From contig JAFSIQ010000010.1 of the NCBI GenBank assembly GCA_017439675.1, positions 163,699 to 227,698 of the forward strand: a stretch of 64,000 bases of DNA, in the 5' to 3' direction. The notes beneath the pieces are model-generated. The model saw only the letters and a program-made list of their open reading frames with translations. It did no database searches and was not told the origin of the DNA. Positions 1-64,000 of this stretch are shown here, piece after piece; within the stretch, counting starts at the first letter, position 1, and every line of letters begins with the position of its first letter. Origin of the DNA: Lachnospiraceae bacterium (GTDB lineage: Bacteria > Bacillota > Clostridia > Lachnospirales > Lachnospiraceae). The translations under genes and the position numbers were made by a program.

Positions 1-36
1 AAACAAGAAAAGGACCGTATGGTCCTTTTCTTGTTT
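1..36. terminator. Perfect palindrome, likely bidirectional terminator
   Basis: Positions 1-16 (AAACAAGAAAAGGACC) and 21-36 form a perfect 16-bp inverted repeat around a 4-nt loop. The A-rich left arm and T-rich right arm suit a Rho-independent terminator on either strand. The gene it ends on the left lies outside the window. Near-identical palindromes occur at 55857-55902 and, with a different apex, at 63882-63944. Confidence 0.75.
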
Positions 37-43
37 CATATTG

Positions 44-258
44 CAAAAAGTATGCTTTGTGCTAAAAGTAAATTGTGTCGTGTAAAGTAAACAACCACCG
101 TAAGCAGGTACATCCGAGTCCGTCGGCACTTAGTGAGGCAAGCGTTGCCGAACTTAGTACCGCTACGCACTCGGAGTAGTGCGAACGTGCCTGCGACGGT
201 TTGTTTACTTTGCACGACGTTCATTACATAAACTTCATTGCACAAAGCATACTTTTTG
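44..258. repeat. Long structured repeat, copy A
   Basis: The outer arms CAAAAAGTATGCTTTGTGC (44-62) and its complement (240-258) are a perfect 19-bp inverted repeat. Inside lies a second stem of about 20 bp that closes near GTAAACAA / TTGTTTAC, then a GCAGG / CCTGC stem, and an apical part with hairpins GGCAA-GCG-TTGCC and CGCACT / AGTGCG. The motif TTAGTACCGCTACGC and the flanking GTCGG and GCGTGCCT-like segments recur in copy B at 30761-30969, whose arms differ in sequence but still pair. Short ORFs here are by-products of the repeat. It could be a structured RNA or a small non-autonomous mobile element; which is unknown. Confidence 0.7.
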
Positions 259-280
259 TAATTGCTTCATCGAGTAAAAA

Positions 281-1159
281 TCACTCGGAGATTTTCTTGA
301 AATATTTCAAAATATGCTTGTGCATAGTCTTTACAGCAGGTGCCATGAATTCTTCGTTCAAGGTACAGATACCGATGGTACGATGTTCGTCCGGTTTTAG
401 CGGATACATGTTAACCTCGTATGGAATATTTTGCATGACGAGGCGTGGCATAATACATACTCCAAGTCCTGCCGCAACCATGGCGATGGTGCTTAAGTCA
501 TCTACCACATGACAGGAAGAGCGAATCGTCAATTGGTATTTCTGGAATAGGTTTTGAATATCTGCATCCGTGCTTTCTCGCTGAGAGACAAATTTCTGTT
601 CCTTTAGTTCTTCTAGTTCAATGTATTTCTTGTTCTTAGGTTTGAAATTTTTGGGTACGATACAGAGTAACTCATCTTCATAAAGGGCAGTGATTGGCAA
701 ATCTTTACAACTAGAGGAAGATAGAAATCCCAAATCTACAACACCAGTTTTAATCCAATTATATACATCATCATAGGTTCCCTGGTATATCTTGATTTCA
801 ATGTTAGGATGCAGTTTGGAAAAGCTCGTAACTAATTCCGGTATGAAGCTATTGCAAACGGAGGAAAAGGTTCCAATTTTGACAGAGCCGTGGGTGAGAC
901 CATTAAATTCTAAGATGGCCTGTTGTAGCTTTGCGTCACTGTTTAATACGGTTAAAATGTAGGGCTGCAGATTTTCGCCATAACTTGTTAGGGTTACACC
1001 ATTTTTGTTTCGATTAAATAAAGGGAATCCCAATTCTTTTTCTGCAGTGGATACTGCGTGACTGATAGCGGAAGGGGTAAGGTTTAACACTTCTGCAGCA
1101 CGCTGGAAGCTTCCTTGTTCTACAACTGTTTGAAAAATTTGATATGCCAGTAGCGTCAT
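281..1159 (-). CDS. LysR family transcriptional regulator
   Basis: This 292-residue protein has the standard LysR layout: an N-terminal winged helix-turn-helix (about residues 3-62, with FQRAAEVLNLTPSAISHAV as the recognition region) and a periplasmic-binding-like effector domain (about 90-290). The length is normal for the family. The ATG at 1157-1159 is preceded on the minus strand by GGAGT. It begins 5 bases after the stop of the AAA+ gene 1165-2625, so the two are probably co-transcribed. The usual divergent LysR target is absent, so its target and inducer cannot be told from this window. Confidence 0.9.
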   Translation of the reverse strand: MTLLAYQIFQTVVEQGSFQRAAEVLNLTPSAISHAVSTAEKELGFPLFNRNKNGVTLTSYGENLQPYILTVLNSDAKLQQAILEFNGLTHGSVKIGTFSSVCNSFIPELVTSFSKLHPNIEIKIYQGTYDDVYNWIKTGVVDLGFLSSSSCKDLPITALYEDELLCIVPKNFKPKNKKYIELEELKEQKFVSQRESTDADIQNLFQKYQLTIRSSCHVVDDLSTIAMVAAGLGVCIMPRLVMQNIPYEVNMYPLKPDEHRTIGICTLNEEFMAPAVKTMHKHILKYFKKISE

Positions 1160-1164
1160 AATAA

Positions 1165-2625
1165 TTACTCCTTGTTGAAAATCTGAGCAAGGTCAGCAGG
1201 TTTCAATGTCATAAGTGCATCTGCATCGGTAACATTTTCTGTTAGCAGGCGGTTGGCCTGTGCGGAAATGGCAATGTCAAGGAAGTTACGGATGTCACGT
1301 GCGTTACCAAAATACTTGTCGGAATTGGCAACATATTGGTCTAATTGTTCCTTGAGATAAGTGCTAGCATCCTCACTTAATATATAGTCATTGCTCTTTG
1401 AAAATCTTTGAAAAATTTTGTATAAGTCATCTGCATTGTAGTCTGGAAAATGAATTGTTTTCTGGAAACGAGATTTCAAGCCAGGATTTGATTTTACGAA
1501 TTTCTCCATCAAATCGGGATAACCTGCAACAATTACAATCATATCTTCTCGATTGTCTTCCATTCCTTTTACTAAAGTGTCGATAGCTTCTTGTCCAAAA
1601 TCACCTCCAGGGGTTTCATTGGAAAGGGCATAGGCTTCATCAATAAACAAAACTCCGCCCTTGGCTTTGTCCATAACCTCTTTTACCTTAATAGCAGTTT
1701 GTCCCATGTAGCCTGCAACCATACCGGAACGGTCTACCTCCACCATGTGTCCCTTTGATAAAATGCCAAGGGAGCAATATATCTGGGAAAGGAGACGGGC
1801 CACTGTGGTTTTACCAGTTCCCGGATTTCCTGTAAATACAAAGTGTTTCGTGACAGATGGTGCTTTTAATCCATTCTTGGTACGAAGTTCAATAATTTTA
1901 AGCAGATTGATTAAGTTTTTCACCTCTTCCTTTACGGAAGCAAGACCGATAAGGGATTCCAATTCTTCTAATAGGGTATCTAAGTCTTCAATAGTTTTGT
2001 CGCCACCGGATACGGTACCTACAAATGGTATCTCTTCTTTGTTGTCCTCGTTATCAGCGATTTCCTTTTGTTCTTTCGACTTTAACTTGAATGGAATGCT
2101 GTCTGGCCGGTGTGGCGCGACACCGCCATTCTTGATATAAGAATTGATGGAGCTTTCCAACATAAAGCGATAGCGGGTCAACTGATTGACTTCTTTTGTG
2201 TCCATATGCCGGCAGGTGGAAAGAAAGTCTTCTCCAATAATCTGGAATGTCAAAAGATATAGTTTTTTAACATCATAATATTTAGATTCATGTACAATAA
2301 ATTCATCCTTTGCGTATTTGAGAAAATACTTAAGAGAAGCAGGAGGTTCATTTAAAAAATCATCACGAACCATTCGACTTCCCAAGGCAAAGGATTTCAT
2401 GGTATCTGAATCAAAGGTATAGTCTAATGACTTGTTAATATATCGAATTTCATCCTTTGCAACGACTCGGTCAGCGATAGTAAGAAAAACTAGAAAATCT
2501 CTCAAATCCATGCGTAATAATTCCTTTACCGAAATGTTTTCATCGCTAGTTTTCATAATATATTTGTCAATTTTATCTGCAATTTGCATTGTAGTGTTAT
2601 ATACGCTTTTTGTTTCTGAATCCAT
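1165..2625 (-). CDS. AAA+ ATPase of the SpoVK/CbbX type
   Basis: The protein has 486 residues. The C-terminal half (about 225-480) is an AAA+ module with Walker A GNPGTGKTT, Walker B VLFIDEAY and a downstream sensor region, resembling the CbbX/SpoVK subfamily. The N-terminal part of about 200 residues is helical and unassigned. Family members remodel proteins; SpoVK is a sporulation protein in Bacillus, but the sporulation link is not shown here and the Lachnospiraceae paralogues are widespread. The start has a GAGGGG ribosome site. A LysR gene follows 5 bases downstream in the same orientation. Confidence 0.8.
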   Translation of the reverse strand: MDSETKSVYNTTMQIADKIDKYIMKTSDENISVKELLRMDLRDFLVFLTIADRVVAKDEIRYINKSLDYTFDSDTMKSFALGSRMVRDDFLNEPPASLKYFLKYAKDEFIVHESKYYDVKKLYLLTFQIIGEDFLSTCRHMDTKEVNQLTRYRFMLESSINSYIKNGGVAPHRPDSIPFKLKSKEQKEIADNEDNKEEIPFVGTVSGGDKTIEDLDTLLEELESLIGLASVKEEVKNLINLLKIIELRTKNGLKAPSVTKHFVFTGNPGTGKTTVARLLSQIYCSLGILSKGHMVEVDRSGMVAGYMGQTAIKVKEVMDKAKGGVLFIDEAYALSNETPGGDFGQEAIDTLVKGMEDNREDMIVIVAGYPDLMEKFVKSNPGLKSRFQKTIHFPDYNADDLYKIFQRFSKSNDYILSEDASTYLKEQLDQYVANSDKYFGNARDIRNFLDIAISAQANRLLTENVTDADALMTLKPADLAQIFNKE

Positions 2626-2856
2626 AGTTAACCCCTCGTTATTATTCTATTCTTATAATTTGTCTTATATCATAACAAAAAAATGAAGGACAGGCAACCA
2701 ATCCTTGAAGAAAATTCATGTTCTATAAGTTGATGTAGACCACTTATGTTTGTAATCATGCAATAAATCTGGCAGATGGAATAAAAATGAAAAAGTATCT
2801 AGATATATTGTGGCAAGTGTTATACAATAAGGGAGTACATTTTTGGAGGTGTAATA

Positions 2857-4071
2857 ATGAAAGATTTAGCGTATAGAAAATTTTTGAAATATGGAATTAC
2901 AGTAGCACTGTTGATTTTGGCAGTGGTGAATTTTGAGGAAGTGATTGGTTTTGGACAGACTTTATTATCTGTTGCATATCCATTAACGTTAGGATGTATC
3001 ATTGCATATATTGTGAACATTTTAATGGTACGTTTGGAAAAGATTTATTTTCCAAAGAGTAATAAGAAGATTGTTACGAAGACAAGACGAGGTGTTTGTA
3101 TTGCATTGTCCTTTACGTTGTTGGTAATGATTGTGATTTTTGTATTATATTTGGTGATTCCACAAGTAGTGGATTGCTTTGTGGTTATCTCAAAGGACGT
3201 ACCGGTTGTCCTAGAAAATATATGGAACTTTATAATTCAAAATTCAGAAAAGCTACCGGCGTTACAGGAACAACTAACCAGTATGGATATTGATTGGGGC
3301 GGACTCATCAATAAGTTGACCTCAGGTGTTATGTCTGGAACAAAGGGGATTCTCGCTTCGGCAACTAGTATTGTAGGTTCTATTTTTGGTGCGGTTGCCA
3401 ATGTGGTTGTGGGAATTATTTTCAGCATTTATGTACTTGCATGTAAAGAAGAGGTTAGTCAGAGAATCAATCGTGTTATGCAGGCATTTATGAAGGAGGA
3501 TATATACAAGAGAACCATATATGTATTGGATGTTGTTCACAATAGTTTTTCTAATTTCTTTGTTGGACAGGCAACAGAAGCAGTTATTTTAGGAAGCTTA
3601 TGTGCGCTTGGGATGTGGATATTCCATTTGCCGTATGCAGGACCGATTGGTGCTCTAGTGGGTCTTACTGCATTAATCCCAGTGTTTGGTGGATATATTG
3701 GTGCAGTACTTGGCGCATTTATGATATTGACCGTGGACCCGAAATTAGCATTGGTATTTATCATTTATTTATTGATTTTGCAGCAGCTAGAAGGTAACTT
3801 GATTTATCCGAAGGTGGTCGGTTCTTCCATTGGCTTGCCGGGTATCTGGGTACTCGCAGCTATTATGATTGGTAGTGGATTAGGCGGTGTAGTAGGAATG
3901 TTGGTAGGTGTTCCGATTTCAGCTGCCGCTTACAAGCTTCTTCGAGAAGCAACTGTAAAACGATTGCAGGAGAAGGGAATTGTTGTGCCAACGAAAGAGA
4001 AGAAGATAGAGGCGGTTAAGCAAAAGCCAGTAATAAATGTTGGAAAGAATAAGAATACAAGAAAGAAATAG
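2857..4071 (+). CDS. AI-2E family transporter (PerM/YtvI-like permease)
   Basis: The protein has 404 residues with hydrophobic segments near the N-terminus (about 13-55), at 75-98, around 150-180 and as a cluster from about 205 to 360. This is the arrangement of the AI-2E/PerM family of eight-helix membrane proteins. The charged tail (about 370-404) is lysine-rich and cytoplasmic. The family name comes from autoinducer-2 export, but many members export other substrates or move sodium, so the substrate is open. The start follows GGAGG. It appears monocistronic, with a terminator at 4095-4141. A paralogue lies at 40107-41360. Confidence 0.85.
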   Translation: MKDLAYRKFLKYGITVALLILAVVNFEEVIGFGQTLLSVAYPLTLGCIIAYIVNILMVRLEKIYFPKSNKKIVTKTRRGVCIALSFTLLVMIVIFVLYLVIPQVVDCFVVISKDVPVVLENIWNFIIQNSEKLPALQEQLTSMDIDWGGLINKLTSGVMSGTKGILASATSIVGSIFGAVANVVVGIIFSIYVLACKEEVSQRINRVMQAFMKEDIYKRTIYVLDVVHNSFSNFFVGQATEAVILGSLCALGMWIFHLPYAGPIGALVGLTALIPVFGGYIGAVLGAFMILTVDPKLALVFIIYLLILQQLEGNLIYPKVVGSSIGLPGIWVLAAIMIGSGLGGVVGMLVGVPISAAAYKLLREATVKRLQEKGIVVPTKEKKIEAVKQKPVINVGKNKNTRKK

Positions 4072-4094
4072 AGTAAAGAACAATTAAAGGAATT

Positions 4095-4141
4095 CCCCTG
4101 AATGATGGTGTGTTGGACACCAGGCGATTCGGGGGTTTTTC
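4095..4141 (+). terminator. Rho-independent terminator after the AI-2E permease gene
   Basis: A nested hairpin pairs CCCC...GAAT with ATTC...GGGG and, inside it, GGTGT with ACACC. It is followed by TTTTT, 24 bases after the stop codon of the gene ending at 4071. Confidence 0.85.
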
Positions 4142-4189
4142 TTTCCTGAGAAAATTCATTATTAATATGATATTTTAAGTGGTCACATT

Positions 4190-4218
4190 TTGACATAACA
4201 GGAAAATGGTGTTATGTT
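4190..4218 (+). promoter_or_regulatory. Sigma-A type promoter for cardiolipin synthase
   Basis: TTGACA at 4190-4195 and TATGTT at 4213-4218 are separated by 17 bases. The next gene downstream starts at 4302, leaving a leader of roughly 75 bases with no obvious structure. Confidence 0.6.
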
Positions 4219-4301
4219 ACTATATGTTAAAGAGGGATAGGATTTTGACAATAATATACAAGGAAAAGCTACCGGATTCGTGAATAAAGGAGTGAAGGTA
4301 C

Positions 4302-5894
4302 ATGGAGCAGCAACAAAGTGCAGGCTTACGTCTTTGGAAAAAAAGTAAACAAGGTTTGATTAGTATCGTATTCAGTCGTCTTGGTTTGATTGTGTTTTTA
4401 TTTTTTATTAACTTTGGGCTCATGTTTTTGGCTTATCGCTGGTTTGCAGAATCAATACCACAAGTTAATGGTGTGTTAACGATTATTGAATTGATTATGA
4501 TTATCTATCTATTTAACTGTGACTACGATAGTGATGTCAAACTAACATGGCTAATTGTCATTATGATTTTTCCACTATTTGGTTCGCTGTTTTTGCTATA
4601 TACTCGCTTTGATGTTGGACATCGCGCTATCAAGCATGAGATGCAAAAACAGATTCAGGATACAAAGGAGAGTTTATCGCAAGATCCAAATGTGATTGCT
4701 AACTTGAGGGAGGAAAATCCAGAGAGTTTTACATTAGTACACTACGTGGGAAGAACCGGGTGTTATCCAGTATATGATAATACGGAAGTGACGTATTTAT
4801 CCTTAGGCGAGGATAAGTTAGAGGAATTGTTGAAGCAATTAGAAGCGGCCAAGCATTTTATTTTTCTGGAATATTTTATTGTAGAAGAGGGCATCATGTG
4901 GGGAAAGGTATTAGAGATACTGGCTCGCAAGGCGAAAGAAGGTGTGGAAGTTCGCATGCTGTATGATGGAAGCTGTGAATTTACTACTTTGCCACATGAT
5001 TATCCTAAACGCCTTCATAGGTTAGGTATACAGTGCAAAATGTTTGCGCCTCTGACCCCGTTTGTGTCCACGGTGTATAATTATCGTGATCATAGAAAAA
5101 TACTAGTGATAGATGGACATACCGCTTTTACAGGTGGAATTAATTTAGCGGATGAATATATCAATGTGAAGGAAAAGTACGGACATTGGAAGGATGCATC
5201 TATTATGTTGAAGGGGGAAGCAGCTAAAAGCTTTACCTTAATGTTTTTGCAGATGTGGAATTGCGGCACCAGGGGCGAGGATTATTCCGCATTTTTGCGG
5301 TGTTCTTACGAGGATGTGTTGCGAAAAAATGCTACCGATAAATTGAAGGGATATGTTCTTCCATATGGTGATAGTCCACTAGATCATGATAAAGTTGGAG
5401 AGCGTATCTACATGGATATTCTCAATCAGGCTACGGAATATGTACATATCATGTCACCATATTTGATTTTGGATGAGGAAATGGAAGCGGCATTGCAGTT
5501 TGCAGCGGAACGTGGCATTGATGTAAAGATTATATTGCCGGGGATTCCAGATAAAAAGGGACCGAATGCTTTGGCGAAGACGCATTACAAATCTCTGTTG
5601 ACTTCCGGCGTGAAAATTTATGAGTATACACCCGGATTCATACATTCCAAGGTGTTTGTAAGCGATGATAAGAAAGCAGTGGTGGGAACCATCAATTTGG
5701 ATTATAGAAGCTTTTATCACCATTTTGAGTGTGCTGCGTATATGTATGGTGTGGAGTGTATTTCTGATGTGGAAAAGGATTTTTGCGAGACGCTCGAAAA
5801 GTGTAGTAGGGTGACCTTTGAAACTATCAAGAAGGAAAAGTTATCGGTAAAAATAAAAGGAAGCTTGCTAAAGGCATTGGCACCACTAATTTAA
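4302..5894 (+). CDS. cls: Cardiolipin synthase (phospholipase D superfamily)
   Basis: This 530-residue membrane protein joins two phosphatidylglycerol molecules to give cardiolipin and glycerol. Three hydrophobic segments (about 27-48, 57-71 and 81-102) precede two phospholipase D HKD motifs. The first starts at His264 (HRKILVIDG...GGINLADEY) and the second at His448 (HSKVFVSDD...GTINLDYRS). Length and order match bacterial Cls proteins with a PLDc_N domain. The ATG at 4302 follows AAGGAG. It probably has its own promoter at 4190-4218, and the small DUF3877 gene downstream may be co-transcribed. Confidence 0.93.
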   Translation: MEQQQSAGLRLWKKSKQGLISIVFSRLGLIVFLFFINFGLMFLAYRWFAESIPQVNGVLTIIELIMIIYLFNCDYDSDVKLTWLIVIMIFPLFGSLFLLYTRFDVGHRAIKHEMQKQIQDTKESLSQDPNVIANLREENPESFTLVHYVGRTGCYPVYDNTEVTYLSLGEDKLEELLKQLEAAKHFIFLEYFIVEEGIMWGKVLEILARKAKEGVEVRMLYDGSCEFTTLPHDYPKRLHRLGIQCKMFAPLTPFVSTVYNYRDHRKILVIDGHTAFTGGINLADEYINVKEKYGHWKDASIMLKGEAAKSFTLMFLQMWNCGTRGEDYSAFLRCSYEDVLRKNATDKLKGYVLPYGDSPLDHDKVGERIYMDILNQATEYVHIMSPYLILDEEMEAALQFAAERGIDVKIILPGIPDKKGPNALAKTHYKSLLTSGVKIYEYTPGFIHSKVFVSDDKKAVVGTINLDYRSFYHHFECAAYMYGVECISDVEKDFCETLEKCSRVTFETIKKEKLSVKIKGSLLKALAPLI

Positions 5895-5942
5895 TTATAG
5901 GTTATTTGAAATGACAATAATATGGCAGGAGAGAACAATTCT

Positions 5943-6476
5943 ATGAATTTTTCAAGGTTAGAACAGCATATGATGGACACAATAGAAGAACAGCAGCTGA
6001 AGCTAGGGTATTTGCCAGAGACAGTGAGATTGTATTATCCACTTACTTCGTTGAATCGATTTTTAGAAGTGAATGTTTCTATTACTGAAATGCAGGAAAT
6101 ATTACGGATGTTTAGAAAATGTACAGCAGATACATTGGGAGGAGTTCTTGTTTCTAATCAGGGGGAACGGTTTTGTCTGGCTGTTCCGCCAAGTGGAGCT
6201 AAGCATATCCATGAGCAGATGAAGGCGAATTGTTTTTTGGCGGATTTGATTGCATGCGTAAGCAATCATGGTAATACATGGCAACAGGTACTTTCCGTAT
6301 TTCAAAAGCACTCTGACCGGGTTCATGTAGAGAGGGTAAACAACGGCGAGTTCGATTATCTTGTTTATTTTGAAGAGGGCATGCCAGACAATTACAGGTA
6401 CTGTATTGTAGATGAAGGGCATCATGTAACCTACCATCGGTACACACCGGAAGATTATGAAGATTTTGGATTTTAA
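5943..6476 (+). CDS. DUF3877 family protein of unknown function
   Basis: The protein has about 177 residues and no signal peptide or membrane segment. The opening region (EEQQLKLGYLPETVRLYYPLTSL) resembles DUF3877, a family I know from gut Lachnospiraceae; no biochemical role is established. I chose the ATG at 5943 over the in-frame ATG at 5922 because AGGAGA lies at 5927-5932, ten bases before 5943, while 5922 has no ribosome site. It follows cls by 48 bases. The family assignment is from memory of the sequence pattern and should be treated as moderate. Confidence 0.65.
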   Translation: MNFSRLEQHMMDTIEEQQLKLGYLPETVRLYYPLTSLNRFLEVNVSITEMQEILRMFRKCTADTLGGVLVSNQGERFCLAVPPSGAKHIHEQMKANCFLADLIACVSNHGNTWQQVLSVFQKHSDRVHVERVNNGEFDYLVYFEEGMPDNYRYCIVDEGHHVTYHRYTPEDYEDFGF

Positions 6477-6537
6477 TGTATTGTTATATTGGTGTTATGT
6501 AAACTACAATTGATTTAATAAGTGAGGAGTGAAGTGT

Positions 6538-7290
6538 ATGCAGATGATTTTTTTAACAGCTTTAGGTGTTGGTGGTGCAACCATCATCGGAGCACTGATT
6601 GGCTTTTTCTTTCATAACGTATCCCATAAGGTGAACGACATCATTTTAAGCTTTGCAGCAGGAATTATGCTTGCGGCAGCGATTATAGGCTTGATTCTTC
6701 CAGCGGTGGAAGCTACGGGAGAAAGTGGAATTTGGTGGCCCATTATAGGGATTTTTGCGGGAGCAATGTTTTTAAATGCAATGGATAAGGTTACACCGCA
6801 TCTGCACAAATTGTCAGGAGTAGATATTGAAGAACATAAGGATAACAAGAATTTGGATGGCGCCCTTTTGTTTATGCTGGCAGTTGCCATTCACAATCTG
6901 CCAGAGGGTATGGCAGCAGGGGTTGGTTTTGCGGGAGAGGATACCAGTGCTGCAATAACGGTTGCGGTGGGTATTGCGTTACAGAATATACCAGAAGGAA
7001 TTATTACGGTATCTCCACTTGTTATGGCAGGTGTGAAGCGGGGAAGAGCATTTCTTCTAGCCGCGGTGACAGGACTAATTGAGGTGTTGGGAACATTTAT
7101 CGGCTATTCGTTGGCTGCAGTTTCCACGGGACTGTTGCCATTTGCATTGGCGTTTGCAGGAGGAACCATGCTATATATAATCAGTGATGAAATGATACCA
7201 GAAACCCATAGTCACGGATATGAGCGAACAGCCACTTATTCGTTGCTGATTGGATTTGTGGTGATGTTGGTTATGGATACAGTGTTATAA
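6538..7290 (+). CDS. ZIP family metal transporter (ZupT/GufA-like)
   Basis: This 250-residue membrane protein has about eight hydrophobic helices. The two ZIP signatures HNLPEG (fourth helix) and QNIPEG (fifth helix) provide the metal-binding residues. ZIP proteins of this branch import zinc and related divalent metals; specificity cannot be read here. A histidine-containing loop (TPHLHKL) sits before the fourth helix. I chose the ATG at 6538, eight bases after GAGGAG, rather than the GTG at 6529, which overlaps that ribosome site. A terminator follows at 7298-7330. Confidence 0.88.
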   Translation: MQMIFLTALGVGGATIIGALIGFFFHNVSHKVNDIILSFAAGIMLAAAIIGLILPAVEATGESGIWWPIIGIFAGAMFLNAMDKVTPHLHKLSGVDIEEHKDNKNLDGALLFMLAVAIHNLPEGMAAGVGFAGEDTSAAITVAVGIALQNIPEGIITVSPLVMAGVKRGRAFLLAAVTGLIEVLGTFIGYSLAAVSTGLLPFALAFAGGTMLYIISDEMIPETHSHGYERTATYSLLIGFVVMLVMDTVL

Positions 7291-7297
7291 GTAAGAG

Positions 7298-7330
7298 AGT
7301 CGGGAGTTTGTGATGTGCTCCCGACTTTTA
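7298..7330 (+). terminator. Rho-independent terminator after the ZIP transporter gene
   Basis: AGTCGGGAG (7298-7306) pairs perfectly with CTCCCGACT (7318-7326) and is followed by TTTT. Confidence 0.85.
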
Positions 7331-7441
7331 TATTGGAATTATAAAATGTGAACAAGCGAGAATATTTTCCATAATCCTTTCTATACTATAAAGAGGACAA
7401 AACATAGAAAAGTGAACCGAAGGGTTGTAAGGAGGAATCGA

Positions 7442-8569
7442 ATGGAACAGGAAGTGACATTGCCCATTACCAATGAGAATGGATATTATGAGATACGCTT
7501 AGAAAGTATTGGCGGATTAGGAGCCAATCTATGTGGCAAGATGTTAGGGGAACTAGGGGCGGTGCATATGAAATTAAATGCAGCTAGCTTTTCTAGCTAT
7601 GGCTCGGAAAAGAGAGGTTCGCCGGTGAAAGCATTTATTCGTTATAGTGCTAGCAATAAAGAAATCGGAATCAACTCACCAGTGGAGAAGCCACACATCT
7701 TAGGATTGTTTCATGAAGCTATGATTGGCAAAAGTGCGGTGACTGCTGGTGTGGATGAGAATACCCAGGTAGTCATCAATACAACCGCTACGCCAGAGGA
7801 AATGCGGAAGAAAATGAAGCTTTACGCGGGAACCGTTTCCTGTATTGATGCCCTAACCATTGCCATGGAGGAAAAAAGCCGTATCAATATGGTAATGCTA
7901 GGTGCGGTGGCAAAAGCTTCGGGATTTATTCCGTTAGAAGCGGTGGAAGAAATTGTAAGAGAAACAGTAGGAAAGAAATATCCGGCAATGTTAGAAGGGA
8001 ATCTATCTGGCGTGCGAAGGGGCTATGTAGAAATGGTGAGTCAGCATTTTACGCCACTAGAAAAGGACTTACAGAATGTTATGGAAGAGCAAGAAGCATA
8101 TCCGTATGTTCCATATGAGGATGTGAAAAGTCAGTGGGGATACGAAAATGCACCCATTGGAGGCGTAAATATATGTCCGGGTTCTACGGTGTCCAATGAC
8201 TTATCTGCGTCAAGGGAAGGTTATATTCCGCTATTTATCAAGGAACGTTGTATCAACTGTGGATTGTGTGACAGTACCTGTCCTGATATGGTGTTCCAGT
8301 TTGAAAAGGGAGAGTACAAGGGAAAAGAGATGATGGTGAATCAAGGTCTTGATTATCATCATTGTAAGGGGTGCTTGCGGTGTGTGGCGGTATGTCCAGT
8401 GAATGCATTAGTGCAGGGTGTAGAAAAGGAACATCCGAATCCGGAGTTCTCTATGAAGAATAAGGATTTGCTACCAGATGAAATAGAGTATGAAGAAGTG
8501 GGACCTAATTCCTATGTCACCAGTGAGTCCTATTTGACAGAAGAACGTGTGGATGGAGGTTTGGTGTAA
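7442..8569 (+). CDS. 2-oxoacid:ferredoxin oxidoreductase, fused gamma-delta subunit
   Basis: About 375 residues. The first 200 form the gamma domain (GGLGANLCGKMLGELG near the start, typical of the POR/VOR gamma family). The C-terminal part carries two 4Fe-4S motifs, CxxCxxCxxxC starting at Cys270 and at about Cys308, which is the delta (ferredoxin) domain. With the next gene it forms a complete enzyme that oxidatively decarboxylates a 2-oxoacid to acyl-CoA and reduces ferredoxin. I chose the ATG at 7442 because AAGGAGG lies at 7429-7435; an upstream GTG at 7412 has no ribosome site. It overlaps the next gene by one base. Confidence 0.88.
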   Translation: MEQEVTLPITNENGYYEIRLESIGGLGANLCGKMLGELGAVHMKLNAASFSSYGSEKRGSPVKAFIRYSASNKEIGINSPVEKPHILGLFHEAMIGKSAVTAGVDENTQVVINTTATPEEMRKKMKLYAGTVSCIDALTIAMEEKSRINMVMLGAVAKASGFIPLEAVEEIVRETVGKKYPAMLEGNLSGVRRGYVEMVSQHFTPLEKDLQNVMEEQEAYPYVPYEDVKSQWGYENAPIGGVNICPGSTVSNDLSASREGYIPLFIKERCINCGLCDSTCPDMVFQFEKGEYKGKEMMVNQGLDYHHCKGCLRCVAVCPVNALVQGVEKEHPNPEFSMKNKDLLPDEIEYEEVGPNSYVTSESYLTEERVDGGLV

Positions 8570-10824
8570 TGAAAGAGCAGAAAATGTTATTTGAAAGTGG
8601 CAATGAGCTTGCTGCGTATGCAGCGAAACAGATTAACTATCATGTGATGGGATATTATCCCATTACACCATCCACACAGATTGCAGAATATCTTGACCAG
8701 ATGAAGGCAGATGGAGAGCATGATATTTCTTTAATTGCAGCAGAAGGAGAACACAGTGCAGCGGGAATCTGCTATGGTGCATCTACTGGTGGAGGAAGAG
8801 TATTCAACGCAACCAGTGCCAATGGACTTTTGTATGCCATTGAGCAGTTGCCGGTGCAGTCTGGAACTCGGTTTCCTATGGTGATGAATGTGGCTTGTCG
8901 TACCGTGTCCGGTCCGTTGTCCATCAAAGGTGACCACAGTGATATCATGTATACGCTGAATACAGGGTGGCTCATTTTGTTTGCTAACACGCCTCAAGAG
9001 GTATATGACTTTAACATCTGTGCGCTGAAATGGGCAGAACAGGTAAAACTACCGGTAATTGTAGCATTTGACGGATTCTTTACCAGTCATCAAAAGCGAA
9101 ACAGTCAGGTTTTTGTGGATGATAAAGTGGTAAAAGAATTTGTAGGTGAATATCAGGCGCAGTATTCTGCACTAGATATGGAGCATCCTGTATCTATTGG
9201 TTCTTACATGAATGAACCGGATATTATCAATAATAAATATCAGCTGCATAGAGCAATGGAGGAAGCGTTACAAGTGCTACCTACCATTTTTAAGGAGTAC
9301 GAGGAGATATCAGGAAGAAGCTATAATCTAGTGCAGGGCTATCAATGCGAGGATGCAGAGGTGTTGCTTTTTGTCTTAGGTTCCGCTTATCACACGGCAA
9401 AGGTTGCTGTAGATAAGTTACGGGCAGAAGGGAAAAAGGTCGGTGTCTTTACCACAAAGCTACTCCGCCCTTATCCTGCAAAAGAATTGTATGAGATGTG
9501 TAAAAATGCTAAGACCATCGTGGTGGCGGACCGACAGGATAGCTATGGCGCAGGTGGTGGTAATCTTTCCATTGAGTTGAAAGCTATGTTGCAGGAATAC
9601 CAATCACGGGATGCGGAACATGTATCGGAACAAGGAATACAGAGTGGAATTGCCGGCAATATTACCTGTGATGTCTGTCCATCGTGCAGAGTGATTAGCC
9701 GTATTTATGGTCTGGGTGGAAAGGATTTCTACGAAGAAGATGCAAGAAGTCTGCTCTTACTAGGATATGACAAGGGTGCAAAGTCCTTTGATTATCTAGG
9801 GGTATATCCAGGTGAGGGAAATTATAAAGTGACCCAGATGTTTGCTCCGCTTACGGAGAAGGATACTGCATTGGAGTGTAAGACATTGAATGAATCTACC
9901 GCTATGCCAAAGCGTATTGCTCCAGGTCATGGTGCTTGCCCTGGCTGTGGTATTCCGGTGAATGTGAATATGCTGATGCGTGGGATTGGCGGCAATGTGG
10001 TCATTTTGTTCCAAACTGGCTGTGGTATGGTGGTAACCACTGCCTATCCGAAGACATCATTTAAGGTACCATATGTGCACAATCTGTTTCAAAATGGTGC
10101 AGCGACGCTGTCTGGTTTAGTTGAGATGTTTAAGCAAAAGCAGAAGCGTGGCGAGTATCCGGAAGGAGAAATCACATTTATCATGGTGAGTGGTGATGGT
10201 GGAATGGATATCGGTATGGGCTCTGCGCTTGGAACGGCGATTCGTGGTGCCAATCTGATTATTTTTGAGTATGATAATGGTGGATATATGAATACGGGAT
10301 ATCAATTGTCCTACTCCACTCCGATGGGAGCAAAGAGTGCAACTTCCCATATCGGTGCGAAACAGTATGGAAAGACATTTTTTCACAAGGATTCCCCAAT
10401 GCTAATGGCAGCCACGAATCTGCCATATGTGGCAACTGTGGCAGAGTCCAATCCAGTAGATTTCATGAAGAAGGCAGCAAAGGCAAAACGGTACGCTAAT
10501 GAGTACGGAACAGCCTATGTGAAAGCGATTTCCGCTTGTCCTTTGAATTGGAATGATGCACCGAATAAGGAGCGAAGTGTGATTGCGGCAGCAGTGGATT
10601 GCTGTTACTTCCCTCTGTTTGAAATGGAACAGGGAATTACTAGCTTAAGTTATGACCCGGAAAAGTCCAAAAAGAAAATACCGGTTTCAGATTGGCTTGC
10701 CGTGATGGGAAGAACCAAGCATTTGGGAAAAGAAGAGTACCGCTCTGTGGTAGAGAGTATTCAGGAAGAAGTGGATAGAAGATGGGAGCGGTTGAAGGCG
10801 AGAGCGGAGCATCCGCTACTTTAA
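8569..10824 (+). CDS. 2-oxoacid:ferredoxin oxidoreductase, fused alpha-beta subunit
   Basis: The 751-residue protein joins the alpha subunit (about 1-400, with YYPITPSTQIAEY near residue 27) to the beta subunit (about 445-751). The beta part has CPGCG at 457-461 for the 4Fe-4S cluster and GDGGMDIG starting at Gly542 for magnesium-thiamine diphosphate binding. Together with the gamma-delta gene it makes a two-polypeptide enzyme, unlike the four-gene version at 27582-30593. The substrate could be pyruvate, a branched-chain oxoacid or an aromatic oxoacid; sequence alone does not decide. Start and stop of the pair overlap as TAATG, indicating translational coupling. Confidence 0.9.
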   Translation: MKEQKMLFESGNELAAYAAKQINYHVMGYYPITPSTQIAEYLDQMKADGEHDISLIAAEGEHSAAGICYGASTGGGRVFNATSANGLLYAIEQLPVQSGTRFPMVMNVACRTVSGPLSIKGDHSDIMYTLNTGWLILFANTPQEVYDFNICALKWAEQVKLPVIVAFDGFFTSHQKRNSQVFVDDKVVKEFVGEYQAQYSALDMEHPVSIGSYMNEPDIINNKYQLHRAMEEALQVLPTIFKEYEEISGRSYNLVQGYQCEDAEVLLFVLGSAYHTAKVAVDKLRAEGKKVGVFTTKLLRPYPAKELYEMCKNAKTIVVADRQDSYGAGGGNLSIELKAMLQEYQSRDAEHVSEQGIQSGIAGNITCDVCPSCRVISRIYGLGGKDFYEEDARSLLLLGYDKGAKSFDYLGVYPGEGNYKVTQMFAPLTEKDTALECKTLNESTAMPKRIAPGHGACPGCGIPVNVNMLMRGIGGNVVILFQTGCGMVVTTAYPKTSFKVPYVHNLFQNGAATLSGLVEMFKQKQKRGEYPEGEITFIMVSGDGGMDIGMGSALGTAIRGANLIIFEYDNGGYMNTGYQLSYSTPMGAKSATSHIGAKQYGKTFFHKDSPMLMAATNLPYVATVAESNPVDFMKKAAKAKRYANEYGTAYVKAISACPLNWNDAPNKERSVIAAAVDCCYFPLFEMEQGITSLSYDPEKSKKKIPVSDWLAVMGRTKHLGKEEYRSVVESIQEEVDRRWERLKARAEHPLL

Positions 10825-10835
10825 GAGTTGGAGTG

Positions 10836-10893
10836 GGAAATTGTGAAACTTTAATTTAGGTTGTGAACATTGTATAGATTTTTCACAATTTCC
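10836..10893. other. 13-bp inverted repeat between the oxidoreductase and rubredoxin genes
   Basis: GGAAATTGTGAAA at 10836-10848 is matched perfectly by its complement at 10881-10893. A further TTGTGAA at 10861 lies inside the loop. No T-run follows, so it is a poor intrinsic terminator. The TTGTGAA / TTCACAA half-sites recall Rex boxes, but the spacing is not the canonical one. A likely minus-10 region (TATAGA at 10894) lies just after it. Confidence 0.5.
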
Positions 10894-10920
10894 TATAGAT
10901 AGAGAAAGGAGAGTGCGATT

Positions 10921-11079
10921 ATGCAGTATGTATGTGATGTGTGTGGATGGGTATACGATGAAGAGGTAGGATGTGAGGAGCAGGGGATTGCTCCAGGTAC
11001 CAAATGGGAAGATGTACCGGAGGATTTCCTTTGCCCACTTTGTATGGTAGGAAAGGATCAGTTTAGTGAAGTGGGATAA
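10921..11079 (+). CDS. Rubredoxin
   Basis: A 52-residue protein with the two iron-binding knuckles CDVCGWVYDE (residues 5-14) and CPLCMVGKDQF (about 38-48), so four cysteines bind a single iron. Length and spacing are those of classical rubredoxin, a soluble one-electron carrier. In anaerobes it passes electrons to superoxide reductase, rubrerythrin or flavodiiron proteins. The ATG follows AAAGGAG. It lies about 96 bases after the oxidoreductase pair, separated by an inverted repeat, so it probably has its own promoter, though read-through is possible. Confidence 0.95.
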   Translation: MQYVCDVCGWVYDEEVGCEEQGIAPGTKWEDVPEDFLCPLCMVGKDQFSEVG

Positions 11080-11124
11080 AGGTTTTGAATTTGGTAAAAA
11101 CCAATATTTATAATATGCTCTAGT

Positions 11125-11267
11125 ATCATATGAATAAATAGATTACAAAAACAATTATGTAAATATGTTACGTAAATAGATTATGTAAATGAATTATGTA
11201 AATTGCTCATGTAAAGAGATTATGTAAACAGGTTATGTAAACAATATGTATGAATGATTCATATGAT
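11125..11267. repeat. Seven-unit 13-bp tandem array inside an 11-bp inverted repeat
   Basis: The decamer TTATGTAAAT or a close variant starts at 11155, 11168, 11181, 11194, 11207, 11220 and 11233, an exact 13-bp period. The last two units end in AAAC. The array is bracketed by ATCATATGAAT (11125-11135) and its exact complement ATTCATATGAT (11257-11267). It lies between rubredoxin and the sigma-factor gene and codes for nothing I can find. It resembles iterons or a multi-site operator, but the flanking genes do not suggest a replication origin. This, together with the terminator at 11285-11326, fills the gene-free stretch 11080-11424. Confidence 0.75.
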
Positions 11268-11284
11268 CCAGTATGTTAATTAAA

Positions 11285-11326
11285 AGAGAATTTTCTATAA
11301 TAGCATAGAAAGTTCTCTTTTTTTCT
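11285..11326 (+). terminator. Rho-independent terminator before the sigma-factor operon
   Basis: AGAGAA..TTTCTAT pairs with ATAGAAA..TTCTCT around a short loop, followed by a run of seven or more T. It would end transcription from the rubredoxin side. Confidence 0.8.
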
Positions 11327-11424
11327 TTGTTTTGTCACAAATGTGTGTTTTTGAGTGTTATGATTAGTGTAAGGACATGACACGTGTATGTAATTATGAA
11401 ACAAGAGAGACAGGAGGTGGCTGC

Positions 11425-11970
11425 TTGGACAAGAAATACAAAGAGCTTCGTTTTATAGAACAGTGTTATACACTCTATGAACATAAGATGTATTACATTG
11501 CATATTCCATATTGCATGATGTGGGGATGTCAGAGGATGCGGTACAAGAAGCATTTATACGTCTCATGCGAAGTGGGAAAATCTTTGAAGATGCTTCGTC
11601 AGAAGATTGTCAAAGGTATCTATATACGATTATAAAAAATGTTTCTCTCAATAGTTACCGGAGAAACAAGAGAGACGCTGAGTGGATGTATTTAGCAGAT
11701 GAAGACACCATCCAACAAGCACGTTCCGATACTTACGAAGAGATTTGTGATATAGACATGGAGGCAATGATAAATGCACTTTCTGAAAAATACGCAAAGG
11801 TTGTACATTTACTTGTTGTTGAGAATTTATCGGTTCGTGAAGTAGCAGTCCGCTTGGGGATTAGTGAACCGACTGTTAGAAAGCGGTTTGAACGGGCGAA
11901 AAAGATGATGAAGAAAAGGAGTGAGCAGAATGAAGAAGGAAGATTTATGCATCGAATCATTCATTCCTGA
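11425..11970 (+). CDS. ECF-type sigma-70 family RNA polymerase sigma factor
   Basis: About 181 residues with the ECF two-domain layout. Region 2 (about 10-80) contains YYIAYSILHDVGMSEDAVQEAFIRL, and region 4 (about 115-175) contains a helix-turn-helix (LSVREVAVRLGISEPTVRKRFERAKK). I chose the TTG at 11425, seven bases after AGGAGG at 11412-11417. An ATG at 11377 is in frame but its ribosome site is only one base away. It overlaps the next gene, a membrane protein likely to be its regulator, by 41 bases, so the pair is translationally coupled. The signal is unknown. Confidence 0.85.
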   Translation: MDKKYKELRFIEQCYTLYEHKMYYIAYSILHDVGMSEDAVQEAFIRLMRSGKIFEDASSEDCQRYLYTIIKNVSLNSYRRNKRDAEWMYLADEDTIQQARSDTYEEICDIDMEAMINALSEKYAKVVHLLVVENLSVREVAVRLGISEPTVRKRFERAKKMMKKRSEQNEEGRFMHRIIHS

Positions 11971-13102
11971 GTTTGAAGAATTTGTTTCAAATGAAGAAAA
12001 ACATGAGTTTTCAAAAAGCTATAAGGATAAGAAAAAGAATATGTTAAAGGAATATCGAAAATCTATGTTGTTATCAAGAAGAAAACAGTACGCAAGAGTG
12101 GCAGTATTTGTGGGTGTTCTAGTACTCGCTTCTCCATTTGCGGTAAATGCCGCAACGAATGGAGCATTGTTTGAGCGCATTTGGGGTAATGCAGGTAAGG
12201 AAGATATTGCATCCCATGATGAGATTCTTTATGATGCCGAAAAGGACAAGGAGATTACAGTAACCTATCCTGCAAGAGATTACGTGGAAGTGGACGAGGA
12301 GCAGGCGAAGGAGCTGATAGGAGATAACATTTCTTACGAACCGATTGTTGAACAGATTGGTGATACTACCTTAACGATTCTTTCTACTGTGTATGATGGC
12401 AACTCAGCTGTTGTGGAATTTACATTGGAGCGAGAAGGTGGAGTGAATGCCCTTAATTATTCTCAGCTAGACAATGAGGCAAAGGGTGCTTGGTTTTCGG
12501 ATGAGGCTACGTTTTGGTTTCATTTTATGGATTGTGGAGAACATATTTATGTGGATTTAGAAAAATCAACAGATGAGAAAATGTATTGTTACGATTACTT
12601 GGTTGCTTTTGATGGAATTTCTACGTTGAATCTGGAGATTTTAGAATACCCGAATGGTAAAGGCAACTATGCAATTGGCAAAGATGAGGATATCACAACA
12701 AGACAAGTACTCGTTCCATTAGGTGAAAAAGTGACATCTACGCAGTTTGTTAATGCCGATGGAGGAACCATTATCATCTCTCCTATGTCAATGACAATTG
12801 ATATGAAAACCGGACTAGGTCTAGAAGGGCATGAGGCTGGTGATCCTGGTAATATATACTACGTTAATATTCAGTACAAAGATGGTTCGTCCTACCTTGT
12901 AATTGATGATTTGGATTATAGTTACACAGAGGACGGTACAGAAATTCTGTTAAATAATCCGAATGTCATTGTGGATAACACCAGCTATGCATGTGGTACA
13001 TTGGGAAATGAATTAATTTTAGAATTCAATCGCTTGGTTTCCATCGGTATGATAGATACAATAACCGTGAATGAGGTAACATATAAGCTGAGTGAATATT
13101 AG
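11930..13102 (+). CDS. Membrane-anchored partner of the ECF sigma factor (DUF4179-like)
   Basis: About 390 residues. A charged cytoplasmic N-terminus of about 50 residues is followed by one membrane segment (VAVFVGVLVLASPFAVNAA, about 60-78) and a large extracellular domain rich in beta-strand-like stretches. This is the layout of anti-sigma or sigma-regulating proteins encoded next to ECF sigma factors, including DUF4179 proteins. The ATG at 11930 follows AAAAGGAG and overlaps the sigma gene. The anti-sigma role is inferred from position and topology; no zinc-binding anti-sigma motif is visible. A terminator lies at 13155-13194. Confidence 0.65.
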   Translation: MKKEDLCIESFIPEFEEFVSNEEKHEFSKSYKDKKKNMLKEYRKSMLLSRRKQYARVAVFVGVLVLASPFAVNAATNGALFERIWGNAGKEDIASHDEILYDAEKDKEITVTYPARDYVEVDEEQAKELIGDNISYEPIVEQIGDTTLTILSTVYDGNSAVVEFTLEREGGVNALNYSQLDNEAKGAWFSDEATFWFHFMDCGEHIYVDLEKSTDEKMYCYDYLVAFDGISTLNLEILEYPNGKGNYAIGKDEDITTRQVLVPLGEKVTSTQFVNADGGTIIISPMSMTIDMKTGLGLEGHEAGDPGNIYYVNIQYKDGSSYLVIDDLDYSYTEDGTEILLNNPNVIVDNTSYACGTLGNELILEFNRLVSIGMIDTITVNEVTYKLSEY

Positions 13103-13154
13103 TTTTATTGATTGCGAATAATAATTGCAAATACAATTTAGTTTATTTCTACGA

Positions 13155-13194
13155 GACAGGGTAGGAGAAGTATTGATTCTCTATCCTGTCTTTT
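13155..13194 (+). terminator. Rho-independent terminator after the sigma-factor operon
   Basis: GACAGG..AGAA pairs with TTCT..CCTGTC (13155-13190), followed by TTTT. Confidence 0.8.
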
Positions 13195-13343
13195 AACATG
13201 TATGGAGTATTTTATTCGAATTGAAAGTTTGGGTATAATGATGTAAAATTTGAAATATCATTTAGTGCAATTTTGGATAAGAATGGAGAGATACATCAAT
13301 TATACAGTCAATAGAATCATTTATAGTAAAGGAGATATAACAT

Positions 13344-14042
13344 ATGGAAAAGGTATTAATTACAGGCGGTAACAGAGGAATTGGTTTGGAATGTACCAAG
13401 CTATTTGTGGAAAATGGATTTGAGGTCATTGTGGTTGCAAGAAACTTTAGCGACTTTCCATACAAAGAACATCCGCAAGTACGAATGATAGAATTTGATG
13501 TGAGCAAGGTCGATGAAATCAAAGCGTTAGTAGAAGAGATTGGCTGCGTTGATATTTTGTTAAACAATGCAGGTGTTATGAATTCGTTGCCTTATGATGC
13601 TTATCCAGAAGACAAGAAGGAAAATCTCATGAATGTAAATCTCTATGCACCAATTGAGTTCATTACTCATATGGCACCTTTGATGATGGAACAGGAGAAG
13701 GGGCGTATTGTGACTGTTGCCTCGGTAGCGGGACAGATTGGACATCCAGACATCTGGTATGGAGTTTCCAAAGCAGGCGTGATTAACGCAACTAAGAGCT
13801 TTGCCAAAATTCTTGCACCAAAGGGTGTGGTGATCAATGCAGTGGCACCAGGACCAGTGGAGACCGATATGATGCATGTGATTCCAGAAGCGAGAAAGCA
13901 GGCAATTAAGAGTAGTGTTTATACAGACCGTTTTGCAAAGCCAGATGAGGTTGCAAAAGCGATGTATTGGTTAGCTGTGGAGTCGCCAGAGTATATCAAT
14001 GGAGTTTGTTTGGATATTAATAATGGTGCGTTTCCGAGGTAG
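13344..14042 (+). CDS. Short-chain dehydrogenase/reductase (SDR) family oxidoreductase
   Basis: A 232-residue soluble protein with a classical Rossmann fold. It has the NAD(P)-binding glycine motif GGNRGIG (about 7-13), NNAG at about 75-78, a catalytic serine in VASVAG and the YGVSK catalytic tyrosine-lysine pair. The length is typical of classical SDRs. It stands alone between two terminators, so its substrate cannot be read from neighbours. The ATG follows AAAGGAGA. Confidence 0.88.
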   Translation: MEKVLITGGNRGIGLECTKLFVENGFEVIVVARNFSDFPYKEHPQVRMIEFDVSKVDEIKALVEEIGCVDILLNNAGVMNSLPYDAYPEDKKENLMNVNLYAPIEFITHMAPLMMEQEKGRIVTVASVAGQIGHPDIWYGVSKAGVINATKSFAKILAPKGVVINAVAPGPVETDMMHVIPEARKQAIKSSVYTDRFAKPDEVAKAMYWLAVESPEYINGVCLDINNGAFPR

Positions 14043-14064
14043 GATATAAATGAATAGTATATGA

Positions 14065-14094
14065 AATATAGCACTCGCGGGTGCTATATTTTTC
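14065..14094 (+). terminator. Rho-independent terminator after the SDR gene
   Basis: AATATAGCAC (14065-14074) pairs perfectly with GTGCTATATT (14081-14090) around a 6-nt loop, with a T-run. Confidence 0.85.
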
Positions 14095-14169
14095 GTACAT
14101 AAAAATGTTGAAACGCTTTTGTAGGTAATATAAAATTAGAAAAGTAATGAAGATTTGAAAGGACAGAAT

Positions 14170-15231
14170 ATGAGTGATAATAATTTAAACGCCGAGCACA
14201 AACGCCGTGTGCGCTACAAGGGTACACACCCTAGAAAATTCAGTGAGAAATATAAGGAACATAACCCAGAAAAATACGCAGACACCATAGAGAAGGTAAT
14301 TCAGAAGGGCAGTACGCCAGCTGGAATGCACATTTCTATTATGGTACCAGAAATTCTAGAATTCTTACAGATTGAGCCGGGGCAACAGGGCTTGGATGCA
14401 ACCTTAGGGTATGGTGGACATACAAGAAAGATGTTGGAGTGTTTAGATGGACAAGGCCACATATATGGTTTGGATGTGGATCCAATTGAATCGGAAAAGA
14501 CCAAGAAGCGTTTGGCGGAGGCTGGTTTTGGTGAGGATATTCTCACTGTGAAGCTTATGAATTTCGCAGATATTGATAAATTATTGGAAGAAACCGATGG
14601 ATTTGATTTCATTTTGGCAGACCTTGGCGTATCTTCTATGCAGATTGACAATCCGGAGAGAGGCTTTTCCTATAAGGTGGATGGACCACTAGATTTGCGC
14701 TTGAATCCGGAAAAGGGAATATCCGCAGCGGAGCGTCTACAGAATATTTCTAAGGATGAGTTGATTGGTATGTTAGAAGAAAATGCGGACGAGCCATATG
14801 CAGAGGAGATTGCAGAAGTAGTGGTAAATGAAATCCGTAAGGGAAACAAGATTGATACCACAAAAAAGCTTGCGGAATTAATTGAGAAAGCGCTTGTTTA
14901 TGTGCCAAAGGCAGAGAGAAAGGATGCAGTAAAGAAATCCTGTGCCAGAACCTTTCAGGCGTTGCGTATTGATGTAAATAATGAGTTTGAAGTGCTGGAT
15001 TCTTTCTTAGAGAAGCTTCCATTGGTGCTAAAACCAGGGGGAAGAGTGGCAATACTTACGTTCCATTCGGGAGAGGACCGCTTGGTTAAGAAATCATTTA
15101 AGTGGCATAAGCAGTTAGGGGATTACAGCGAGATTGCAAGAGATGTGGTGCGTCCTTCCAAGGAGGAATGCTTGAGAAATAGCCGTGCGCATTCTACCAA
15201 GATGCGCTGGGCAATCAAGGCGGAATTATAG
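14170..15231 (+). CDS. rsmH: 16S rRNA (cytosine1402-N4)-methyltransferase RsmH
   Basis: About 353 residues. It transfers a methyl group from S-adenosylmethionine to N4 of C1402 in 16S rRNA. The RsmH core is plain: DATLGYGGHTRKML (SAM loop), LADLGVSSMQID, RGFSYKVDGPLDLR and the C-terminal RPSKEE..RNSRAHSTKMRWAI. It carries an N-terminal extension of about 55 residues (RVRYKGTHPRKFSEKYKEHNP) that the usual 310-residue RsmH lacks. It is also not in a division (dcw) cluster, where mraW normally sits, so it may be a second copy. The ATG at 14170 follows AAAGGA; an in-frame TTG at 14155 precedes it. Confidence 0.9.
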   Translation: MSDNNLNAEHKRRVRYKGTHPRKFSEKYKEHNPEKYADTIEKVIQKGSTPAGMHISIMVPEILEFLQIEPGQQGLDATLGYGGHTRKMLECLDGQGHIYGLDVDPIESEKTKKRLAEAGFGEDILTVKLMNFADIDKLLEETDGFDFILADLGVSSMQIDNPERGFSYKVDGPLDLRLNPEKGISAAERLQNISKDELIGMLEENADEPYAEEIAEVVVNEIRKGNKIDTTKKLAELIEKALVYVPKAERKDAVKKSCARTFQALRIDVNNEFEVLDSFLEKLPLVLKPGGRVAILTFHSGEDRLVKKSFKWHKQLGDYSEIARDVVRPSKEECLRNSRAHSTKMRWAIKAEL

Positions 15232-15324
15232 TATCCATGCATTCATGTGATGAGATGAACAGATATATGTAGCATTCAGTTCAAATTAAAATGAATCCAG
15301 GATAGTTGGAGAAATGGAGCAGAT

Positions 15325-16665
15325 ATGCAGATGATAGTCCGGTTGTTTTATAGTGTTATTATATTTTTATTGGCTAATTATATAACTCTGTCAGAACGGA
15401 TTTCAATGACGATTATATTACCAGTTAGCGCTATATTCTTTTTGGTTATGAATATTGTTCCTTCTGTGTCGAATCTTTCGTTAAAATCAAAGCGGTTGCG
15501 TATTTGTGCGAATGGATGTGAGTTACTGAAGCTTTTTCTGATATCCACTAGCCTATGTATTATCTATTTGTTGTCAGGGATATGTGGATGGCTGCCACTT
15601 CCAAGTATGATACAAAGTCCATACAAATGGCTTTTTAACGTATTTATTATAATCGTTATAGAAAATATTGTTTTTTGGAATGGAATCATACGAGTGTATA
15701 TGACATCAGAGCAATTAGGGATTCGTTATAGAGTGATTGGTATTATGTGCGGAATGATACCGATTGCACATTTGTTAGCTCTCGGAAAGATTCTTCAGAT
15801 TGTATCAAAAGAAGTAATCGTTGAAAATGAAAAGATTGTGCTGAATCAATCTAGAAAAAATGAGCGTATATGTGCCACAAAATATCCAATTTTAATGGTG
15901 CATGGTGTGTTTTTTCGAGATTTTCGATATTTTAATTATTGGGGAAGAATACCAAAACAGCTAGAGGAAAACGGAGCAACGATTTATTATGGCAACCAGC
16001 AGTCTGCCGGCTCCGTGGAAACGTGTGCCATGGAGTTAAAAGAGCGTATTTTACAAATTATAGAAGAAACCGGCTGTGAAAAGGTGAATATTATTGCCCA
16101 TTCCAAGGGTGGATTGGATAGCCGTTATGCAATATCAATGCTTGATGTAGCACCTTATGTTGCTTCCCTTACAACAATTAACACGCCACATTATGGTTGT
16201 GAATTTGCAGATTATTTGTTAGATAAAATGTCTGATAAACAAAAAAATGCAATAGCAAAAACTTACAATGTGGCATTATCTAAGCTTGGGGATTCTAATC
16301 CGGATTTCTTAAAAGCGGTGAGTGACTTGACTGCATCAGCATGTAGGAAACGTAATGAATACACAAAGGATGTGCCTGAGGTTTATTACCAAAGCGTGGG
16401 CTCCAAATTGAATATTGCATCCAGTGGAAGATTTCCTCTTAATTTCTCGCACCATTTGGTTAAAGCTTTTGATGGAGTTAATGATGGATTGGTGGGAGAG
16501 AAATCATTTGTTTGGGGAGCACATTTTGAAATGCTTACAGTACAAGGAGTTCGGGGAATATCTCATGGGGATATGATTGATTTGAATCGGGAGAATTTTG
16601 ATGGCTTTGATGTCAGAGAATATTTTGTGCAGTTAGTGGCGGATTTAAAGAGACGTGGGTTTTGA
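15325..16665 (+). CDS. Membrane-anchored alpha/beta hydrolase, lipase-like
   Basis: The 446-residue protein has three to five hydrophobic segments in the first 160 residues, followed by an alpha/beta hydrolase domain. YPILMVHGVFFRD gives the oxyanion-hole HG motif, and AHSKGGLDSRYA carries the nucleophile serine in a GxSxG-like elbow with Ala in the first position (as in many Bacillus lipases). A late histidine in the GISHGDMID segment may complete the triad. The triacylglycerol-lipase similarity suggests ester or lipid hydrolysis at the membrane; the real substrate is unknown. Confidence 0.75.
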   Translation: MQMIVRLFYSVIIFLLANYITLSERISMTIILPVSAIFFLVMNIVPSVSNLSLKSKRLRICANGCELLKLFLISTSLCIIYLLSGICGWLPLPSMIQSPYKWLFNVFIIIVIENIVFWNGIIRVYMTSEQLGIRYRVIGIMCGMIPIAHLLALGKILQIVSKEVIVENEKIVLNQSRKNERICATKYPILMVHGVFFRDFRYFNYWGRIPKQLEENGATIYYGNQQSAGSVETCAMELKERILQIIEETGCEKVNIIAHSKGGLDSRYAISMLDVAPYVASLTTINTPHYGCEFADYLLDKMSDKQKNAIAKTYNVALSKLGDSNPDFLKAVSDLTASACRKRNEYTKDVPEVYYQSVGSKLNIASSGRFPLNFSHHLVKAFDGVNDGLVGEKSFVWGAHFEMLTVQGVRGISHGDMIDLNRENFDGFDVREYFVQLVADLKRRGF

Positions 16666-16758
16666 TTTGAAGCAAAATATATGAATATTTATCGGAAATA
16701 TTATTGCAATTGTACTAAAAAAAAGACATGTTTTTCGGAAGATTTTGTTGAAAATGGG

Positions 16759-16786
16759 TTGAGAAATTGGGAAAAGGTTATATAAT
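16759..16786 (+). promoter_or_regulatory. Sigma-A type promoter for pta
   Basis: TTGAGA at 16759-16764 and TATAAT at 16781-16786 are 16 bases apart, 42 bases before the pta start. Confidence 0.65.
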
Positions 16787-16827
16787 AAAAGAAGATTGTA
16801 TACAAAGTGAGAATGGAGGGTTATATA

Positions 16828-17817
16828 ATGCAAGGTTTTGGGCAGATGATTGATATTTTGAAGAAGAATCCAAAAACAATCGTGTTGACAGAGGGTACAG
16901 ATTCAAGAGTGTTAGAAGCATCTTCGCGTTTGCTTGCTAGTAATTTCTTACATCCGATTTTAATTGGTGATCCAGATAAGATTTATGAAGCAGCAGAAGA
17001 GTGTGGTTTTAATATTAGAGGTTCAGAAATCGTTAATCCAGCTACTTATGAGAAGATGGATGAGATGGTAGAGTTGTTTTGTGAAATTCGAAAGAACAAA
17101 GGCGTTACACCAGAACAGGCAAAAGAATATTTGTTGCAGAACAATTACTTTGGAACAATGTTGGTGAAGATGGGATATGCGGATTCATTGCTTGGCGGAG
17201 CTACCTATTCTACCGCTGATACGGTAAGACCTGCGTTACAGTTGATTAAGACAAAGCCTGGTAATTCTATCGTATCATCTTGCTTCATTTTAGTTCGTCC
17301 ATCAGCAACTGGTGGTAATGAGGTGTTGGCAATGGGTGATTGTGGTATCGTGATTAAACCTTCTGAGGATGAGTTGGTTGAGATTGCAGAGGAGACAATG
17401 CGTTGTGCTAGAATATTTGGTGTGGATCCAAGAGTGGCATTTCTAAGCTATTCTACAGATGGTTCCGGTTCTGGTGAAGATGTAGATAGAATGCGTAATG
17501 CAGCGATGAAGACAAAGAAGCGTAATCCGGATGTACCAATTGGTGGTGAACTACAGTTTGATGCTGCCGTATCGCCTAAGGTATCTAAGAAGAAATGCCC
17601 GGATTCAGAGATTGCTGGTGCAGCGAATACATTTATCTTCCCAGACATCAATGCAGGTAACATTGGTTACAAGATTGCGCAGAGAATGGGTAATTTTGAA
17701 GCGTATGGTCCGATTCTTTTAGGATTGAATTCGCCAATCAATGATTTGTCCCGTGGTTGTACTGCGGCTGAAGTATATTCTATGGCGATTATTACAGCCG
17801 CATTAGCGAATCAGTAA
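16828..17817 (+). CDS. pta: Phosphate acetyltransferase
   Basis: About 329 residues, the length of the short Pta (EutD-type catalytic domain). It interconverts acetyl-CoA and acetyl phosphate in acetate formation and energy conservation. Family signatures include VLTEGTDSRVLEA, GYADSLLGGA, LVRPSATGGNEV..ADCG-like GDCG and the FPDINAGNIGYKIAQR segment near the C-terminus. I chose the ATG at 16828, seven bases after GGAGGG. Acetate kinase, its usual downstream partner, is not next to it: a terminator at 17851 and an oppositely oriented regulator follow. Confidence 0.95.
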   Translation: MQGFGQMIDILKKNPKTIVLTEGTDSRVLEASSRLLASNFLHPILIGDPDKIYEAAEECGFNIRGSEIVNPATYEKMDEMVELFCEIRKNKGVTPEQAKEYLLQNNYFGTMLVKMGYADSLLGGATYSTADTVRPALQLIKTKPGNSIVSSCFILVRPSATGGNEVLAMGDCGIVIKPSEDELVEIAEETMRCARIFGVDPRVAFLSYSTDGSGSGEDVDRMRNAAMKTKKRNPDVPIGGELQFDAAVSPKVSKKKCPDSEIAGAANTFIFPDINAGNIGYKIAQRMGNFEAYGPILLGLNSPINDLSRGCTAAEVYSMAIITAALANQ

Positions 17818-17850
17818 AGATTAGATAGAACTAGAGTATAGTCTAGCAAC

Positions 17851-17884
17851 GAAAAAGAACCTTGCAAAAGCAGGGTTCTTTTTC
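17851..17884 (+). terminator. Rho-independent terminator after pta
   Basis: GAAAAAGAACC pairs with GGTTCTTTTTC, extended by TGC/GCA, around an AAAA loop. The T-rich right arm and A-rich left arm suggest it can work in both directions, also serving the convergent DtxR gene. Confidence 0.85.
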
Positions 17885-17955
17885 AGTGTGATTATATCTT
17901 GCGATAAATGGCAGTGCCATTACGAGATTAGCTTGTTCTTTGAGAATCAGATTGC

Positions 17956-18321
17956 TTAATTTTTAGAAATAAATTCTTTGATTGCCTCAAAGCTCTCTTT
18001 GCTGATGGCGTGTTCCATTTTACAGGCATCTTCGGAGGCGATTTTCTCATCTACACCGAGACTAGTCAACCAAGAAGTAAATACCTCATGTCTTTCATAT
18101 ATCATTTCAGCGATTTCTTTGCCGGTTTTTGTGAGAGTAATATAGCCTGCATCCGACACTTCAATGTGCTCTTTCTCTCTAAGATTCTTCATTGCGATGC
18201 TGACACTTGATTTCTTATATCCTAATTCCGTTGCTATATCTACAGAGCGAACTACCGGTAATGTTTTACTTAATATTAATATGGTTTCCAAATAGTTTTC
18301 TGCTGATTCGTTCATTCCCAT
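17956..18321 (-). CDS. DtxR/MntR family metal-dependent transcriptional regulator
   Basis: 121 residues. An N-terminal winged helix-turn-helix (NESAENYLETILILS...VRSVDIATELGYKKSSVSIAMKNLREK) is followed by the metal-binding dimerisation helices (ERHEVFTSWLTSLGV, then EDACKMEHAIS). There is no SH3-like C-terminal domain, as in MntR-type proteins. I chose the ATG at 18319-18321, preceded by GGAGG on the minus strand. It is divergent from a Fur-like gene whose promoter carries a DtxR-box-like sequence also found before feoA, so I infer iron control, though manganese is possible. Confidence 0.88.
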   Translation of the reverse strand: MGMNESAENYLETILILSKTLPVVRSVDIATELGYKKSSVSIAMKNLREKEHIEVSDAGYITLTKTGKEIAEMIYERHEVFTSWLTSLGVDEKIASEDACKMEHAISKESFEAIKEFISKN

Positions 18322-18450
18322 GACTTTCCTCCAATATATGATGGCTTGTATGACCCATATATGATGCAACTTAATGCAGTGTAATATAGGGTTCTTCTCT
18401 AGTATAGCACAAGCATGCCTGTTTTTAAAGATATAAAATGAAAAATGTTA

Positions 18451-18483
18451 TTGACAACTAATGAAGGTTAGAATAAACTAACT
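18451..18483 (+). promoter_or_regulatory. Promoter with DtxR-box-like operator before the Fur-like gene
   Basis: TTGACA at 18451-18456 is 17 bases from TAAACT at 18474-18479. The operator candidate AGGTTAGAATAAACTAACT (18465-18483) is an imperfect palindrome (GTTAG / CTAAC) that covers the spacer and minus-10 hexamer. It matches 15 of 19 positions with 50701-50719 before feoA. Repression by a DtxR-type protein is inferred. Confidence 0.55.
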
Positions 18484-18530
18484 GTAGTAAAAAGGATAAA
18501 TCGTTTTGTATATAATAGGAGGTTGAAATA

Positions 18531-18998
18531 TTGAAAGTATTTGATGAAAATGTACAGCAGGAAACACAATTTGAAACCACTCAAATGCAGAAGGATATGC
18601 TTATTGAAAAGCTAAGGAAGCAGGGATGTCGCATCACGAAGCAGAGATTGGTGTTGTTGGATATTATTTTAAGCGAAGAGTGTTCTTGCTGTAAAGAGAT
18701 ATATTATAAAGCTTCGAAACAGGATTCTCGCATTGGCTCAGCAACAGTGTATCGTATGATCAATACGTTAGAAGAGATTGGAGCGATTAACCGTAAGAAT
18801 ATGTATAAAGTTGCTTGTAGTGACAAGTGCATGATGCAAAATGCATGTAGCATTGCCTTAGATGATGGAGTTATTGTGGAATTGTCTGCAAAGGAGTGGC
18901 ATAAGGTGATTCGTTCTGGGCTTATTGCTTGTGGTTATGTGGATGATCAGAAGATTTGTAATTTGGTGGTAAAGCCGTGTGAATGTTTGTGTTCTTGA
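18531..18998 (+). CDS. Atypical Fur family regulator, cysteine-rich
   Basis: 155 residues. The N-terminal winged helix region (KLRKQGCRITKQRLVLLDIIL, then GSATVYRMINTLEEIGAI) is clearly Fur-like. The C-terminal half lacks the histidine cluster that binds the regulatory metal in Fur, Zur and PerR. Instead it has many cysteines: a SCC triplet near residue 45, then CSDKC, C, and the tail CECLCS. The start is TTG at 18531, eight bases after AGGAGG. It may sense metal or thiol state through cysteines, which is inference. Its promoter carries the putative iron operator. Confidence 0.75.
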   Translation: MKVFDENVQQETQFETTQMQKDMLIEKLRKQGCRITKQRLVLLDIILSEECSCCKEIYYKASKQDSRIGSATVYRMINTLEEIGAINRKNMYKVACSDKCMMQNACSIALDDGVIVELSAKEWHKVIRSGLIACGYVDDQKICNLVVKPCECLCS

Positions 18999-19058
18999 TG
19001 CATAGGGATAGATATGTATCCTATTAAGCAAGAGAAACCCAATTAATATATGAAAGAG

Positions 19059-19106
19059 AATGCAAGTGTGATTACTTTGTGAAAATACAAGAAAAACACT
19101 TGCATT
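19059..19106 (+). terminator. Possible terminator of the Fur-like gene
   Basis: AATGCAAGTGT (19059-19069) and its exact complement (19096-19106) flank a 26-nt loop and are followed by TTTTA. The right arm overlaps the minus-35 of the marR promoter, so pairing could also affect that promoter. The long loop makes it weaker than others here. Confidence 0.5.
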
Positions 19107-19145
19107 TTTATATGGATAGAGATAGAATGTTCGTTGCCGAACATT
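19100..19145 (+). promoter_or_regulatory. marR promoter with overlapping palindromic operator
   Basis: TTGCAT at 19100-19105 and TAGAAT at 19123-19128 are 17 bases apart. The palindrome AATGTTCGTTGCCGAACATT (19126-19145) has perfect 8-bp arms, overlaps the minus-10 hexamer and the start point, and ends 19 bases before the marR start. This is the classical place for MarR autorepression. Confidence 0.7.
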
Positions 19146-19164
19146 TAGGAAAGGAGTTACATAC

Positions 19165-19641
19165 ATGATAGATAAAGTATGCGACATGGAACAGACTACT
19201 TGTTCTTGTAGCGAAGTGAAACAGGTTGGCTTTCAGCTGAAAGTCTTAGACTTGATGTTCCGACGGAATATGGAAGCGCATTTTCGCAAAAGTGGATTTG
19301 AGGGATTGTCAGTGATTAATGTTTGGATTATTGAATATTTGTCGCACAATGATAATAGGAATATATTTCAGAAAGATATTGAAAAACGTTTTAATATCGG
19401 AAAATCTTCCATTGCAGGAACATTGAAGGGTATGGAGGAAAAAGGACTGGTTGTGAGACAATCGGTGGAAGAAGATGCCAGATTGAAAAGGGTGTGCTTG
19501 ACCGACAAAGGACGAGAATACGCCTGTAAGATGGAACAGGGAAAGCGAGATATGGAGCAAAAGGTGAGTGCGGGAATCTCGGAAGAAGATATGAATCATT
19601 TTTTTGATGTTATTAAAAAAATGCAAGAGAATTTGAAATAA
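19165..19641 (+). CDS. MarR family transcriptional regulator of the ABC exporter operon
   Basis: 158 residues with a MarR winged helix: FQKDIEKRFNIGKSSIAGTLKGMEEKGLV (helix-turn-helix) and VEEDARLKRVCLTDKG (wing with the conserved D-R region). A short cysteine-containing N-terminus (CDMEQTTCSC) is unusual and could be redox-sensitive. It is the first gene of an operon with two ABC exporter genes starting 12 bases downstream. A palindrome over its promoter is the probable operator. The inducer is likely a compound exported by the transporter, by analogy with other marR-ABC operons. Confidence 0.9.
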   Translation: MIDKVCDMEQTTCSCSEVKQVGFQLKVLDLMFRRNMEAHFRKSGFEGLSVINVWIIEYLSHNDNRNIFQKDIEKRFNIGKSSIAGTLKGMEEKGLVVRQSVEEDARLKRVCLTDKGREYACKMEQGKRDMEQKVSAGISEEDMNHFFDVIKKMQENLK

Positions 19642-19653
19642 AGGAGTGACAGC

Positions 19654-21402
19654 ATGTTAAAGACATTAGGAAAACAATTGTATGGATTCCGCAAGGATTC
19701 TATATTAACTCCATGCTTTATGATATTAGAGGTTGCAATGGAAATGATAATTCCATTAATGATGGCTTCTATTATTGATGACGGCGTGGAAGCAGGTAAT
19801 ATTAACCACATTTATCAAATGGGTATTTATATGGTGATTGCGGCGGGAATCGGTTTGTTTGCAGGTCTTATGGGTGGTAAATATGGCTCTAGAGCGTCAG
19901 CAGGTTTAGCGAGAAATCTTCGTCGTGCCATGTATGACAATATCCAGACCTTTTCTTTTGCGAATATTGATAAATTCTCAACCGCAGGTCTTGTAACCCG
20001 AATGACCACCGATGTAACCAATATTCAGAATGCATACCAGATGATTCTTCGTATGTGCATTCGTTCTTTGATTAGCTTTGTGGTTGCGATGTGTATGGCG
20101 TTTTTTATTAGTCCAAGACTTGCAACGGTGTATCTTGGAGCGGTTATTTTCCTTGCTTGCATTTTGATTATCATGATTCCAAAAGCAATGAAGTATTTTA
20201 CACAAGTTTTTCCAAAGTATGATAATTTAAATGAAAGTGTACAGGAAAATGTATCAGCAATCCGCGTTGTGAAAGCATTTGTAAGAGAAGATTATGAGAG
20301 AGAACGGTTTTCTAAGGCAAGTAATGCTTTGTATGGTATGTTTGTGAAAGCTGAATCCATTGTGGCGTTAAATGGTCCAATTATGCAGACAACCGTGTAT
20401 TCCTGCATTTTGTTAATATCATGGATTGGTGCGAAGATGGTAGTGAATTCTGAACTTGCCACTGGTGAGCTTATGAGTTTATTTACATACTGTATGAATA
20501 TTCTGATGAGCTTAATGATGTTATCTATGGTGTTTGTTATGATTACCATGAGTATGGCAAGTGCAAAGCGTATTGCGGAAGTGTTAAATGAAAAGAGTAG
20601 CTTAACAAATCCAGAGAATCCAGTGATGGAAGTAAAGGATGGTAGCATTTCTTTTGAACATGTGAAATTCAATTATCATGAAACAGCAGAAGAACCAGTG
20701 CTTAAGGATATCACTCTTGATATTCATGCTGGTGAGACCATTGGTATTATTGGTGGAACCGGTAGTTCCAAAACAACCTTTGCTAATATGATTAGTCGTA
20801 TTTATGATGTGTCGGAAGGAAGTGTGAAGGTTGGAGGAGTGGATGTCCGTGACTATGATATGGAAACTCTCCGTAACCAGGTGGCAGTTGTACTACAGAA
20901 GAATGTGTTGTTTTCTGGTACAATTTTGGAAAATCTTCGCTGGGGCGATATGAATGCCACAGAGGAAGAGTGTATTCATGCTTGTGAACTTGCATGTGCA
21001 GATGAATTTATTCGAAGTTTTCCTGATGGGTATAATACATATATAGAACAGGGTGGAACCAATGTATCAGGAGGACAGAAACAGCGTATCTGTATTGCAA
21101 GAGCACTGCTTAAGAAACCAAAGATTTTAATTTTAGACGATTCTACCAGTGCGGTGGACACTGCAACCGATGCAAGAATCCGTAAAGCTTTTAAGGAAGA
21201 GATTCCAAATACAACAAAGATTATTATTGCCCAGAGAATTTCCAGTGTAGAGCAGGCCGACCGAATTATTGTAATGGAAGACGGAGCTATCGATGGTTTT
21301 GGAACCCATGAGGAATTATTAGCAAACAATGAGATATATAGAGATATTTACGAGTCACAGACTAGTGGTAGTGGTGACTTCGATGAAGGAGGTGACAACT
21401 AA
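19654..21402 (+). CDS. Heterodimeric ABC exporter, subunit with degenerate ATP site
   Basis: 582 residues: six membrane helices (about 15-310) fused to a nucleotide-binding domain. Walker A is GGTGSSKTT (about 366-374) and the signature is VSGGQ (about 471-475). After Walker B aspartate 495 the catalytic glutamate is replaced by Asp496, and the switch histidine is Gln527. Such changes mark the non-hydrolytic site of heterodimeric exporters such as BmrCD or TM287/288. The partner is the next gene, joined by a TAATG overlap. Likely multidrug or lipid-like substrate export. Confidence 0.92.
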   Translation: MLKTLGKQLYGFRKDSILTPCFMILEVAMEMIIPLMMASIIDDGVEAGNINHIYQMGIYMVIAAGIGLFAGLMGGKYGSRASAGLARNLRRAMYDNIQTFSFANIDKFSTAGLVTRMTTDVTNIQNAYQMILRMCIRSLISFVVAMCMAFFISPRLATVYLGAVIFLACILIIMIPKAMKYFTQVFPKYDNLNESVQENVSAIRVVKAFVREDYERERFSKASNALYGMFVKAESIVALNGPIMQTTVYSCILLISWIGAKMVVNSELATGELMSLFTYCMNILMSLMMLSMVFVMITMSMASAKRIAEVLNEKSSLTNPENPVMEVKDGSISFEHVKFNYHETAEEPVLKDITLDIHAGETIGIIGGTGSSKTTFANMISRIYDVSEGSVKVGGVDVRDYDMETLRNQVAVVLQKNVLFSGTILENLRWGDMNATEEECIHACELACADEFIRSFPDGYNTYIEQGGTNVSGGQKQRICIARALLKKPKILILDDSTSAVDTATDARIRKAFKEEIPNTTKIIIAQRISSVEQADRIIVMEDGAIDGFGTHEELLANNEIYRDIYESQTSGSGDFDEGGDN

Positions 21403-23342
21403 TGGGACAGGACAATAGTAAAGTGACGCCAGCAAGACCGGCAAAGGGTCCAGGTGGAAGAGTGCCAAGAGGAATGAAACCAGCAGTTGAGAATCCGGGA
21501 AAGATATTGAAACGATTATTTGGCTATGTGATGAAATATTATAAGTTCCATGTCGTTGTGGTTGTCATTTGTATTTTCTTAAGCGTACTTTGTAATGCAC
21601 AGGGAACCATGTTCATGCAGAGTTTAATTGATGACCATATTACACCATTATTGGGTTCGAAAAATCCTGATTTTTCTGGACTTGCTGGTGCCATTGGAAG
21701 AGTGGCAGGATTTTATGCATTGGGAATTATTGCATCCTATCTGCATGCCAGATTAATGGTAAATGTAACTCAGGGAACGCTACGCAATATCCGTAATGAA
21801 ATGTTTGTGCATATGGAAGGGTTGCCAATCAAGTATTTTGATACCCATTCCCATGGTGACATTATGTCATTATACACGAATGATATTGATACATTACGAC
21901 AGGTGGTTTCCCAAAGTGCACCTCAGCTTTTAAACAGTGCGATTACAATTGTTACAGTACTGATTTGTATGATACGTTTGAGTGTACCACTTACTATTAC
22001 AACCTTACTTATGGTGGTGGTTATGATGTTTGTCACTGCGAAGGTTGGTAGTCAGTCTGGAAAGTATTTTATGCAACAACAAAAGGATATCGGTGCAGTC
22101 AATGGTTATATTGAGGAAATGATGTCTGGACAGAAGGTTGTTAAGGTATTCTGTCATGAAGAAGTGTGCAAGAAGGATTTTAACGAGTTAAATGACCAAC
22201 TGTTTGACAGTGCATATCAGGCGAATAAATTTGCTAATATGCTAGGGCCTATTAATGCGCAGCTTGGTAACATGAGTTATGTTGTCTGTGTCATTGTGGG
22301 TGGTCTTTTGGCAATCAATGGAATTGGTACATTAACCCTTGGTAAGCTTGCAAGTTTCTTAACATTTAATAAGAGCTTTAATATGCCAATTAATCAGATT
22401 AGTATGCAGTTTAATGCCATTATTATGGCACTTGCTGGTGCAGACCGTGTATTTAAATTGTTGGATGAAGAACCAGAGGTGGATGATGGTTATGTGAAGC
22501 TTGTGGTTGCTGAAGAGAAGAATGGTGAGTTAGTGGAAAGTGACAAAAAGTATACCGGTCATTGGGCATGGAAGCATGAACATCAGGCAGATGGCAGTGT
22601 GACATATGAGCCTTTACAGGGTGGTGTTGTGTTTGACAAGGTGGACTTTGGTTATAACGATGAGAAAATGGTATTACACGATATTGAGCTTTATGCAAAG
22701 CCAGGTCAGAAGATTGCATTTGTCGGTTCTACCGGTGCAGGTAAAACAACCATTACGAATTTGATTAACCGATTCTATGATATACAGGATGGTAAAATTC
22801 GTTACGATGGTATTAACGTGAATAAAATCAAGAAAGCGGACCTTCGTCAGTCTCTTGGTATTGTATTGCAGGATACACATTTATTCACAGCAACGGTAAG
22901 AGAGAACATCCGTTACGGCAATTTAGATGCTACTGATGAAGAGGTGGAGGCAGCGGCAAAGCTTGCCAATGCAGATAGCTTTATCAAACATTTACCACAG
23001 GGATATGATACGGTACTTACTGGAGATGGTGCTAACCTAAGTCAAGGGCAGAGACAGTTATTGGCGATTGCAAGAGCTGCTATTGCCAATCCACCAGCTT
23101 TGATTCTGGATGAGGCGACTTCTTCCATTGATACCCGTACAGAGCGCTTGGTACAGGATGGTATGGATAAGCTTATGAAGGGAAGAACCACATTTGTGAT
23201 AGCTCATCGTCTTTCGACAGTGCGCAACAGCGATTGTATCGTTGTATTAGAACATGGAAGAATCATTGAAAAAGGAACGCATGACGAATTGATTGAACAA
23301 AAAGGTAAGTATTACCAGTTGTATACGGGTAAGACGGCATAA
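21402..23342 (+). CDS. Heterodimeric ABC exporter, subunit with catalytic ATP site
   Basis: 646 residues with six membrane helices (about 35-340) and a nucleotide-binding domain. Walker A is VGSTGAGKTT (about 441-450), catalytic Glu571 follows the Walker B aspartate, and the switch is His602, so this subunit has a complete set. Its signature is LSQGQ rather than LSGGQ; that signature pairs with the partner's degenerate Walker site, as known for this exporter class. An insert of about 40 residues (VVAEEKNGELVESDKKYTGHW) precedes the nucleotide domain. A terminator follows at 23351. Confidence 0.92.
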   Translation: MGQDNSKVTPARPAKGPGGRVPRGMKPAVENPGKILKRLFGYVMKYYKFHVVVVVICIFLSVLCNAQGTMFMQSLIDDHITPLLGSKNPDFSGLAGAIGRVAGFYALGIIASYLHARLMVNVTQGTLRNIRNEMFVHMEGLPIKYFDTHSHGDIMSLYTNDIDTLRQVVSQSAPQLLNSAITIVTVLICMIRLSVPLTITTLLMVVVMMFVTAKVGSQSGKYFMQQQKDIGAVNGYIEEMMSGQKVVKVFCHEEVCKKDFNELNDQLFDSAYQANKFANMLGPINAQLGNMSYVVCVIVGGLLAINGIGTLTLGKLASFLTFNKSFNMPINQISMQFNAIIMALAGADRVFKLLDEEPEVDDGYVKLVVAEEKNGELVESDKKYTGHWAWKHEHQADGSVTYEPLQGGVVFDKVDFGYNDEKMVLHDIELYAKPGQKIAFVGSTGAGKTTITNLINRFYDIQDGKIRYDGINVNKIKKADLRQSLGIVLQDTHLFTATVRENIRYGNLDATDEEVEAAAKLANADSFIKHLPQGYDTVLTGDGANLSQGQRQLLAIARAAIANPPALILDEATSSIDTRTERLVQDGMDKLMKGRTTFVIAHRLSTVRNSDCIVVLEHGRIIEKGTHDELIEQKGKYYQLYTGKTA

Positions 23343-23350
23343 GTGAGATA

Positions 23351-23386
23351 AAGGCGATATCTAACATTGGTTGGATATCGCTTTTG
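23351..23386 (+). terminator. Rho-independent terminator after the ABC exporter operon
   Basis: GCGATATC (23354-23361) pairs with GATATCGC (23374-23381), followed by TTTT. Confidence 0.8.
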
Positions 23387-23473
23387 TGGTATAATAGGAA
23401 TGTTATCAAGAAAATTTTGGGTGAAAGGTAACGGAAGGAGAACTTATGTACAATAAATAGGGGAGGAACAACA

Positions 23474-24007
23474 ATGAAAGAGACAATGAAAACAATGCTA
23501 CAGGAGACAATCAAGACATGGGTTGCGGAGGATATTTATGCAATTTCTATGTGGTTACAGTATGACAATTATAATCCATGTAAACCAGTGGTGATTGTAG
23601 GTTACAATACAGAAGAACAGTACCAGAAAAGTTTAAGTGAGACAGATGAGAGGGAGGCTAGATGGAATTTTGCTTTTTGGTTACAAAATGAGGAGATGTG
23701 TTTTGGTGTAGATGAGACGGCAAAGGCTGTGCGTCAGTGGATTATCTCCAATGGTTATTCTGTGTTTGAGGATGATGACGACGTGGAGGATGTACAGTGT
23801 GAAGCAATGGAACGCTTTATTGAGAATACCTTGATAGAAATCGTAAAAGAGATTCATCAAGAAAAGATTTTGACGAAGCAGTTTGGGAAGGAATTGCCAA
23901 TTATTATTCATGAACTCGAGTATTATGACAAAATTGCCGAGAACAATATAGAAGCAAATGGTGATATTTTAGATGAGGAGTTTGTGAATTACTGTATCGA
24001 GGGATAA
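23474..24007 (+). CDS. Acidic protein of unknown function
   Basis: 177 residues, strongly acidic, with no signal peptide or membrane segment. I do not recognise it with certainty. The central part (VVIVGYNTEEQY then EARWNFAFWLQNE) recalls small DUF4303-like or SMI1-like proteins, some of which act as immunity proteins, but that is a loose resemblance. A run of aspartates (EDDDDVED) sits near residue 97. The ATG follows GGGAGGAAC. It may be co-transcribed with the DUF3137 gene 78 bases downstream. Confidence 0.6.
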   Translation: MKETMKTMLQETIKTWVAEDIYAISMWLQYDNYNPCKPVVIVGYNTEEQYQKSLSETDEREARWNFAFWLQNEEMCFGVDETAKAVRQWIISNGYSVFEDDDDVEDVQCEAMERFIENTLIEIVKEIHQEKILTKQFGKELPIIIHELEYYDKIAENNIEANGDILDEEFVNYCIEG

Positions 24008-24085
24008 AGTGATGGATGAATTGAGAGTTTCTTTTGTGGTTAATTAGTATAAAATATTATTACGAAAAATTAGTGAGGATTAAAC

Positions 24086-25000
24086 ATGATTTACGAAGCA
24101 ATTAGTAAAATGAATAGTTTACACGAGAAAAGCAGAAGATATCATTTACTATCGCAACTCTCTATTGGTGTAGGTGTAGTTAGTTTTTTGTTTGGCGTGT
24201 GTACGATGCCATCATTATTTGTGATTTTTATTGGAGTAGCGGTAGTGTGTGGTTTGGTTAGTATTATTTTCTTTGCTCCAGAAGCAAAAAGAGCAATGAA
24301 TGCAGTGAGAGCGGAATACAAGGATACGTTTATTCCAGGAATATTGAATGAAAACTTTGATAGTGCAAAGTTTGAATATTGGGGTGGCTTGACAGAGATG
24401 GAAGTTATGCAAACGAGTTTGTATAAGTTAGGAAATCGATTGGAATCAGAGGATTTGTTGACTGGTGAATACAAAGGAGTTTCCTTTAAACAAGCAGATG
24501 TGCATATATGGAATCATGTAGAGAGAGAAAAAGATAGTGAAGATATTGAATATTTTGATGGAAGAATCATTATGTTTGATACCAAATCCGATTATAGCAG
24601 CTCTGTTCGTGTAATTAGTAAGCCGAGAACTTTGGCAAAAGGAGATTATCGACTTGGCTTTGATGAGGAGCATAGAGTTGAAATGGAAAGTATGGAATTC
24701 AACGATGCATTTAAGGTTTATGCAAGAACAGGGCATGATGCATTTTACATACTGACCCCAGAGGTCATAGAACGCATGATGAAAATTTGGAAAAAATATG
24801 GAAGAAATGAAAAGAATCAATATCGAGATATGAGTTTTCATTTAAGGGATAACAAATTTTATTTTGCGATAGAGAATGGAGGTAGCACCTTTGAACCAGG
24901 TAAATTTCCAATTTCTTATCCGGATGAAAAGGCTAAGTTAGAAAAGGATATTGAGATTATTGTGGAATTAATTGAATGCTTTGCATTTATAGACAAATAA
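24086..25000 (+). CDS. DUF3137 domain membrane protein
   Basis: 304 residues. Two hydrophobic segments near the N-terminus (about 25-50 and 51-70) precede a soluble domain. The segment YKGVSFKQADVHIWNH fits DUF3137, a family of uncharacterised membrane proteins in Firmicutes and mollicutes. No catalytic residues are evident. The protein is probably anchored in the cytoplasmic membrane with the large domain inside. It sits 31 bases before an S1-domain gene in the same direction. Confidence 0.7.
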   Translation: MIYEAISKMNSLHEKSRRYHLLSQLSIGVGVVSFLFGVCTMPSLFVIFIGVAVVCGLVSIIFFAPEAKRAMNAVRAEYKDTFIPGILNENFDSAKFEYWGGLTEMEVMQTSLYKLGNRLESEDLLTGEYKGVSFKQADVHIWNHVEREKDSEDIEYFDGRIIMFDTKSDYSSSVRVISKPRTLAKGDYRLGFDEEHRVEMESMEFNDAFKVYARTGHDAFYILTPEVIERMMKIWKKYGRNEKNQYRDMSFHLRDNKFYFAIENGGSTFEPGKFPISYPDEKAKLEKDIEIIVELIECFAFIDK

Positions 25001-25031
25001 AGAGGTTGATTGTGAAAGGAGTTTTTGATTA

Positions 25032-25940
25032 ATGGAGACAATGGCAGATTTTGAAAAGGAGTTAACAAACTCATTTCGTGTGATTAAAACAGGAGAACGT
25101 GTGAAAGGAATGATTGTGGATATCAATGATGAGGTGGTAACCCTAGATTTGGGTTATTATGCACCGGGTGTAATACCTTTGACTGAGCTTTCTGATGATC
25201 CGGATTTTTCGGCTATGCGAGATTTGAAAATAGGAGAGGATATTGAAGCAATTGTGATTCAGACAGACGACGGAAAGGGAAATGTGGAATTATCCTTAAA
25301 GGAAGCAAATGAGATTACTGCATGGGAGAAGTTAAGAGTAATGCAGGAAGAAGAAACCGTTGTTACCGTTCGGGTGAAGGAATCTGTGAATGGTGGTGTC
25401 ATTGGCTACGTCGAGGGAATGCGTGCATTTATTCCAGCATCACAATTGGCATTGACCTTTGTAGAAAATACAGAGGATTATATTGGTCAAGATGTAGATG
25501 TCAAGGTTATTACGGCAGACGAGGATGCTAAGAAATTGGTTCTCTCTGCAAAAGCGGTGTTAAAGGAGAGAGAAGCTGAACATGATAGAGCCAAGATGGC
25601 AATGATTGTACCAGGTTCTATTTTCGAAGGAACCGTGGAATCGCTTATGCCATATGGTGCATTTGTTGTTATGGATAATGGGTTAACTGGACTTGTTCAC
25701 ATTTCTAAGATTTGCATGAAACGAATCAGCAAACCGTCTGAGGTACTAAAGGTTGGACAGAAGGTAAAGGTTAAGGTATTAGAAGTTAGGGATGGTAAGA
25801 TTAGCTTGAGTATTCGGGATGTGGAAACCAACACCTCGGATATTGTGATGGATGAAATAGAAACCTTTGACTATGAATGTGAAGAGGTTCCAAACAATCC
25901 TTTTGGGGCGTTGTTGGCTGGAATTAAGATTGAGGAATAA
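25032..25940 (+). CDS. S1 RNA-binding domain protein (RpsA-like)
   Basis: 302 residues with three S1-type OB folds: about 18-90 (VKGMIVDINDEVVTLDLGY), 105-172 (VVTVRVKESVNGGVIGYVEGMRAFIPASQL) and 190-260 (IFEGTVESLMPYGAFVVMDNGLTGLVHIS). It resembles the short ribosomal protein S1 homologues of low-GC Gram-positives, which bind RNA but are not always ribosomal. The third domain is the most canonical. The ATG at 25032 follows AAAGGAG by ten bases. A terminator lies at 25955. Confidence 0.85.
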   Translation: METMADFEKELTNSFRVIKTGERVKGMIVDINDEVVTLDLGYYAPGVIPLTELSDDPDFSAMRDLKIGEDIEAIVIQTDDGKGNVELSLKEANEITAWEKLRVMQEEETVVTVRVKESVNGGVIGYVEGMRAFIPASQLALTFVENTEDYIGQDVDVKVITADEDAKKLVLSAKAVLKEREAEHDRAKMAMIVPGSIFEGTVESLMPYGAFVVMDNGLTGLVHISKICMKRISKPSEVLKVGQKVKVKVLEVRDGKISLSIRDVETNTSDIVMDEIETFDYECEEVPNNPFGALLAGIKIEE

Positions 25941-25954
25941 TGAGTAGAGTTGAT

Positions 25955-25992
25955 AGACACTCTGGCTTTGGTAAAGCTGGGGTGTCTTTTTA
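25955..25992 (+). terminator. Rho-independent terminator after the S1-domain gene
   Basis: AGACAC (25955-25960) pairs with GTGTCT (25982-25987), with further pairing of GGCTT and AAGCT inside, followed by TTTTT. Confidence 0.75.
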
Positions 25993-26090
25993 TGTTATGA
26001 GTGAGCCGATAGGTTTTGTGCTATGTATCAGACTAACAAGTGTTATAGATATTTATTGGTATTAAAGTACGCAAAGCGTGCAAAATTGTC

Positions 26091-26119
26091 TTGCGTGCTT
26101 GATTATAATGATATATAAT
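26091..26119 (+). promoter_or_regulatory. Promoter of the Rpn-type nuclease gene
   Basis: TTGCGT at 26091-26096 and TATAAT at 26114-26119 are 17 bases apart. The block TTATAATGATATATA (26104-26118) and the following ATATACACGCAAATGGTG (26131-26148) recur, with two or fewer changes each, upstream of the HTH-GNAT gene at 30663-30688. Confidence 0.6.
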
Positions 26120-26210
26120 CTATACAATAAATATACACGCAAATGGTGCACAAACAAAAGAAAAGGGGTTGCGTTGTAGAAGGGATTTTAATATAATAGG
26201 GAGGAAGCAT

Positions 26211-27068
26211 ATGACAAAAGTGAAGAGAACAGTTGAGAAAACCGTGGATGAACTACGTCCTTTTGATGACACATTTATGCAGGTGCTTACAGAGGACAAA
26301 GGGTTTTGTGAGGAAATGCTACGGGTGGTTATGGATAATCCGAATTTGAAGGTTGTTCGCAATCTGCCCCAGAAACATCTTCATAATATTGATACTCGTT
26401 CGGTTACAGTAGATGTGTTGTGTGAGGACGAACAAGGGATACAATTTAGTGTAGAGATACAGAAAGAGGATAATGATGACCACCAGAGACGAGTTCGGTA
26501 TAACGGAGCCTGTATACAGGTTCGAACGTCGGTGAAAGGTAGCACATTTGGAGAATTGCCAGATGTATATATGATATATATTACGGAGAAGGATTTTCTG
26601 AAGAAAAGTAAGACAATATATCATGTAGATAGAGTGTTATCTGAGACTGGAGAGGTTGTAGACAATGGATATTATGAAATATACGTCAATGGAGAGATTG
26701 ATGATGGAACTACCTTGGCAGAATATTTAAAACTGCTCAAGAGCGAGAATGCGGAATACAATGAGAAGTTTCCGCGTACCAGTAATATAATTCGATATTA
26801 TAAGTTAGGAGAGGGACGAAAGCAGATGTGTAAGGTTGTAGATGAATATGCAAAAGATTATGCAGAAGAATATGCAAAAGATTGTGTATATTCAAATTTA
26901 ATTCAATTAGTATGTAAGAAGCTGGAAAAAGGAAAATCTATTTCTGTGATTGCGGATGAATTAGAGGAAACAGAAGAAAATATTAGAAGAATTGTAAGTG
27001 TTGCTAAGAAATATGAACCGGAATATGATGTTAAGGCTATTTGTGAGGAGTTATTGTATTCGGAGTGA
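26211..27068 (+). CDS. Rpn/PD-(D/E)XK nuclease family protein
   Basis: 285 residues. The N-terminal two thirds has the PD-(D/E)XK core of Rpn (recombination-promoting nuclease) proteins, also annotated as PDDEXK transposase-like: FDDTFMQVLTEDKGFCEEML, then VDVLCEDEQGIQFSVEIQKED with the D...ExQ catalytic residues. The C-terminus is helical with a short repeat (EYAKDYAEEYAKDC). Rpn proteins nick DNA and have been linked to phage defence in E. coli; the role here is unknown. The ATG at 26211 follows GGGAGG. It is not bordered by inverted repeats, so it is not an insertion sequence. Confidence 0.8.
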   Translation: MTKVKRTVEKTVDELRPFDDTFMQVLTEDKGFCEEMLRVVMDNPNLKVVRNLPQKHLHNIDTRSVTVDVLCEDEQGIQFSVEIQKEDNDDHQRRVRYNGACIQVRTSVKGSTFGELPDVYMIYITEKDFLKKSKTIYHVDRVLSETGEVVDNGYYEIYVNGEIDDGTTLAEYLKLLKSENAEYNEKFPRTSNIIRYYKLGEGRKQMCKVVDEYAKDYAEEYAKDCVYSNLIQLVCKKLEKGKSISVIADELEETEENIRRIVSVAKKYEPEYDVKAICEELLYSE

Positions 27069-27076
27069 AGATTTCA

Positions 27077-27105
27077 TTGACACTGTATCCAATATGAAAT
27101 ATAAT
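27077..27105 (+). promoter_or_regulatory. Perfect consensus sigma-A promoter of the type III TA remnant
   Basis: TTGACA (27077-27082), a 17-base spacer and TATAAT (27100-27105) match consensus exactly. It lies 8 bases after the Rpn gene and drives a short RNA that ends at a terminator at 27171-27195. No other exact consensus promoter was found in the window. Confidence 0.8.
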
Positions 27106-27110
27106 AACCG

Positions 27111-27195
27111 CATAGAATATGGTATTCTATAATAGAGGTTACGAAGCCTACCAAAATCGTTATAATAGGAAACAGGTAAAGCCTGTTTTTTCTTT
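27111..27195 (+). ncRNA. Candidate type III antitoxin RNA with about 1.5 repeat units
   Basis: The transcript predicted from the consensus promoter is about 80 nt. It contains a hairpin (ATAGAAT / ATTCTAT), then TATAATAG at 27128 and again at 27161, 33 bases apart, enclosing an AGG...CCT helix element (about 27136-27149). The order promoter, repeat RNA, intrinsic terminator, toxin gene is the type III toxin-antitoxin layout, in which repeated RNA units of about 33-45 nt bind the toxin. Normal systems have two to six units; here one full and one partial unit remain. Assignment depends on the downstream toxin fragment. Confidence 0.55.
27171..27195 (+). terminator. Intrinsic terminator between antitoxin RNA and toxin fragment
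   Basis: AACAGG and CCTGTT pair around TAAAG and are followed by TTTTTC. In type III systems a leaky terminator here sets the ratio of antitoxin RNA to toxin mRNA. Confidence 0.85.
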
Positions 27196-27277
27196 ATTTC
27201 TTATTCTTTGAAGTGATAGTAGATTATCTTTAAGTATCCACATTATTTTAATTTATATTTTGTTAGGAGAAGTGCGT

Positions 27278-27418
27278 ATGATGAGATGGGTTATTATTTC
27301 AGAAAATTATCTTTCGTATTTGAGAAGTGTAGAGCCCCACATTCCGAATTCTGAATATGGTAAATATAAGTTTAAACCATTCTTTGGTGTGTTGTTTGAG
27401 ACGGATGATTTTTGTTAA
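27278..27418 (+). pseudogene. Truncated ToxN/AbiQ-family toxin gene (type III TA)
   Basis: The ATG at 27278 has AGGAG eight bases upstream and opens 46 codons before TAA at 27416. The peptide (WVIISENYLSYLRSVEPHIPNSEYG, then KPFFGVLFETDD) reads like the first third of ToxN/AbiQ-family endoribonucleases, which are about 160-200 residues long and continue past this point with a conserved (Y)YVxQxSHP-type strand. No such continuation is found in any frame up to 27483, so the 3-prime part appears lost rather than merely frameshifted. The product is probably inactive. The intact ribosome site and promoter suggest recent decay. Recognition is from memory of the family. Confidence 0.6.
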
Positions 27419-27483
27419 AAATGACAGACAAATTTTATTCATCCTTACGATGAAAGGTTTTCATATTTTCACTTTACAATTTA

Positions 27484-27530
27484 CCCCACAGCACATATAA
27501 TAAGCGATAGTGTGCTGTGGGGCATTTTTA
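27484..27530. terminator. Bidirectional terminator before the four-gene oxidoreductase operon
   Basis: CCCCACAGCAC (27484-27494) pairs perfectly with GTGCTGTGGGG (27512-27522), followed by CATTTTTATTTTT. The gene-free stretch 27419-27581 otherwise shows nothing notable. Confidence 0.85.
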
Positions 27531-27581
27531 TTTTTAGCATTACATACCCTACACCAAAGAAATAGTTAAGGAGTAAGTATC

Positions 27582-28154
27582 GTGAAAAACACAGTAGAAA
27601 TCAGATGGCATGGCCGCGGTGGCCAAGGTGCGAAGTCTGCTGCTTTGATGTTGGCAGATGCAGCATTTATGACAGGTAAATATGTACAGGGTTTCCCAGA
27701 GTACGGTCCAGAGCGAATGGGTGCGCCAATTACAGCGTACAACCGAATTAGTGATACACAGATTCGCGTGCATTCCAACATTTATGACCCAGATTATGTA
27801 GTTGTAGTAGATGAAACCTTGTTGGAGAGCGTAGATGTGACAAAGGGATTGAATCCAGAAGGTGCAATCGTAATTAACACAACCAAGAGTGTGGATGAGG
27901 TAAAGCCATTCCTTAAGGGATATACTGGTGGTGTATATACCATCGATGCAAGAAGAATTTCGGAGGAAGCGCTTGGCAAGTATTTCCCGAATTCACCAAT
28001 GCTTGCAGCCATTGTTGCAATCAGCAAGGTAATGACAAAGGAAGAGTTCTTCCGTGAGATGGAAAGCTCATATAGACACAAATTTGCGAAGAAGCCAGAG
28101 GTTATTGATGGTAATCTTAAGGCATTACATATGGCATATGAGGAGGTGGAGTAA
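27582..28154 (+). CDS. porC: Pyruvate-type 2-oxoacid:ferredoxin oxidoreductase, gamma subunit
   Basis: 190 residues with the gamma-subunit signature near the start (EIRWHGRGGQGAKSAALMLADAA) and EYGPERMGAP at about 46. It starts with GTG at 27582, after AAGGAG. It is the first gene of the operon gamma-delta-alpha-beta, the order of archaeal-type four-subunit POR and VOR enzymes. The gamma subunit helps bind coenzyme A and assemble the complex. The substrate is most often pyruvate for this order, but branched-chain oxoacids are possible. Confidence 0.9.
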   Translation: MKNTVEIRWHGRGGQGAKSAALMLADAAFMTGKYVQGFPEYGPERMGAPITAYNRISDTQIRVHSNIYDPDYVVVVDETLLESVDVTKGLNPEGAIVINTTKSVDEVKPFLKGYTGGVYTIDARRISEEALGKYFPNSPMLAAIVAISKVMTKEEFFREMESSYRHKFAKKPEVIDGNLKALHMAYEEVE

Positions 28155-28460
28155 ATGGCAGCAACAGATATTACAAAGATTACAGAAAAGAGTAACTGGC
28201 AGGATATTACATTAGGTAATCAGGTGTACGGTGCCGGAACCTCCAAATTATTCAAGACAGGTGAGTGGAGAACACAGACTCCAGTATTTGACAGCGAGAA
28301 ATGTAAGCAGTGCTTGCTCTGCGTACCAGTATGTCCAGACAGCTCCATTCCAGTATGTGAGGGTAAGAGAGACGAATTTGACCTTGACCACTGCAAGGGC
28401 TGTGGTATCTGCGCAAAGGTATGTCCTTTCGATGCAATTTCAATGAAGGAGGGACAGTAA
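28155..28460 (+). CDS. porD: 2-oxoacid:ferredoxin oxidoreductase, delta (ferredoxin) subunit
   Basis: 101 residues with two 4Fe-4S motifs, CKQCLLCVPVCP and CKGCGICAKVCP (about 50-92). It passes electrons from the beta subunit clusters to external ferredoxin. The ATG directly follows the stop codon of the gamma gene, so the two are translationally coupled. The N-terminal 45 residues (TEKSNWQDITLGNQVYGAG) are typical of the delta subunit. Confidence 0.92.
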   Translation: MAATDITKITEKSNWQDITLGNQVYGAGTSKLFKTGEWRTQTPVFDSEKCKQCLLCVPVCPDSSIPVCEGKRDEFDLDHCKGCGICAKVCPFDAISMKEGQ

Positions 28461-28461
28461 G

Positions 28462-29643
28462 ATGGCAATTAGAGAACGTTTATCCGGAAATGAAGCTATT
28501 TCCTATGCAATTAAACAGGTGAACCCAGATGTTATGCCTGCATTCCCAATTACTCCATCTACAGAGATTCCACAGTATGTGGCAAATTATATTGCTAATG
28601 GAGAGATGGATACCGAATTTATCCCAGTCGAAAGTGAGCACAGTTCTATGAGTGCGACAATTGGTGCTGAGGCGGCTGGAGCTCGTTCCTTAACAGCAAC
28701 CTCTTCCTGTGGTCTCGCTTTGATGTGGGAGGAACTTTATGTGGCAGCCTCTAACCGTTTACCATTAGCACTTTGCTTGGTGAACAGAGCATTGTCAGGT
28801 CCAATTAACATTAACTGTGACCACTCCGATTCTATGGGTGCAAGAGACACTGGATTCATTCAGATTTATGCTGAGAATAATCAGGAAGTATACGATAATT
28901 TTGTACAGGCTTATCGTATTGCAGAGCATAAGGATGTTATGCTTCCAATTATGATTTGCCAGGATGGTTTCATCACAAGCCATGCAGTAGAGAATATTGA
29001 GTTGTTAGAGGACGACAAGGTTAAGAATTTTGTGGGCGAGTACAATCCAGAAAATTACTTGTTAAATGCCAACCAGCCAATGGCGATGGGTCCTTATGCA
29101 GTTTCCAACTACTATATGGAGACAAAAATGGCACAGAATACTGCTATGAACAATGCAAAGCAGGTTATTTTAGATGTAGGTAAAGAGTTTGGCGAGATGT
29201 CTGGAAGAGAGTATGGTTTCTTTGAGGAGTACCGCTTAGAGGATGCAGATTATGCTATGGTTATGATTGGTTCTGCAGCGGGAGCAACCAAGGATGCCAT
29301 TGATAAACTTCGTGAGCAGGGTATGAAGGTTGGACTATTAAAGCTTCGTGTGTTCCGTCCATTCCCAGATGAGGAAATTGCAATGGCACTTAAGAATTGT
29401 AAGGTGGTTGCAATCATGGATAGAAGTGAATGTTTCCGTGGCAAAGGTGGTCCTTTGGGTGCTGAGGTTAAGGCAGCCATTTATGACTACGCAAAGGATG
29501 TGAAAGCATTTAACCTTGTATATGGTTTAGGTGGACGTGACTTTACAGTAGAAGAAGCAGAGCGGATTTTCAATGACTTAGCAGCATATGACAAAGATGG
29601 TGCTACATTTGAAGAGTACCGTTATGTAGGACTAAGAGGATAA
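28462..29643 (+). CDS. porA: 2-oxoacid:ferredoxin oxidoreductase, alpha subunit
   Basis: 393 residues. The alpha subunit provides part of the thiamine-binding interface; PAFPITPSTEIPQY (about 28-41) and ESEHSSMSATIGAEAAGAR are characteristic. The C-terminal domain has KVGLLKLRVFRPFPDEEI. It follows the delta gene by one base and precedes the beta gene by 14. It is only distantly like the alpha part of the fused protein at 8569-10824, so the two systems are not recent duplicates. Confidence 0.92.
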   Translation: MAIRERLSGNEAISYAIKQVNPDVMPAFPITPSTEIPQYVANYIANGEMDTEFIPVESEHSSMSATIGAEAAGARSLTATSSCGLALMWEELYVAASNRLPLALCLVNRALSGPININCDHSDSMGARDTGFIQIYAENNQEVYDNFVQAYRIAEHKDVMLPIMICQDGFITSHAVENIELLEDDKVKNFVGEYNPENYLLNANQPMAMGPYAVSNYYMETKMAQNTAMNNAKQVILDVGKEFGEMSGREYGFFEEYRLEDADYAMVMIGSAAGATKDAIDKLREQGMKVGLLKLRVFRPFPDEEIAMALKNCKVVAIMDRSECFRGKGGPLGAEVKAAIYDYAKDVKAFNLVYGLGGRDFTVEEAERIFNDLAAYDKDGATFEEYRYVGLRG

Positions 29644-29657
29644 GGAGGCTTTCGGAG

Positions 29658-30593
29658 ATGAGTTATAATTTTAAAGAAGAAATGAGTAAACCGGAACGTT
29701 TGGCTCCTGGACATAGAATGTGTGCCGGTTGTGGCGGTACCATCGCAGTTCGTGCGGTACTTCGTGCGTTGCATGAGGGAGATAAGGCGGTTATTGGTAA
29801 TGCAACAGGATGTTTGGAGGTTTCTACTTTCATGTATCCTTATACCGCATATGAAGACAGTTATATTCATAATGCATTTGAAAATGCAGGCGCGACCATG
29901 AGTGGTGTAGAGACTGCATATAATATTTTAAAGAAAAAAGGCAAGATTGATGATACATATAAGTTCATTACTTTTGGTGGTGACGGTGGTACATATGATA
30001 TCGGTTTCCAGTCCCTTTCAGGTGCTATGGAACGTAACCATGATATGGTGTATGTGTGCTATGACAATGGTGCATATATGAATACAGGTATTCAACGTTC
30101 TTCTGCAACACCAATGTACGCGGACACAACCACAACGCCTGTTGGTAGCGAGTCCAATGGTAAGATGCAAAATCGTAAGGACTTGGCAGCAATCATTGCA
30201 GCCCATGATGTCCCTTATGTAGGTCAGTCTACATTGCTTGGCAATTTTAAGGATTTGCATACTAAGGCAGAAAAGGCTATCTACACACCAGGCGCGGCGT
30301 TCTTGAATGTAATGGCTCCATGTCCAAGAGGTTGGAGATATCCAACTGAAGACATTATGAAAATATGTAAATTGGGTGTGGAGACTTGTTACTGGCCACT
30401 TTTTGAGGTGGAGCATGGCAAGTGGATGCTTAACTATGAGCCAAAGAAGAAACTTCCAATCGAGGATTTCTTACGTCCGCAGGGAAGATTTAAGCATTTA
30501 TTCAAGAAAGGAAACGAACATTTAATTGAGCAGTTCCAAGCGGAGGTTGACAGACGTTGGGAAGAATTGCAGTTTAGATGCTCGAAGTACTAA
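29658..30593 (+). CDS. porB: 2-oxoacid:ferredoxin oxidoreductase, beta subunit
   Basis: 311 residues. CAGCGG at 22-27 supplies two cluster-binding cysteines, and GGDGGTYDIGFQ (about 107-118) binds magnesium and thiamine diphosphate; YDNGAYMNTGIQRSSATP follows as in other beta subunits. It is the catalytic core of the four-gene enzyme and the last gene of the operon, with a terminator at 30617-30649. A TAAGGAGG-type ribosome site spans the gap after porA. Confidence 0.93.
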   Translation: MSYNFKEEMSKPERLAPGHRMCAGCGGTIAVRAVLRALHEGDKAVIGNATGCLEVSTFMYPYTAYEDSYIHNAFENAGATMSGVETAYNILKKKGKIDDTYKFITFGGDGGTYDIGFQSLSGAMERNHDMVYVCYDNGAYMNTGIQRSSATPMYADTTTTPVGSESNGKMQNRKDLAAIIAAHDVPYVGQSTLLGNFKDLHTKAEKAIYTPGAAFLNVMAPCPRGWRYPTEDIMKICKLGVETCYWPLFEVEHGKWMLNYEPKKKLPIEDFLRPQGRFKHLFKKGNEHLIEQFQAEVDRRWEELQFRCSKY

Positions 30594-30616
30594 TCAAAAA
30601 TATATATACGTATTTT

Positions 30617-30649
30617 ACAGGGAGATTTTTCATCTCCCTGTTTTCTTTT
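30617..30649 (+). terminator. Rho-independent terminator of the four-gene oxidoreductase operon
   Basis: ACAGGGAGA (30617-30625) pairs perfectly with TCTCCCTGT (30633-30641) and is followed by a T-rich tract. Confidence 0.9.
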
Positions 30650-30662
30650 TCGGAAAAAGTTG

Positions 30663-30688
30663 TTATACTGATATATACGCAAACGGTG
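30663..30688 (+). promoter_or_regulatory. Putative promoter segment shared with the Rpn gene
   Basis: TTATACTGATATATA (30663-30677) overlaps ATATATACGCAAACGGTG (30671-30688). The first block differs by one base, and the second by two, from sequences at 26104-26148 in the Rpn promoter. TATACT at 30664-30669 could be a minus-10 hexamer for the HTH-GNAT gene; I see no good minus-35. Confidence 0.4.
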
Positions 30689-30748
30689 TTTGGAGATAAT
30701 ACAGATGTATATGTTTTAACTGAATATAGTAAAGTTTGTGGAGCGTTT

Positions 30749-30983
30749 ATATAATTAAAATAGATGATTGCGAAACTCGAGAAAACCGATATTGAATTGT
30801 GCAGATTTAACAAGTACCATAAGTAGGTGCTTCGAAACCCGTCGGTACTTAATGAGAGATTTTCTCGAATTTAGTACCGCTACGCGTTGAGGCAGCGGAA
30901 GCGTGCCTACGTTGGTTTGTTAAATCTGTACAATGTTCATAACGTAAATTAGAGTTTCGCAATCGTCTAATATAATTAAAATA
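30749..30983. repeat. Long structured repeat, copy B, flanked by direct repeats
   Basis: The element 30761-30969 ends in terminal inverted repeats TAGAYGATTGCGAAACTC (one mismatch). It is flanked by ATATAATTAAAATA at 30749-30762 and 30970-30983, which overlaps the element's TA, so 12-14 bp is duplicated. Inside, an 18-bp stem (ATTGT.CAGATTTAACAA, one mismatch), a GTAGG / CCTAC stem and apical hairpins mirror copy A at 44-258, with TTAGTACCGCTACGC identical. The duplicated flanks look like a target-site duplication, which favours a small mobile element. It lies in the leader of the HTH-GNAT gene and fills most of the gene-free stretch 30594-31004. Confidence 0.7.
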
Positions 30984-31004
30984 TGGTTAAGGAGATAAAA
31001 GGTG

Positions 31005-31712
31005 ATGGAATCAAAGGACGTTGTAAAGGGATTGCGAGAGGATATGCAATTGAATCGAAGAGAATTTTGTGATTATTTTGATATTCCATATCGCACGGTG
31101 CAGGATTGGGAATGTGGAAAACGCGTAATGCCTGATTATGTATTGCGTTTGTTGGAGTACAAGATTCGAATGGACCAGATGCTACAAAAGAAAAGAACTA
31201 TGTCAGCGAGCGAGGAACTGGGCAATGAAATGAAGAAACGGAAATTTTCAAAGAAATTATCGAAGGATAGTAAGCAGAGTGAAGGAGTTTCTATTTGTAA
31301 TATGTGTCCGCAGGACTATAAGGCTGTTCATGAATTGTGGGGTTCTTGTGATGGTATTGGATTGAATGAGATAGATGATTCGGAAAGTGGTATTGCCCGT
31401 TTTTTATTTCGAAACCCAGACACTTGTTTTGTGGCAAAAGTAGATGAGACGATAGTAGGAGCAATTCTTGCTGGGAATGATGGAAGAAGAGGATATATTT
31501 ATCATTTGGCAGTAGAAAAGCAATATCGTGGGAAAGGAATTGCAAGACAATTGACCAACATGGCAGTTTCTGCCTTGGAGCATTTGGGAATACAAAAGGC
31601 AGGTTTAGTTGTATTTTCAGATAACAAAGAGGGAAATGCTTTTTGGGACAGATTAGGATTTACTGTTCGGGAAGATTTGACTTATCGGAATAAGATGACA
31701 AAAAAATCTTAA
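31005..31712 (+). CDS. HTH domain fused to a GNAT N-acetyltransferase
   Basis: About 235 residues. The N-terminal 55 (VVKGLREDMQLNRREFCDYFDIPYRTVQDWECGKRVMP) is an XRE-like helix-turn-helix. The C-terminal 145 (from about ISICNMCPQDYKAV) is a GNAT domain with the acetyl-CoA loop QYRGKGIARQL and the C-terminal NAFWDRLGF motif. The fusion suggests a regulator whose DNA binding is tied to acetylation, or simply a tethered enzyme. AAGGAG lies 10 bases before the ATG at 31005; the GTG at 31002 is an equally close alternative. It is followed after 15 bases by a DnaA-like ATPase gene. Confidence 0.8.
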   Translation: MESKDVVKGLREDMQLNRREFCDYFDIPYRTVQDWECGKRVMPDYVLRLLEYKIRMDQMLQKKRTMSASEELGNEMKKRKFSKKLSKDSKQSEGVSICNMCPQDYKAVHELWGSCDGIGLNEIDDSESGIARFLFRNPDTCFVAKVDETIVGAILAGNDGRRGYIYHLAVEKQYRGKGIARQLTNMAVSALEHLGIQKAGLVVFSDNKEGNAFWDRLGFTVREDLTYRNKMTKKS

Positions 31713-31727
31713 GGAGAGGAATATCGT

Positions 31728-32303
31728 ATGGATTTTTTGTTTACACAGGAAAATGATAATTTGCAAGTGTTCAAGAATGAATGTCTTAGCGAGAACGTGT
31801 CTGGTGCTTACATATTAGTGGGGAAAAGCGGTAGTGGAAAGACTGCATTTTTGAAATATTTAGATGGGCAGTGGAAAGAAAACATGGGAAAACAGGTTGC
31901 TTGGCTCCATGTAGAAGATATTGTGTCAAGTATAATGGAGAAGGAAGATTTGTTTTCTACAATGGATGCCGCAGTATTTATATTGGATAATATGGAAGAA
32001 TTGGTGGGAAAGGAAAATACAATAGCTATATTTTGGGACGTGTTAGAGTGTTGGTTGAATGAGGGACAACATTTGTTTATTGGTGTTACAAACAGTGAGA
32101 GAATGCTTATACCATCGTATGTGAAGCTATTAATTGCTCAAGGGATTACGATTACGCTACCAGTGGTTTCCGCACTTGCAAAAGCAGAAAATATACAGTT
32201 TAGTGATGAGGAAATGATGAGTTTATGTGAAAAAGCAGAAGGTTCCTTCTCTCGTTTAATAGGCATTATAAAAAGAGAAAAATTATTTAAAAACATTACT
32301 TGA
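31728..32303 (+). CDS. DnaA-like AAA+ ATPase domain protein
   Basis: 191 residues. Walker A is GKSGSGKT (about 33-40) and Walker B is AAVFILDNMEEL (about 82-93). The spacing and the stretch after Walker B (VGKENTIAIFWDVLECWLNEGQHLFIGVTNSER) resemble DnaA, Hda and DnaC-type ATPases. There is no DNA-binding domain IV, so it is not an initiator. Hda-like regulation of DnaA or a helicase-loader-like role are possibilities by analogy only. It is co-oriented with the HTH-GNAT gene and probably in one operon. Confidence 0.65.
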   Translation: MDFLFTQENDNLQVFKNECLSENVSGAYILVGKSGSGKTAFLKYLDGQWKENMGKQVAWLHVEDIVSSIMEKEDLFSTMDAAVFILDNMEELVGKENTIAIFWDVLECWLNEGQHLFIGVTNSERMLIPSYVKLLIAQGITITLPVVSALAKAENIQFSDEEMMSLCEKAEGSFSRLIGIIKREKLFKNIT

Positions 32304-32328
32304 CGCGATGCGTCATGTGATGTAATAT
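32300..32328 (+). promoter_or_regulatory. Promoter for the coiled-coil protein gene
   Basis: TTGACG at 32300-32305 and TAATAT at 32323-32328 are 17 bases apart. A palindrome GACGC-GAT-GCGTC (32302-32314) overlaps the minus-35 and may be an operator. The minus-35 overlaps the stop codon of the upstream ATPase gene. Confidence 0.5.
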
Positions 32329-32429
32329 TGTATATACTCAGAGTGTACTGTCAACACGATGACAGATGTCATAATACTTGTTCTACACATAATTGAGTGT
32401 CATATTATACATAGAAGGGAGGTCGTGCA

Positions 32430-32813
32430 ATGATTGATGCAGAATTGTTACAAGCAATCTCAGATTTGTTGGATCAGAAGCTAGAAGAGAAGCTAGAAGA
32501 GAAGCTAGAAGAGAAACTAGAAGAGAAACTAGAAGAGAAACTAGCACCAATACGTCGAGATATTGAGGAGTTGAAGGCGGATAACAAGCGTATTCACGCA
32601 AGGCTAGACGCTTTGGAGAAGGAAGTCAGAAGAACTAGTCTTATCCTGGAGAATGAAGTGTTGCCTAGATTACAAACTATTGAACAATGTTATGTAGACT
32701 CATCAAGAATTTTTATGAAAAAGTCAGAACGGATTGATACTATGCAAGATGACATTGATGTAATGAAGGTTGTTGTACAGGAGCATAGTCGCAAGTTGGG
32801 AATGGCATATTAA
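32430..32813 (+). CDS. Coiled-coil protein with tandem KLEE repeats
   Basis: 127 residues, almost wholly helical and charged. Residues about 17-38 repeat KLEE five times, followed by a predicted coiled coil (RRDIEELKADNKRIHARLDALEKEVRR). I do not know a function; similar short coiled-coil proteins are common in Lachnospiraceae. The ATG follows GGGAGG. The N-terminal repeat is coded by a 12-bp DNA tandem repeat (32478-32544), so its length is probably variable between strains. A terminator lies at 32855. Confidence 0.65.
   Translation: MIDAELLQAISDLLDQKLEEKLEEKLEEKLEEKLEEKLAPIRRDIEELKADNKRIHARLDALEKEVRRTSLILENEVLPRLQTIEQCYVDSSRIFMKKSERIDTMQDDIDVMKVVVQEHSRKLGMAY
32478..32544 (+). repeat. 12-bp tandem repeat within the coiled-coil gene
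   Basis: AAGCTAGAAGAG repeats about 5.5 times, the later units carrying AAAC for AAGC. Each unit adds four residues (KLEE), keeping frame and nearly one helical turn. Confidence 0.85.
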
Positions 32814-32854
32814 GTATAGGTGGCAATTATGTATTCAGATTTGGAAAACTCTTA

Positions 32855-32895
32855 AGAGGTATTTCATAATGTTATATTGTGAAGTGCCTCTTTTT
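32855..32895 (+). terminator. Rho-independent terminator after the coiled-coil gene
   Basis: AGAGG..TTC pairs with GAA..CCTCT, followed by TTTTT. Confidence 0.75.
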
Positions 32896-33049
32896 GTATC
32901 AGATAAATTTGGATGACATGGAAGTTGTAGGGAAATATTAGTGATGGTCGTAAGGATGAAAATCGAGTATAATAGTGTGAAATCAATCAGTTCAATTTCG
33001 GATATAGATGGTGTATGAATGAATTGTATTGTTGCAATGGAGAAGAGAT

Positions 33050-34087
33050 ATGTATCATTTTATTATGAATCCAATGGCGTCTTCTGGTAAGGGATTGGAG
33101 GCGTGGAAGCAAATTGAAGAAATACTAAAGAGGGAACATGTGGAATATGAAGCGCATGTGCTTTGCAGTGCGAAAGAGACTACAGATTTTGTGAAGCGTT
33201 TGACGGATAAGGCTACGAGTGAGTATATTGATGACAACGCTAATATAAAAGAGAGTAGTGATAGTGTTGAATTAGAAGCAGAGACTGTTTTTCAGGTTGC
33301 AGCCACCGCAGAAGATGTAGTGGGAGAAGGCAAAGTTTGTCATATCGTAGTCGTAGGGGGCGATGGTACTATCAATGCAGTGTTGAATGGTATCGTAGAT
33401 TTCGAACATACGATACTTTCCTGTCTTCGCACTGGTTCTGGTAATGATTTTGCAAGGAATCAGAAGGTGGATAAGAATGTACGAAAAGCATTGCATCATT
33501 TGTTGCGTCATCCGGAAATGTGTACACTAGATTATGGTGTGATTCATTACGAAACAGATACAGGAAGTGTCAACCAGCGGTTCGCAATTAGTAGCGGTGT
33601 GGGATATGACGCTGATATTTGTGAAGAAGTGGGACACAGTCGCTTGAAAAAAGCTTTGAATAAGGTGGGACTAGGGAAGCTTGTGTATGTGATGATTGGT
33701 GTAAAGCAGATTTTTACTAGGAAAAATTCAGGTGCTATCCTATATATAGATGAGGAAAAGTTACAATTGCCGAGCCTGTTCTTTGTTGTGGGGATGATTC
33801 ATGAAATGGAAGGCGGTGGAGTTCCATTTTGTCCTCAGGCTAATCCGTCGGACGGTCTTTTAGATGTATGTTTGGTAAGAGGAATGTCTAAGCTAAAATT
33901 GTTGATGGCAGTATTTATGGTGTACATGAAGAAACATTATAAATTTCGAGCAATTACAGCTCATAGGTGTAGGCAACTACGAGTTGAGTTTGCGGAATCA
34001 CAATGGTTTCACTGTGATGGAGACACTTCCATAAAGGTAAAACACATTGCCATGGAGTGTAGAACAGGCTTGCATTTTTGTAAGTGA
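33050..34087 (+). CDS. Diacylglycerol kinase family lipid kinase (YegS/DagK-like)
   Basis: About 345 residues. FIMNPMASSGKG near the start and VVVGGDGTINAVLNGI (about 104-119) with LRTGSGNDFARN are the nucleotide-binding and catalytic signatures of the family. They phosphorylate diacylglycerol or related lipids. A non-conserved insert of about 50 residues (about 48-98: DDNANIKESSDSVELEAET) separates the first motif from GGDGT, longer than usual. I chose the ATG at 33050, preceded by GGAGA. spmA follows closely. Confidence 0.88.
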   Translation: MYHFIMNPMASSGKGLEAWKQIEEILKREHVEYEAHVLCSAKETTDFVKRLTDKATSEYIDDNANIKESSDSVELEAETVFQVAATAEDVVGEGKVCHIVVVGGDGTINAVLNGIVDFEHTILSCLRTGSGNDFARNQKVDKNVRKALHHLLRHPEMCTLDYGVIHYETDTGSVNQRFAISSGVGYDADICEEVGHSRLKKALNKVGLGKLVYVMIGVKQIFTRKNSGAILYIDEEKLQLPSLFFVVGMIHEMEGGGVPFCPQANPSDGLLDVCLVRGMSKLKLLMAVFMVYMKKHYKFRAITAHRCRQLRVEFAESQWFHCDGDTSIKVKHIAMECRTGLHFCK

Positions 34088-34153
34088 TACATGGTATGTG
34101 CCCGGGAACTGCATTCTTTGAGGATTCAATTTGTCTTTTGGGAGCAATTCACA

Positions 34154-34837
34154 ATGGTGGTTCTGCAAATAATGAGTTTTACATATACTTATGATAGATT
34201 AAGAAAAATGGATAGGTATATGCTAAATTATCTATGGGCAGGAATGCTGTTGGTTGGAATGATTGTGGCAACAATTGAGGGGAATTTGCAAGCTGTATGT
34301 GAGGGGGTTATTGACTCCTCAAAAGAAGCAGTAGAGCTTTTGTTTGTTATGGCGGGAGTGGTCAGTATGTGGAATGGTATGCTCTACATTGCAAATAATT
34401 CAGGGATGACGGATGCTATGGCGAAGAAAATGAAACCGATACTTCGTTTTTTGTTTCCTCAATTACCCCTAGAGCATAAGGCGGCAAACTATATTTCTGC
34501 TAATTTTATTGCTAATATATTGGGGCTTGGATGGGCGTGTACGCCAACAGGAATTCAAGCAATGAAGGAGCTCAAGAAGCTAGAAGTAGAAAGAGGCAAT
34601 CCACCGGGGGTTGCCAGTGATGAAATGTGCACGTTTTTACTAATTAACATTTCTTCCTTACAGCTTATTCCCATGAACATGATTGCGTATCGAAGTCAGT
34701 ATGGTAGTGTGAATCCTGTGGGAGTTGTGGGGCCTGCTTTGCTAGCCACAGCACTTACTACAACCTTGGCAGTTGTTATTTGCAAAGTTATGTGCGGAAT
34801 ATCAAAAACAAAATACAAAAGAGGTGGTTTTCGATGA
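34154..34837 (+). CDS. spmA: Spore maturation protein A
   Basis: About 227 residues with several hydrophobic segments and the SpmA core from NYLWAGMLLVGMIVA through CTPTGIQAMKELKKLE and DEMCTFLLINISSLQLIP. SpmA and SpmB affect spore core dehydration in Bacillus and Clostridium. The start is uncertain. The ATG at 34154 has GGGAG nine bases upstream; 34220 (MLNYLWAGM) matches the usual SpmA N-terminus but has a poor ribosome site. The stop overlaps the spmB start as ATGA. Confidence 0.85.
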   Translation: MVVLQIMSFTYTYDRLRKMDRYMLNYLWAGMLLVGMIVATIEGNLQAVCEGVIDSSKEAVELLFVMAGVVSMWNGMLYIANNSGMTDAMAKKMKPILRFLFPQLPLEHKAANYISANFIANILGLGWACTPTGIQAMKELKKLEVERGNPPGVASDEMCTFLLINISSLQLIPMNMIAYRSQYGSVNPVGVVGPALLATALTTTLAVVICKVMCGISKTKYKRGGFR

Positions 34838-35370
34838 TGAATGTACTGAACTATTTGTCTGTATCCATGATACCACTTCTTATTTTTTTGATTGTAATAA
34901 ATGGTGTTTTGAATAAACGTGCTGTGTTTGAGGATTTTACAGAAGGGGCAAAAAATGGATTTCAGATTATTGTGGAAATCGCACCTACAATTGTTGGACT
35001 CATTGTGGCAGTAGGTGTACTTCGAACGTCAGGAGCATTGGATTTGCTAAGTGAAATTCTTTCCCCAGCGGCAAGGGTGCTATGCATTCCACAAGAACTT
35101 CTTCCAGTGAGTATTGTAAAAATGTTTTCAGCCTCTGGTGCCAATGGACTATTGTTTGATTTGTTTAAAGAGCATGGAACGGATTCGGTCATTGGCTTCA
35201 CCGCCTCGGTGCTGCTTAGTTGTACGGAAACGTTGTTCTATACGGTGTCCGTCTATTTTATGAGTGTAGGAATTGGAAAGTCTCGTTGGACCGTTCCTGC
35301 TGGAATTGGAATAGCAGTGTTTAGTCTGTTTATCAGTGTGTGGATTGCTGTGAGAATTGTGGATGGATGA
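34834..35370 (+). CDS. spmB: Spore maturation protein B
   Basis: 178 residues with four or more hydrophobic helices and the conserved segments PTIVGLIVAVGVLRTSGALDLL and MFSASGANGLLFDLFKEHG...LLSCTETLFYTVSVYF. It acts with SpmA in spore maturation and is usually in the same operon. The ATG at 34834 follows GAGGTGG and overlaps the spmA stop. An alternative upstream start at 34780 is unlikely because it would lie deep inside spmA. Confidence 0.9.
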   Translation: MMNVLNYLSVSMIPLLIFLIVINGVLNKRAVFEDFTEGAKNGFQIIVEIAPTIVGLIVAVGVLRTSGALDLLSEILSPAARVLCIPQELLPVSIVKMFSASGANGLLFDLFKEHGTDSVIGFTASVLLSCTETLFYTVSVYFMSVGIGKSRWTVPAGIGIAVFSLFISVWIAVRIVDG

Positions 35371-35441
35371 GCAAGGAAAAAGTGAAGGCACGTTGCCAAC
35401 TGGAAATGTCGAAGGGCTATAGGAATTGCGATTTGTAATTC

Positions 35442-35470
35442 TTGCACCCGTTGTCATGGGGTGGTATACT
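35442..35470 (+). promoter_or_regulatory. Sigma-A type promoter for apt
   Basis: TTGCAC at 35442-35447 and TATACT at 35465-35470 are 17 bases apart, 55 bases before the apt start. Confidence 0.6.
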
Positions 35471-35525
35471 ATGAAGATAGCGAAGGCATTTTGTCTGTGA
35501 TAAGGAGAATTAGGAGGATACACTT

Positions 35526-36059
35526 ATGCAGGATAATTATGGAATTGACAAGTATGTGAGGAGTATACCGGACTTTCCAGAACCGGGAATTATTTTTAGG
35601 GATGTCACAAGCATTATTCAAAGTGCGGATGGCTTGAAGATTACGATTGACGGTTTATTGGAACAGTTGAAGGATGTTGACTTTGACGTGGTGTTAGGAC
35701 CAGAGTCAAGAGGATTTATATTTGGTATGCCGGTTGCTTATGCAATGGGAAAGGGATTTGTACCAGTTCGTAAAAAAGGCAAACTTCCTTGTGAAACCAT
35801 CGAACGCGAGTATGAATTAGAGTATGGAACAGCCGTTATTGAAATGCACAAGGATGCAATTCTTCCGGGACAGAAGGTTGTGATTGTGGATGATTTAATT
35901 GCAACAGGAGGAACCATTGAAGCCATTACTAAAATGGTAGAAAGTTTGGGTGGTGAAGTGGTTCGTATTCAGTTTGTTATGGAGTTGGCAGGATTGAAGG
36001 GCAGAGAGAAATTGCAAGACTATGATGTGAATTCCTTGCTTGTATATGATGGGAAATAA
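35526..36059 (+). CDS. apt: Adenine phosphoribosyltransferase
   Basis: 177 residues, the usual size. It converts adenine and phosphoribosyl pyrophosphate to AMP in purine salvage. The signature VVIVDDLIATGGTIEA (about 119-134) is the phosphoribosyl pyrophosphate-binding loop, and FRDVTSII and GPESRGFIFG are typical of Apt. The ATG follows AGGAGG. Here it is not next to relA or recJ, its frequent neighbours, but before two PH-domain genes. Confidence 0.95.
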   Translation: MQDNYGIDKYVRSIPDFPEPGIIFRDVTSIIQSADGLKITIDGLLEQLKDVDFDVVLGPESRGFIFGMPVAYAMGKGFVPVRKKGKLPCETIEREYELEYGTAVIEMHKDAILPGQKVVIVDDLIATGGTIEAITKMVESLGGEVVRIQFVMELAGLKGREKLQDYDVNSLLVYDGK

Positions 36060-36157
36060 GAGAACACGAGAGCAAGGGGTCAGAATACATGGTGCACAGC
36101 AGTGCATTGAAAATATTAAGGATAACTCATGCAGTTGTGCATGAAGAAAGAGGGAGT

Positions 36158-36712
36158 ATGGATTATAAGAAGCTAGATAAAAAGGCATTGACATGCATGT
36201 ATGTGAAGGAATGGATTGGTAGCATTATATGGATTGTTCTATTGTTGGTAGGAAATTTCCTGTTGGCAGATGAAATTCCAACATTTGTAAGCTATATTAT
36301 CTATGGAGTGGTAGTATTTATTGTTGTCATATCTTTGATTGCACCGAAGGTTCGCTATGAACGTTACCGCTATTTGTTAAGTGAGGAAGAATTTGCAGTG
36401 CGAAGAGGATTGATTGTGACAACCACGGAGATTGTTCCTATCGAGAGACTTCATAAGATTGAGGTGTCCAGTGGACCAATTTTCAGAGCGTTTGGATTAA
36501 AAGAAATTAAGGTGACGACCGCGGGTGGTGAAATTAAGATTTCATATCTTACCAATGAAGTGGCAGACCAGATTGCGGAGCATCTAAAGATTCGAATCAA
36601 TGCGATTGCAGTGGAAGAACGTAAGGCAGAAGCAGAAGAGAAAATGATGTTACAGCAGGAACAGGTTGTTGCAAATGATACATACACGGAGGGTGAGCAT
36701 GGAGCAGAATAG
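36158..36712 (+). CDS. PH-domain membrane protein (YdbS-like)
   Basis: About 184 residues. Two hydrophobic helices (about 20-40 and 46-65) are followed by a bacterial PH (bPH2) domain, with RYRYLLSEEEFAVRRGLIVTTTEIVPIERLHKIEV typical. The C-terminus is a charged coiled stretch. YdbS and YdbT of Bacillus form a similar gene pair. The ATG at 36158 follows AGAGGGAG. The last codons overlap the start of the larger PH-domain gene by 14 bases. Confidence 0.8.
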   Translation: MDYKKLDKKALTCMYVKEWIGSIIWIVLLLVGNFLLADEIPTFVSYIIYGVVVFIVVISLIAPKVRYERYRYLLSEEEFAVRRGLIVTTTEIVPIERLHKIEVSSGPIFRAFGLKEIKVTTAGGEIKISYLTNEVADQIAEHLKIRINAIAVEERKAEAEEKMMLQQEQVVANDTYTEGEHGAE

Positions 36713-38195
36713 ATTTCGATGTCACGCAAGTGTCATCATTGAGAATTTAGGTGGTGTATTCTGGTTTGCGGTTTTGATGCTCATTTCTTCTATGGATGAC
36801 CTTGATTTGGGGGAAGTGCTTTCTTTACTGGAAGAGGGGAATGCCAGTGCGAAGGAAGTGTTAATGATTGTGGGGATTATTCTTGCGATTGTTTTAGTTG
36901 TTCTCGCTTACAACTGGGTTGTGTGGGCAAAGACGTGGATATCCATTGAAAAGGAAGCGATTGTGATTGAACGCAATTTGCTAAATCGCAAAGTGAACAC
37001 TATTGGAATGAAGAATATTTCCAATATCAATATGGAACAGAATATATTTGAGCGTATTATTGGTACTTACAAGATTAAGTTGGATACCAATTCAGCTACC
37101 ACAGCAGACCAGACAGATGTGAAAATCATTCTTTCCAAAGCAAAAGCAGAATGGTTCAAACGGCAGGTAATGCAACGGATGAACGAGACCTGTGAGGAAG
37201 TAAATGAAGAAGCTGTGGAATATGATGTGCAGTATAAGGCAAAAGATATTATTATGCATTGTGTCTATACTGCAAGTCCTGGCGCGGTGCTTTTCTGTCT
37301 TGCATTTTTGGTGGGCTGTGTTGTGACACTGAATTCTGTGAACACGGGTGCGGTTTTATTGGACGGAATTATTAACGTATTGGGAAGTTTGTTGGCTGTT
37401 ATTATTGTTGTAGGTTCCGTGTTTCAGTCTCTCGTAAAGGATTTCTTTGTGTATTTTGGTTTTAAGGCAAGAAGACAGGAAAATAAGATTTATTTGACAC
37501 ATGGTTTTTTTAAAAAAAGACAGTACACCATTGCAGTGGACAAGATTAACGCAGTGGAGATTGTTTCATCTACCGTATCCCGTGTGCTTCGCAGACAGTA
37601 TGTAAAGGTAGTTTGTGTGGGGGTTGGTGACGAGGAGAATGAGAATTCCATGTTGCTTTTGTCAGAAAAGACCGATGTGATGAAAGAGAAGCTGTCTATA
37701 TTATTACCAGAGTTTGTGATTGGGGAGCCTACGATTATTTCACGGCACAAGAAGTCTATGTGGAGTGAATTGCTTAGCTTGCTTGTATGTTTTATCCTTT
37801 TTGGTGCAATTGCAGTGTTGTTGGGCGGAATGAATGTGCTAGAGATTGAGCAGATGTGGGTACGAGTTGTCATTGTAATAGCTTGTATCGTAATCTGGTT
37901 GCTAGTTCTATTGGCAGATTGTCTAAGCTTTAAAACTGCTGGAATTGGATTGGAAGAGAATAATTTGTTGGTAGTGCTGGGAACCTATAGCAAGACTTCG
38001 ACATGGATACCATACTCTAAGATTCAGGAGATAGAGTATTCTCAGGGACCGATTGCAAGGCATTTTGGTTACGCTAGTGGTGTCATTTATATTTTGGCAA
38101 CAATGATAGACTCCATCAATGCAACATCCTACTTTGATGTGGAAGTGTTTGAACAAATTCGTGCAAAAATGTTAGAACGTAAGGGTAAGAAGTAA
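36699..38195 (+). CDS. Multi-PH-domain membrane protein (YdbT-like)
   Basis: 498 residues with about six hydrophobic segments arranged as repeated pairs, each followed by a bPH2 domain; three copies are visible, near 80-150 (IERNLLNRKVNTIGMKNISNINMEQ), 265-340 (IYLTHGFFKKRQYTIAVDKINAVE) and 420-490 (NNLLVVLGTYSKTSTWIPYSKIQEIE). This is the YdbT architecture. In Bacillus, YdbST confers resistance to certain amyloliquecidin-type peptides; no function is proven here. The ATG at 36699 follows GGAGGG and the gene overlaps its partner. Confidence 0.8.
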   Translation: MEQNRFRCHASVIIENLGGVFWFAVLMLISSMDDLDLGEVLSLLEEGNASAKEVLMIVGIILAIVLVVLAYNWVVWAKTWISIEKEAIVIERNLLNRKVNTIGMKNISNINMEQNIFERIIGTYKIKLDTNSATTADQTDVKIILSKAKAEWFKRQVMQRMNETCEEVNEEAVEYDVQYKAKDIIMHCVYTASPGAVLFCLAFLVGCVVTLNSVNTGAVLLDGIINVLGSLLAVIIVVGSVFQSLVKDFFVYFGFKARRQENKIYLTHGFFKKRQYTIAVDKINAVEIVSSTVSRVLRRQYVKVVCVGVGDEENENSMLLLSEKTDVMKEKLSILLPEFVIGEPTIISRHKKSMWSELLSLLVCFILFGAIAVLLGGMNVLEIEQMWVRVVIVIACIVIWLLVLLADCLSFKTAGIGLEENNLLVVLGTYSKTSTWIPYSKIQEIEYSQGPIARHFGYASGVIYILATMIDSINATSYFDVEVFEQIRAKMLERKGKK

Positions 38196-38265
38196 AGATA
38201 TGTGAGCAGTCTTCACATGTTTTTAGTAAAATTGCTTGGATTTGGATATTTCACAAAAATTTCAG

Positions 38266-38294
38266 TTGTGCGAAGAACATAAAAAATGTACAAT
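38266..38294 (+). promoter_or_regulatory. Promoter for the nfeD-stomatin pair
   Basis: TTGTGC at 38266-38271 and TACAAT at 38289-38294 are 17 bases apart, 36 bases before the NfeD start. Confidence 0.5.
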
Positions 38295-38330
38295 ATGGAA
38301 TAAGATTACAAAGGAAAGGGAGGTAATCGT

Positions 38331-38771
38331 ATGGGACCAATTATATGTTGGCTGTTATTGGCAGCAATTTTTATTGTAGTTGAATTAGCGACATTGGGAC
38401 TCACCACAATCTGGTTTGCAGGCGGTGCCTTTGTGGCAGCGATTGCTGGTGCTTGTGGAGCAAGCTTGCCGATTCAGGTGATTCTGTTCATGGTTGTTTC
38501 AATTGTGTTGCTTGTTTTGACAAGACCAATTGCAGTAAAGCATTTTGACGGCAAGATTCAGAAAACGAATTCCGAAGCACTGATTGGACAGACGGCAGTG
38601 GTTACACAGGAGATTAATAATGTCAATGCCACGGGACAGGCTAAGGTTAATGGTATGGATTGGACTGCAAGAGCAAAGAATGAAGATGAGGTCATTCCAG
38701 TAGGTACCAATGTTACTATTGTGGAGATTTCTGGCGTGAAGTTAATTGTTGAAGTAGAAAAAGGTGAATAA
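38331..38771 (+). CDS. NfeD family membrane protein
   Basis: 146 residues. Two or three hydrophobic helices fill the first 70 residues and a small OB-fold domain the last 75 (ALIGQTAVVTQEINNVNATGQAKVNGMDWTARA). It is the short NfeD form without the protease domain. Short NfeD proteins are nearly always encoded beside an SPFH/stomatin protein, as here (15 bases downstream), and are thought to form membrane assemblies with it. The ATG follows AGGGAGG. Confidence 0.88.
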   Translation: MGPIICWLLLAAIFIVVELATLGLTTIWFAGGAFVAAIAGACGASLPIQVILFMVVSIVLLVLTRPIAVKHFDGKIQKTNSEALIGQTAVVTQEINNVNATGQAKVNGMDWTARAKNEDEVIPVGTNVTIVEISGVKLIVEVEKGE

Positions 38772-38786
38772 GGAAGGGAGATTGTT

Positions 38787-39719
38787 ATGGCAGGTTTAGG
38801 AGCAGCATTTTTAGTATTTATGGTGTTTATTTTAGTAATTATTGTGATGAGTTGTATTCGTATCGTTCCACAGGCGTATGCATATGTTGTAGAAAGTCTT
38901 GGAACATACAAGTGTACATGGTCAGCAGGTATGCACTTTAAGATACCAATTATTGACAGAGTGGCAAGAAGAGTTACCTTGAAGGAACAGGTTGTAGACT
39001 TTGCACCACAGCCGGTTATTACAAAGGATAACGTAACCATGCGTATTGATACAGTAGTTTTTTTCCAAATTACAGATCCGAAGTTGTTCTGTTATGGTGT
39101 TGAGAATCCAATTATGGCGATTGAGAACTTAACAGCAACTACACTTCGTAACATCATTGGTGATTTAGAATTAGATGAGACTCTTACATCAAGAGAGACT
39201 ATCAATACTAAGATGAGAGCAACACTTGACGTTGCAACAGACCCATGGGGTATCAAGGTAAATCGTGTAGAACTTAAGAATATTATTCCTCCAGCTGCTA
39301 TTCAGGATGCAATGGAGAAGCAGATGAAAGCTGAGCGTGAGAGACGTGAACAGATTCTTATCGCAGAAGGTGAGAAGAAGTCAGCAGTGTTACGTGCAGA
39401 GGGTCACAAAGAGTCTCTTATTTTAGAGGCAGAGGCAGAGAAGCAATCTGCAATCTTACGTGCTGAGGCGAAGAAGGAAGCTACTATCCGTGAGGCTGAG
39501 GGTCAGGCAGAAGCGATTCTTGCAATTCAGAAGGCGAATGCGGATGGTATTCGTTTGTTAAATGAAGCTGCACCTTCTGGAGAAGTAATTCAGATTAAGA
39601 GTTTGGAGGCATTTGCTAAGGCGGCAGATGGTAAGGCAACTAAAATTATTATCCCTTCGGAGATTCAAGGGTTGGCAGGTCTTGCAAAGTCTGTAGTAGA
39701 AGTAGCGAAAGAGCAGTAA
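38787..39719 (+). CDS. SPFH/Band 7 (stomatin-like) membrane protein
   Basis: 310 residues. One N-terminal membrane helix (about 8-27) is followed by the SPFH domain (about 30-190, IRIVPQAYAYVVESLGTYKCTWSAGMHFKIP) and a helical alanine- and glutamate-rich region (about 190-260) with repeated ILRAEG/EKQSAILRAEAKKEA segments, then a C-terminal domain ending near GLAKSVVEVAKEQ. Such proteins assemble in membrane microdomains. It forms a pair with the NfeD gene. The ATG follows AAGGGAG. Confidence 0.9.
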   Translation: MAGLGAAFLVFMVFILVIIVMSCIRIVPQAYAYVVESLGTYKCTWSAGMHFKIPIIDRVARRVTLKEQVVDFAPQPVITKDNVTMRIDTVVFFQITDPKLFCYGVENPIMAIENLTATTLRNIIGDLELDETLTSRETINTKMRATLDVATDPWGIKVNRVELKNIIPPAAIQDAMEKQMKAERERREQILIAEGEKKSAVLRAEGHKESLILEAEAEKQSAILRAEAKKEATIREAEGQAEAILAIQKANADGIRLLNEAAPSGEVIQIKSLEAFAKAADGKATKIIIPSEIQGLAGLAKSVVEVAKEQ

Positions 39720-39799
39720 GAGGTTGTGATTCGGTTTGGTTTTGATGCAAGCTTGGTGCCAAATTCTCGAATTACGTGGTAAATGTATATGAATTTGGG

Positions 39800-39863
39800 A
39801 CGGTTGTATTCCGTGATGATTTTGTAACGATGTTACAGAATGCGCGGAGTACAACCGTTTTCT
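39800..39863 (+). terminator. Large hairpin terminator after the stomatin gene
   Basis: ACGGTTGTA..CCG pairs with CGG..TACAACCGT, with an inner TGTAAC/GTTACA hairpin, followed by TTTTCTTTT. The rest of the gene-free stretch 39864-40042 shows nothing I can name. Confidence 0.75.
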
Positions 39864-40042
39864 TTTGGTTATGAACAATTCCCTAAGAGGAAATTTAGTA
39901 AATTCTTTGATGGTTTTTCTTAGTTTCCATATCCATCAGGTGTAGACGAAACAGCAAGAATCCTTTATAATATACCAGGTAAATTTATAATTCTTTGTAG
40001 TTTAAAGACACGTCTAACTGCATGCTTTATAGTAGGAATACA

Positions 40043-40070
40043 TTGTAGTGAGTGGTTCGTTTGATACAAT
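40043..40070 (+). promoter_or_regulatory. Possible promoter for the second AI-2E permease
   Basis: TTGTAG at 40043-40048 and TACAAT at 40065-40070 are 16 bases apart, 36 bases before the gene start. Confidence 0.45.
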
Positions 40071-40106
40071 GGATGATGAAGATTAAGATACGGAGGATGC
40101 GATATT

Positions 40107-41360
40107 ATGAAGTGGAAGGTTCAAAATAAGTATATATGGTACGGAGTTACAGCCTTTGTGGTGGTGGCATTATCTTTGTTCCTCAGCTATGTGTTGGATA
40201 ATGAATCAAAGTTTAATGAATGGAAAGCAGTAGTTAGTCATGCGATATTTCCAATTGTTGCAGGAAGTATCATGGCATATTTGTTGAATCCATTATTGAA
40301 TTTCTTTGAAAGAACGATGTTCACACCTTTAGGTAAGAAGATTTTTAAGAAAGACCAATCAAGACACAAATTTTCTAGAGCCAGTGGTATTGTGTGTACT
40401 TTAATTGTATTTTTCGTTTTGTTAGTGGGTGGAATCTATATGGTGGCACCGCAGGTATATCAGTCTATTGTTAAGATTGTTACGGAAGCACCGAATTATT
40501 ATAACAATGTGATGTCGTGGATTGCAGACATCAGTGAGAATAATCCAGAGTTAGGCCAGTATTTGATACCGGCAATCGACCACATCTATGAACAAGCGTT
40601 AAACTATTTGAATGATAGTATTCTTCCGAATATAGACAAGATTGTAGCTGGTGTCACTTCTGGCATTGTGGGTGGATTGAAAATGCTTCTCAATATCGTT
40701 GTTGCCGTTATTGTTTCTGTCTATGTGATGTCAGAAAAGGAAATTTTGATTTCTGTAGGAAAGAAGCTTACCTATAGCTTGTTTAGCCGTAAGAATGCAA
40801 ATGCAATCGTGAGGGGTGTGCGATATGCGGACCAGGTGTTCGGTGGTTTTATCAATGGTAAGATTATTGATTCCTTTATTATCGGTGCGCTTTGTTATAT
40901 TTTTATGGTGATTGTAGATTTTCATTATGCGGTATTGATTAGTATTATTGTTGGTGTGACCAATGTAATTCCGTACTTTGGACCATTTATTGGTGCAATC
41001 CCAAGTATTTTGATTTTGTTGATGATGGACTTTAAGCAGGGCCTTATCTTTGCTGTGTTTGTACTGATTTTACAACAGTGTGATGGTAATATCATTGGTC
41101 CGTTGATATTAGGTGACCGCCTTAAAATATCTAGTATGTGGATTTTGTTTGCTATTTTAGTTGGCGGTGGATTCTTTGGTATTCCTGGCATGATATTAGG
41201 AGCACCTTGTTTTGCGTGTATTTACGCTTTAGTAAGTACCTTTTGTAAGATGAAGCTGGAGCAAAAGGGATTGCCGTTAGAGACGAAGGCATATTTGGAT
41301 ATTGAACAGGTGTCGATACAAACGCCAAGTGAACCGTCTGGAGAGAGAGTCACAGAGTAG
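40107..41360 (+). CDS. AI-2E family transporter, second copy
   Basis: 417 residues with the same pattern as the protein at 2857-4071: helices near 9-27, 38-55 and 88-110, a soluble stretch about 120-190, then a helix cluster to about 375 with GPFIGAIPSILILLMMD and GPLILGDRLKISSMWILFAILVGGGFFG, typical of PerM/YtvI proteins. The two copies differ strongly in sequence, so they probably have separate substrates. The ATG at 40107 follows GGAGG. No substrate can be assigned. Confidence 0.85.
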   Translation: MKWKVQNKYIWYGVTAFVVVALSLFLSYVLDNESKFNEWKAVVSHAIFPIVAGSIMAYLLNPLLNFFERTMFTPLGKKIFKKDQSRHKFSRASGIVCTLIVFFVLLVGGIYMVAPQVYQSIVKIVTEAPNYYNNVMSWIADISENNPELGQYLIPAIDHIYEQALNYLNDSILPNIDKIVAGVTSGIVGGLKMLLNIVVAVIVSVYVMSEKEILISVGKKLTYSLFSRKNANAIVRGVRYADQVFGGFINGKIIDSFIIGALCYIFMVIVDFHYAVLISIIVGVTNVIPYFGPFIGAIPSILILLMMDFKQGLIFAVFVLILQQCDGNIIGPLILGDRLKISSMWILFAILVGGGFFGIPGMILGAPCFACIYALVSTFCKMKLEQKGLPLETKAYLDIEQVSIQTPSEPSGERVTE

Positions 41361-41432
41361 TATGTGATTGTTGAAGGTTTGGCAATAGAGAGCAGGACAC
41401 TAGTGTGAATAGATGGATAAAGGAGAATGCAT

Positions 41433-41612
41433 ATGGCGAATATTCCAAGTGACCCTATGATGTTGTTAAGCTTTGTGAATACAAAGCTAAGGGATGAATA
41501 CGATAGTCTGCAATTGATGTGCGATGATATGGAGTTGGATGTGCAGGAGATTACGGCAAAGCTTAACTCAATTGATTATGAGTATCATGCAGATTTGAAT
41601 AAATTTATGTAG
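41433..41612 (+). CDS. DUF4250 family small protein
   Basis: 59 residues. NIPSDPMMLLSFVNTKLRDEYDSLQLMCDDMELD then LNSIDYEYHADLNKF fits the whole length of DUF4250, a family of about 55-60 residues in Clostridia with no known role. The ATG at 41433 lies seven bases after AGGAG; the upstream in-frame ATG at 41427 is too close to that site. It stands alone before argJ. Confidence 0.8.
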   Translation: MANIPSDPMMLLSFVNTKLRDEYDSLQLMCDDMELDVQEITAKLNSIDYEYHADLNKFM

Positions 41613-41707
41613 TTGACGATATGTGTGCTTGGTGAGATAACAGAATGGATATAAGTTCAATATCGTCTGTTGAGATTTCAAAATTGGGTGAAAGAGAGGA
41701 AATGATA

Positions 41708-42946
41708 ATGGAACAGTTTAAAGGATATACTTATGTGGATGGCGGAGTGTGTGCCGCAAAGGGATTTCAGGCAAATGGTCTTAATTGTGGGCTGAACTCC
41801 GATAAGAACAAGAATGATTTGGCGTTGGTAGTAAGCGATTGTTTGTGCAATACAGCGGCAGTTTATACAACCAATAAGGTCAAAGGTGCTCCGATTCTTG
41901 TGACGAAGAAACATCTAGAAGTAACTGGAGGAAAGACGAAGGCTGTAATTGCTAATTCTAAAAACGCCAATACTTGCAATGCAGATGGTGAGGAGAAAGC
42001 AAGTATGATGGCATCCCTTACTGCAAAGCAGTTAGGCATTGCAAAAGAAGAAGTGATTGTGGCTTCCACCGGAGTGATTGGTCAGATTCTTCCGATTGAG
42101 CCGATTGCAGAGCATATGGAAGAATTGGTAAAGGGACTTTCCTATGATGGTAACGATAAGGCAACCAATGCGATTATGACAACGGACACCGTTCCAAAAC
42201 AGGTTGCGGTGTCATTTGAAGTGGATGGCGTTATCTGTACGTTAGGTGGAATGGCAAAAGGAAGCGGTATGATTCATCCGAATATGGCAACTACACTTAA
42301 TTTTGTCACTACCGATATGGCAATTTCTGTAGAATTAATTGCGAAAGCACTGTCTGAAGTTACCAAGATTACTTATAACTGTTTGAGTATAGATGGTGAC
42401 ACTTCTACAAATGATATGGTATGTGTCATGGCGAATGGTTTGGCAGGTAATGCGGAGATTACAGAAGAAGGTAATGCCTATGAAGCATTTAAGCAAGCAC
42501 TTTATATTGTTATGATGAATATGACAAAAATGCTTGCCAAGGATGGTGAGGGTGCAACCAAGCTGATTGAGTGTACTGTGTCAAAAGCAAAGGATTTGGA
42601 TACTGCAATTATTGTGGCAAAGAGTGTAATTCGTTCTCCGCTTTTCAAGTGTGCAATTTTTGGCGAGGATGCAAACTGGGGAAGAATTCTATGTGCAGTA
42701 GGTTATGCGGAGGCAGAGTTTGATATTAATAAAGTAGATGTGGATTTGGCGTCGGCAAAAGGTGTGCTTCCAGTTTGTAGAAATGGTGCCGGTGTGGAAT
42801 TTTCAGAAGAATTTGCAAAAGAACTATTATCAGAAGATGAAATTATGGTTAACATAACATTGAATGAGGGGGAAGCGACAGCTAAGGCTTGGGGCTGCGA
42901 TTTGACTTATGATTATGTGAAAATTAACGGTGATTACAGATCGTAA
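41708..42946 (+). CDS. argJ: ArgJ, glutamate N-acetyltransferase / amino-acid acetyltransferase
   Basis: 412 residues. ArgJ moves the acetyl group of N-acetylornithine to glutamate, and the bifunctional form also uses acetyl-CoA, for arginine synthesis. It is made as a precursor that self-cleaves before a threonine; here the site lies in MATTLNFVTTD (about residue 197). IANSKNANTC and the late TRSP-like VIRSPLFKCAIFGEDANWGRI segment are typical. No other arginine gene is near. The ATG at 41708 follows GAGAGG; an ATG at 41702 is possible. Confidence 0.93.
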   Translation: MEQFKGYTYVDGGVCAAKGFQANGLNCGLNSDKNKNDLALVVSDCLCNTAAVYTTNKVKGAPILVTKKHLEVTGGKTKAVIANSKNANTCNADGEEKASMMASLTAKQLGIAKEEVIVASTGVIGQILPIEPIAEHMEELVKGLSYDGNDKATNAIMTTDTVPKQVAVSFEVDGVICTLGGMAKGSGMIHPNMATTLNFVTTDMAISVELIAKALSEVTKITYNCLSIDGDTSTNDMVCVMANGLAGNAEITEEGNAYEAFKQALYIVMMNMTKMLAKDGEGATKLIECTVSKAKDLDTAIIVAKSVIRSPLFKCAIFGEDANWGRILCAVGYAEAEFDINKVDVDLASAKGVLPVCRNGAGVEFSEEFAKELLSEDEIMVNITLNEGEATAKAWGCDLTYDYVKINGDYRS

Positions 42947-43029
42947 TAAAGACGGAATGAGGAGTCAGGAATGAGTCTTGGTTCGATTGGCAGAATATCT
43001 ATGGATTGACAGAGAAAAGGAGAAGAAAG

Positions 43030-44484
43030 ATGGGTGTATTATCCGATTTAGAACCAAAGCGAGTGTTTCACTATTTTGAAGAGATTTGTGGCATTCCACA
43101 TGGTTCTTATAATGAGAAAGTAATTAGTGATTATTTGGTAGCGTATGCGAAGGAGCACGGTTTTGAATATGTTCAGGACAAGCTTTATAATGTGTTGATG
43201 TGGATTCCGGCAAGCGAAGGTTACGAAAAGGAAGAACCAATTATTTTGCAGGGGCACATGGATATGGTTTGCGAGAAGAAACCAGGTGTTGTTTTGGATA
43301 TGGAAAAAGAGAGTATTGAACTTGTAGTGGACGGTGATTATGTCCGTGCAAAGGATACCACTTTAGGTGGTGACGATGGTATTGCCATTGCATATATGTT
43401 AGCTGTTGCAGAGGACAAGACAATTGCCCATCCACCGCTTGAATACATCATTACGGTTTCAGAAGAAGTAGGCATGGATGGTGCGGCCGGAATTGACTTG
43501 TCTAAGTTGAAGGGAAACCGTATGCTTAATATTGACTCGGAAGAGGAAGGAATCTTTCTTACCAGTTGTGCAGGCGGTGTATCTGCCCATGTAACAATTC
43601 CAGTTTTGTGGGAGCTGGCAAATGGAAAACAATGGTACGAGCTTGTTGTGTCTGGATTACTTGGTGGACATTCTGGTGCTGAGATTCACAAGGAGAGGGC
43701 GAATTCCAACAAGGTGCTTGGAAGAATATTATCAGATATACATGGGACAGAGTCGCTTGTACTAAGTGCTATGGAAGGTGGCGCAAAGGATAATGCAATC
43801 CCGCTTTATTCCCGTGCTGTAATCGGTTTGGATGCAAAGGATGTAGATATAGTTAGAAAACAGATAGAAAAGATAAGTGTTGTATTGAAAGCGGAATATG
43901 CTGTGTCAGATTCGGAGATTGCTGTTTGCATGAAGGAAATGGAAAGTAAAGAGTTGGTGACGAAGGTGTTGTCCAAGGAAAGCCTTAATCATGTTATTAC
44001 CTTCTTGGTGACAGCACCAGACGGTGTGCAGAACATGAGTGTGTCTGTTCCGGGATTAGTGGAGACTTCTTTAAACATGGGTATTATGAAGCTTACAGAC
44101 GAACATTTATTTACCCAACATGCCATTCGAAGTAGTGTGACAACGAAGAAACATAATGTGGCCAATCAAATGAAGTGGTTGGCGGAAGCCTTTGGAGGAA
44201 CAGTAGAGTGTAAAGGTGAATATCCAGCTTGGGAATACAAGAATGAATCAGAGGTTCGTAATCGAATTGTAGCACTCTATGAGAAAATGTATGGAAAACA
44301 GCCGAAAATGGAGGGTATCCATGCAGGATTGGAATGTGGTTTGTTGGCAGGAAAGATTGCCAATTTGGATTGCGTGTCCATGGGACCGAATATCTTCGAT
44401 ATTCATACACCAGCGGAACGCTTATCCATTTCATCCACCAAGCGTGTGTATGAATTTTTGCTTGCTTTCTTGGCACAGAAATAA
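43030..44484 (+). CDS. pepD: Aminoacyl-histidine dipeptidase (M20 family, PepD)
   Basis: 484 residues, the length of PepD. It hydrolyses Xaa-His and other dipeptides with two metal ions. LQGHMDMVCEK (His and Asp ligands, about 77-87), DTTLGGDDGIAIAYML (bridging Asp) and the EEVGMDGA motif (catalytic and ligand glutamates) are clear, and the C-terminal GLECG and HTPAERL segments hold remaining ligands. The protein is soluble. The ATG at 43030 follows AAAAGGAGA. ispF follows by 34 bases. Confidence 0.93.
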   Translation: MGVLSDLEPKRVFHYFEEICGIPHGSYNEKVISDYLVAYAKEHGFEYVQDKLYNVLMWIPASEGYEKEEPIILQGHMDMVCEKKPGVVLDMEKESIELVVDGDYVRAKDTTLGGDDGIAIAYMLAVAEDKTIAHPPLEYIITVSEEVGMDGAAGIDLSKLKGNRMLNIDSEEEGIFLTSCAGGVSAHVTIPVLWELANGKQWYELVVSGLLGGHSGAEIHKERANSNKVLGRILSDIHGTESLVLSAMEGGAKDNAIPLYSRAVIGLDAKDVDIVRKQIEKISVVLKAEYAVSDSEIAVCMKEMESKELVTKVLSKESLNHVITFLVTAPDGVQNMSVSVPGLVETSLNMGIMKLTDEHLFTQHAIRSSVTTKKHNVANQMKWLAEAFGGTVECKGEYPAWEYKNESEVRNRIVALYEKMYGKQPKMEGIHAGLECGLLAGKIANLDCVSMGPNIFDIHTPAERLSISSTKRVYEFLLAFLAQK

Positions 44485-44518
44485 ATGTGGTTTGTTATAG
44501 ATGACAGGAGGACAAAAT

Positions 44519-45061
44519 ATGCGTGTTGGAATGGGCTACGATGTTCATAAGCTAGTAGAAGGAAGAAAGTTGATTATCGGTGGTGTGAATATTCCGTATG
44601 AGAAGGGGTTGTTGGGGCACTCTGATGCAGATGTGTTGACCCATGCCATTATGGATGCATTGCTTGGTGCAGCGGCACTTGGTGATATTGGAAAGCATTT
44701 TCCAGATACAGATGAGCGTTTTAAAGGGGCAGACAGTATTGCATTGTTGCGTCACGTGAAGAAGCTGTTGGATGAGCACAATTACTTGATTAGTAATGTG
44801 GATGCAACTATTATTGCACAACGTCCGAAAATGGCAGCATTTATTCCGGATATGGTGACTGCTATTGCAGAAGCATTAGAGGTTTCTGAAAATCAAATCA
44901 ATATAAAAGCAACAACAGAGGAAGGGTTAGGGTTCACTGGTTCAGGTGAAGGAATTAGCTCTCAGGCAATCTGTTTGTTGGAAACGGTAGCAAATTATAG
45001 CTATGATGTGATGGGGGAACAAAGAGGTTGTTCTGGATGTAGTGGATGTTCGAAAGCTTAG
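44519..45061 (+). CDS. ispF: 2-C-methyl-D-erythritol 2,4-cyclodiphosphate synthase with Cys-rich tail
   Basis: 180 residues. IspF makes the cyclodiphosphate in the MEP isoprenoid pathway as a trimer binding zinc and [12 protein letters not shown] (Asp and His ligands), [19 protein letters not shown] and [15 protein letters not shown] are characteristic. The usual protein ends near residue 160; this one adds about 20 residues ending in [10 protein letters not shown], a feature I do not know in IspF. ispD is not adjacent. The ATG at 44519 follows AGGAGG. Confidence 0.93.
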
Positions 45062-45145
45062 GCGCGATAGATAAGAGTGGAGTTGAATTGTTGTACAAGC
45101 AAAGTGAGCTGTTGTGACAAAGAAAGTCTATCAAGGAGTGATAAG

Positions 45146-46279
45146 TTGACGGAAGCAAAGGAACGAGAACCAATTATACTTGTGGAGCATAAGCGCCAAA
45201 AATCAGAATACGAAATGACCTTTCGCGATTTGTGGAAAAGGTGTTTTCAGGACCCGGAAGCCTATGAGGAATTTTACTTTGATACAGTGTATCCCGAGAA
45301 TCTTGTGTATACCTTGTCGGGAAAGGGGATGCTTCATGTGAATTCCTATCGCTGTCAAGTGATGGGTGAAGAGTATCATTTACCTTATATTGTAGGGGTG
45401 GCAACTAATAAGAAATATCGAAGACAAGGGATTATGAAAAGTTTGCTCTGTAGAGCAATGCAGGATATGCGTGAGGAAAAACTCCCTTTTGCTTACCTCA
45501 TGCCTGCCAAGGTTGAATACTATAGTCCTTTTGGTTTTTATCCTGTGACTGCAAAGCAGGAACGTCACGTGCTGTGTGAAATTTCCAAGGGAAAAGAATT
45601 ATCTTCAAAGGCAGACTTTCAATATGTCTCTTATAGTGAAGTAAGAACCTGGGATGATAAGCAACAGCAGGAATTGTTTCGCCAGATTGATGGTTGGATA
45701 TCTAGCCGTAATCAAGTGTACGCTTGTCATGATGCAGCCTATTACGATTTGCTATTAAAGGAAAAGCAGTGTCAGGATGGAGATGTTTTATTCGCATTTG
45801 TAAATGAAGACACAACGCCTAATTTGTGCGGTGTGTTTGCCTATGTAATGGATGAAACAACACCCTATGTGGAACAGGTACTATGCAAGGAGAGTCTCTT
45901 GGATTCGGATTGTGTGTTAGTTCCATATTTTGCTGGTAAAGAGATTGTGGTGATGGATTCCTACTGCTATATGTTCCGTGTAATTGATGTGGAAACATTT
46001 TTGGAGTTGTTTGGTTCATTTATATGTTCCAAGGAACAGGAGGAGAAAACGCTTTGCGTTGTAGATGAGTGGTTGCCGGAAAATTGCGGACAATTTAGGC
46101 TACGACGGGCTGATGACACCGTGATAGTCGCGAGAACAGATAGCATAAGAAAGAGAGAAGAACAATCTCTTCGGAGAGATTATACCTTAAAGTGTGATTG
46201 CGTTACCATGACAGTGGCAGAATTGATTTCCTATGTGTTTGAGGAGAAAGAACGCATTTATTTTGCAGAGATAGTATAA
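45146..46279 (+). CDS. GNAT N-acetyltransferase, Eis-like
   Basis: About 377 residues. An N-terminal GNAT domain with the acetyl-CoA loop ATNKKYRRQGIMKSLL (about 84-99) and YSPFGFYPV is followed by about 220 residues with no clear family, a size and layout like the Eis-type acetyltransferases (GNAT plus second GNAT-like and SCP2-like parts). The substrate is unknown. I chose the TTG at 45146, with AAGGAG seven bases upstream. A GTG at 45077 would add a cysteine-rich N-terminus (NCCTSKVSCC) but has no ribosome site. Confidence 0.75.
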   Translation: MTEAKEREPIILVEHKRQKSEYEMTFRDLWKRCFQDPEAYEEFYFDTVYPENLVYTLSGKGMLHVNSYRCQVMGEEYHLPYIVGVATNKKYRRQGIMKSLLCRAMQDMREEKLPFAYLMPAKVEYYSPFGFYPVTAKQERHVLCEISKGKELSSKADFQYVSYSEVRTWDDKQQQELFRQIDGWISSRNQVYACHDAAYYDLLLKEKQCQDGDVLFAFVNEDTTPNLCGVFAYVMDETTPYVEQVLCKESLLDSDCVLVPYFAGKEIVVMDSYCYMFRVIDVETFLELFGSFICSKEQEEKTLCVVDEWLPENCGQFRLRRADDTVIVARTDSIRKREEQSLRRDYTLKCDCVTMTVAELISYVFEEKERIYFAEIV

Positions 46280-46284
46280 GGTTG

Positions 46285-46324
46285 AAAGGTAGCTTGGTGA
46301 TATCTATGGATTACCTGCCTTTTG
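46285..46324 (+). terminator. Possible terminator after the GNAT gene
   Basis: AAAGGTAG pairs with CTGCCTTT (one G-T pair), followed by a short TTTTG. The loop is long, so it is weaker than the others. Confidence 0.45.
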
Positions 46325-46348
46325 TGAAGCACAAAGGATTGTAATATC

Positions 46349-46377
46349 TTGACAAAACAAATGCATAAAAATATACT
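46349..46377 (+). promoter_or_regulatory. Sigma-A type promoter for cysS
   Basis: TTGACA at 46349-46354 and TATACT at 46372-46377 are 17 bases apart. The leader to cysS is only about 65 bases, too short for a T-box. Confidence 0.7.
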
Positions 46378-46450
46378 AAGAAAAGATGTGTGAAGCTGTA
46401 GCGTGTGAGGCGTGATACAGGGAAAATAACACGGGAAGGAAAGTAGTATT

Positions 46451-47869
46451 ATGAAGATTTACAATACAATGACAAGAAAGAAGGAAGAGTTTGTACCAAT
46501 TCGTGACGGTAAGGTAGGAATCTATGTATGTGGACCTACAGTATATGATTATATTCATATGGGAAATGCCCGTCCGATGATTGTATTTGATACACTTAGA
46601 AGATATTTGCTGTATAAGGGATATGATGTGAATTATGTTTCCAACTTCACAGACGTGGATGACAAGATTATTAAGCGTGCTATTGAGGAAGGCGTGACTT
46701 CTTCTGAGATTTCTGAGAGATACATTGAAGAAGTAATGAAGGACATGAAGGATTTGAATGTCATGGAAGCGACTACACATCCAAAGGCAACAGAAGAAAT
46801 TTCGGATATGATTGCCATGATTGAGACGTTGATTGAAAAAGGTCACGCCTATGAGGTGAATGGCACTGTGTATTTCCGTACTAGAAGTTTTAAGGATTAT
46901 GGTAAGTTATCTAAGAAGAATATTGACGATTTGGAAGCAGGACACAGAGATGAAAAGCATGCCCTTAAGGTGTCTGGTGAGGGAGAAAAAGAGGATTTCC
47001 TTGATTTTGTTCTTTGGAAACCGAAGAAGGAAGGAGAGCCATCATGGGAGTCACCATGGGGAGATGGAAGACCTGGCTGGCATTTGGAGTGTTCAGTAAT
47101 GTCTAAGAAATATATTGGTGACATTATTGACATTCATGCAGGTGGTGAGGATTTGATTTTCCCACATCATGAGAATGAGATTGCACAGAGTGAGGCTGCC
47201 AATGAGGTAGAGTTTGCAAGATACTGGATGCATAATGGTTTCCTTAAGATTGATGGTGAGAAGATGTCAAAGTCGTTGGGTAATTTCTTTACCATTCGTG
47301 ATATTGGTAAGAAGTATCCGTTACAGGTGATACGTTTCTTTATCTTAAGTGCCCATTACAGAAGTCCGCTTAATTTTGCAGACACATTGGTGGAGTCTTC
47401 TAAGGCTTCCCTTGATCGTATTTTGACTGCTGTTGGTCGTTTAGAGGATGCTTTAAATGCTGCTACAGATCGAGAGTTGACTGCGGAAGAAAAGGAAGTT
47501 CAGGCTAAGCTTAGAGAGTACGTAAGTAAGTATGAGAATGCCATGGAGGATGATTTGAATACAGCGGATGCAATTTCCGTTATCTTTGAGATGGTAAAGC
47601 TTACGAATTCATCTATTACTTCTGATACGGCGAAAGCGTTGGTACAGGAAGCATTTACTACAGTTGGAAAACTTTGTGATATTTTAGGTATTATTACAAA
47701 GGTGGAAGCAGAGATTTTAGATAGTGATATTGAGGCTTTGATTGAGGAGCGTCAGGCTGCCAGAAAGGCAAAGAATTTTACAAGAGCAGATGAAATCCGT
47801 GATACATTGGCAGCTCAGGGTATCATTTTAGAGGATACAAGAGAAGGTGTAAAGTGGAAGAGGGCATAG
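46451..47869 (+). CDS. cysS: Cysteinyl-tRNA synthetase
   Basis: 472 residues, class I. It charges tRNA-Cys. CGPTVYDYIHMGNAR (HIGH motif with the zinc-binding Cys at about 27), the GWHLECSVMS and GGEDLIFPHHENE segments and KMSKSLGN (about 265-272) are complete. The C-terminal helical domain with EERQAARKAKNFTRADEIRD contacts the anticodon. It heads a cluster with mini-ribonuclease III and rlmB, the common Firmicutes order cysS-mrnC-rlmB. Confidence 0.96.
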   Translation: MKIYNTMTRKKEEFVPIRDGKVGIYVCGPTVYDYIHMGNARPMIVFDTLRRYLLYKGYDVNYVSNFTDVDDKIIKRAIEEGVTSSEISERYIEEVMKDMKDLNVMEATTHPKATEEISDMIAMIETLIEKGHAYEVNGTVYFRTRSFKDYGKLSKKNIDDLEAGHRDEKHALKVSGEGEKEDFLDFVLWKPKKEGEPSWESPWGDGRPGWHLECSVMSKKYIGDIIDIHAGGEDLIFPHHENEIAQSEAANEVEFARYWMHNGFLKIDGEKMSKSLGNFFTIRDIGKKYPLQVIRFFILSAHYRSPLNFADTLVESSKASLDRILTAVGRLEDALNAATDRELTAEEKEVQAKLREYVSKYENAMEDDLNTADAISVIFEMVKLTNSSITSDTAKALVQEAFTTVGKLCDILGIITKVEAEILDSDIEALIEERQAARKAKNFTRADEIRDTLAAQGIILEDTREGVKWKRA

Positions 47870-47899
47870 TTTGCTTTTGGAATCGCGGATAGAAAGAGA

Positions 47900-48346
47900 A
47901 TGGGTATGGAGCAGGAAAAAAACGATAGTTTCCAGTATTTTAAAGAAGTATTTCATATTGAACATGGCAGTCCAGAGGGGTATTCGCCACTTGCCCTTGC
48001 ATATATTGGTGATAGCATTTTTGATGTGATGGTGCGGACAATCGAAGTGAGTAAGGCGAATAAGCAGGCGAATAAGTATCACCGAGATGTCAGCAAGATT
48101 GTATGTGCACCAGCGCAGGCAAAGATGATACTTGCAATTCTCGAGAGTTTAACGGAGGAGGAGATTGCAATATATAAAAGGGGGCGCAATGCCAACTCCT
48201 ATACCAAGGCAAAGAATGCGTCAAGAACGGATTATCGCAATGCAACGGGATTTGAGGCACTAATCGGATATCTGTATCTGAAAGAGGACTTTGCGCGCCT
48301 TACAGATGTGGTAAACATGGGACTTGCAGTATTAGAAAGTGAGTAG
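47900..48346 (+). CDS. mrnC: Mini-ribonuclease III
   Basis: 148 residues: an RNase III catalytic domain without the RNA-binding domain. It processes 23S rRNA ends in Bacillus. LALAYIGDSIFDVMVR holds the catalytic Asp, and the ARGRNA-like KRGRNANSYTKAKNAS and YRNATGFEALIGYLYL segments complete the signature. It sits between cysS and rlmB. The ATG at 47900 has only a weak AAAGAGA ribosome site, and an in-frame ATG at 47906 is an alternative start. Confidence 0.92.
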   Translation: MGMEQEKNDSFQYFKEVFHIEHGSPEGYSPLALAYIGDSIFDVMVRTIEVSKANKQANKYHRDVSKIVCAPAQAKMILAILESLTEEEIAIYKRGRNANSYTKAKNASRTDYRNATGFEALIGYLYLKEDFARLTDVVNMGLAVLESE

Positions 48347-48469
48347 GATGAAACAACAATTCTGAGTTGAAATAAAAAGTGAGTAGAATTGTTAAAAGTG
48401 CGTATGCAGTTGCATGCAACGAAAAGAAAATAACAGCTTGCATGTGCTGATAGTTTGAGGAGAATAATT

Positions 48470-49216
48470 ATGAGATATGAAGAGTATACAATAGAGGGAA
48501 GAAATGCAGTAACAGAGGCGTTTCGGTCTGGCAAGACCATTGATAAGTTATATGTGCTAGATGGTTGTCATGATGGTGCGGTGAATACCATTAAGTCTTT
48601 GGCTAGAAAACAGGATGCTATTATCAATTATGTGACAAAGGAGCGTCTTGACCAGATGTCTTCTACTGGTAAGCATCAGGGCGTTATTGCTATGGCTGCT
48701 GCTTATGAGTATGCTGAGGTGGAAGATATTTTGCAGGTTGCAAGAGATAAGGATGAGCCACCATTTATTTTCATCTTAGATGAGTTGGAGGACCCGCATA
48801 ACCTTGGAGCCATTATTCGTACCGCTAATCTTTGCGGTGCTCACGGTGTGATTATTCCAAAGAGAAGAGCGGTAGGACTTACTGCAACGGTGGTAAAGGC
48901 CTCGGCAGGAGCAATCAACTATACTCCGGTTGCAAAGGTGACCAATATTGCTAAAACGATTGAGGAATTGAAAAATGAAGGAATCTGGTTTGTGTGTGCA
49001 GACATGGACGGAGATGTGATGTATCGTCACAATTTAACTGGTCCGATTGGTCTTGTGATTGGTAACGAGGGAAGCGGTGTGAGTCGTCTTGTGAAGGAGA
49101 AGTGTGATTACATTGCATCCATTCCGATGAAGGGTGACATTGATTCCTTAAATGCGTCGGTGGCAGCAGGAGTATTGGCATATGAAATTGTGAGACAGAG
49201 ATTGCAGGGAAAATAA
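48470..49216 (+). CDS. rlmB: 23S rRNA (guanosine-2'-O)-methyltransferase RlmB-like (TrmH family)
   Basis: 248 residues. An N-terminal L30-like substrate domain (YTIEGRNAVTEAFRSGKTIDKLYV) precedes the SPOUT knot with LDELEDPHNLGAIIRTANLCG, VIGNEGSGVSRLVKEKCD and IPMKGDIDSLNASVAAGVLAYE, the three TrmH-family motifs. It methylates a ribose of 23S rRNA (G2251 in E. coli). The ATG at 48470 follows GAGGAG; the in-frame ATG at 48455 does not. It is the last protein gene of the cysS cluster. Confidence 0.92.
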   Translation: MRYEEYTIEGRNAVTEAFRSGKTIDKLYVLDGCHDGAVNTIKSLARKQDAIINYVTKERLDQMSSTGKHQGVIAMAAAYEYAEVEDILQVARDKDEPPFIFILDELEDPHNLGAIIRTANLCGAHGVIIPKRRAVGLTATVVKASAGAINYTPVAKVTNIAKTIEELKNEGIWFVCADMDGDVMYRHNLTGPIGLVIGNEGSGVSRLVKEKCDYIASIPMKGDIDSLNASVAAGVLAYEIVRQRLQGK

Positions 49217-49228
49217 TTATTTTTTCTC

Positions 49229-49257
49229 TTTACAAAGAGGTTATAATTTGATATTAT
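49229..49257 (+). promoter_or_regulatory. Promoter for tRNA-Thr
   Basis: TTTACA at 49229-49234 and TATTAT at 49252-49257 are 17 bases apart, 20 bases before the tRNA. Confidence 0.6.
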
Positions 49258-49276
49258 AGACAAGTCGCAAAGACAA

Positions 49277-49349
49277 GCTGGCGTGGCACAGTCGGTAGCG
49301 CACCTCATTGGTAGTGAGGAGGTCACGGGTTCGATTCCCGTCGCTAGCT
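49277..49349 (+). tRNA. tRNA-Thr (anticodon GGU)
   Basis: The sequence folds into a full cloverleaf. Acceptor GCTGGCG pairs with CGCTAGC (one G-T), the D arm is GCAC/GCGC, the anticodon stem CCTCA/TGAGG encloses loop TTGGTAG with anticodon GGT, and the T arm ACGGG/CCCGT encloses TTCGATT. CCA is not encoded. A terminator follows at 49377. Confidence 0.95.
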
Positions 49350-49376
49350 CTAAGCAATGAAATAGTTAATATACGT

Positions 49377-49405
49377 AAAAGACGAGGAAGAAACCTCGTC
49401 TTTTT
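49377..49405 (+). terminator. Rho-independent terminator of the tRNA-Thr transcript
   Basis: AAAAGACGAGG pairs perfectly with CCTCGTCTTTT around a 6-nt loop, and T continues. Confidence 0.9.
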
Positions 49406-49465
49406 ATGTTGCTTGCGTTTAAAAATAGATTAGCTGGTGATTGATAGAATCACCCAGTTGCTATG

Positions 49466-49696
49466 TTATTTCTCCGCAGGAACATATTCAATCAAATCAT
49501 TCAAATCACATTCGAGCGCGTAGCAAAGTCTTGCGAGTACTGCAAGGTCAACACGTTGAACTTCATTTTTAATATAAGCTTTGAGTTGTGTTCTTTGCAT
49601 CTCAGCGCGAAAGGCTAATTTATTGATGCTGATTTGCTGTTCTTTCATAATTTGGTCTAATTTTAAATGGATGTGTCCGTAGTCAACGTTAATCAT
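49466..49696 (-). CDS. XRE family helix-turn-helix regulator
   Basis: About 76 residues, a single Cro/CI-type DNA-binding domain: ISINKLAFRAEMQRTQLKAYIKNEVQRVDLAVLARLCYALECDLNDLIEYVP. Such short proteins are common stand-alone repressors. The minus-strand start at 49696 is preceded by GAGGTGA. A divergent Ltp-like gene starts at 49899, and its promoter region is the likely shared control site; the target is not certain. Confidence 0.85.
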   Translation of the reverse strand: MINVDYGHIHLKLDQIMKEQQISINKLAFRAEMQRTQLKAYIKNEVQRVDLAVLARLCYALECDLNDLIEYVPAEK

Positions 49697-49898
49697 AGTA
49701 ATCACCTCGTATAAGTATATGATATGATTTTATAAATATTCTTGCTACGAGTATGAAAATATGGTATATTTGTATGAGTAGAAAGATACTCATGTATTGA
49801 GGCGTAATGGTTGTAATGGAACTTTTAAATACAATTCAGTGCTTTGTTACATATGTGGTCGTCTATAAATAATAATTATACGAAGGGGATTGATAAAT

Positions 49899-50546
49899 AT
49901 GGAAGAAAAAAGAGGACAGAGTGCATTGGGTATTGCGGCATTTATAGTTTCACTGTTAGGATGTGGCTGTTTATCGCTTGTAGGATTGATACTTGCCATC
50001 ATTGATTTGGCAAAAAATGACCAGTCGAAAAAACATGGTCTTTCTATCGCCGCTATTGTAATTTGTGTTTTATGGGGATTGTTTATTCTTGTTTTTGGAT
50101 TGGCAGGCGAGAGTAACGTGTCTGAACAGGGAACGACAGAGATTGCATCAACACAACAGAACGATGTGGCGATGGAAGAGAGTACCACGGAAGAGGTTAT
50201 AACAGAGGAAGCATTGACAGAGAAAGTTACTACAGAGGAAATAGCCACAGAAGAATTAACGGTTGGACAAGAAAATGCATTAAAAAAAGCATTGTCATAT
50301 TTGGATTTTTCGGCTTTTTCTTACAGTGGCTTGATGGAACAGTTGGAATTTGAAGGTTTTACACATGAGGAAGCAGTGTTTGCGGTAGATAATTGTGGTG
50401 CGGATTGGAATGAACAAGCTGCTCAAAAGGCAAAATCATATATGGATTTCTCCTCATTTTCAAGGGAAGGACTTATTGAGCAGTTAGAATTTGAGGGATT
50501 TACGCATGAACAGGCAGTATATGGTGCAGAATCAGTTGGATATTAG
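49899..50546 (+). CDS. DUF4190-like membrane protein with two Ltp-type repeats
   Basis: About 215 residues. Two hydrophobic segments (about 8-33 and 45-68) resemble DUF4190, followed by a threonine/glutamate-rich linker (STTEEVITEEALTEKVTTEE). Then come two copies of a 45-residue repeat (ALSYLDFSAFSYSGLMEQLE and SYMDFSSFSREGLIEQLE, each ending in FEGFTHEEAV/FEGFTHEQAV). These match the host-cell surface-exposed lipoprotein (Ltp) repeat, known from a phage superinfection-exclusion protein. There is no lipobox here. The ATG at 49899 follows AAGGGGA. A terminator follows at 50591. Confidence 0.8.
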   Translation: MEEKRGQSALGIAAFIVSLLGCGCLSLVGLILAIIDLAKNDQSKKHGLSIAAIVICVLWGLFILVFGLAGESNVSEQGTTEIASTQQNDVAMEESTTEEVITEEALTEKVTTEEIATEELTVGQENALKKALSYLDFSAFSYSGLMEQLEFEGFTHEEAVFAVDNCGADWNEQAAQKAKSYMDFSSFSREGLIEQLEFEGFTHEQAVYGAESVGY

Positions 50547-50590
50547 ACAAAATTATATGAGAATGTAGTTAAATATAACAATGTATTTAC

Positions 50591-50627
50591 AAAGACACTT
50601 AAGAATATATTTCTAAGTGTCTTTTAT
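50591..50627 (+). terminator. Rho-independent terminator after the Ltp-like gene
   Basis: AAAGACACTTA (50591-50601) pairs perfectly with TAAGTGTCTTT (50614-50624). This precedes the feo promoter. Confidence 0.85.
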
Positions 50628-50666
50628 ATATTTTTGGAAAAATTTTGAAAAATTGAACTAATCCCC

Positions 50667-50719
50667 TTGACAAACCATGTGTGGTATGTTACTTTTTATG
50701 AGGTTAGTCAAAACTAATT
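50667..50719 (+). promoter_or_regulatory. feoA promoter with DtxR-box-like operator
   Basis: TTGACA at 50667-50672 and TACTTT at 50690-50695 are 17 bases apart. The operator candidate AGGTTAGTCAAAACTAATT (50701-50719) covers the start point. It matches 15 of 19 bases with the sequence in the Fur-like promoter at 18465-18483. Iron repression of feo by a DtxR- or Fur-type regulator is the usual scheme. Confidence 0.6.
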
Positions 50720-50744
50720 TTTGTTCGCCGATTAGGAGGAAATC

Positions 50745-50957
50745 ATGAATTTAACAGATGCAGAAGTGGAACAGGAATATATTGTTAAGGCGATTGAGAC
50801 AGATGATGAGGAATTGAATTCGTTTCTGTTCTCATTGGGTTGTTATAGCGGAGAGCCAATTACTGTGATTAGTCACTTGAAGCGTAGTTGTGTGGTTTCA
50901 ATCAAAGATGCTAGATACAACATTGATAAGGAATTGGCAGCAGCAATTATAATATAA
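50745..50957 (+). CDS. feoA: FeoA family ferrous iron transport accessory protein
   Basis: 70 residues, an SH3-like small protein: DEELNSFLFSLGCYSGEPITVISHLKRSCVVSIKDARYNIDKELA is the FeoA pattern (LGC..G..I.VI). FeoA is cytoplasmic and assists FeoB. The ATG follows AGGAGG. feoB starts 131 bases later in the same direction, probably in one operon since no clear terminator lies between. Confidence 0.9.
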   Translation: MNLTDAEVEQEYIVKAIETDDEELNSFLFSLGCYSGEPITVISHLKRSCVVSIKDARYNIDKELAAAIII

Positions 50958-51088
50958 GTGTTTTATGTGGTAAGCATGTTTTTTGTGTTTACTACATATA
51001 TTTTATCTAGCGGTTAGTTTCTGCAAACTTTTGTTAGTAGTATATGACTTGTATGGACATATAGAAAGGGTATAGGAGGAAAAGAAAA

Positions 51089-53095
51089 ATGAGAATTGCT
51101 TTAACAGGTAATCCGAACAGTGGTAAGACCACCATGTACAATGCGCTTACTGGTAGAACAGAACGTGTTGGTAACTGGGCTGGTGTTACCGTGGACAAGA
51201 AAGAAAGTCCAATTAAGAAGAACTATTATGGTGGAGGGGAAGAGTTGATTGCAGTTGACCTTCCAGGAGCATACTCCATGTCTCCATTTACTTCAGAGGA
51301 GAGTATCACAAGCGGATATGTTAAGAATGAGAATCCAGATGTTATCATTAACATTGTGGATGCTACGAACTTAAGCAGAAGCTTGTTCTTTACAACACAG
51401 TTAATGGAGTTAGGTGTTCCAGTTGTTGTGGCATTGAATAAGAGTGATATCAACGAGAAGAAGGACACAAAGATTGATGTGGCCGCATTGTCAGAAAAGT
51501 TGGGATGTCCTGTTGTTGAGACGGTTTCTACATCTTCTAGCGACAAGGGACTTTCAGAGGTTGTGAAAGCTGCTGTTGAGTTGAAGAACGCAACACAGAA
51601 GGCTCCTTATGTACAGGGTGATATTGATTTGACCGATAAGACTGCTGTAGAGGTTGCAGATAGAAAGCGTTTTGAGTTTGTAAATGGTGTAGTAAGCAAG
51701 GTGGAGACACGTAAGGTGTTGACAAAGGAAAAGAACGGACAGGATATCGCAGATAAGATTATCACAAATCCGACTATTGGTATTCTGCTGTTTGCAGGTA
51801 TCATGTTCCTTGTATTTTATATTTCACAGTCTACAGTAGGTACATACATTGCTGACTGGTTAGTTGGTTGGATTGAGACCTTCCAGGAATGGGTGGCAGG
51901 TAAGGTTGAAAATGCAAATCCATTCTTACAGGCGTTGCTTGTAGATGGTATTATCGGCGGTGTTGGTGCTGTGGTTGGTTTCCTTCCGCTCGTAATGGTA
52001 ATGTACTTCTTGATTGCTTTGTTAGAAGACTGTGGTTACATGGCTCGTGCAACAGTAGTACTTGACCCAATCTTTAAGAGAGTTGGTCTTTCAGGAAAGT
52101 CTGTTATTCCTATGGTGATTGGTACAGGATGTGCAATTCCTGGTGTTATGGCTTGTCGTACTATTCGTAACGAGAGAGAGCGTAGAGCAACTGCAATGTT
52201 GACACCATTTATGCCATGTGGAGCAAAGCTTCCAGTTATTGCTTTGTTTGCTGGTGCATTCTTCGCAGATGCAAAGTGGGTTGGACCAACCATGTATTTG
52301 GTAGGTATTGTATTAATCTTGTTGGGCGCGTTATTAGTTAATAAGATTACAGGTTATAAGTACAGAAAATCATTCTTCATTATTGAACTTCCGGAATATA
52401 AGTTCCCAAGCTTAAAGAGAGCGTTCCTTTCTATGTGCTCTCGTGGTAAGGCGTATATTGTGAAAGCAGGTACCGTTATTCTTGTATGTAACACAGTGGT
52501 TCAGATTATGCAGTCCTTTAACTGGAAGTTGCAGGTTGTAGAAGAAGGAATGGAGAGTACATCGATTCTTGCATCCATTGCTTCTCCAATTGCAGTAGTT
52601 TTGGTTCCGATTGTTGGATTTGCAGCATGGCAGTTAGCGGCAGCAGCTGTTACAGGTTTTATTGCAAAGGAAAATGTAGTAGGTACATTGGCAGTATGTT
52701 ATGCGCTAACTAATTTTATTGATACAGAAGAATTGGCATTGGTTGGTGGTTCCAATGAAGTTGCAGCAGCTATGGGACTTACAAAGGTTGCAGCACTTGC
52801 ATACCTTATGTTCAACCTTTATACACCTCCATGTTTCGCAGCACTTGGTGCTATGAATTCGGAGATGCAGAGCAAGAAATGGTTGTGGGGCGGTATTGCG
52901 TTGCAGTTGTGTACTGGTTACGCAATTGGCTTCTTAGTGTTCCAGATTGGCACATTGATTACAACTGGTAGCGTTGGTGCAGGCTTTGTTCCTGGATTGA
53001 TTGCAGTTGCAATTATGGTAGCAGTTGTGTTAGCATTGATTAACAAGACGAACAAGAGTATGAAGGCAAAGTATGAATTAAAGAAAGCTGCCTAA
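51089..53095 (+). CDS. feoB: Ferrous iron transport protein B
   Basis: 668 residues. An N-terminal GTPase domain has G1 GNPNSGKTT (about 7-15), G3 DLPGAYSM and G4 NKSD, followed by a membrane domain of about eight to ten helices (about 225-650). Conserved GCAIPGVMACRTI and CNTVVQIM..and FTPPCFAAL-like (YTPPCFAAL) segments carry the family cysteines. It imports Fe2+ driven by GTP. It is shorter than the 700-770 typical of longer FeoB. The ATG follows AGGAGG. A Cys-rich small membrane gene follows by 41 bases. Confidence 0.96.
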   Translation: MRIALTGNPNSGKTTMYNALTGRTERVGNWAGVTVDKKESPIKKNYYGGGEELIAVDLPGAYSMSPFTSEESITSGYVKNENPDVIINIVDATNLSRSLFFTTQLMELGVPVVVALNKSDINEKKDTKIDVAALSEKLGCPVVETVSTSSSDKGLSEVVKAAVELKNATQKAPYVQGDIDLTDKTAVEVADRKRFEFVNGVVSKVETRKVLTKEKNGQDIADKIITNPTIGILLFAGIMFLVFYISQSTVGTYIADWLVGWIETFQEWVAGKVENANPFLQALLVDGIIGGVGAVVGFLPLVMVMYFLIALLEDCGYMARATVVLDPIFKRVGLSGKSVIPMVIGTGCAIPGVMACRTIRNERERRATAMLTPFMPCGAKLPVIALFAGAFFADAKWVGPTMYLVGIVLILLGALLVNKITGYKYRKSFFIIELPEYKFPSLKRAFLSMCSRGKAYIVKAGTVILVCNTVVQIMQSFNWKLQVVEEGMESTSILASIASPIAVVLVPIVGFAAWQLAAAAVTGFIAKENVVGTLAVCYALTNFIDTEELALVGGSNEVAAAMGLTKVAALAYLMFNLYTPPCFAALGAMNSEMQSKKWLWGGIALQLCTGYAIGFLVFQIGTLITTGSVGAGFVPGLIAVAIMVAVVLALINKTNKSMKAKYELKKAA

Positions 53096-53136
53096 TAGAA
53101 TATAAGCAGTTATCGGTATTATAAGGAGTTATCAGT

Positions 53137-53331
53137 ATGGCAGATTTTATCATAATTGCAATTCTTATATTGATTATAGGAGCTGCAGTGGCTTATATTG
53201 TGAAGGTGAAGAAGGCAGGTAATAAATGCATCGGCTGTCCGGTGGAAGGTGCATGTCCGCACATGGTGAATGGAACTTGTAGTTGTAGTGTTAAAGATAA
53301 AAATACACATTGTCATACAGATAAAGAGTGA
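53137..53331 (+). CDS. FeoB-associated Cys-rich membrane protein
   Basis: 64 residues. One N-terminal membrane helix (about 3-24) is followed by a cysteine-rich tail: CIGCPVEGACPHMVNGTCSC. This matches the FeoB-associated Cys-rich membrane protein family, found just after feoB in many Clostridia and presumed to help iron entry; a FeoC-like role is not proven. The ATG follows AAGGAG. A terminator at 53339 ends the feo operon. Confidence 0.88.
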   Translation: MADFIIIAILILIIGAAVAYIVKVKKAGNKCIGCPVEGACPHMVNGTCSCSVKDKNTHCHTDKE

Positions 53332-53338
53332 TAGTTAG

Positions 53339-53367
53339 GCGAAGTTTCGTAGGGAACTTCGCTTTTT
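53339..53367 (+). terminator. Rho-independent terminator of the feo operon
   Basis: GCGAAGTT (53339-53346) pairs perfectly with AACTTCGC (53355-53362), followed by TTTTT. Confidence 0.88.
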
Positions 53368-53406
53368 CTATATTTGAGTTTTAGCAATTGGGGATATGGC
53401 TTTTTC

Positions 53407-53517
53407 TTTACATTCCGTGATAATTATGCTAATATTAATATAAATATGGTTAAATGAATCAATAGATATACTTTAACCTGTATACGCCCAAACTCATATG
53501 GAGCTTGAGCGTTTTTC
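53407..53517 (+). promoter_or_regulatory. Promoter and structured leader with intrinsic terminator before the OPT gene
   Basis: TTTACA (53407-53412), 17 bases, TAATAT (53430-53435) predict a transcript starting near 53442. It first folds GGTTAAA (53448-53454) with TTTAACC (53472-53478), and then a terminator hairpin ACGC.CAA.CTC / GAG.TTG.GCGT (53484-53512) plus TTTTT. The coding start is 80 bases on at 53598. A terminator in a leader suggests attenuation control, or a short RNA with an independent downstream promoter. No known riboswitch class was recognised. Confidence 0.55.
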
Positions 53518-53597
53518 TATGTATAAATGCTGTTAATCAGGTATGATTTCGGCATGTTTACGGAAGAATAATATTATTAAATTACGGGAGGAAAACA

Positions 53598-55505
53598 ATG
53601 AAAGAAGATTTCAAACCTTATATTCCGGCTGACAGAGTGGAGTCGGAAATTTCAGTTTCATCTATTTTGTTCGGTGTATTTTTGGCGGTTCTTTTTGGTG
53701 CGGCCAATGCATACCTTGGGCTTCGAGTAGGTATGACAGTTTCTGCTTCCATTCCGGCAGCAGTTATTTCGATGGGAATTTACCGAGTATTGCGTAAATT
53801 CTTTAAGAGAAATACGATTTTGGATAGTAATATGGTACAAACAGTTGGTTCTGCTGGTGAATCGTTGGCAGCAGGTGCCATTTTTACAATGCCTGCACTT
53901 TTCTTGTGGGCGAAGGAAGGGGTAACAGAATCGCCAAGTATGTTTACCATCGCAGCAATTGCGCTTTGTGGTGGCCTTTTAGGTGTTTTGTTTATGGTGC
54001 CACTTCGCAAAGCTTTAATTGTAAAAGAACATGGTGTGCTTCCTTATCCAGAAGGTACAGCTTGTGCAGAGGTACTTTTGGCAGGAGAGCAGGGTGGTGC
54101 TAGTGCTACAACGGTGTTTGCAGGTATGGGACTTGCATCCTTGTTTAAGTTTGTTGTAGATGGCTTGAAGGTGATTCCTGGTATTGTAACAGCACCGATT
54201 AAGGCTTTGAAGACAGAATTATCTACTCAGGTGTATCCGGCTTTGATTGGTGTAGGTTATATCTGTGGACCTAAGATTTCATCTTATATGCTTGCTGGTG
54301 GTTTGATTGGTTGGTTTGTAACGATTCCTGCTATTATCACATTTGGTGGGGAAACAATTTTGTATCCAGGAACAGATACCATTGCCAATATGTACGCCGC
54401 AGGTGGTGCTTCCGCTATCTGGAGTAGCTACATTCGCTACATTGGTGCTGGTGCGGTTGCCGCAGGTGGTATCATTAGTTTGATTAAATCAATGCCACTT
54501 ATTGTAACAACATTTATTGACGCAATTAAGGGGCTTAAGGATGGCGGTAAAGGGAATGGTCTTCGTACTGATAAGGACATGGATATTCGTATTATTATCG
54601 GTGGAATTCTTGCCATTGCAGTAGTTATTTGGTTGTTACCACAGATTCCGGTGAATTTGTTGGGAGCGCTATTGATTGTTGTATTTGGTTTCTTCTTCGG
54701 TGCAGTATCTTCTCGTATGGTAGGTATTGTGGGAAGTAGTAATAACCCAGTTTCTGGTATGGCGATTGCTACGTTGTTGATTGCAACTATTGCATTAAAG
54801 TCTACAGGGGAAACAGGTGCTGAAGGTATGATGGGTGCCATTGCAATTGGTTCGGTTATCTGTATTATTGCAGCTATGGCTGGTGATACATCACAGGATT
54901 TGAAAACAGGTTATATTCTTGGAGCAACTCCAGTGAAGCAACAGATTGGTGAATTGATTGGTGCAGTCGTTTCTGCTATTGCAATTGGTGGTGTATTGGT
55001 TGTATTAGACAAGGCATGGGGATTTGGTTCTGCTGAAATTTCAGCACCACAGGCTACCTTGATGAAGATGATTGTAGAGGGTGTTATGGATGGTAACCTT
55101 CCATGGGCATTGGTATTTATCGGTGTGTTTATTGCCATTGTAATTGAGATTCTTGGTATTTCGGTATTACCGGTAGCAATTGGTCTTTATTTGCCGTTAG
55201 AGCTTAGTACAACTATTATGATTGGTGGTATCATCAGATGGTTTGTAGATAAGAAGAATAAAAATGCAGAAAAGAATCAGGATGCAAGTGCAGGAATCCT
55301 ATTCTGTTCTGGTATGATTGCAGGTGAAGGTTTAGTGGGTATTCTTCTTGCAATTCTTACGGTAGCAGGTTTTGCGGATAAGTTTGATTTGTCAGGTAAG
55401 TTGAATACTGGTATTGTTGGAGGAGTACTTCTTCTCATCCTTATGATTCTTTGTGTATTGAAGTTTGCCTTTGGCAAAAAGGAAAAGATGAATGAAAAAG
55501 CGTAA
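53598..55505 (+). CDS. OPT family oligopeptide transporter
   Basis: 635 residues with about 14-16 hydrophobic helices. AYLGLRVGMTVSASIPAAVISMGIYR, LPYPEGTACAEVLLAGE and GDTSQDLKTGYILGATPVKQQ are OPT-family motifs. OPT proteins import peptides or metal-chelate complexes using the proton gradient. The ATG follows GGGAGG. The gene ends with 14 bases overlapping a PqqD-like gene, so the two are translationally coupled. The leader carries a possible attenuator. Confidence 0.92.
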   Translation: MKEDFKPYIPADRVESEISVSSILFGVFLAVLFGAANAYLGLRVGMTVSASIPAAVISMGIYRVLRKFFKRNTILDSNMVQTVGSAGESLAAGAIFTMPALFLWAKEGVTESPSMFTIAAIALCGGLLGVLFMVPLRKALIVKEHGVLPYPEGTACAEVLLAGEQGGASATTVFAGMGLASLFKFVVDGLKVIPGIVTAPIKALKTELSTQVYPALIGVGYICGPKISSYMLAGGLIGWFVTIPAIITFGGETILYPGTDTIANMYAAGGASAIWSSYIRYIGAGAVAAGGIISLIKSMPLIVTTFIDAIKGLKDGGKGNGLRTDKDMDIRIIIGGILAIAVVIWLLPQIPVNLLGALLIVVFGFFFGAVSSRMVGIVGSSNNPVSGMAIATLLIATIALKSTGETGAEGMMGAIAIGSVICIIAAMAGDTSQDLKTGYILGATPVKQQIGELIGAVVSAIAIGGVLVVLDKAWGFGSAEISAPQATLMKMIVEGVMDGNLPWALVFIGVFIAIVIEILGISVLPVAIGLYLPLELSTTIMIGGIIRWFVDKKNKNAEKNQDASAGILFCSGMIAGEGLVGILLAILTVAGFADKFDLSGKLNTGIVGGVLLLILMILCVLKFAFGKKEKMNEKA

Positions 55506-55854
55506 TAAAAAAGTAGCCAATTATCTGGAGTATATTCCAAGTCGTAATGAAAAGTATCGTTGGGAAACAGATGAAGAGGGAGCAGTAACTATTTTTGTGG
55601 AGAACAAAGGTGTGTTGATGCGAATTACTCAGAAACTGATAAATAAGCCAAAGGTATCCCAGATTCATTTAGAAGAGATGGGAAGTTTCATCTGGCCACT
55701 TATTGATGGTCAGCGAAATATTCTGGAGATTGGAGTTTTGGTGAAGGAGCATTTTGGAGATGCTGCGGAGCCATTATATGAAAGATTGGTGCAATATCTT
55801 CACAGTTTAGAAGTGAATGATTTTATCAGGGTGAAGGCTGTGAAAACAGAATAG
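55492..55854 (+). CDS. PqqD family protein (peptide-recognition-like)
   Basis: 120 residues. The segment IHLEEMGSFIWPLIDGQRNILEIGVLVKEHFGDAAEPLYERLVQYLHSLEVNDFIRV is the PqqD/RRE winged-helix pattern. PqqD proteins present precursor peptides to radical SAM enzymes in RiPP synthesis, but no such enzyme or precursor is seen here. Its close coupling with an oligopeptide transporter instead suggests a link with peptide handling or regulation of transport. The ATG at 55492 lies within the end of the OPT gene. A palindromic terminator follows. Confidence 0.75.
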   Translation: MKKRNKKVANYLEYIPSRNEKYRWETDEEGAVTIFVENKGVLMRITQKLINKPKVSQIHLEEMGSFIWPLIDGQRNILEIGVLVKEHFGDAAEPLYERLVQYLHSLEVNDFIRVKAVKTE

Positions 55855-55856
55855 GG

Positions 55857-55902
55857 CAATAGAACAAGAAAAGGACCGTTAGGTCCTTTTCTTGTTCTAT
55901 TG
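55857..55902. terminator. Perfect 21-bp palindrome, bidirectional terminator
   Basis: Perfect 21-bp arms (55857-55877 and 55882-55902) surround a GTTA loop between convergent genes. The core ACAAGAAAAGGACC is the same as at 1-36. The next 25 bases (55903-55924, AAAATGCATGCCTTGTGCTA) also resemble the left arm of the structured repeat at 44-62, so about 63 bases are shared. It may be a remnant of that repeat. Confidence 0.85.
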
Positions 55903-55931
55903 TGTAAAATGCATGCCTTGTGCTATGAACT

Positions 55932-56528
55932 TTATGCATACAACCGCTTTACCTTTTCGCGGATTCGCTGGATTGCGTTGTCAATGGACTTTGGCTTTTT
56001 GTCCATGAGAACCGCAATATCGGTATAGGATTTGCCCTCTAAATAGTAGGCCAGTACTTCTTTTTCCATCTTGCTCAAATGTTTCTCAATATGGGATTCA
56101 ATGTCATCTGTTTTCTCTTTGTCCAATATAATATGTTCTGGATTGGAATCATTTCCTGCTTCTAAGTTGTCAATCAGCTGTATTTCGTCCTCGTTTATCT
56201 TGCTGTAAAAGGATACATAGGAGTTGAGAGGAGAGTGTTTCTTGCGATTCGAAGCTTTGATGGCAGAGTATATCTGTCTGTCAATGCAAAGCTTGGCAAA
56301 TGTAAAAAATGATGCCGTATTATTAGGTTGATAACCTTGAATTGCTTTGAATAATCCAATCATTCCCTCTTGGGATAAATCCTCTGTGTCTGCACCAATT
56401 AAGTACATGGTACGGATGGATTTCTTTACTAGAGGAGAATATTTTTTTAGTAGATATTCTGTTGCATCGGACTGGCCGTTTCTGATTAGTGCAATGATTT
56501 CCTCATCAGTATATTGTGTATAGTTCAT
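55932..56528 (-). CDS. Sigma-70 family RNA polymerase sigma factor (SigH-like)
   Basis: 198 residues. Region 2 has GADTEDLSQEGMIGLFKAIQGYQP and SFFTFAKLCIDRQIYSAIKASNRKKH, and region 4 has LEGKSYTDIAVLMDKKPKSIDNAIQRIREKVKRL. The DLSQEGMIGL motif and RQIYSAIK resemble sigma-H (Spo0H) type proteins. The minus-strand ATG follows GGGGAGGAA. A single-pass membrane protein gene lies 18 bases upstream in the same operon, perhaps its regulator. It is not next to the rplJL/secE genes where sigH usually sits. Confidence 0.85.
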   Translation of the reverse strand: MNYTQYTDEEIIALIRNGQSDATEYLLKKYSPLVKKSIRTMYLIGADTEDLSQEGMIGLFKAIQGYQPNNTASFFTFAKLCIDRQIYSAIKASNRKKHSPLNSYVSFYSKINEDEIQLIDNLEAGNDSNPEHIILDKEKTDDIESHIEKHLSKMEKEVLAYYLEGKSYTDIAVLMDKKPKSIDNAIQRIREKVKRLYA

Positions 56529-56546
56529 AATTCCTCCCCAAAATGC

Positions 56547-57194
56547 TTATTCTTCCGGTATGGCATCGATATTCGCTTCTGTAGATGCTTCTGTGGATAT
56601 CTCGGTGGTTGTCCCAGTAGAGACTTCCGTGGTTGCTTCTGTAGTCGCCTCCGTGGTTGCTTCTGCAGTTGGTTCCTTAGGCGGTTCCGGCTCTTTGTCG
56701 TCTTCGTTTTTCATGTCATCTACAACCGTGTTGGTAATATCTTTAATGCTTTCTTCAAATTCTTCCTTTTCTTTGTCTTCCTTGCTCTGTTCCTTCTTTG
56801 CTTCTCCTGTAGAGGTGTTTTTCTTTTCTTTTTTGGAATTGTTTTTTTCATCATAGTTGGTGGAGGCTTCCGTACGCTCACGCCCCTTGCCGGTACTGCC
56901 CGACAGGTTTACAATAAAACTGATGAGTCCTAAAAAAAGGCAGGCTACTACCACCACCAATAAAATGAATAAAATGGTTTTAAGCATATCTCGGTTTGGT
57001 TCGCCGGTTCCGTCACTGCCTGCGGCCTGTAATTTTGCATTCACCACTTCGGAACGGGAACCAGTTGGTTCCTTTGTACCCTCTTTTAGTTTCATTTTTT
57101 CCTGAGTTTTTGTTGTATCTTCTGTGATTTCATTCAAATCAAAATCTACAATATCAAAATTCTGGTTTATGTTGTTATTATCCTTTGATGTCAT
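56547..57194 (-). CDS. Single-pass membrane protein with Thr/Glu-rich repeat tail
   Basis: 215 residues. A cytoplasmic acidic part of about 80 residues precedes one membrane helix (about 82-104, ILFILLVVVVACLFLGLISFIV), then a charged region rich in lysine and glutamate, and a tail of repeated TTEA/STEA units. The C-terminus is low complexity, and the coding repeats are GAAGCAACCACGGA-like. I do not recognise a family. The ATG at 57194 follows AAAGGA. It probably forms an operon with the sigma-factor gene downstream; a partner or anti-sigma role is only a guess. Confidence 0.6.
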   Translation of the reverse strand: MTSKDNNNINQNFDIVDFDLNEITEDTTKTQEKMKLKEGTKEPTGSRSEVVNAKLQAAGSDGTGEPNRDMLKTILFILLVVVVACLFLGLISFIVNLSGSTGKGRERTEASTNYDEKNNSKKEKKNTSTGEAKKEQSKEDKEKEEFEESIKDITNTVVDDMKNEDDKEPEPPKEPTAEATTEATTEATTEVSTGTTTEISTEASTEANIDAIPEE

Positions 57195-57349
57195 ATCAAT
57201 CAATCCTTTCCTAAACATAGTAATCCTAAAAAGTTACATGCTTTGGCTTTGAAACGTTTCATAATATTATCTTCGGGTATATGATACAACATAATATCGG
57301 AATAATCAAACAATTCAGAGGAAAACATGGGGGAAATATGTGTCATAAA

Positions 57350-57378
57350 TTGACGTGATGCTATAAATATGATAAAGT
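57350..57378 (+). promoter_or_regulatory. Possible promoter for glnS
   Basis: TTGACG at 57350-57355 and TAAAGT at 57373-57378 are 17 bases apart, leaving a leader of about 100 bases with no recognised structure; the stretch 57195-57349 has no other feature. Confidence 0.45.
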
Positions 57379-57484
57379 ATTACTAATTGTGAAATGTTGG
57401 TGAACAGGGTGTTTTTGCTTGTTCTATAGGATTTCTGATTGATAGGAATAGAATTATTATATAAGACATAAAGGAGTTACGTAG

Positions 57485-59143
57485 ATGGAAGGCGAAGTAG
57501 TATCAAAGAATTTTATTGAGCAGATTATCGATAAGGATTTGGCAGAGGGAAAGTACGAGAAGATTGTAACTCGATTCCCGCCAGAGCCAAATGGTTATCT
57601 TCATATTGGACATGCAAAGTCTATTGTTTTGAATTCTGGTTTAGCAAAGCAGTATAACGGAATTTTTAATTTGCGTTTTGATGATACCAATCCAACAAAG
57701 GAGAAGACAGAGTTTGTGGAGTCTATCTTAGAGGATGTGAAGTGGTTAGGCGCAGATTTCGGAGACAAAGTATATTATGCATCCGATTATTTTGATGCTA
57801 TGTATGAGGGGGCTATTAAGTTGATTAAGAAAGGAAAAGCCTTCGTATGTGATTTGTCTGCAGATGAAATTCGAGAATACAGAGGAACTTTGAAGGAACC
57901 AGGCAAGGAGAGTCCATATCGCAGTCGTAGTATTGAGGAGAATTTAGATTTGTTTGAGCGCATGAAGAATGGTGAGTTCCCAGATGGTTCTAAAGTACTT
58001 CGAGCAAAAATTGATATGGCGTCGCCTAATATTAATATGCGTGACCCGGTTATCTATCGTATTGCTAGAATGACACACCACAATACAGGAGATAGATGGT
58101 GCATTTATCCAATGTACGATTTCGCACATCCAATTGAGGATGCAGTGGAAGGTGTAACGCATTCTATCTGTACTTTGGAGTTTGAGGACCATAGACCACT
58201 GTATGATTGGGTTGTGCAGGAATTGGAATTTGAATTTCCACCAAAGCAGATTGAGTTTGCGAAAATGTATTTACAGAATGTAATTACTGGAAAGCGATAT
58301 ATTAAGAAATTAGTAGAAGATGGTGTTGTGGATGGTTGGGATGACCCAAGACTTGTTACTATCAGCGCACTTCGTCGTAAAGGTGTAACACCGGAAGCAA
58401 TTCGTATGTTTATGGATTTGTCCGGCGTTTCCAAGGCTAATTCTACTTCGGATACTGCAATGCTAGATTACTGTATCCGTGAAGACCTTAAGATGAAGGC
58501 AAATCGTATGATGGCGGTTATTGATCCGATTAAGCTTGTGATTGATAATTATCCAGAAGGCGAGACAGAGCTTCTTGAGGTGGAGAACAATCAGGAGAAT
58601 GAAGAATTAGGAAAGCGTATGGTAAGCTTTAGCCGCGAACTTTATATTGAGCGTGAGGATTTTATGGAAGAACCGCCTAAGAAGTATTTTCGTCTGTTTC
58701 CTGGCAACGAGGTGCGCTTGAAGAATGCATATTTTGTAACTTGTACCGACTTTATCAAGGACGAGGATGGTAACGTGGTTGAGGTACATTGTACCTACGA
58801 TCCGGAAACTCGTTCTGGCTCCGGTTTTGAGGGGCGAAAGGTAAAGGGTACTATTCACTGGGTAGACGCTTCCAGTGCGGTGGATGCAACTGTGCGTTTA
58901 TACGAGAATCTCATTGAAGAAGGAGAAGAGGTATTAAAGGAGGATTACTCTAATTTGAATCCTAATTCCCTTGTGGAGATGAAAAACTGTAAGTTAGAAG
59001 CTGCATTTGCAGGTACTGAACCGGGAGAGAGATTCCAGTTTTTAAGACATGGATATTTCTGTGCAGATTCAAAGGATTCCTCAAAGGACAATTTGGTGTT
59101 TAATCGTATTGTTTCTATGAAGAGTTCTTATCGTCCAAAATAG
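57485..59143 (+). CDS. glnS: Glutaminyl-tRNA synthetase
   Basis: 552 residues, class [19 protein letters not shown] (HIGH motif, about 30-47) and the KMSKS-equivalent in [10 protein letters not shown], with FRFDDTNP-like [11 protein letters not shown], and the C-terminal anticodon-binding barrel mark a GlnRS rather than GluRS. Many Firmicutes lack GlnRS and make Gln-tRNA by transamidation; several Clostridia have a GlnRS that was probably acquired by transfer. The ATG follows AAGGAG. DUF2225 and NlpC/P60-like genes follow closely. Confidence 0.94.
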
Positions 59144-59155
59144 GAGGAAAATGGA

Positions 59156-60007
59156 ATGGGATTATTTTCAGGACTTGAAATACTTGGTTTCAAAAATGAA
59201 GATATGAAGGTATACGAAGCAAAGAGTGAAGAGACGGTACAAGATGAAAAAGAAGAGGCAAAGGTTAATCAATCAATCGTTAAGGAAGAAGAGTGTCTGT
59301 TTCCGAAAACCCATGAGTGTCCAGTGTGTTACGAGAAGTTTAAGTCTTTGGCTGTGCGAGCTGGAAAGTTGCACAGTGTGGGAACGGATGATGATTTACG
59401 ACCTCTTTACAGGGGGATGGATCCGATTAAATATGACGCCATTGTGTGTCCTCACTGTGGATATGCAGCGTTGTCTAGATATTTTGACCGTATGATGCCA
59501 CATCAAGGAAAGATTTTAAGAGCGGAAGTAAAGTCTAAGTTTAAGGGGATGGATGTCAGTAATGATTTGTACAGTTATGATGAGGCTTTGTTGCGTTATA
59601 AGATGGTTTTGATGTGTGATGTTATTGGCGGTGTTAAGGTGAGCCGAAGAGCATATTCCTGCTTAAAACTAGGATGGGTAATCCGAGGTAAGTTGGAGAG
59701 TGAAGGGGCGATGTTAACACAGGAACAGTGTGATGAACTTCGTGCGGAGGAGTTAGAGTGTATTCAGCATGCTTATGAGGGATATGTGAAGGCTCTATCT
59801 TCTGAGCCTTTTCCAATGAGCGGAATGGATGAGCAGACGGTACTTTGTCTTGTGGCGGAATTGGCTTACAAACTAGAAAAGTATCGGGAAGCGTTATTGT
59901 TGATATCACAGATTGTGAGCAAGAAGGATGCAGCACCGAGAATTAAGGAGAGAGCCCTGACATTGAAGGAAAAGATACGGGAACATGTTAAGGGTGAGAA
60001 TAGTTAG
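59156..60007 (+). CDS. DUF2225 family protein with zinc-ribbon cysteines
   Basis: 283 residues. The middle part has CPVCYEKFKSLAVRAGKLHSVGTDDDLRPLYRGMDPIKYDAIVCPHCGYAALSRYF, the DUF2225 pattern, where two CxxC pairs probably bind zinc. The C-terminal half is helical and looks like tetratricopeptide-like repeats (about 170-270). The N-terminus has an acidic low-complexity stretch. The function is unknown. The ATG follows AGGAGG, and the next gene begins 11 bases after its stop. Confidence 0.85.
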   Translation: MGLFSGLEILGFKNEDMKVYEAKSEETVQDEKEEAKVNQSIVKEEECLFPKTHECPVCYEKFKSLAVRAGKLHSVGTDDDLRPLYRGMDPIKYDAIVCPHCGYAALSRYFDRMMPHQGKILRAEVKSKFKGMDVSNDLYSYDEALLRYKMVLMCDVIGGVKVSRRAYSCLKLGWVIRGKLESEGAMLTQEQCDELRAEELECIQHAYEGYVKALSSEPFPMSGMDEQTVLCLVAELAYKLEKYREALLLISQIVSKKDAAPRIKERALTLKEKIREHVKGENS

Positions 60008-60018
60008 GAGTGTTACTG

Positions 60019-60618
60019 GTGACAAAAGATAAGAAGAATAACCAAAGATATATATATGTGTTGCTGAGCAGAACCAATACCGTGGTAGCTACTTTGGTAC
60101 GATTCTTTACGCAGGCGCCATATTCTCATACTTCCATTTCTTTAGACCCGGAATTGGAGCATTTGTATAGCTTTGCACGGCGGAAGATAAATAATCCCCT
60201 TACAGCAGGTTTTATACACGAGGATATTGAAAAAGGTGTGTTTGGTTCAGATGATAGCATTACCTGCAAGGTGTATAGAGTTCCGGTTACAGAAGAACAA
60301 TACAAACGCATAAAGGCAGAAATTGCCAAGTTTAATGAACGTCCGAGTTATTATGGTTATAATTTTTTGGGATTGTTCGCTGGAATTCTTAGATTGAATA
60401 TTAAGGATGAAAGAAGGTTTACCTGTTGTGCATTCGTAGATCATGTGTTGGTTGCTGGTGGAATCCATCTTTTTGACAATGAGAATAAGCTCATAAAACC
60501 ATATGATTTTCACAATGAATTATATCAGCACGAAATGTATGAGGGAAGACTTTGTGAATATAGGAATTTTTTAGAACGACATAGCTTATCCGAAAATGGA
60601 TATGCGGAAGCGATATAG
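60019..60618 (+). CDS. Permuted NlpC/P60-like (YiiX-type) protein
   Basis: About 199 residues. PYSHTSISLDPEL holds a histidine and RFTCCAFVDHVLVAGG a cysteine; their order (His before Cys) fits circularly permuted NlpC/P60 or YiiX-type papain folds. Many such proteins are predicted hydrolases or acyltransferases, yet without signal peptide here. The start is GTG at 60019, eight bases after AGGAG at 60006-60010; a GTG at 60010 overlaps that site. It may be co-expressed with the DUF2225 gene. A strong terminator follows. Confidence 0.65.
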   Translation: MTKDKKNNQRYIYVLLSRTNTVVATLVRFFTQAPYSHTSISLDPELEHLYSFARRKINNPLTAGFIHEDIEKGVFGSDDSITCKVYRVPVTEEQYKRIKAEIAKFNERPSYYGYNFLGLFAGILRLNIKDERRFTCCAFVDHVLVAGGIHLFDNENKLIKPYDFHNELYQHEMYEGRLCEYRNFLERHSLSENGYAEAI

Positions 60619-60673
60619 GATAAGATATGGAATGTAATAATCATGAAATGAATTTACAAAATGATCTTTTGTT

Positions 60674-60734
60674 GCAAAAAAGGAATGACTACCATATTAT
60701 AGAATGCTAATAATTGGTAGTCGTTCCTTTTTGC
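60674..60734. terminator. Long bidirectional terminator
   Basis: A 20-bp stem pairs GCAAAAA.GGAA.GACTACCA with TGGTAGTC.TTCC.TTTTTGC between convergent genes (the NlpC/P60-like and DUF6062 genes). Confidence 0.85.
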
Positions 60735-60779
60735 GTATAATCGGGTAGGTACCGCCTGCTCAATCTGATAGCCAGTATG

Positions 60780-61511
60780 TTATTCCTTAGAGTCAGGCGT
60801 GATAGAACTGTGTGTCTTCATGACAGCTCTTGGAAGAGCATCTTTGGCATTTTTCCAAGGTTCATTTTGATAGCGATAGTCGAACTTATTGATGAACCAC
60901 TCGATGTCCTCTTGCATGCGTTCCATATTGTTAAAGTATACTTCGTCGATATCTGTAAGGAATTGGTCTAGAACATCCTTTGAAAAGGTGTTACATGCCT
61001 TTTCGTACAACATAGCATAGTGATAGGTGCAAAATCCTTTGCTGTTCTTAAGTCTTGTAGGAAAATCACTATCTTTTTTGTAAAGGTGCAGTATGGTATC
61101 CACATAGCGGTCAAAGGTGTTATTCATGCGGTTACAAATGAAGCAGGTATGGGACAATCTGTCCACATATGCTCCGATACTGCCGGTGCCAGTTGCCTTT
61201 TTGAATAGAGATTTTCCGCTTGGGTTTGCACCAGCGGAAAGTTCTTTCAAATCCTTTGTTACCTTTGCCATGTGTGTGCTTAAGATGAGTGCTAGTCCTA
61301 AACGGTTCTTTTCTAAATACAAATCTTGAATGTGTTTTTCGCAAAAACCAGCCTCGTCTGTCATAGCACGATTGTCATCCTCCATGTAACTTGGTCCCAA
61401 TGTATATTCGATTGCATTTTTCTCCAATTCCTGCTTCATCTTACATAGAGGACATTCGCAATCACTTTGAAAAGCATCATTTACCGGTATGGTATATAAT
61501 TGTTCCTTCAT
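60780..61511 (-). CDS. DUF6062 family protein
   Basis: About 243 residues. CECPLCKMK, GFCEKHIQDL, TCFICNRM and GFCTYHYAML form repeated CxxC and Cys-x-x-His motifs that probably bind two zinc ions; this pattern fits DUF6062, a Clostridia family without known function. No membrane segment. The ATG at 61511 on the minus strand is preceded by AAGGAG. Some family members have been mislabelled as ABC transporter proteins. Divergent from groES, with the stretch 61512-61721 between showing no other feature. Confidence 0.75.
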   Translation of the reverse strand: MKEQLYTIPVNDAFQSDCECPLCKMKQELEKNAIEYTLGPSYMEDDNRAMTDEAGFCEKHIQDLYLEKNRLGLALILSTHMAKVTKDLKELSAGANPSGKSLFKKATGTGSIGAYVDRLSHTCFICNRMNNTFDRYVDTILHLYKKDSDFPTRLKNSKGFCTYHYAMLYEKACNTFSKDVLDQFLTDIDEVYFNNMERMQEDIEWFINKFDYRYQNEPWKNAKDALPRAVMKTHSSITPDSKE

Positions 61512-61721
61512 AACCGTCTCCTTCGTGTTGTTGTATAGTTTCATTTATTATATCCAATAAAAGATGTGTGGGCAATGAAAAAATGCTACAAAAGAGAAAA
61601 TCAGTTCTATTTTCTTGTTATAGTGAGTAGAATAATACACTGGAATGAGGCAGGTATCGGATTTTTGACAAGACGTTGCTTGTGCTGATGTAGATTATTA
61701 AAAAGAAATGCAAATAAGGGG

Positions 61722-61749
61722 TTGATTTTTTGCCAAAATAGGGTAAAAT
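61722..61749 (+). promoter_or_regulatory. groES promoter
   Basis: TTGATT at 61722-61727 and TAAAAT at 61744-61749 are 16 bases apart, ending 10 bases before the CIRCE element. Confidence 0.7.
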
Positions 61750-61759
61750 AGAGAATGTG

Positions 61760-61786
61760 TTAGCACTCTTTTTGAGTGAGTGCTAA
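61760..61786 (+). promoter_or_regulatory. CIRCE operator (HrcA-binding site)
   Basis: TTAGCACTC-N9-GAGTGCTAA is an exact CIRCE element. HrcA binds it to repress groESL until heat shock. hrcA itself is not in this window. Confidence 0.97.
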
Positions 61787-61843
61787 TGATGGAGAGGAAG
61801 AGAACAGTTCTTATAGAACTGATAATAGAAGGAGGACATTAAC

Positions 61844-62131
61844 ATGAAATTAGTACCATTAGGGGAAAGAGTTGTATTAAAGGAATGTGTAGCAGAAGAG
61901 ACAACGAAGTCTGGTATTGTATTACCAACTGCATCTCAGGAGAAACCACAGTATGCGGAGGTGGTTGCAGTAGGTCCTGGAATCGTTGTTGACGGTGAGA
62001 AGATTGAAATGCAGGTTAAGGTTGGAGACAAGGTTATCTATTCCAGATTTGCAGGTAATGATGTAGAGTTGGATGGCGATAAGTTTATTATCGTAAAACA
62101 GAGCGATATCCATGCTGTTGTAGAAGCGTAA
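61844..62131 (+). CDS. groES: Co-chaperonin GroES
   Basis: 95 residues, the normal size. It caps the GroEL ring during ATP-driven folding. KLVPLGERVVLKE at the start, the mobile loop around ETTKSGIVLPTASQEKP and GDKVIYSRFAGNDVELDGDKFIIVKQSDI are typical. The ATG follows GAAGGAGG. The promoter carries a CIRCE site and groEL follows by 107 bases. Confidence 0.97.
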   Translation: MKLVPLGERVVLKECVAEETTKSGIVLPTASQEKPQYAEVVAVGPGIVVDGEKIEMQVKVGDKVIYSRFAGNDVELDGDKFIIVKQSDIHAVVEA

Positions 62132-62235
62132 GAACTTATGGCATAGTGTGTCGTAATCGGAAGTGATACGGCATACGGTAAAGCAGAGTTAATCTGACGA
62201 TAGTTTTAGAAATGAATGAAACAATGGAGGTTTGA

Positions 62236-63864
<1,629 letters not shown>

Positions 63865-63881
63865 TTATAACCTGCCGTGCA

Positions 63882-63944
63882 GAAACAAGAAAAGACAGTG
63901 TCTGAGCAAGCTTGCTTGCAGAAGACACTGTCTTTTCTTGTTTC
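63882..63944. terminator. Terminator of groESL with the shared ACAAGAAAAG arm
   Basis: Perfect 22-bp arms (63882-63903 and 63923-63944) enclose a loop with a smaller GCAAGC/GCTTGC hairpin. The outer part AAACAAGAAAAG / CTTTTCTTGTTT is the same as in the palindromes at 1-36 and 55857-55902, while the apex differs. Confidence 0.88.
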
Positions 63945-64000
63945 TATAGGGCGGGTGCACTCTAGCGAGAAGAAGCGAAGCGGATTCGAGCTAGTGCACG
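63945..64000. repeat. Likely partial third structured repeat at the window edge
   Basis: GTGCACTCTAGCGAG (from 63955) and CGAGCTAGTGCAC (63987-63999) pair around AAGAAGCGAAGCGGATT-like loop sequence. The GCACT.TAG.GAG and CGA.CT.AGT.C segments resemble GGCACTTAGTGAG and CGAACTTAGTAC of copy A. The copy is cut by the window end, so its kinship is uncertain. Confidence 0.45.

Follow-up and report, generated by a model that had tools for sequence, protein, structure and literature searches.

Organization of the locus

The locus lies between a gene for an S1-domain protein and the promoter region of the operon for 2-oxoacid:ferredoxin oxidoreductase (POR), its downstream neighbour, in a stretch of 64,000 nucleotides of a Lachnospiraceae bacterium that we analysed as a whole and refer to as the window. 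An extra stretch of ~ 1.5 kb at this position consists of a PD-(D/E)XK nuclease family gene and the remnant of a toxIN module (Table 1). Elsewhere in the same genome, two neighbouring segments match parts of the nuclease family gene and perhaps represent one broken copy. Downstream of it, a promoter, an antitoxin RNA, a terminator, a ribosome site and a toxin ORF follow one another in the order of type III toxin-antitoxin systems, as the first-pass annotation of this DNA had stated, and each of these parts was found in the sequence.

Table 1. Features of the toxIN remnant and its surroundings (window coordinates).
Feature	Position	Strand	Evidence
Extra stretch between the S1-domain gene and the POR promoter region	25941..27420		absent from two genomes of the genus (L027 = G008, L028 = G003)
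PD-(D/E)XK nuclease family gene, immediately 5' of the toxIN promoter	26211..27068	+	PF12784, E = 3.2e-10
Antitoxin RNA promoter, TTGACA-17-TATAAT, 12/12	27077..27105	+	promoter scan; TTGACA-17-TATAAT also precedes the L054 array
Leader hairpin, ATAGAATATGGTATTCTAT, immediately 5' of the ToxI unit	27112..27130	+	stem and loop count over loci of this antitoxin type
Single complete ToxI unit, TATAATAG on either side	27127..27168	+	model R2, 54.1 bits; covariation, 22 units
Intrinsic terminator, antitoxin/toxin interval	27167..27191	+	terminator scan; similar hairpin in the same place in L053 and L054 (sequence)
toxN remnant, 5' 46 codons of a ToxN/AbiQ toxin gene	27278..27418	+	PF13958; ribosome site 27265-27269; ends at the deletion junction
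Deletion junction, toxN/conserved POR upstream region	27413..27423		similarity endpoints

The antitoxin promoter, annotated as an exact consensus, proved to be one. Only two such 12/12 promoters occurred in the 64 kb, the second on the minus strand at 25504, compared with 0.03 on average over 30 simulations under a first-order Markov model; at a loose threshold of 9 of 12 positions, promoter-like sites were not commoner than expected from shuffles (8 vs 7.9). The terminator scan likewise returned the proposed intrinsic terminator upstream of the toxin start, among three terminator-like sites (two of them overlapping) in the 2 kb where 0.7 were expected. The gap of 86 nt between the terminator and the start codon is longer than in the relatives set out alongside it. 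The ribosome site (AGGAG) precedes the ATG at 27278, and the ORF closes with TAA at 27416-27418, so that both the ribosome site and the 46 codons were as annotated.

Of 14 loci with this type of antitoxin, a set that excludes L065 and L066 because they nearly duplicate L056 and L060, ten had a leader hairpin with at least 7 pairs and a loop of at most 8, compared with 13% of 3000 random 32-mers from the window. These limits (loop of 8, 7 pairs) were set after a first test with any loop size, which was not telling, as 44% of random 32-mers reached 6 pairs.

The toxN stub

The 46-residue peptide matched the ToxN_toxin profile PF13958 above the Pfam cut-off (36.9 bits, cut-off 25; E = 5.1e-9) over profile positions 1-43 of 159. 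It also matched the PADLOC AbiQ model (E = 7.3e-4), and its top two matches in the PDB were solved ToxN chains, 2xd0 (E = 0.0019) and 7d8o (E = 0.0043). Judged by these similarities, the ORF represents the beginning of a ToxN/AbiQ toxin gene, as the first-pass annotation had proposed; the portion given there as the first third is about the first quarter, 46 of ~ 175 residues. The truncation noted at that stage was also borne out, the stub ending at approximately the counterpart of residue 46 of ToxN-Pa.

The active-site side chains described for ToxN-Pa are those of Tyr29, Lys33, Thr52, Ser53 and Lys55 (PMC5086642). In the alignment with solved ToxN, the stub retains the counterparts of Tyr29 and Lys33 and stops before those of Thr52, Ser53 and Lys55; it thus lacks three of the five published residues and the complete toxin that characterizes the ToxIN family. 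Because it ends before these three, the stub is predicted to be inactive, with neither toxicity nor RNA processing to be expected from it. Its start codon and ribosome site are kept, so that translation of the stub may continue. We found no second PF13958 match in the window's genome, a draft that is 70% complete, which leaves room for a partner toxin elsewhere in it.

A conserved 46-residue protein was considered and found unsupported, as the stub query matched its own genome only among 299 family genomes (E ≤ 0.001). PF13958 itself was present in 13 of 26 genomes of the genus, and 5 of the 17 matches covered less than three quarters of the profile (G000, G001, G004, G006, G018). Partial ToxN loci are therefore not rare in the genus, and the remnant in the window is an ordinary one. 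We also observed by eye, at loci L036-L051 of the same genus, at least four other antitoxin repeat types preceding ToxN genes.

The ToxI unit

The short RNA had been annotated as carrying a repeat spaced by 33 bp. Indeed, TATAATAG occurs twice, at 27128-27135 and 27161-27168, and the 33 bp between the copies equal the array period of the intact relatives, which is 33 nt with 34 or 35 across some variant units. The description of the antitoxin as barely 1.5 units can be refined, since the two copies are the boundaries of one complete pseudoknot unit. No direct repeats of at least 9 bases were reported at the antitoxin; only 8 bases recur. Within the unit, stem 1 (AGG/CCT) pairs 27136-27138 with 27147-27149, and stem 2 (ACGA/TCGT) pairs 27141-27144 with 27157-27160. 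The pattern can be written as AGG-UU-ACGA-AG-CCU-(7 nt)-UCGU, and the window unit forms all seven pairs.

Comparison of units from different loci indicates that the ToxI unit is an H-type pseudoknot. Over 22 distinct units, which were hand-picked in favour of clear cases with the badly fitting third unit of L059 retained, and among which related units count several times, the proposed pairing was formed in 98.7% of cells, compared with at most 49.6% for slid versions. Units that seem degenerate were compensated, with ACAG/CUGU, CUG/CAG and ACGG/CCGU, as well as AUAG/CUAU in L067. Double changes were present in five of the seven pairs, a number reached by 3 of 500 shuffles; neither the 16 double-changed cells (3.1 in shuffles) nor the covariation score of 0.389 was reached by any of the 500. 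The count of further pair types was a weak measure, the observed number being reached by 40 of the 500 shuffles. RNA model R2, trained on 11 units with the window, L053, L054 and all toxin-less loci excluded, found the window unit at 54.1 bits, with the next match at 16.2.

These results also bear on whether an AT-rich intergenic region might have acquired a promoter, a repeat and an ORF by accident. The unremarkable number of loose promoter-like sites and the lack of reported longer direct repeats would be compatible with such an origin, but the excess of exact promoters, the covariation and the R2 score all argue against it. With the PF13958 match and the intact relatives described below in addition, we rejected chance, whose likelihood we regard as next to negligible.

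In a scan of the whole window against Rfam, only a tRNA reached the gathering score and the ToxI unit was unmatched; at E values up to 10, the four matches within 26900-27600 were all unrelated. With RNA model R1, the unit was detected in 3 of 26 genomes of the genus, including its own, and, with stricter filters that may miss some, in 1 of 397 family genomes, again its own.

Relatives carrying the unit

Scanning genome_contigs (84,980 species by its description) with a pattern of the unit core, which has to be near-perfect and thus favours recent remnants, we obtained 15 stretches besides the window. The loci are not all independent, as L056/L065 and L060/L066 are near-identical pairs. The stub matched nine of the 15 with 50-69% identity over 36-46 residues. 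Six (L052, L056, L057, L058, L059, L060) combine tandem units with a full-length ToxN; their matching units, two or three in number, are spaced by 33-34 nt, and by eye a terminator-like hairpin is present. The toxN of L063 is intact over the 65 codons covered, that of L066 is split between frames, and the contigs of L054 and L065 end in or just after the array. Four stretches (L055, L061, L062, L064) carry units without any match to the ToxN queries in the covered DNA.

In the genus, a search with the window DNA gave short antitoxin matches in two genomes, G003 and G008. One G008 contig (C235) bears three consecutive units followed by a complete toxN, a second array of G008 (C271) lies at a contig end, and the G003 contig stops shortly behind its third unit. 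An intact homologous locus with tandem repeats upstream, whose absence from all relatives would have spoken against the annotation, is thus available; the other outcome named there as refuting, a lack of any match of the peptide to the ToxN/AbiQ family, likewise did not occur. As to the intact gene and additional repeats expected at the same site in related strains, intact relatives with more repeats do exist, in the form of the six loci elsewhere, whereas none was found at the window's own site.

Several other arrangements were observed among these loci. A second ToxN stub was seen in L053 (6092-6208, oriented), where it follows ToxI units, measures 38 codons and lies between other genes; later toxin codons are present beyond the cut. 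The region 5600-6600 of L062 contains two arrays in direct succession. The first is a ToxI array of the present type that lacks a toxin; the second, downstream, is type III-like, differs in its repeat and is accompanied by a terminator-like hairpin and a 171-codon open frame (stop to stop). By eye the two arrays share nearly the same promoter sequence. L067 (2840-3510), on a 159 kb viral contig from IMG/VR, is a relative of this toxIN with three units by eye and a ToxN 56% identical to that of L056. The L056-type ToxN matched 33 plasmid records, all below 60% identity.

Genomic site and deletion junction

Besides the window, the S1-domain gene was present in G008 (L027, 92% identical protein) and G003 (L003 and L028, 87%) among the 31 loci compared. 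In all three of these loci it directly abuts the POR promoter region, which represents the empty site. From this distribution we infer that the stretch was gained in the window's lineage rather than lost in both G003 and G008. At least L056 and L027, both from G008, are on different contigs, so the toxIN there is not at the window's site. No intact toxIN was found at that site, and the ancestor was not seen.

At the 3' end of the stub, the similarity to toxN stops at 27412-27415, and similarity to relatives within the genus starts at 27423 for G003 and between 27429 and 27450 for most others. Some part of a 521-bp query was matched in 20 of 26 genomes of the genus, its own included, and in 19 of them upstream of POR. 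Because most of the genus shares similarity from ~ 27423 onwards, the stub terminates at a junction and not at a point mutation.

A junction of this kind might also arise if the draft assembly had joined a partial toxIN to the POR operon by mistake. The draft consists of 50 contigs at 70% completeness, and two relatives (L054, L065) have a contig end within or close behind an array of this kind. However, the contig in question is 227 kb long, and the two outer neighbours are adjacent in two genomes of the genus, which makes a misassembly very unlikely.

The POR promoter region

Downstream of the junction, the POR operon promoter (TTTACA-17-TATAAT, within 27473-27530) has its -10 box inside a long hairpin with arms at 27484-27495 and 27511-27522, followed by T-rich sequence. 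From 20 sources (the window and 19 loci) we obtained 18 promoter regions, all but L013 and L021; L009 was dropped as identical to L008 there, and in all 17 folded regions pairing extended across the -10 box, with 10-17 pairs, differing arm sequences and z from - 2.8 to - 8.7 relative to simple letter shuffles. By eye, a T-rich tract follows the stem in 14 of the 17 (none in L010, L016 or L019). The hairpin is possibly a terminator of the upstream gene with the promoter of the next operon inside it, so that transcripts starting inside would escape termination. Three further promoter-like -10 boxes, at 3007, 32865 and 60695, lie in stems of 13, 11 and 18 pairs; counting stems of 8 or more pairs, the window contains seven promoters inside stems on its two strands compared with 2.8 per strand in letter shuffles, which is no clear excess. 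An operator-like ATGAAA-N3-TTTCAT element at 27437-27465, upstream of the POR promoter, is shared by most of the 18 regions, with the exception of L010 and L019.

Interpretation of the locus

Based on the toxin homology, the structure of the unit, the order of the parts and the empty site in relatives, we conclude with a probability of about 0.93 that the locus is a decayed remnant of a ToxIN-family type III toxin-antitoxin module beside the PD-(D/E)XK gene, between the S1-domain gene and the POR operon. The ToxIN family (ToxIN-Pa, ToxIN-Bt, AbiQ) has the same order of promoter, repeat RNA, terminator and toxin; the locus shares with it the ToxN/AbiQ homology at the toxin start (PF13958), a Rho-independent terminator upstream of the toxin and an H-type pseudoknot unit, of 33 nt compared with the 36, 34 and 35 nt given for published units (PMC5086642). 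The CptIN family was set aside by unit length alone, CptI units being described as longer than those of ToxIN (PMC5086642). The locus differs from working ToxIN members in having 46 toxin codons, predicted to be inactive, and one full unit upstream of the terminator where its relatives have a tandem array; the single unit identifies it as a remnant. The six intact relatives, which originate from uncultured Lachnospiraceae, an Agathobacter sp., an Oscillospiraceae and a record titled Synergistes, have the same unit and pseudoknot, a leader hairpin in five of six (not in L059) and a ToxN start 50-64% identical to the stub, and differ by their two or three matching units and complete ToxN.

As the relatives show, the working form has a promoter from which an RNA is made that comprises some three pseudoknot units of 33 nt, in most cases preceded by a leader hairpin; a terminator permits a little read-through for the expression of ToxN. 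According to published work on ToxIN, ToxN acts as an endoribonuclease: it cleaves the RNA into its units, which in turn keep the enzyme inactive. After insertion of the stretch, a deletion reaching the POR promoter region would have removed toxN after codon 46, and the array would have been reduced to one unit, most likely by recombination between units. We infer this order of events and the attendant loss of activity. The antitoxin RNA is probably still transcribed, folded and terminated. As a toxin-antitoxin pair the locus most likely does not work at all.

Antitoxin RNA without a toxin

It is also conceivable that the ToxI unit has been kept as an antitoxin-only RNA, neutralizing related ToxN proteins that arrive on phages or plasmids or blunting post-segregational killing (anti-addiction). 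The promoter, leader hairpin, whole unit and terminator are all retained in the window, L053 keeps its units with toxN cut at 38 codons, and four of the 15 stretches have no ToxN match. In total, 7 of 14 judgeable loci (the window, L053, L055, L061, L062, L064 and L066, out of the 15 stretches and the window without L054 and L065, where contigs end) have no intact toxin beside a near-perfect unit, with L063 taken as intact on its 65 codons and L060/L066 being a near-identical pair. Nevertheless, the toxin has to be lost before the antitoxin, so antitoxin-only leftovers are expected without selection, and the near-perfect core demanded by the pattern scan favours recent ones. Moreover, the ORF upstream of the unit in L055 ends 16 nt before it, too close for the unit to have its own promoter, and the third unit of L062 is broken (sequence).

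The viral contig L067, with its full-length relative of ToxN, indicates that an incoming ToxN of this type exists; on the other hand, the unit-core pattern was not found in viral_contigs, and the L056-type ToxN had no match among phages. The published work also points both ways. The 1.8 (antiQ) and 2.5 (ToxI-Pa) repeats reported as needed for neutralization (PMC5086642) speak against full activity of a single unit, whereas the single-repeat ToxI clones implied to be antitoxic (PMC3475682) speak for it. In the account of phage PhiTE, 1.5 pseudo-ToxI repeats expand to block ToxN (PMC3475682). The PhiTE pseudo-ToxI resembles the window in being a ToxI-like RNA segment without a toxin and with little over one repeat, but its 1.5 repeats are phased such that no whole unit is formed until expansion (PMC3475682), whereas the window unit is whole, bacterial and follows toxin loss. 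Among the matches listed, no title dealt with orphan ToxI in bacteria, which is not proof of absence. Taken together, we consider retention for such a role unlikely, and the same doubt applies to the idea that single-unit ToxI loci provide cheap immunity against ToxN-bearing phages and plasmids, seeding expanded arrays when needed.

The reading of the locus as a decayed remnant makes it a member of an already known family and an ordinary genomic fossil, although a function for which the leftover antitoxin RNA is retained is possible. A type III remnant with a mere 46-codon ORF was detectable by reading the raw sequence, and its analysis revealed a type of ToxI unit, 33 nt long and supported by covariation, that went unreported in the Rfam scans performed here. 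It also provides a small set of antitoxin-only loci in which persistence of ToxI by selection after toxin loss could be tested.
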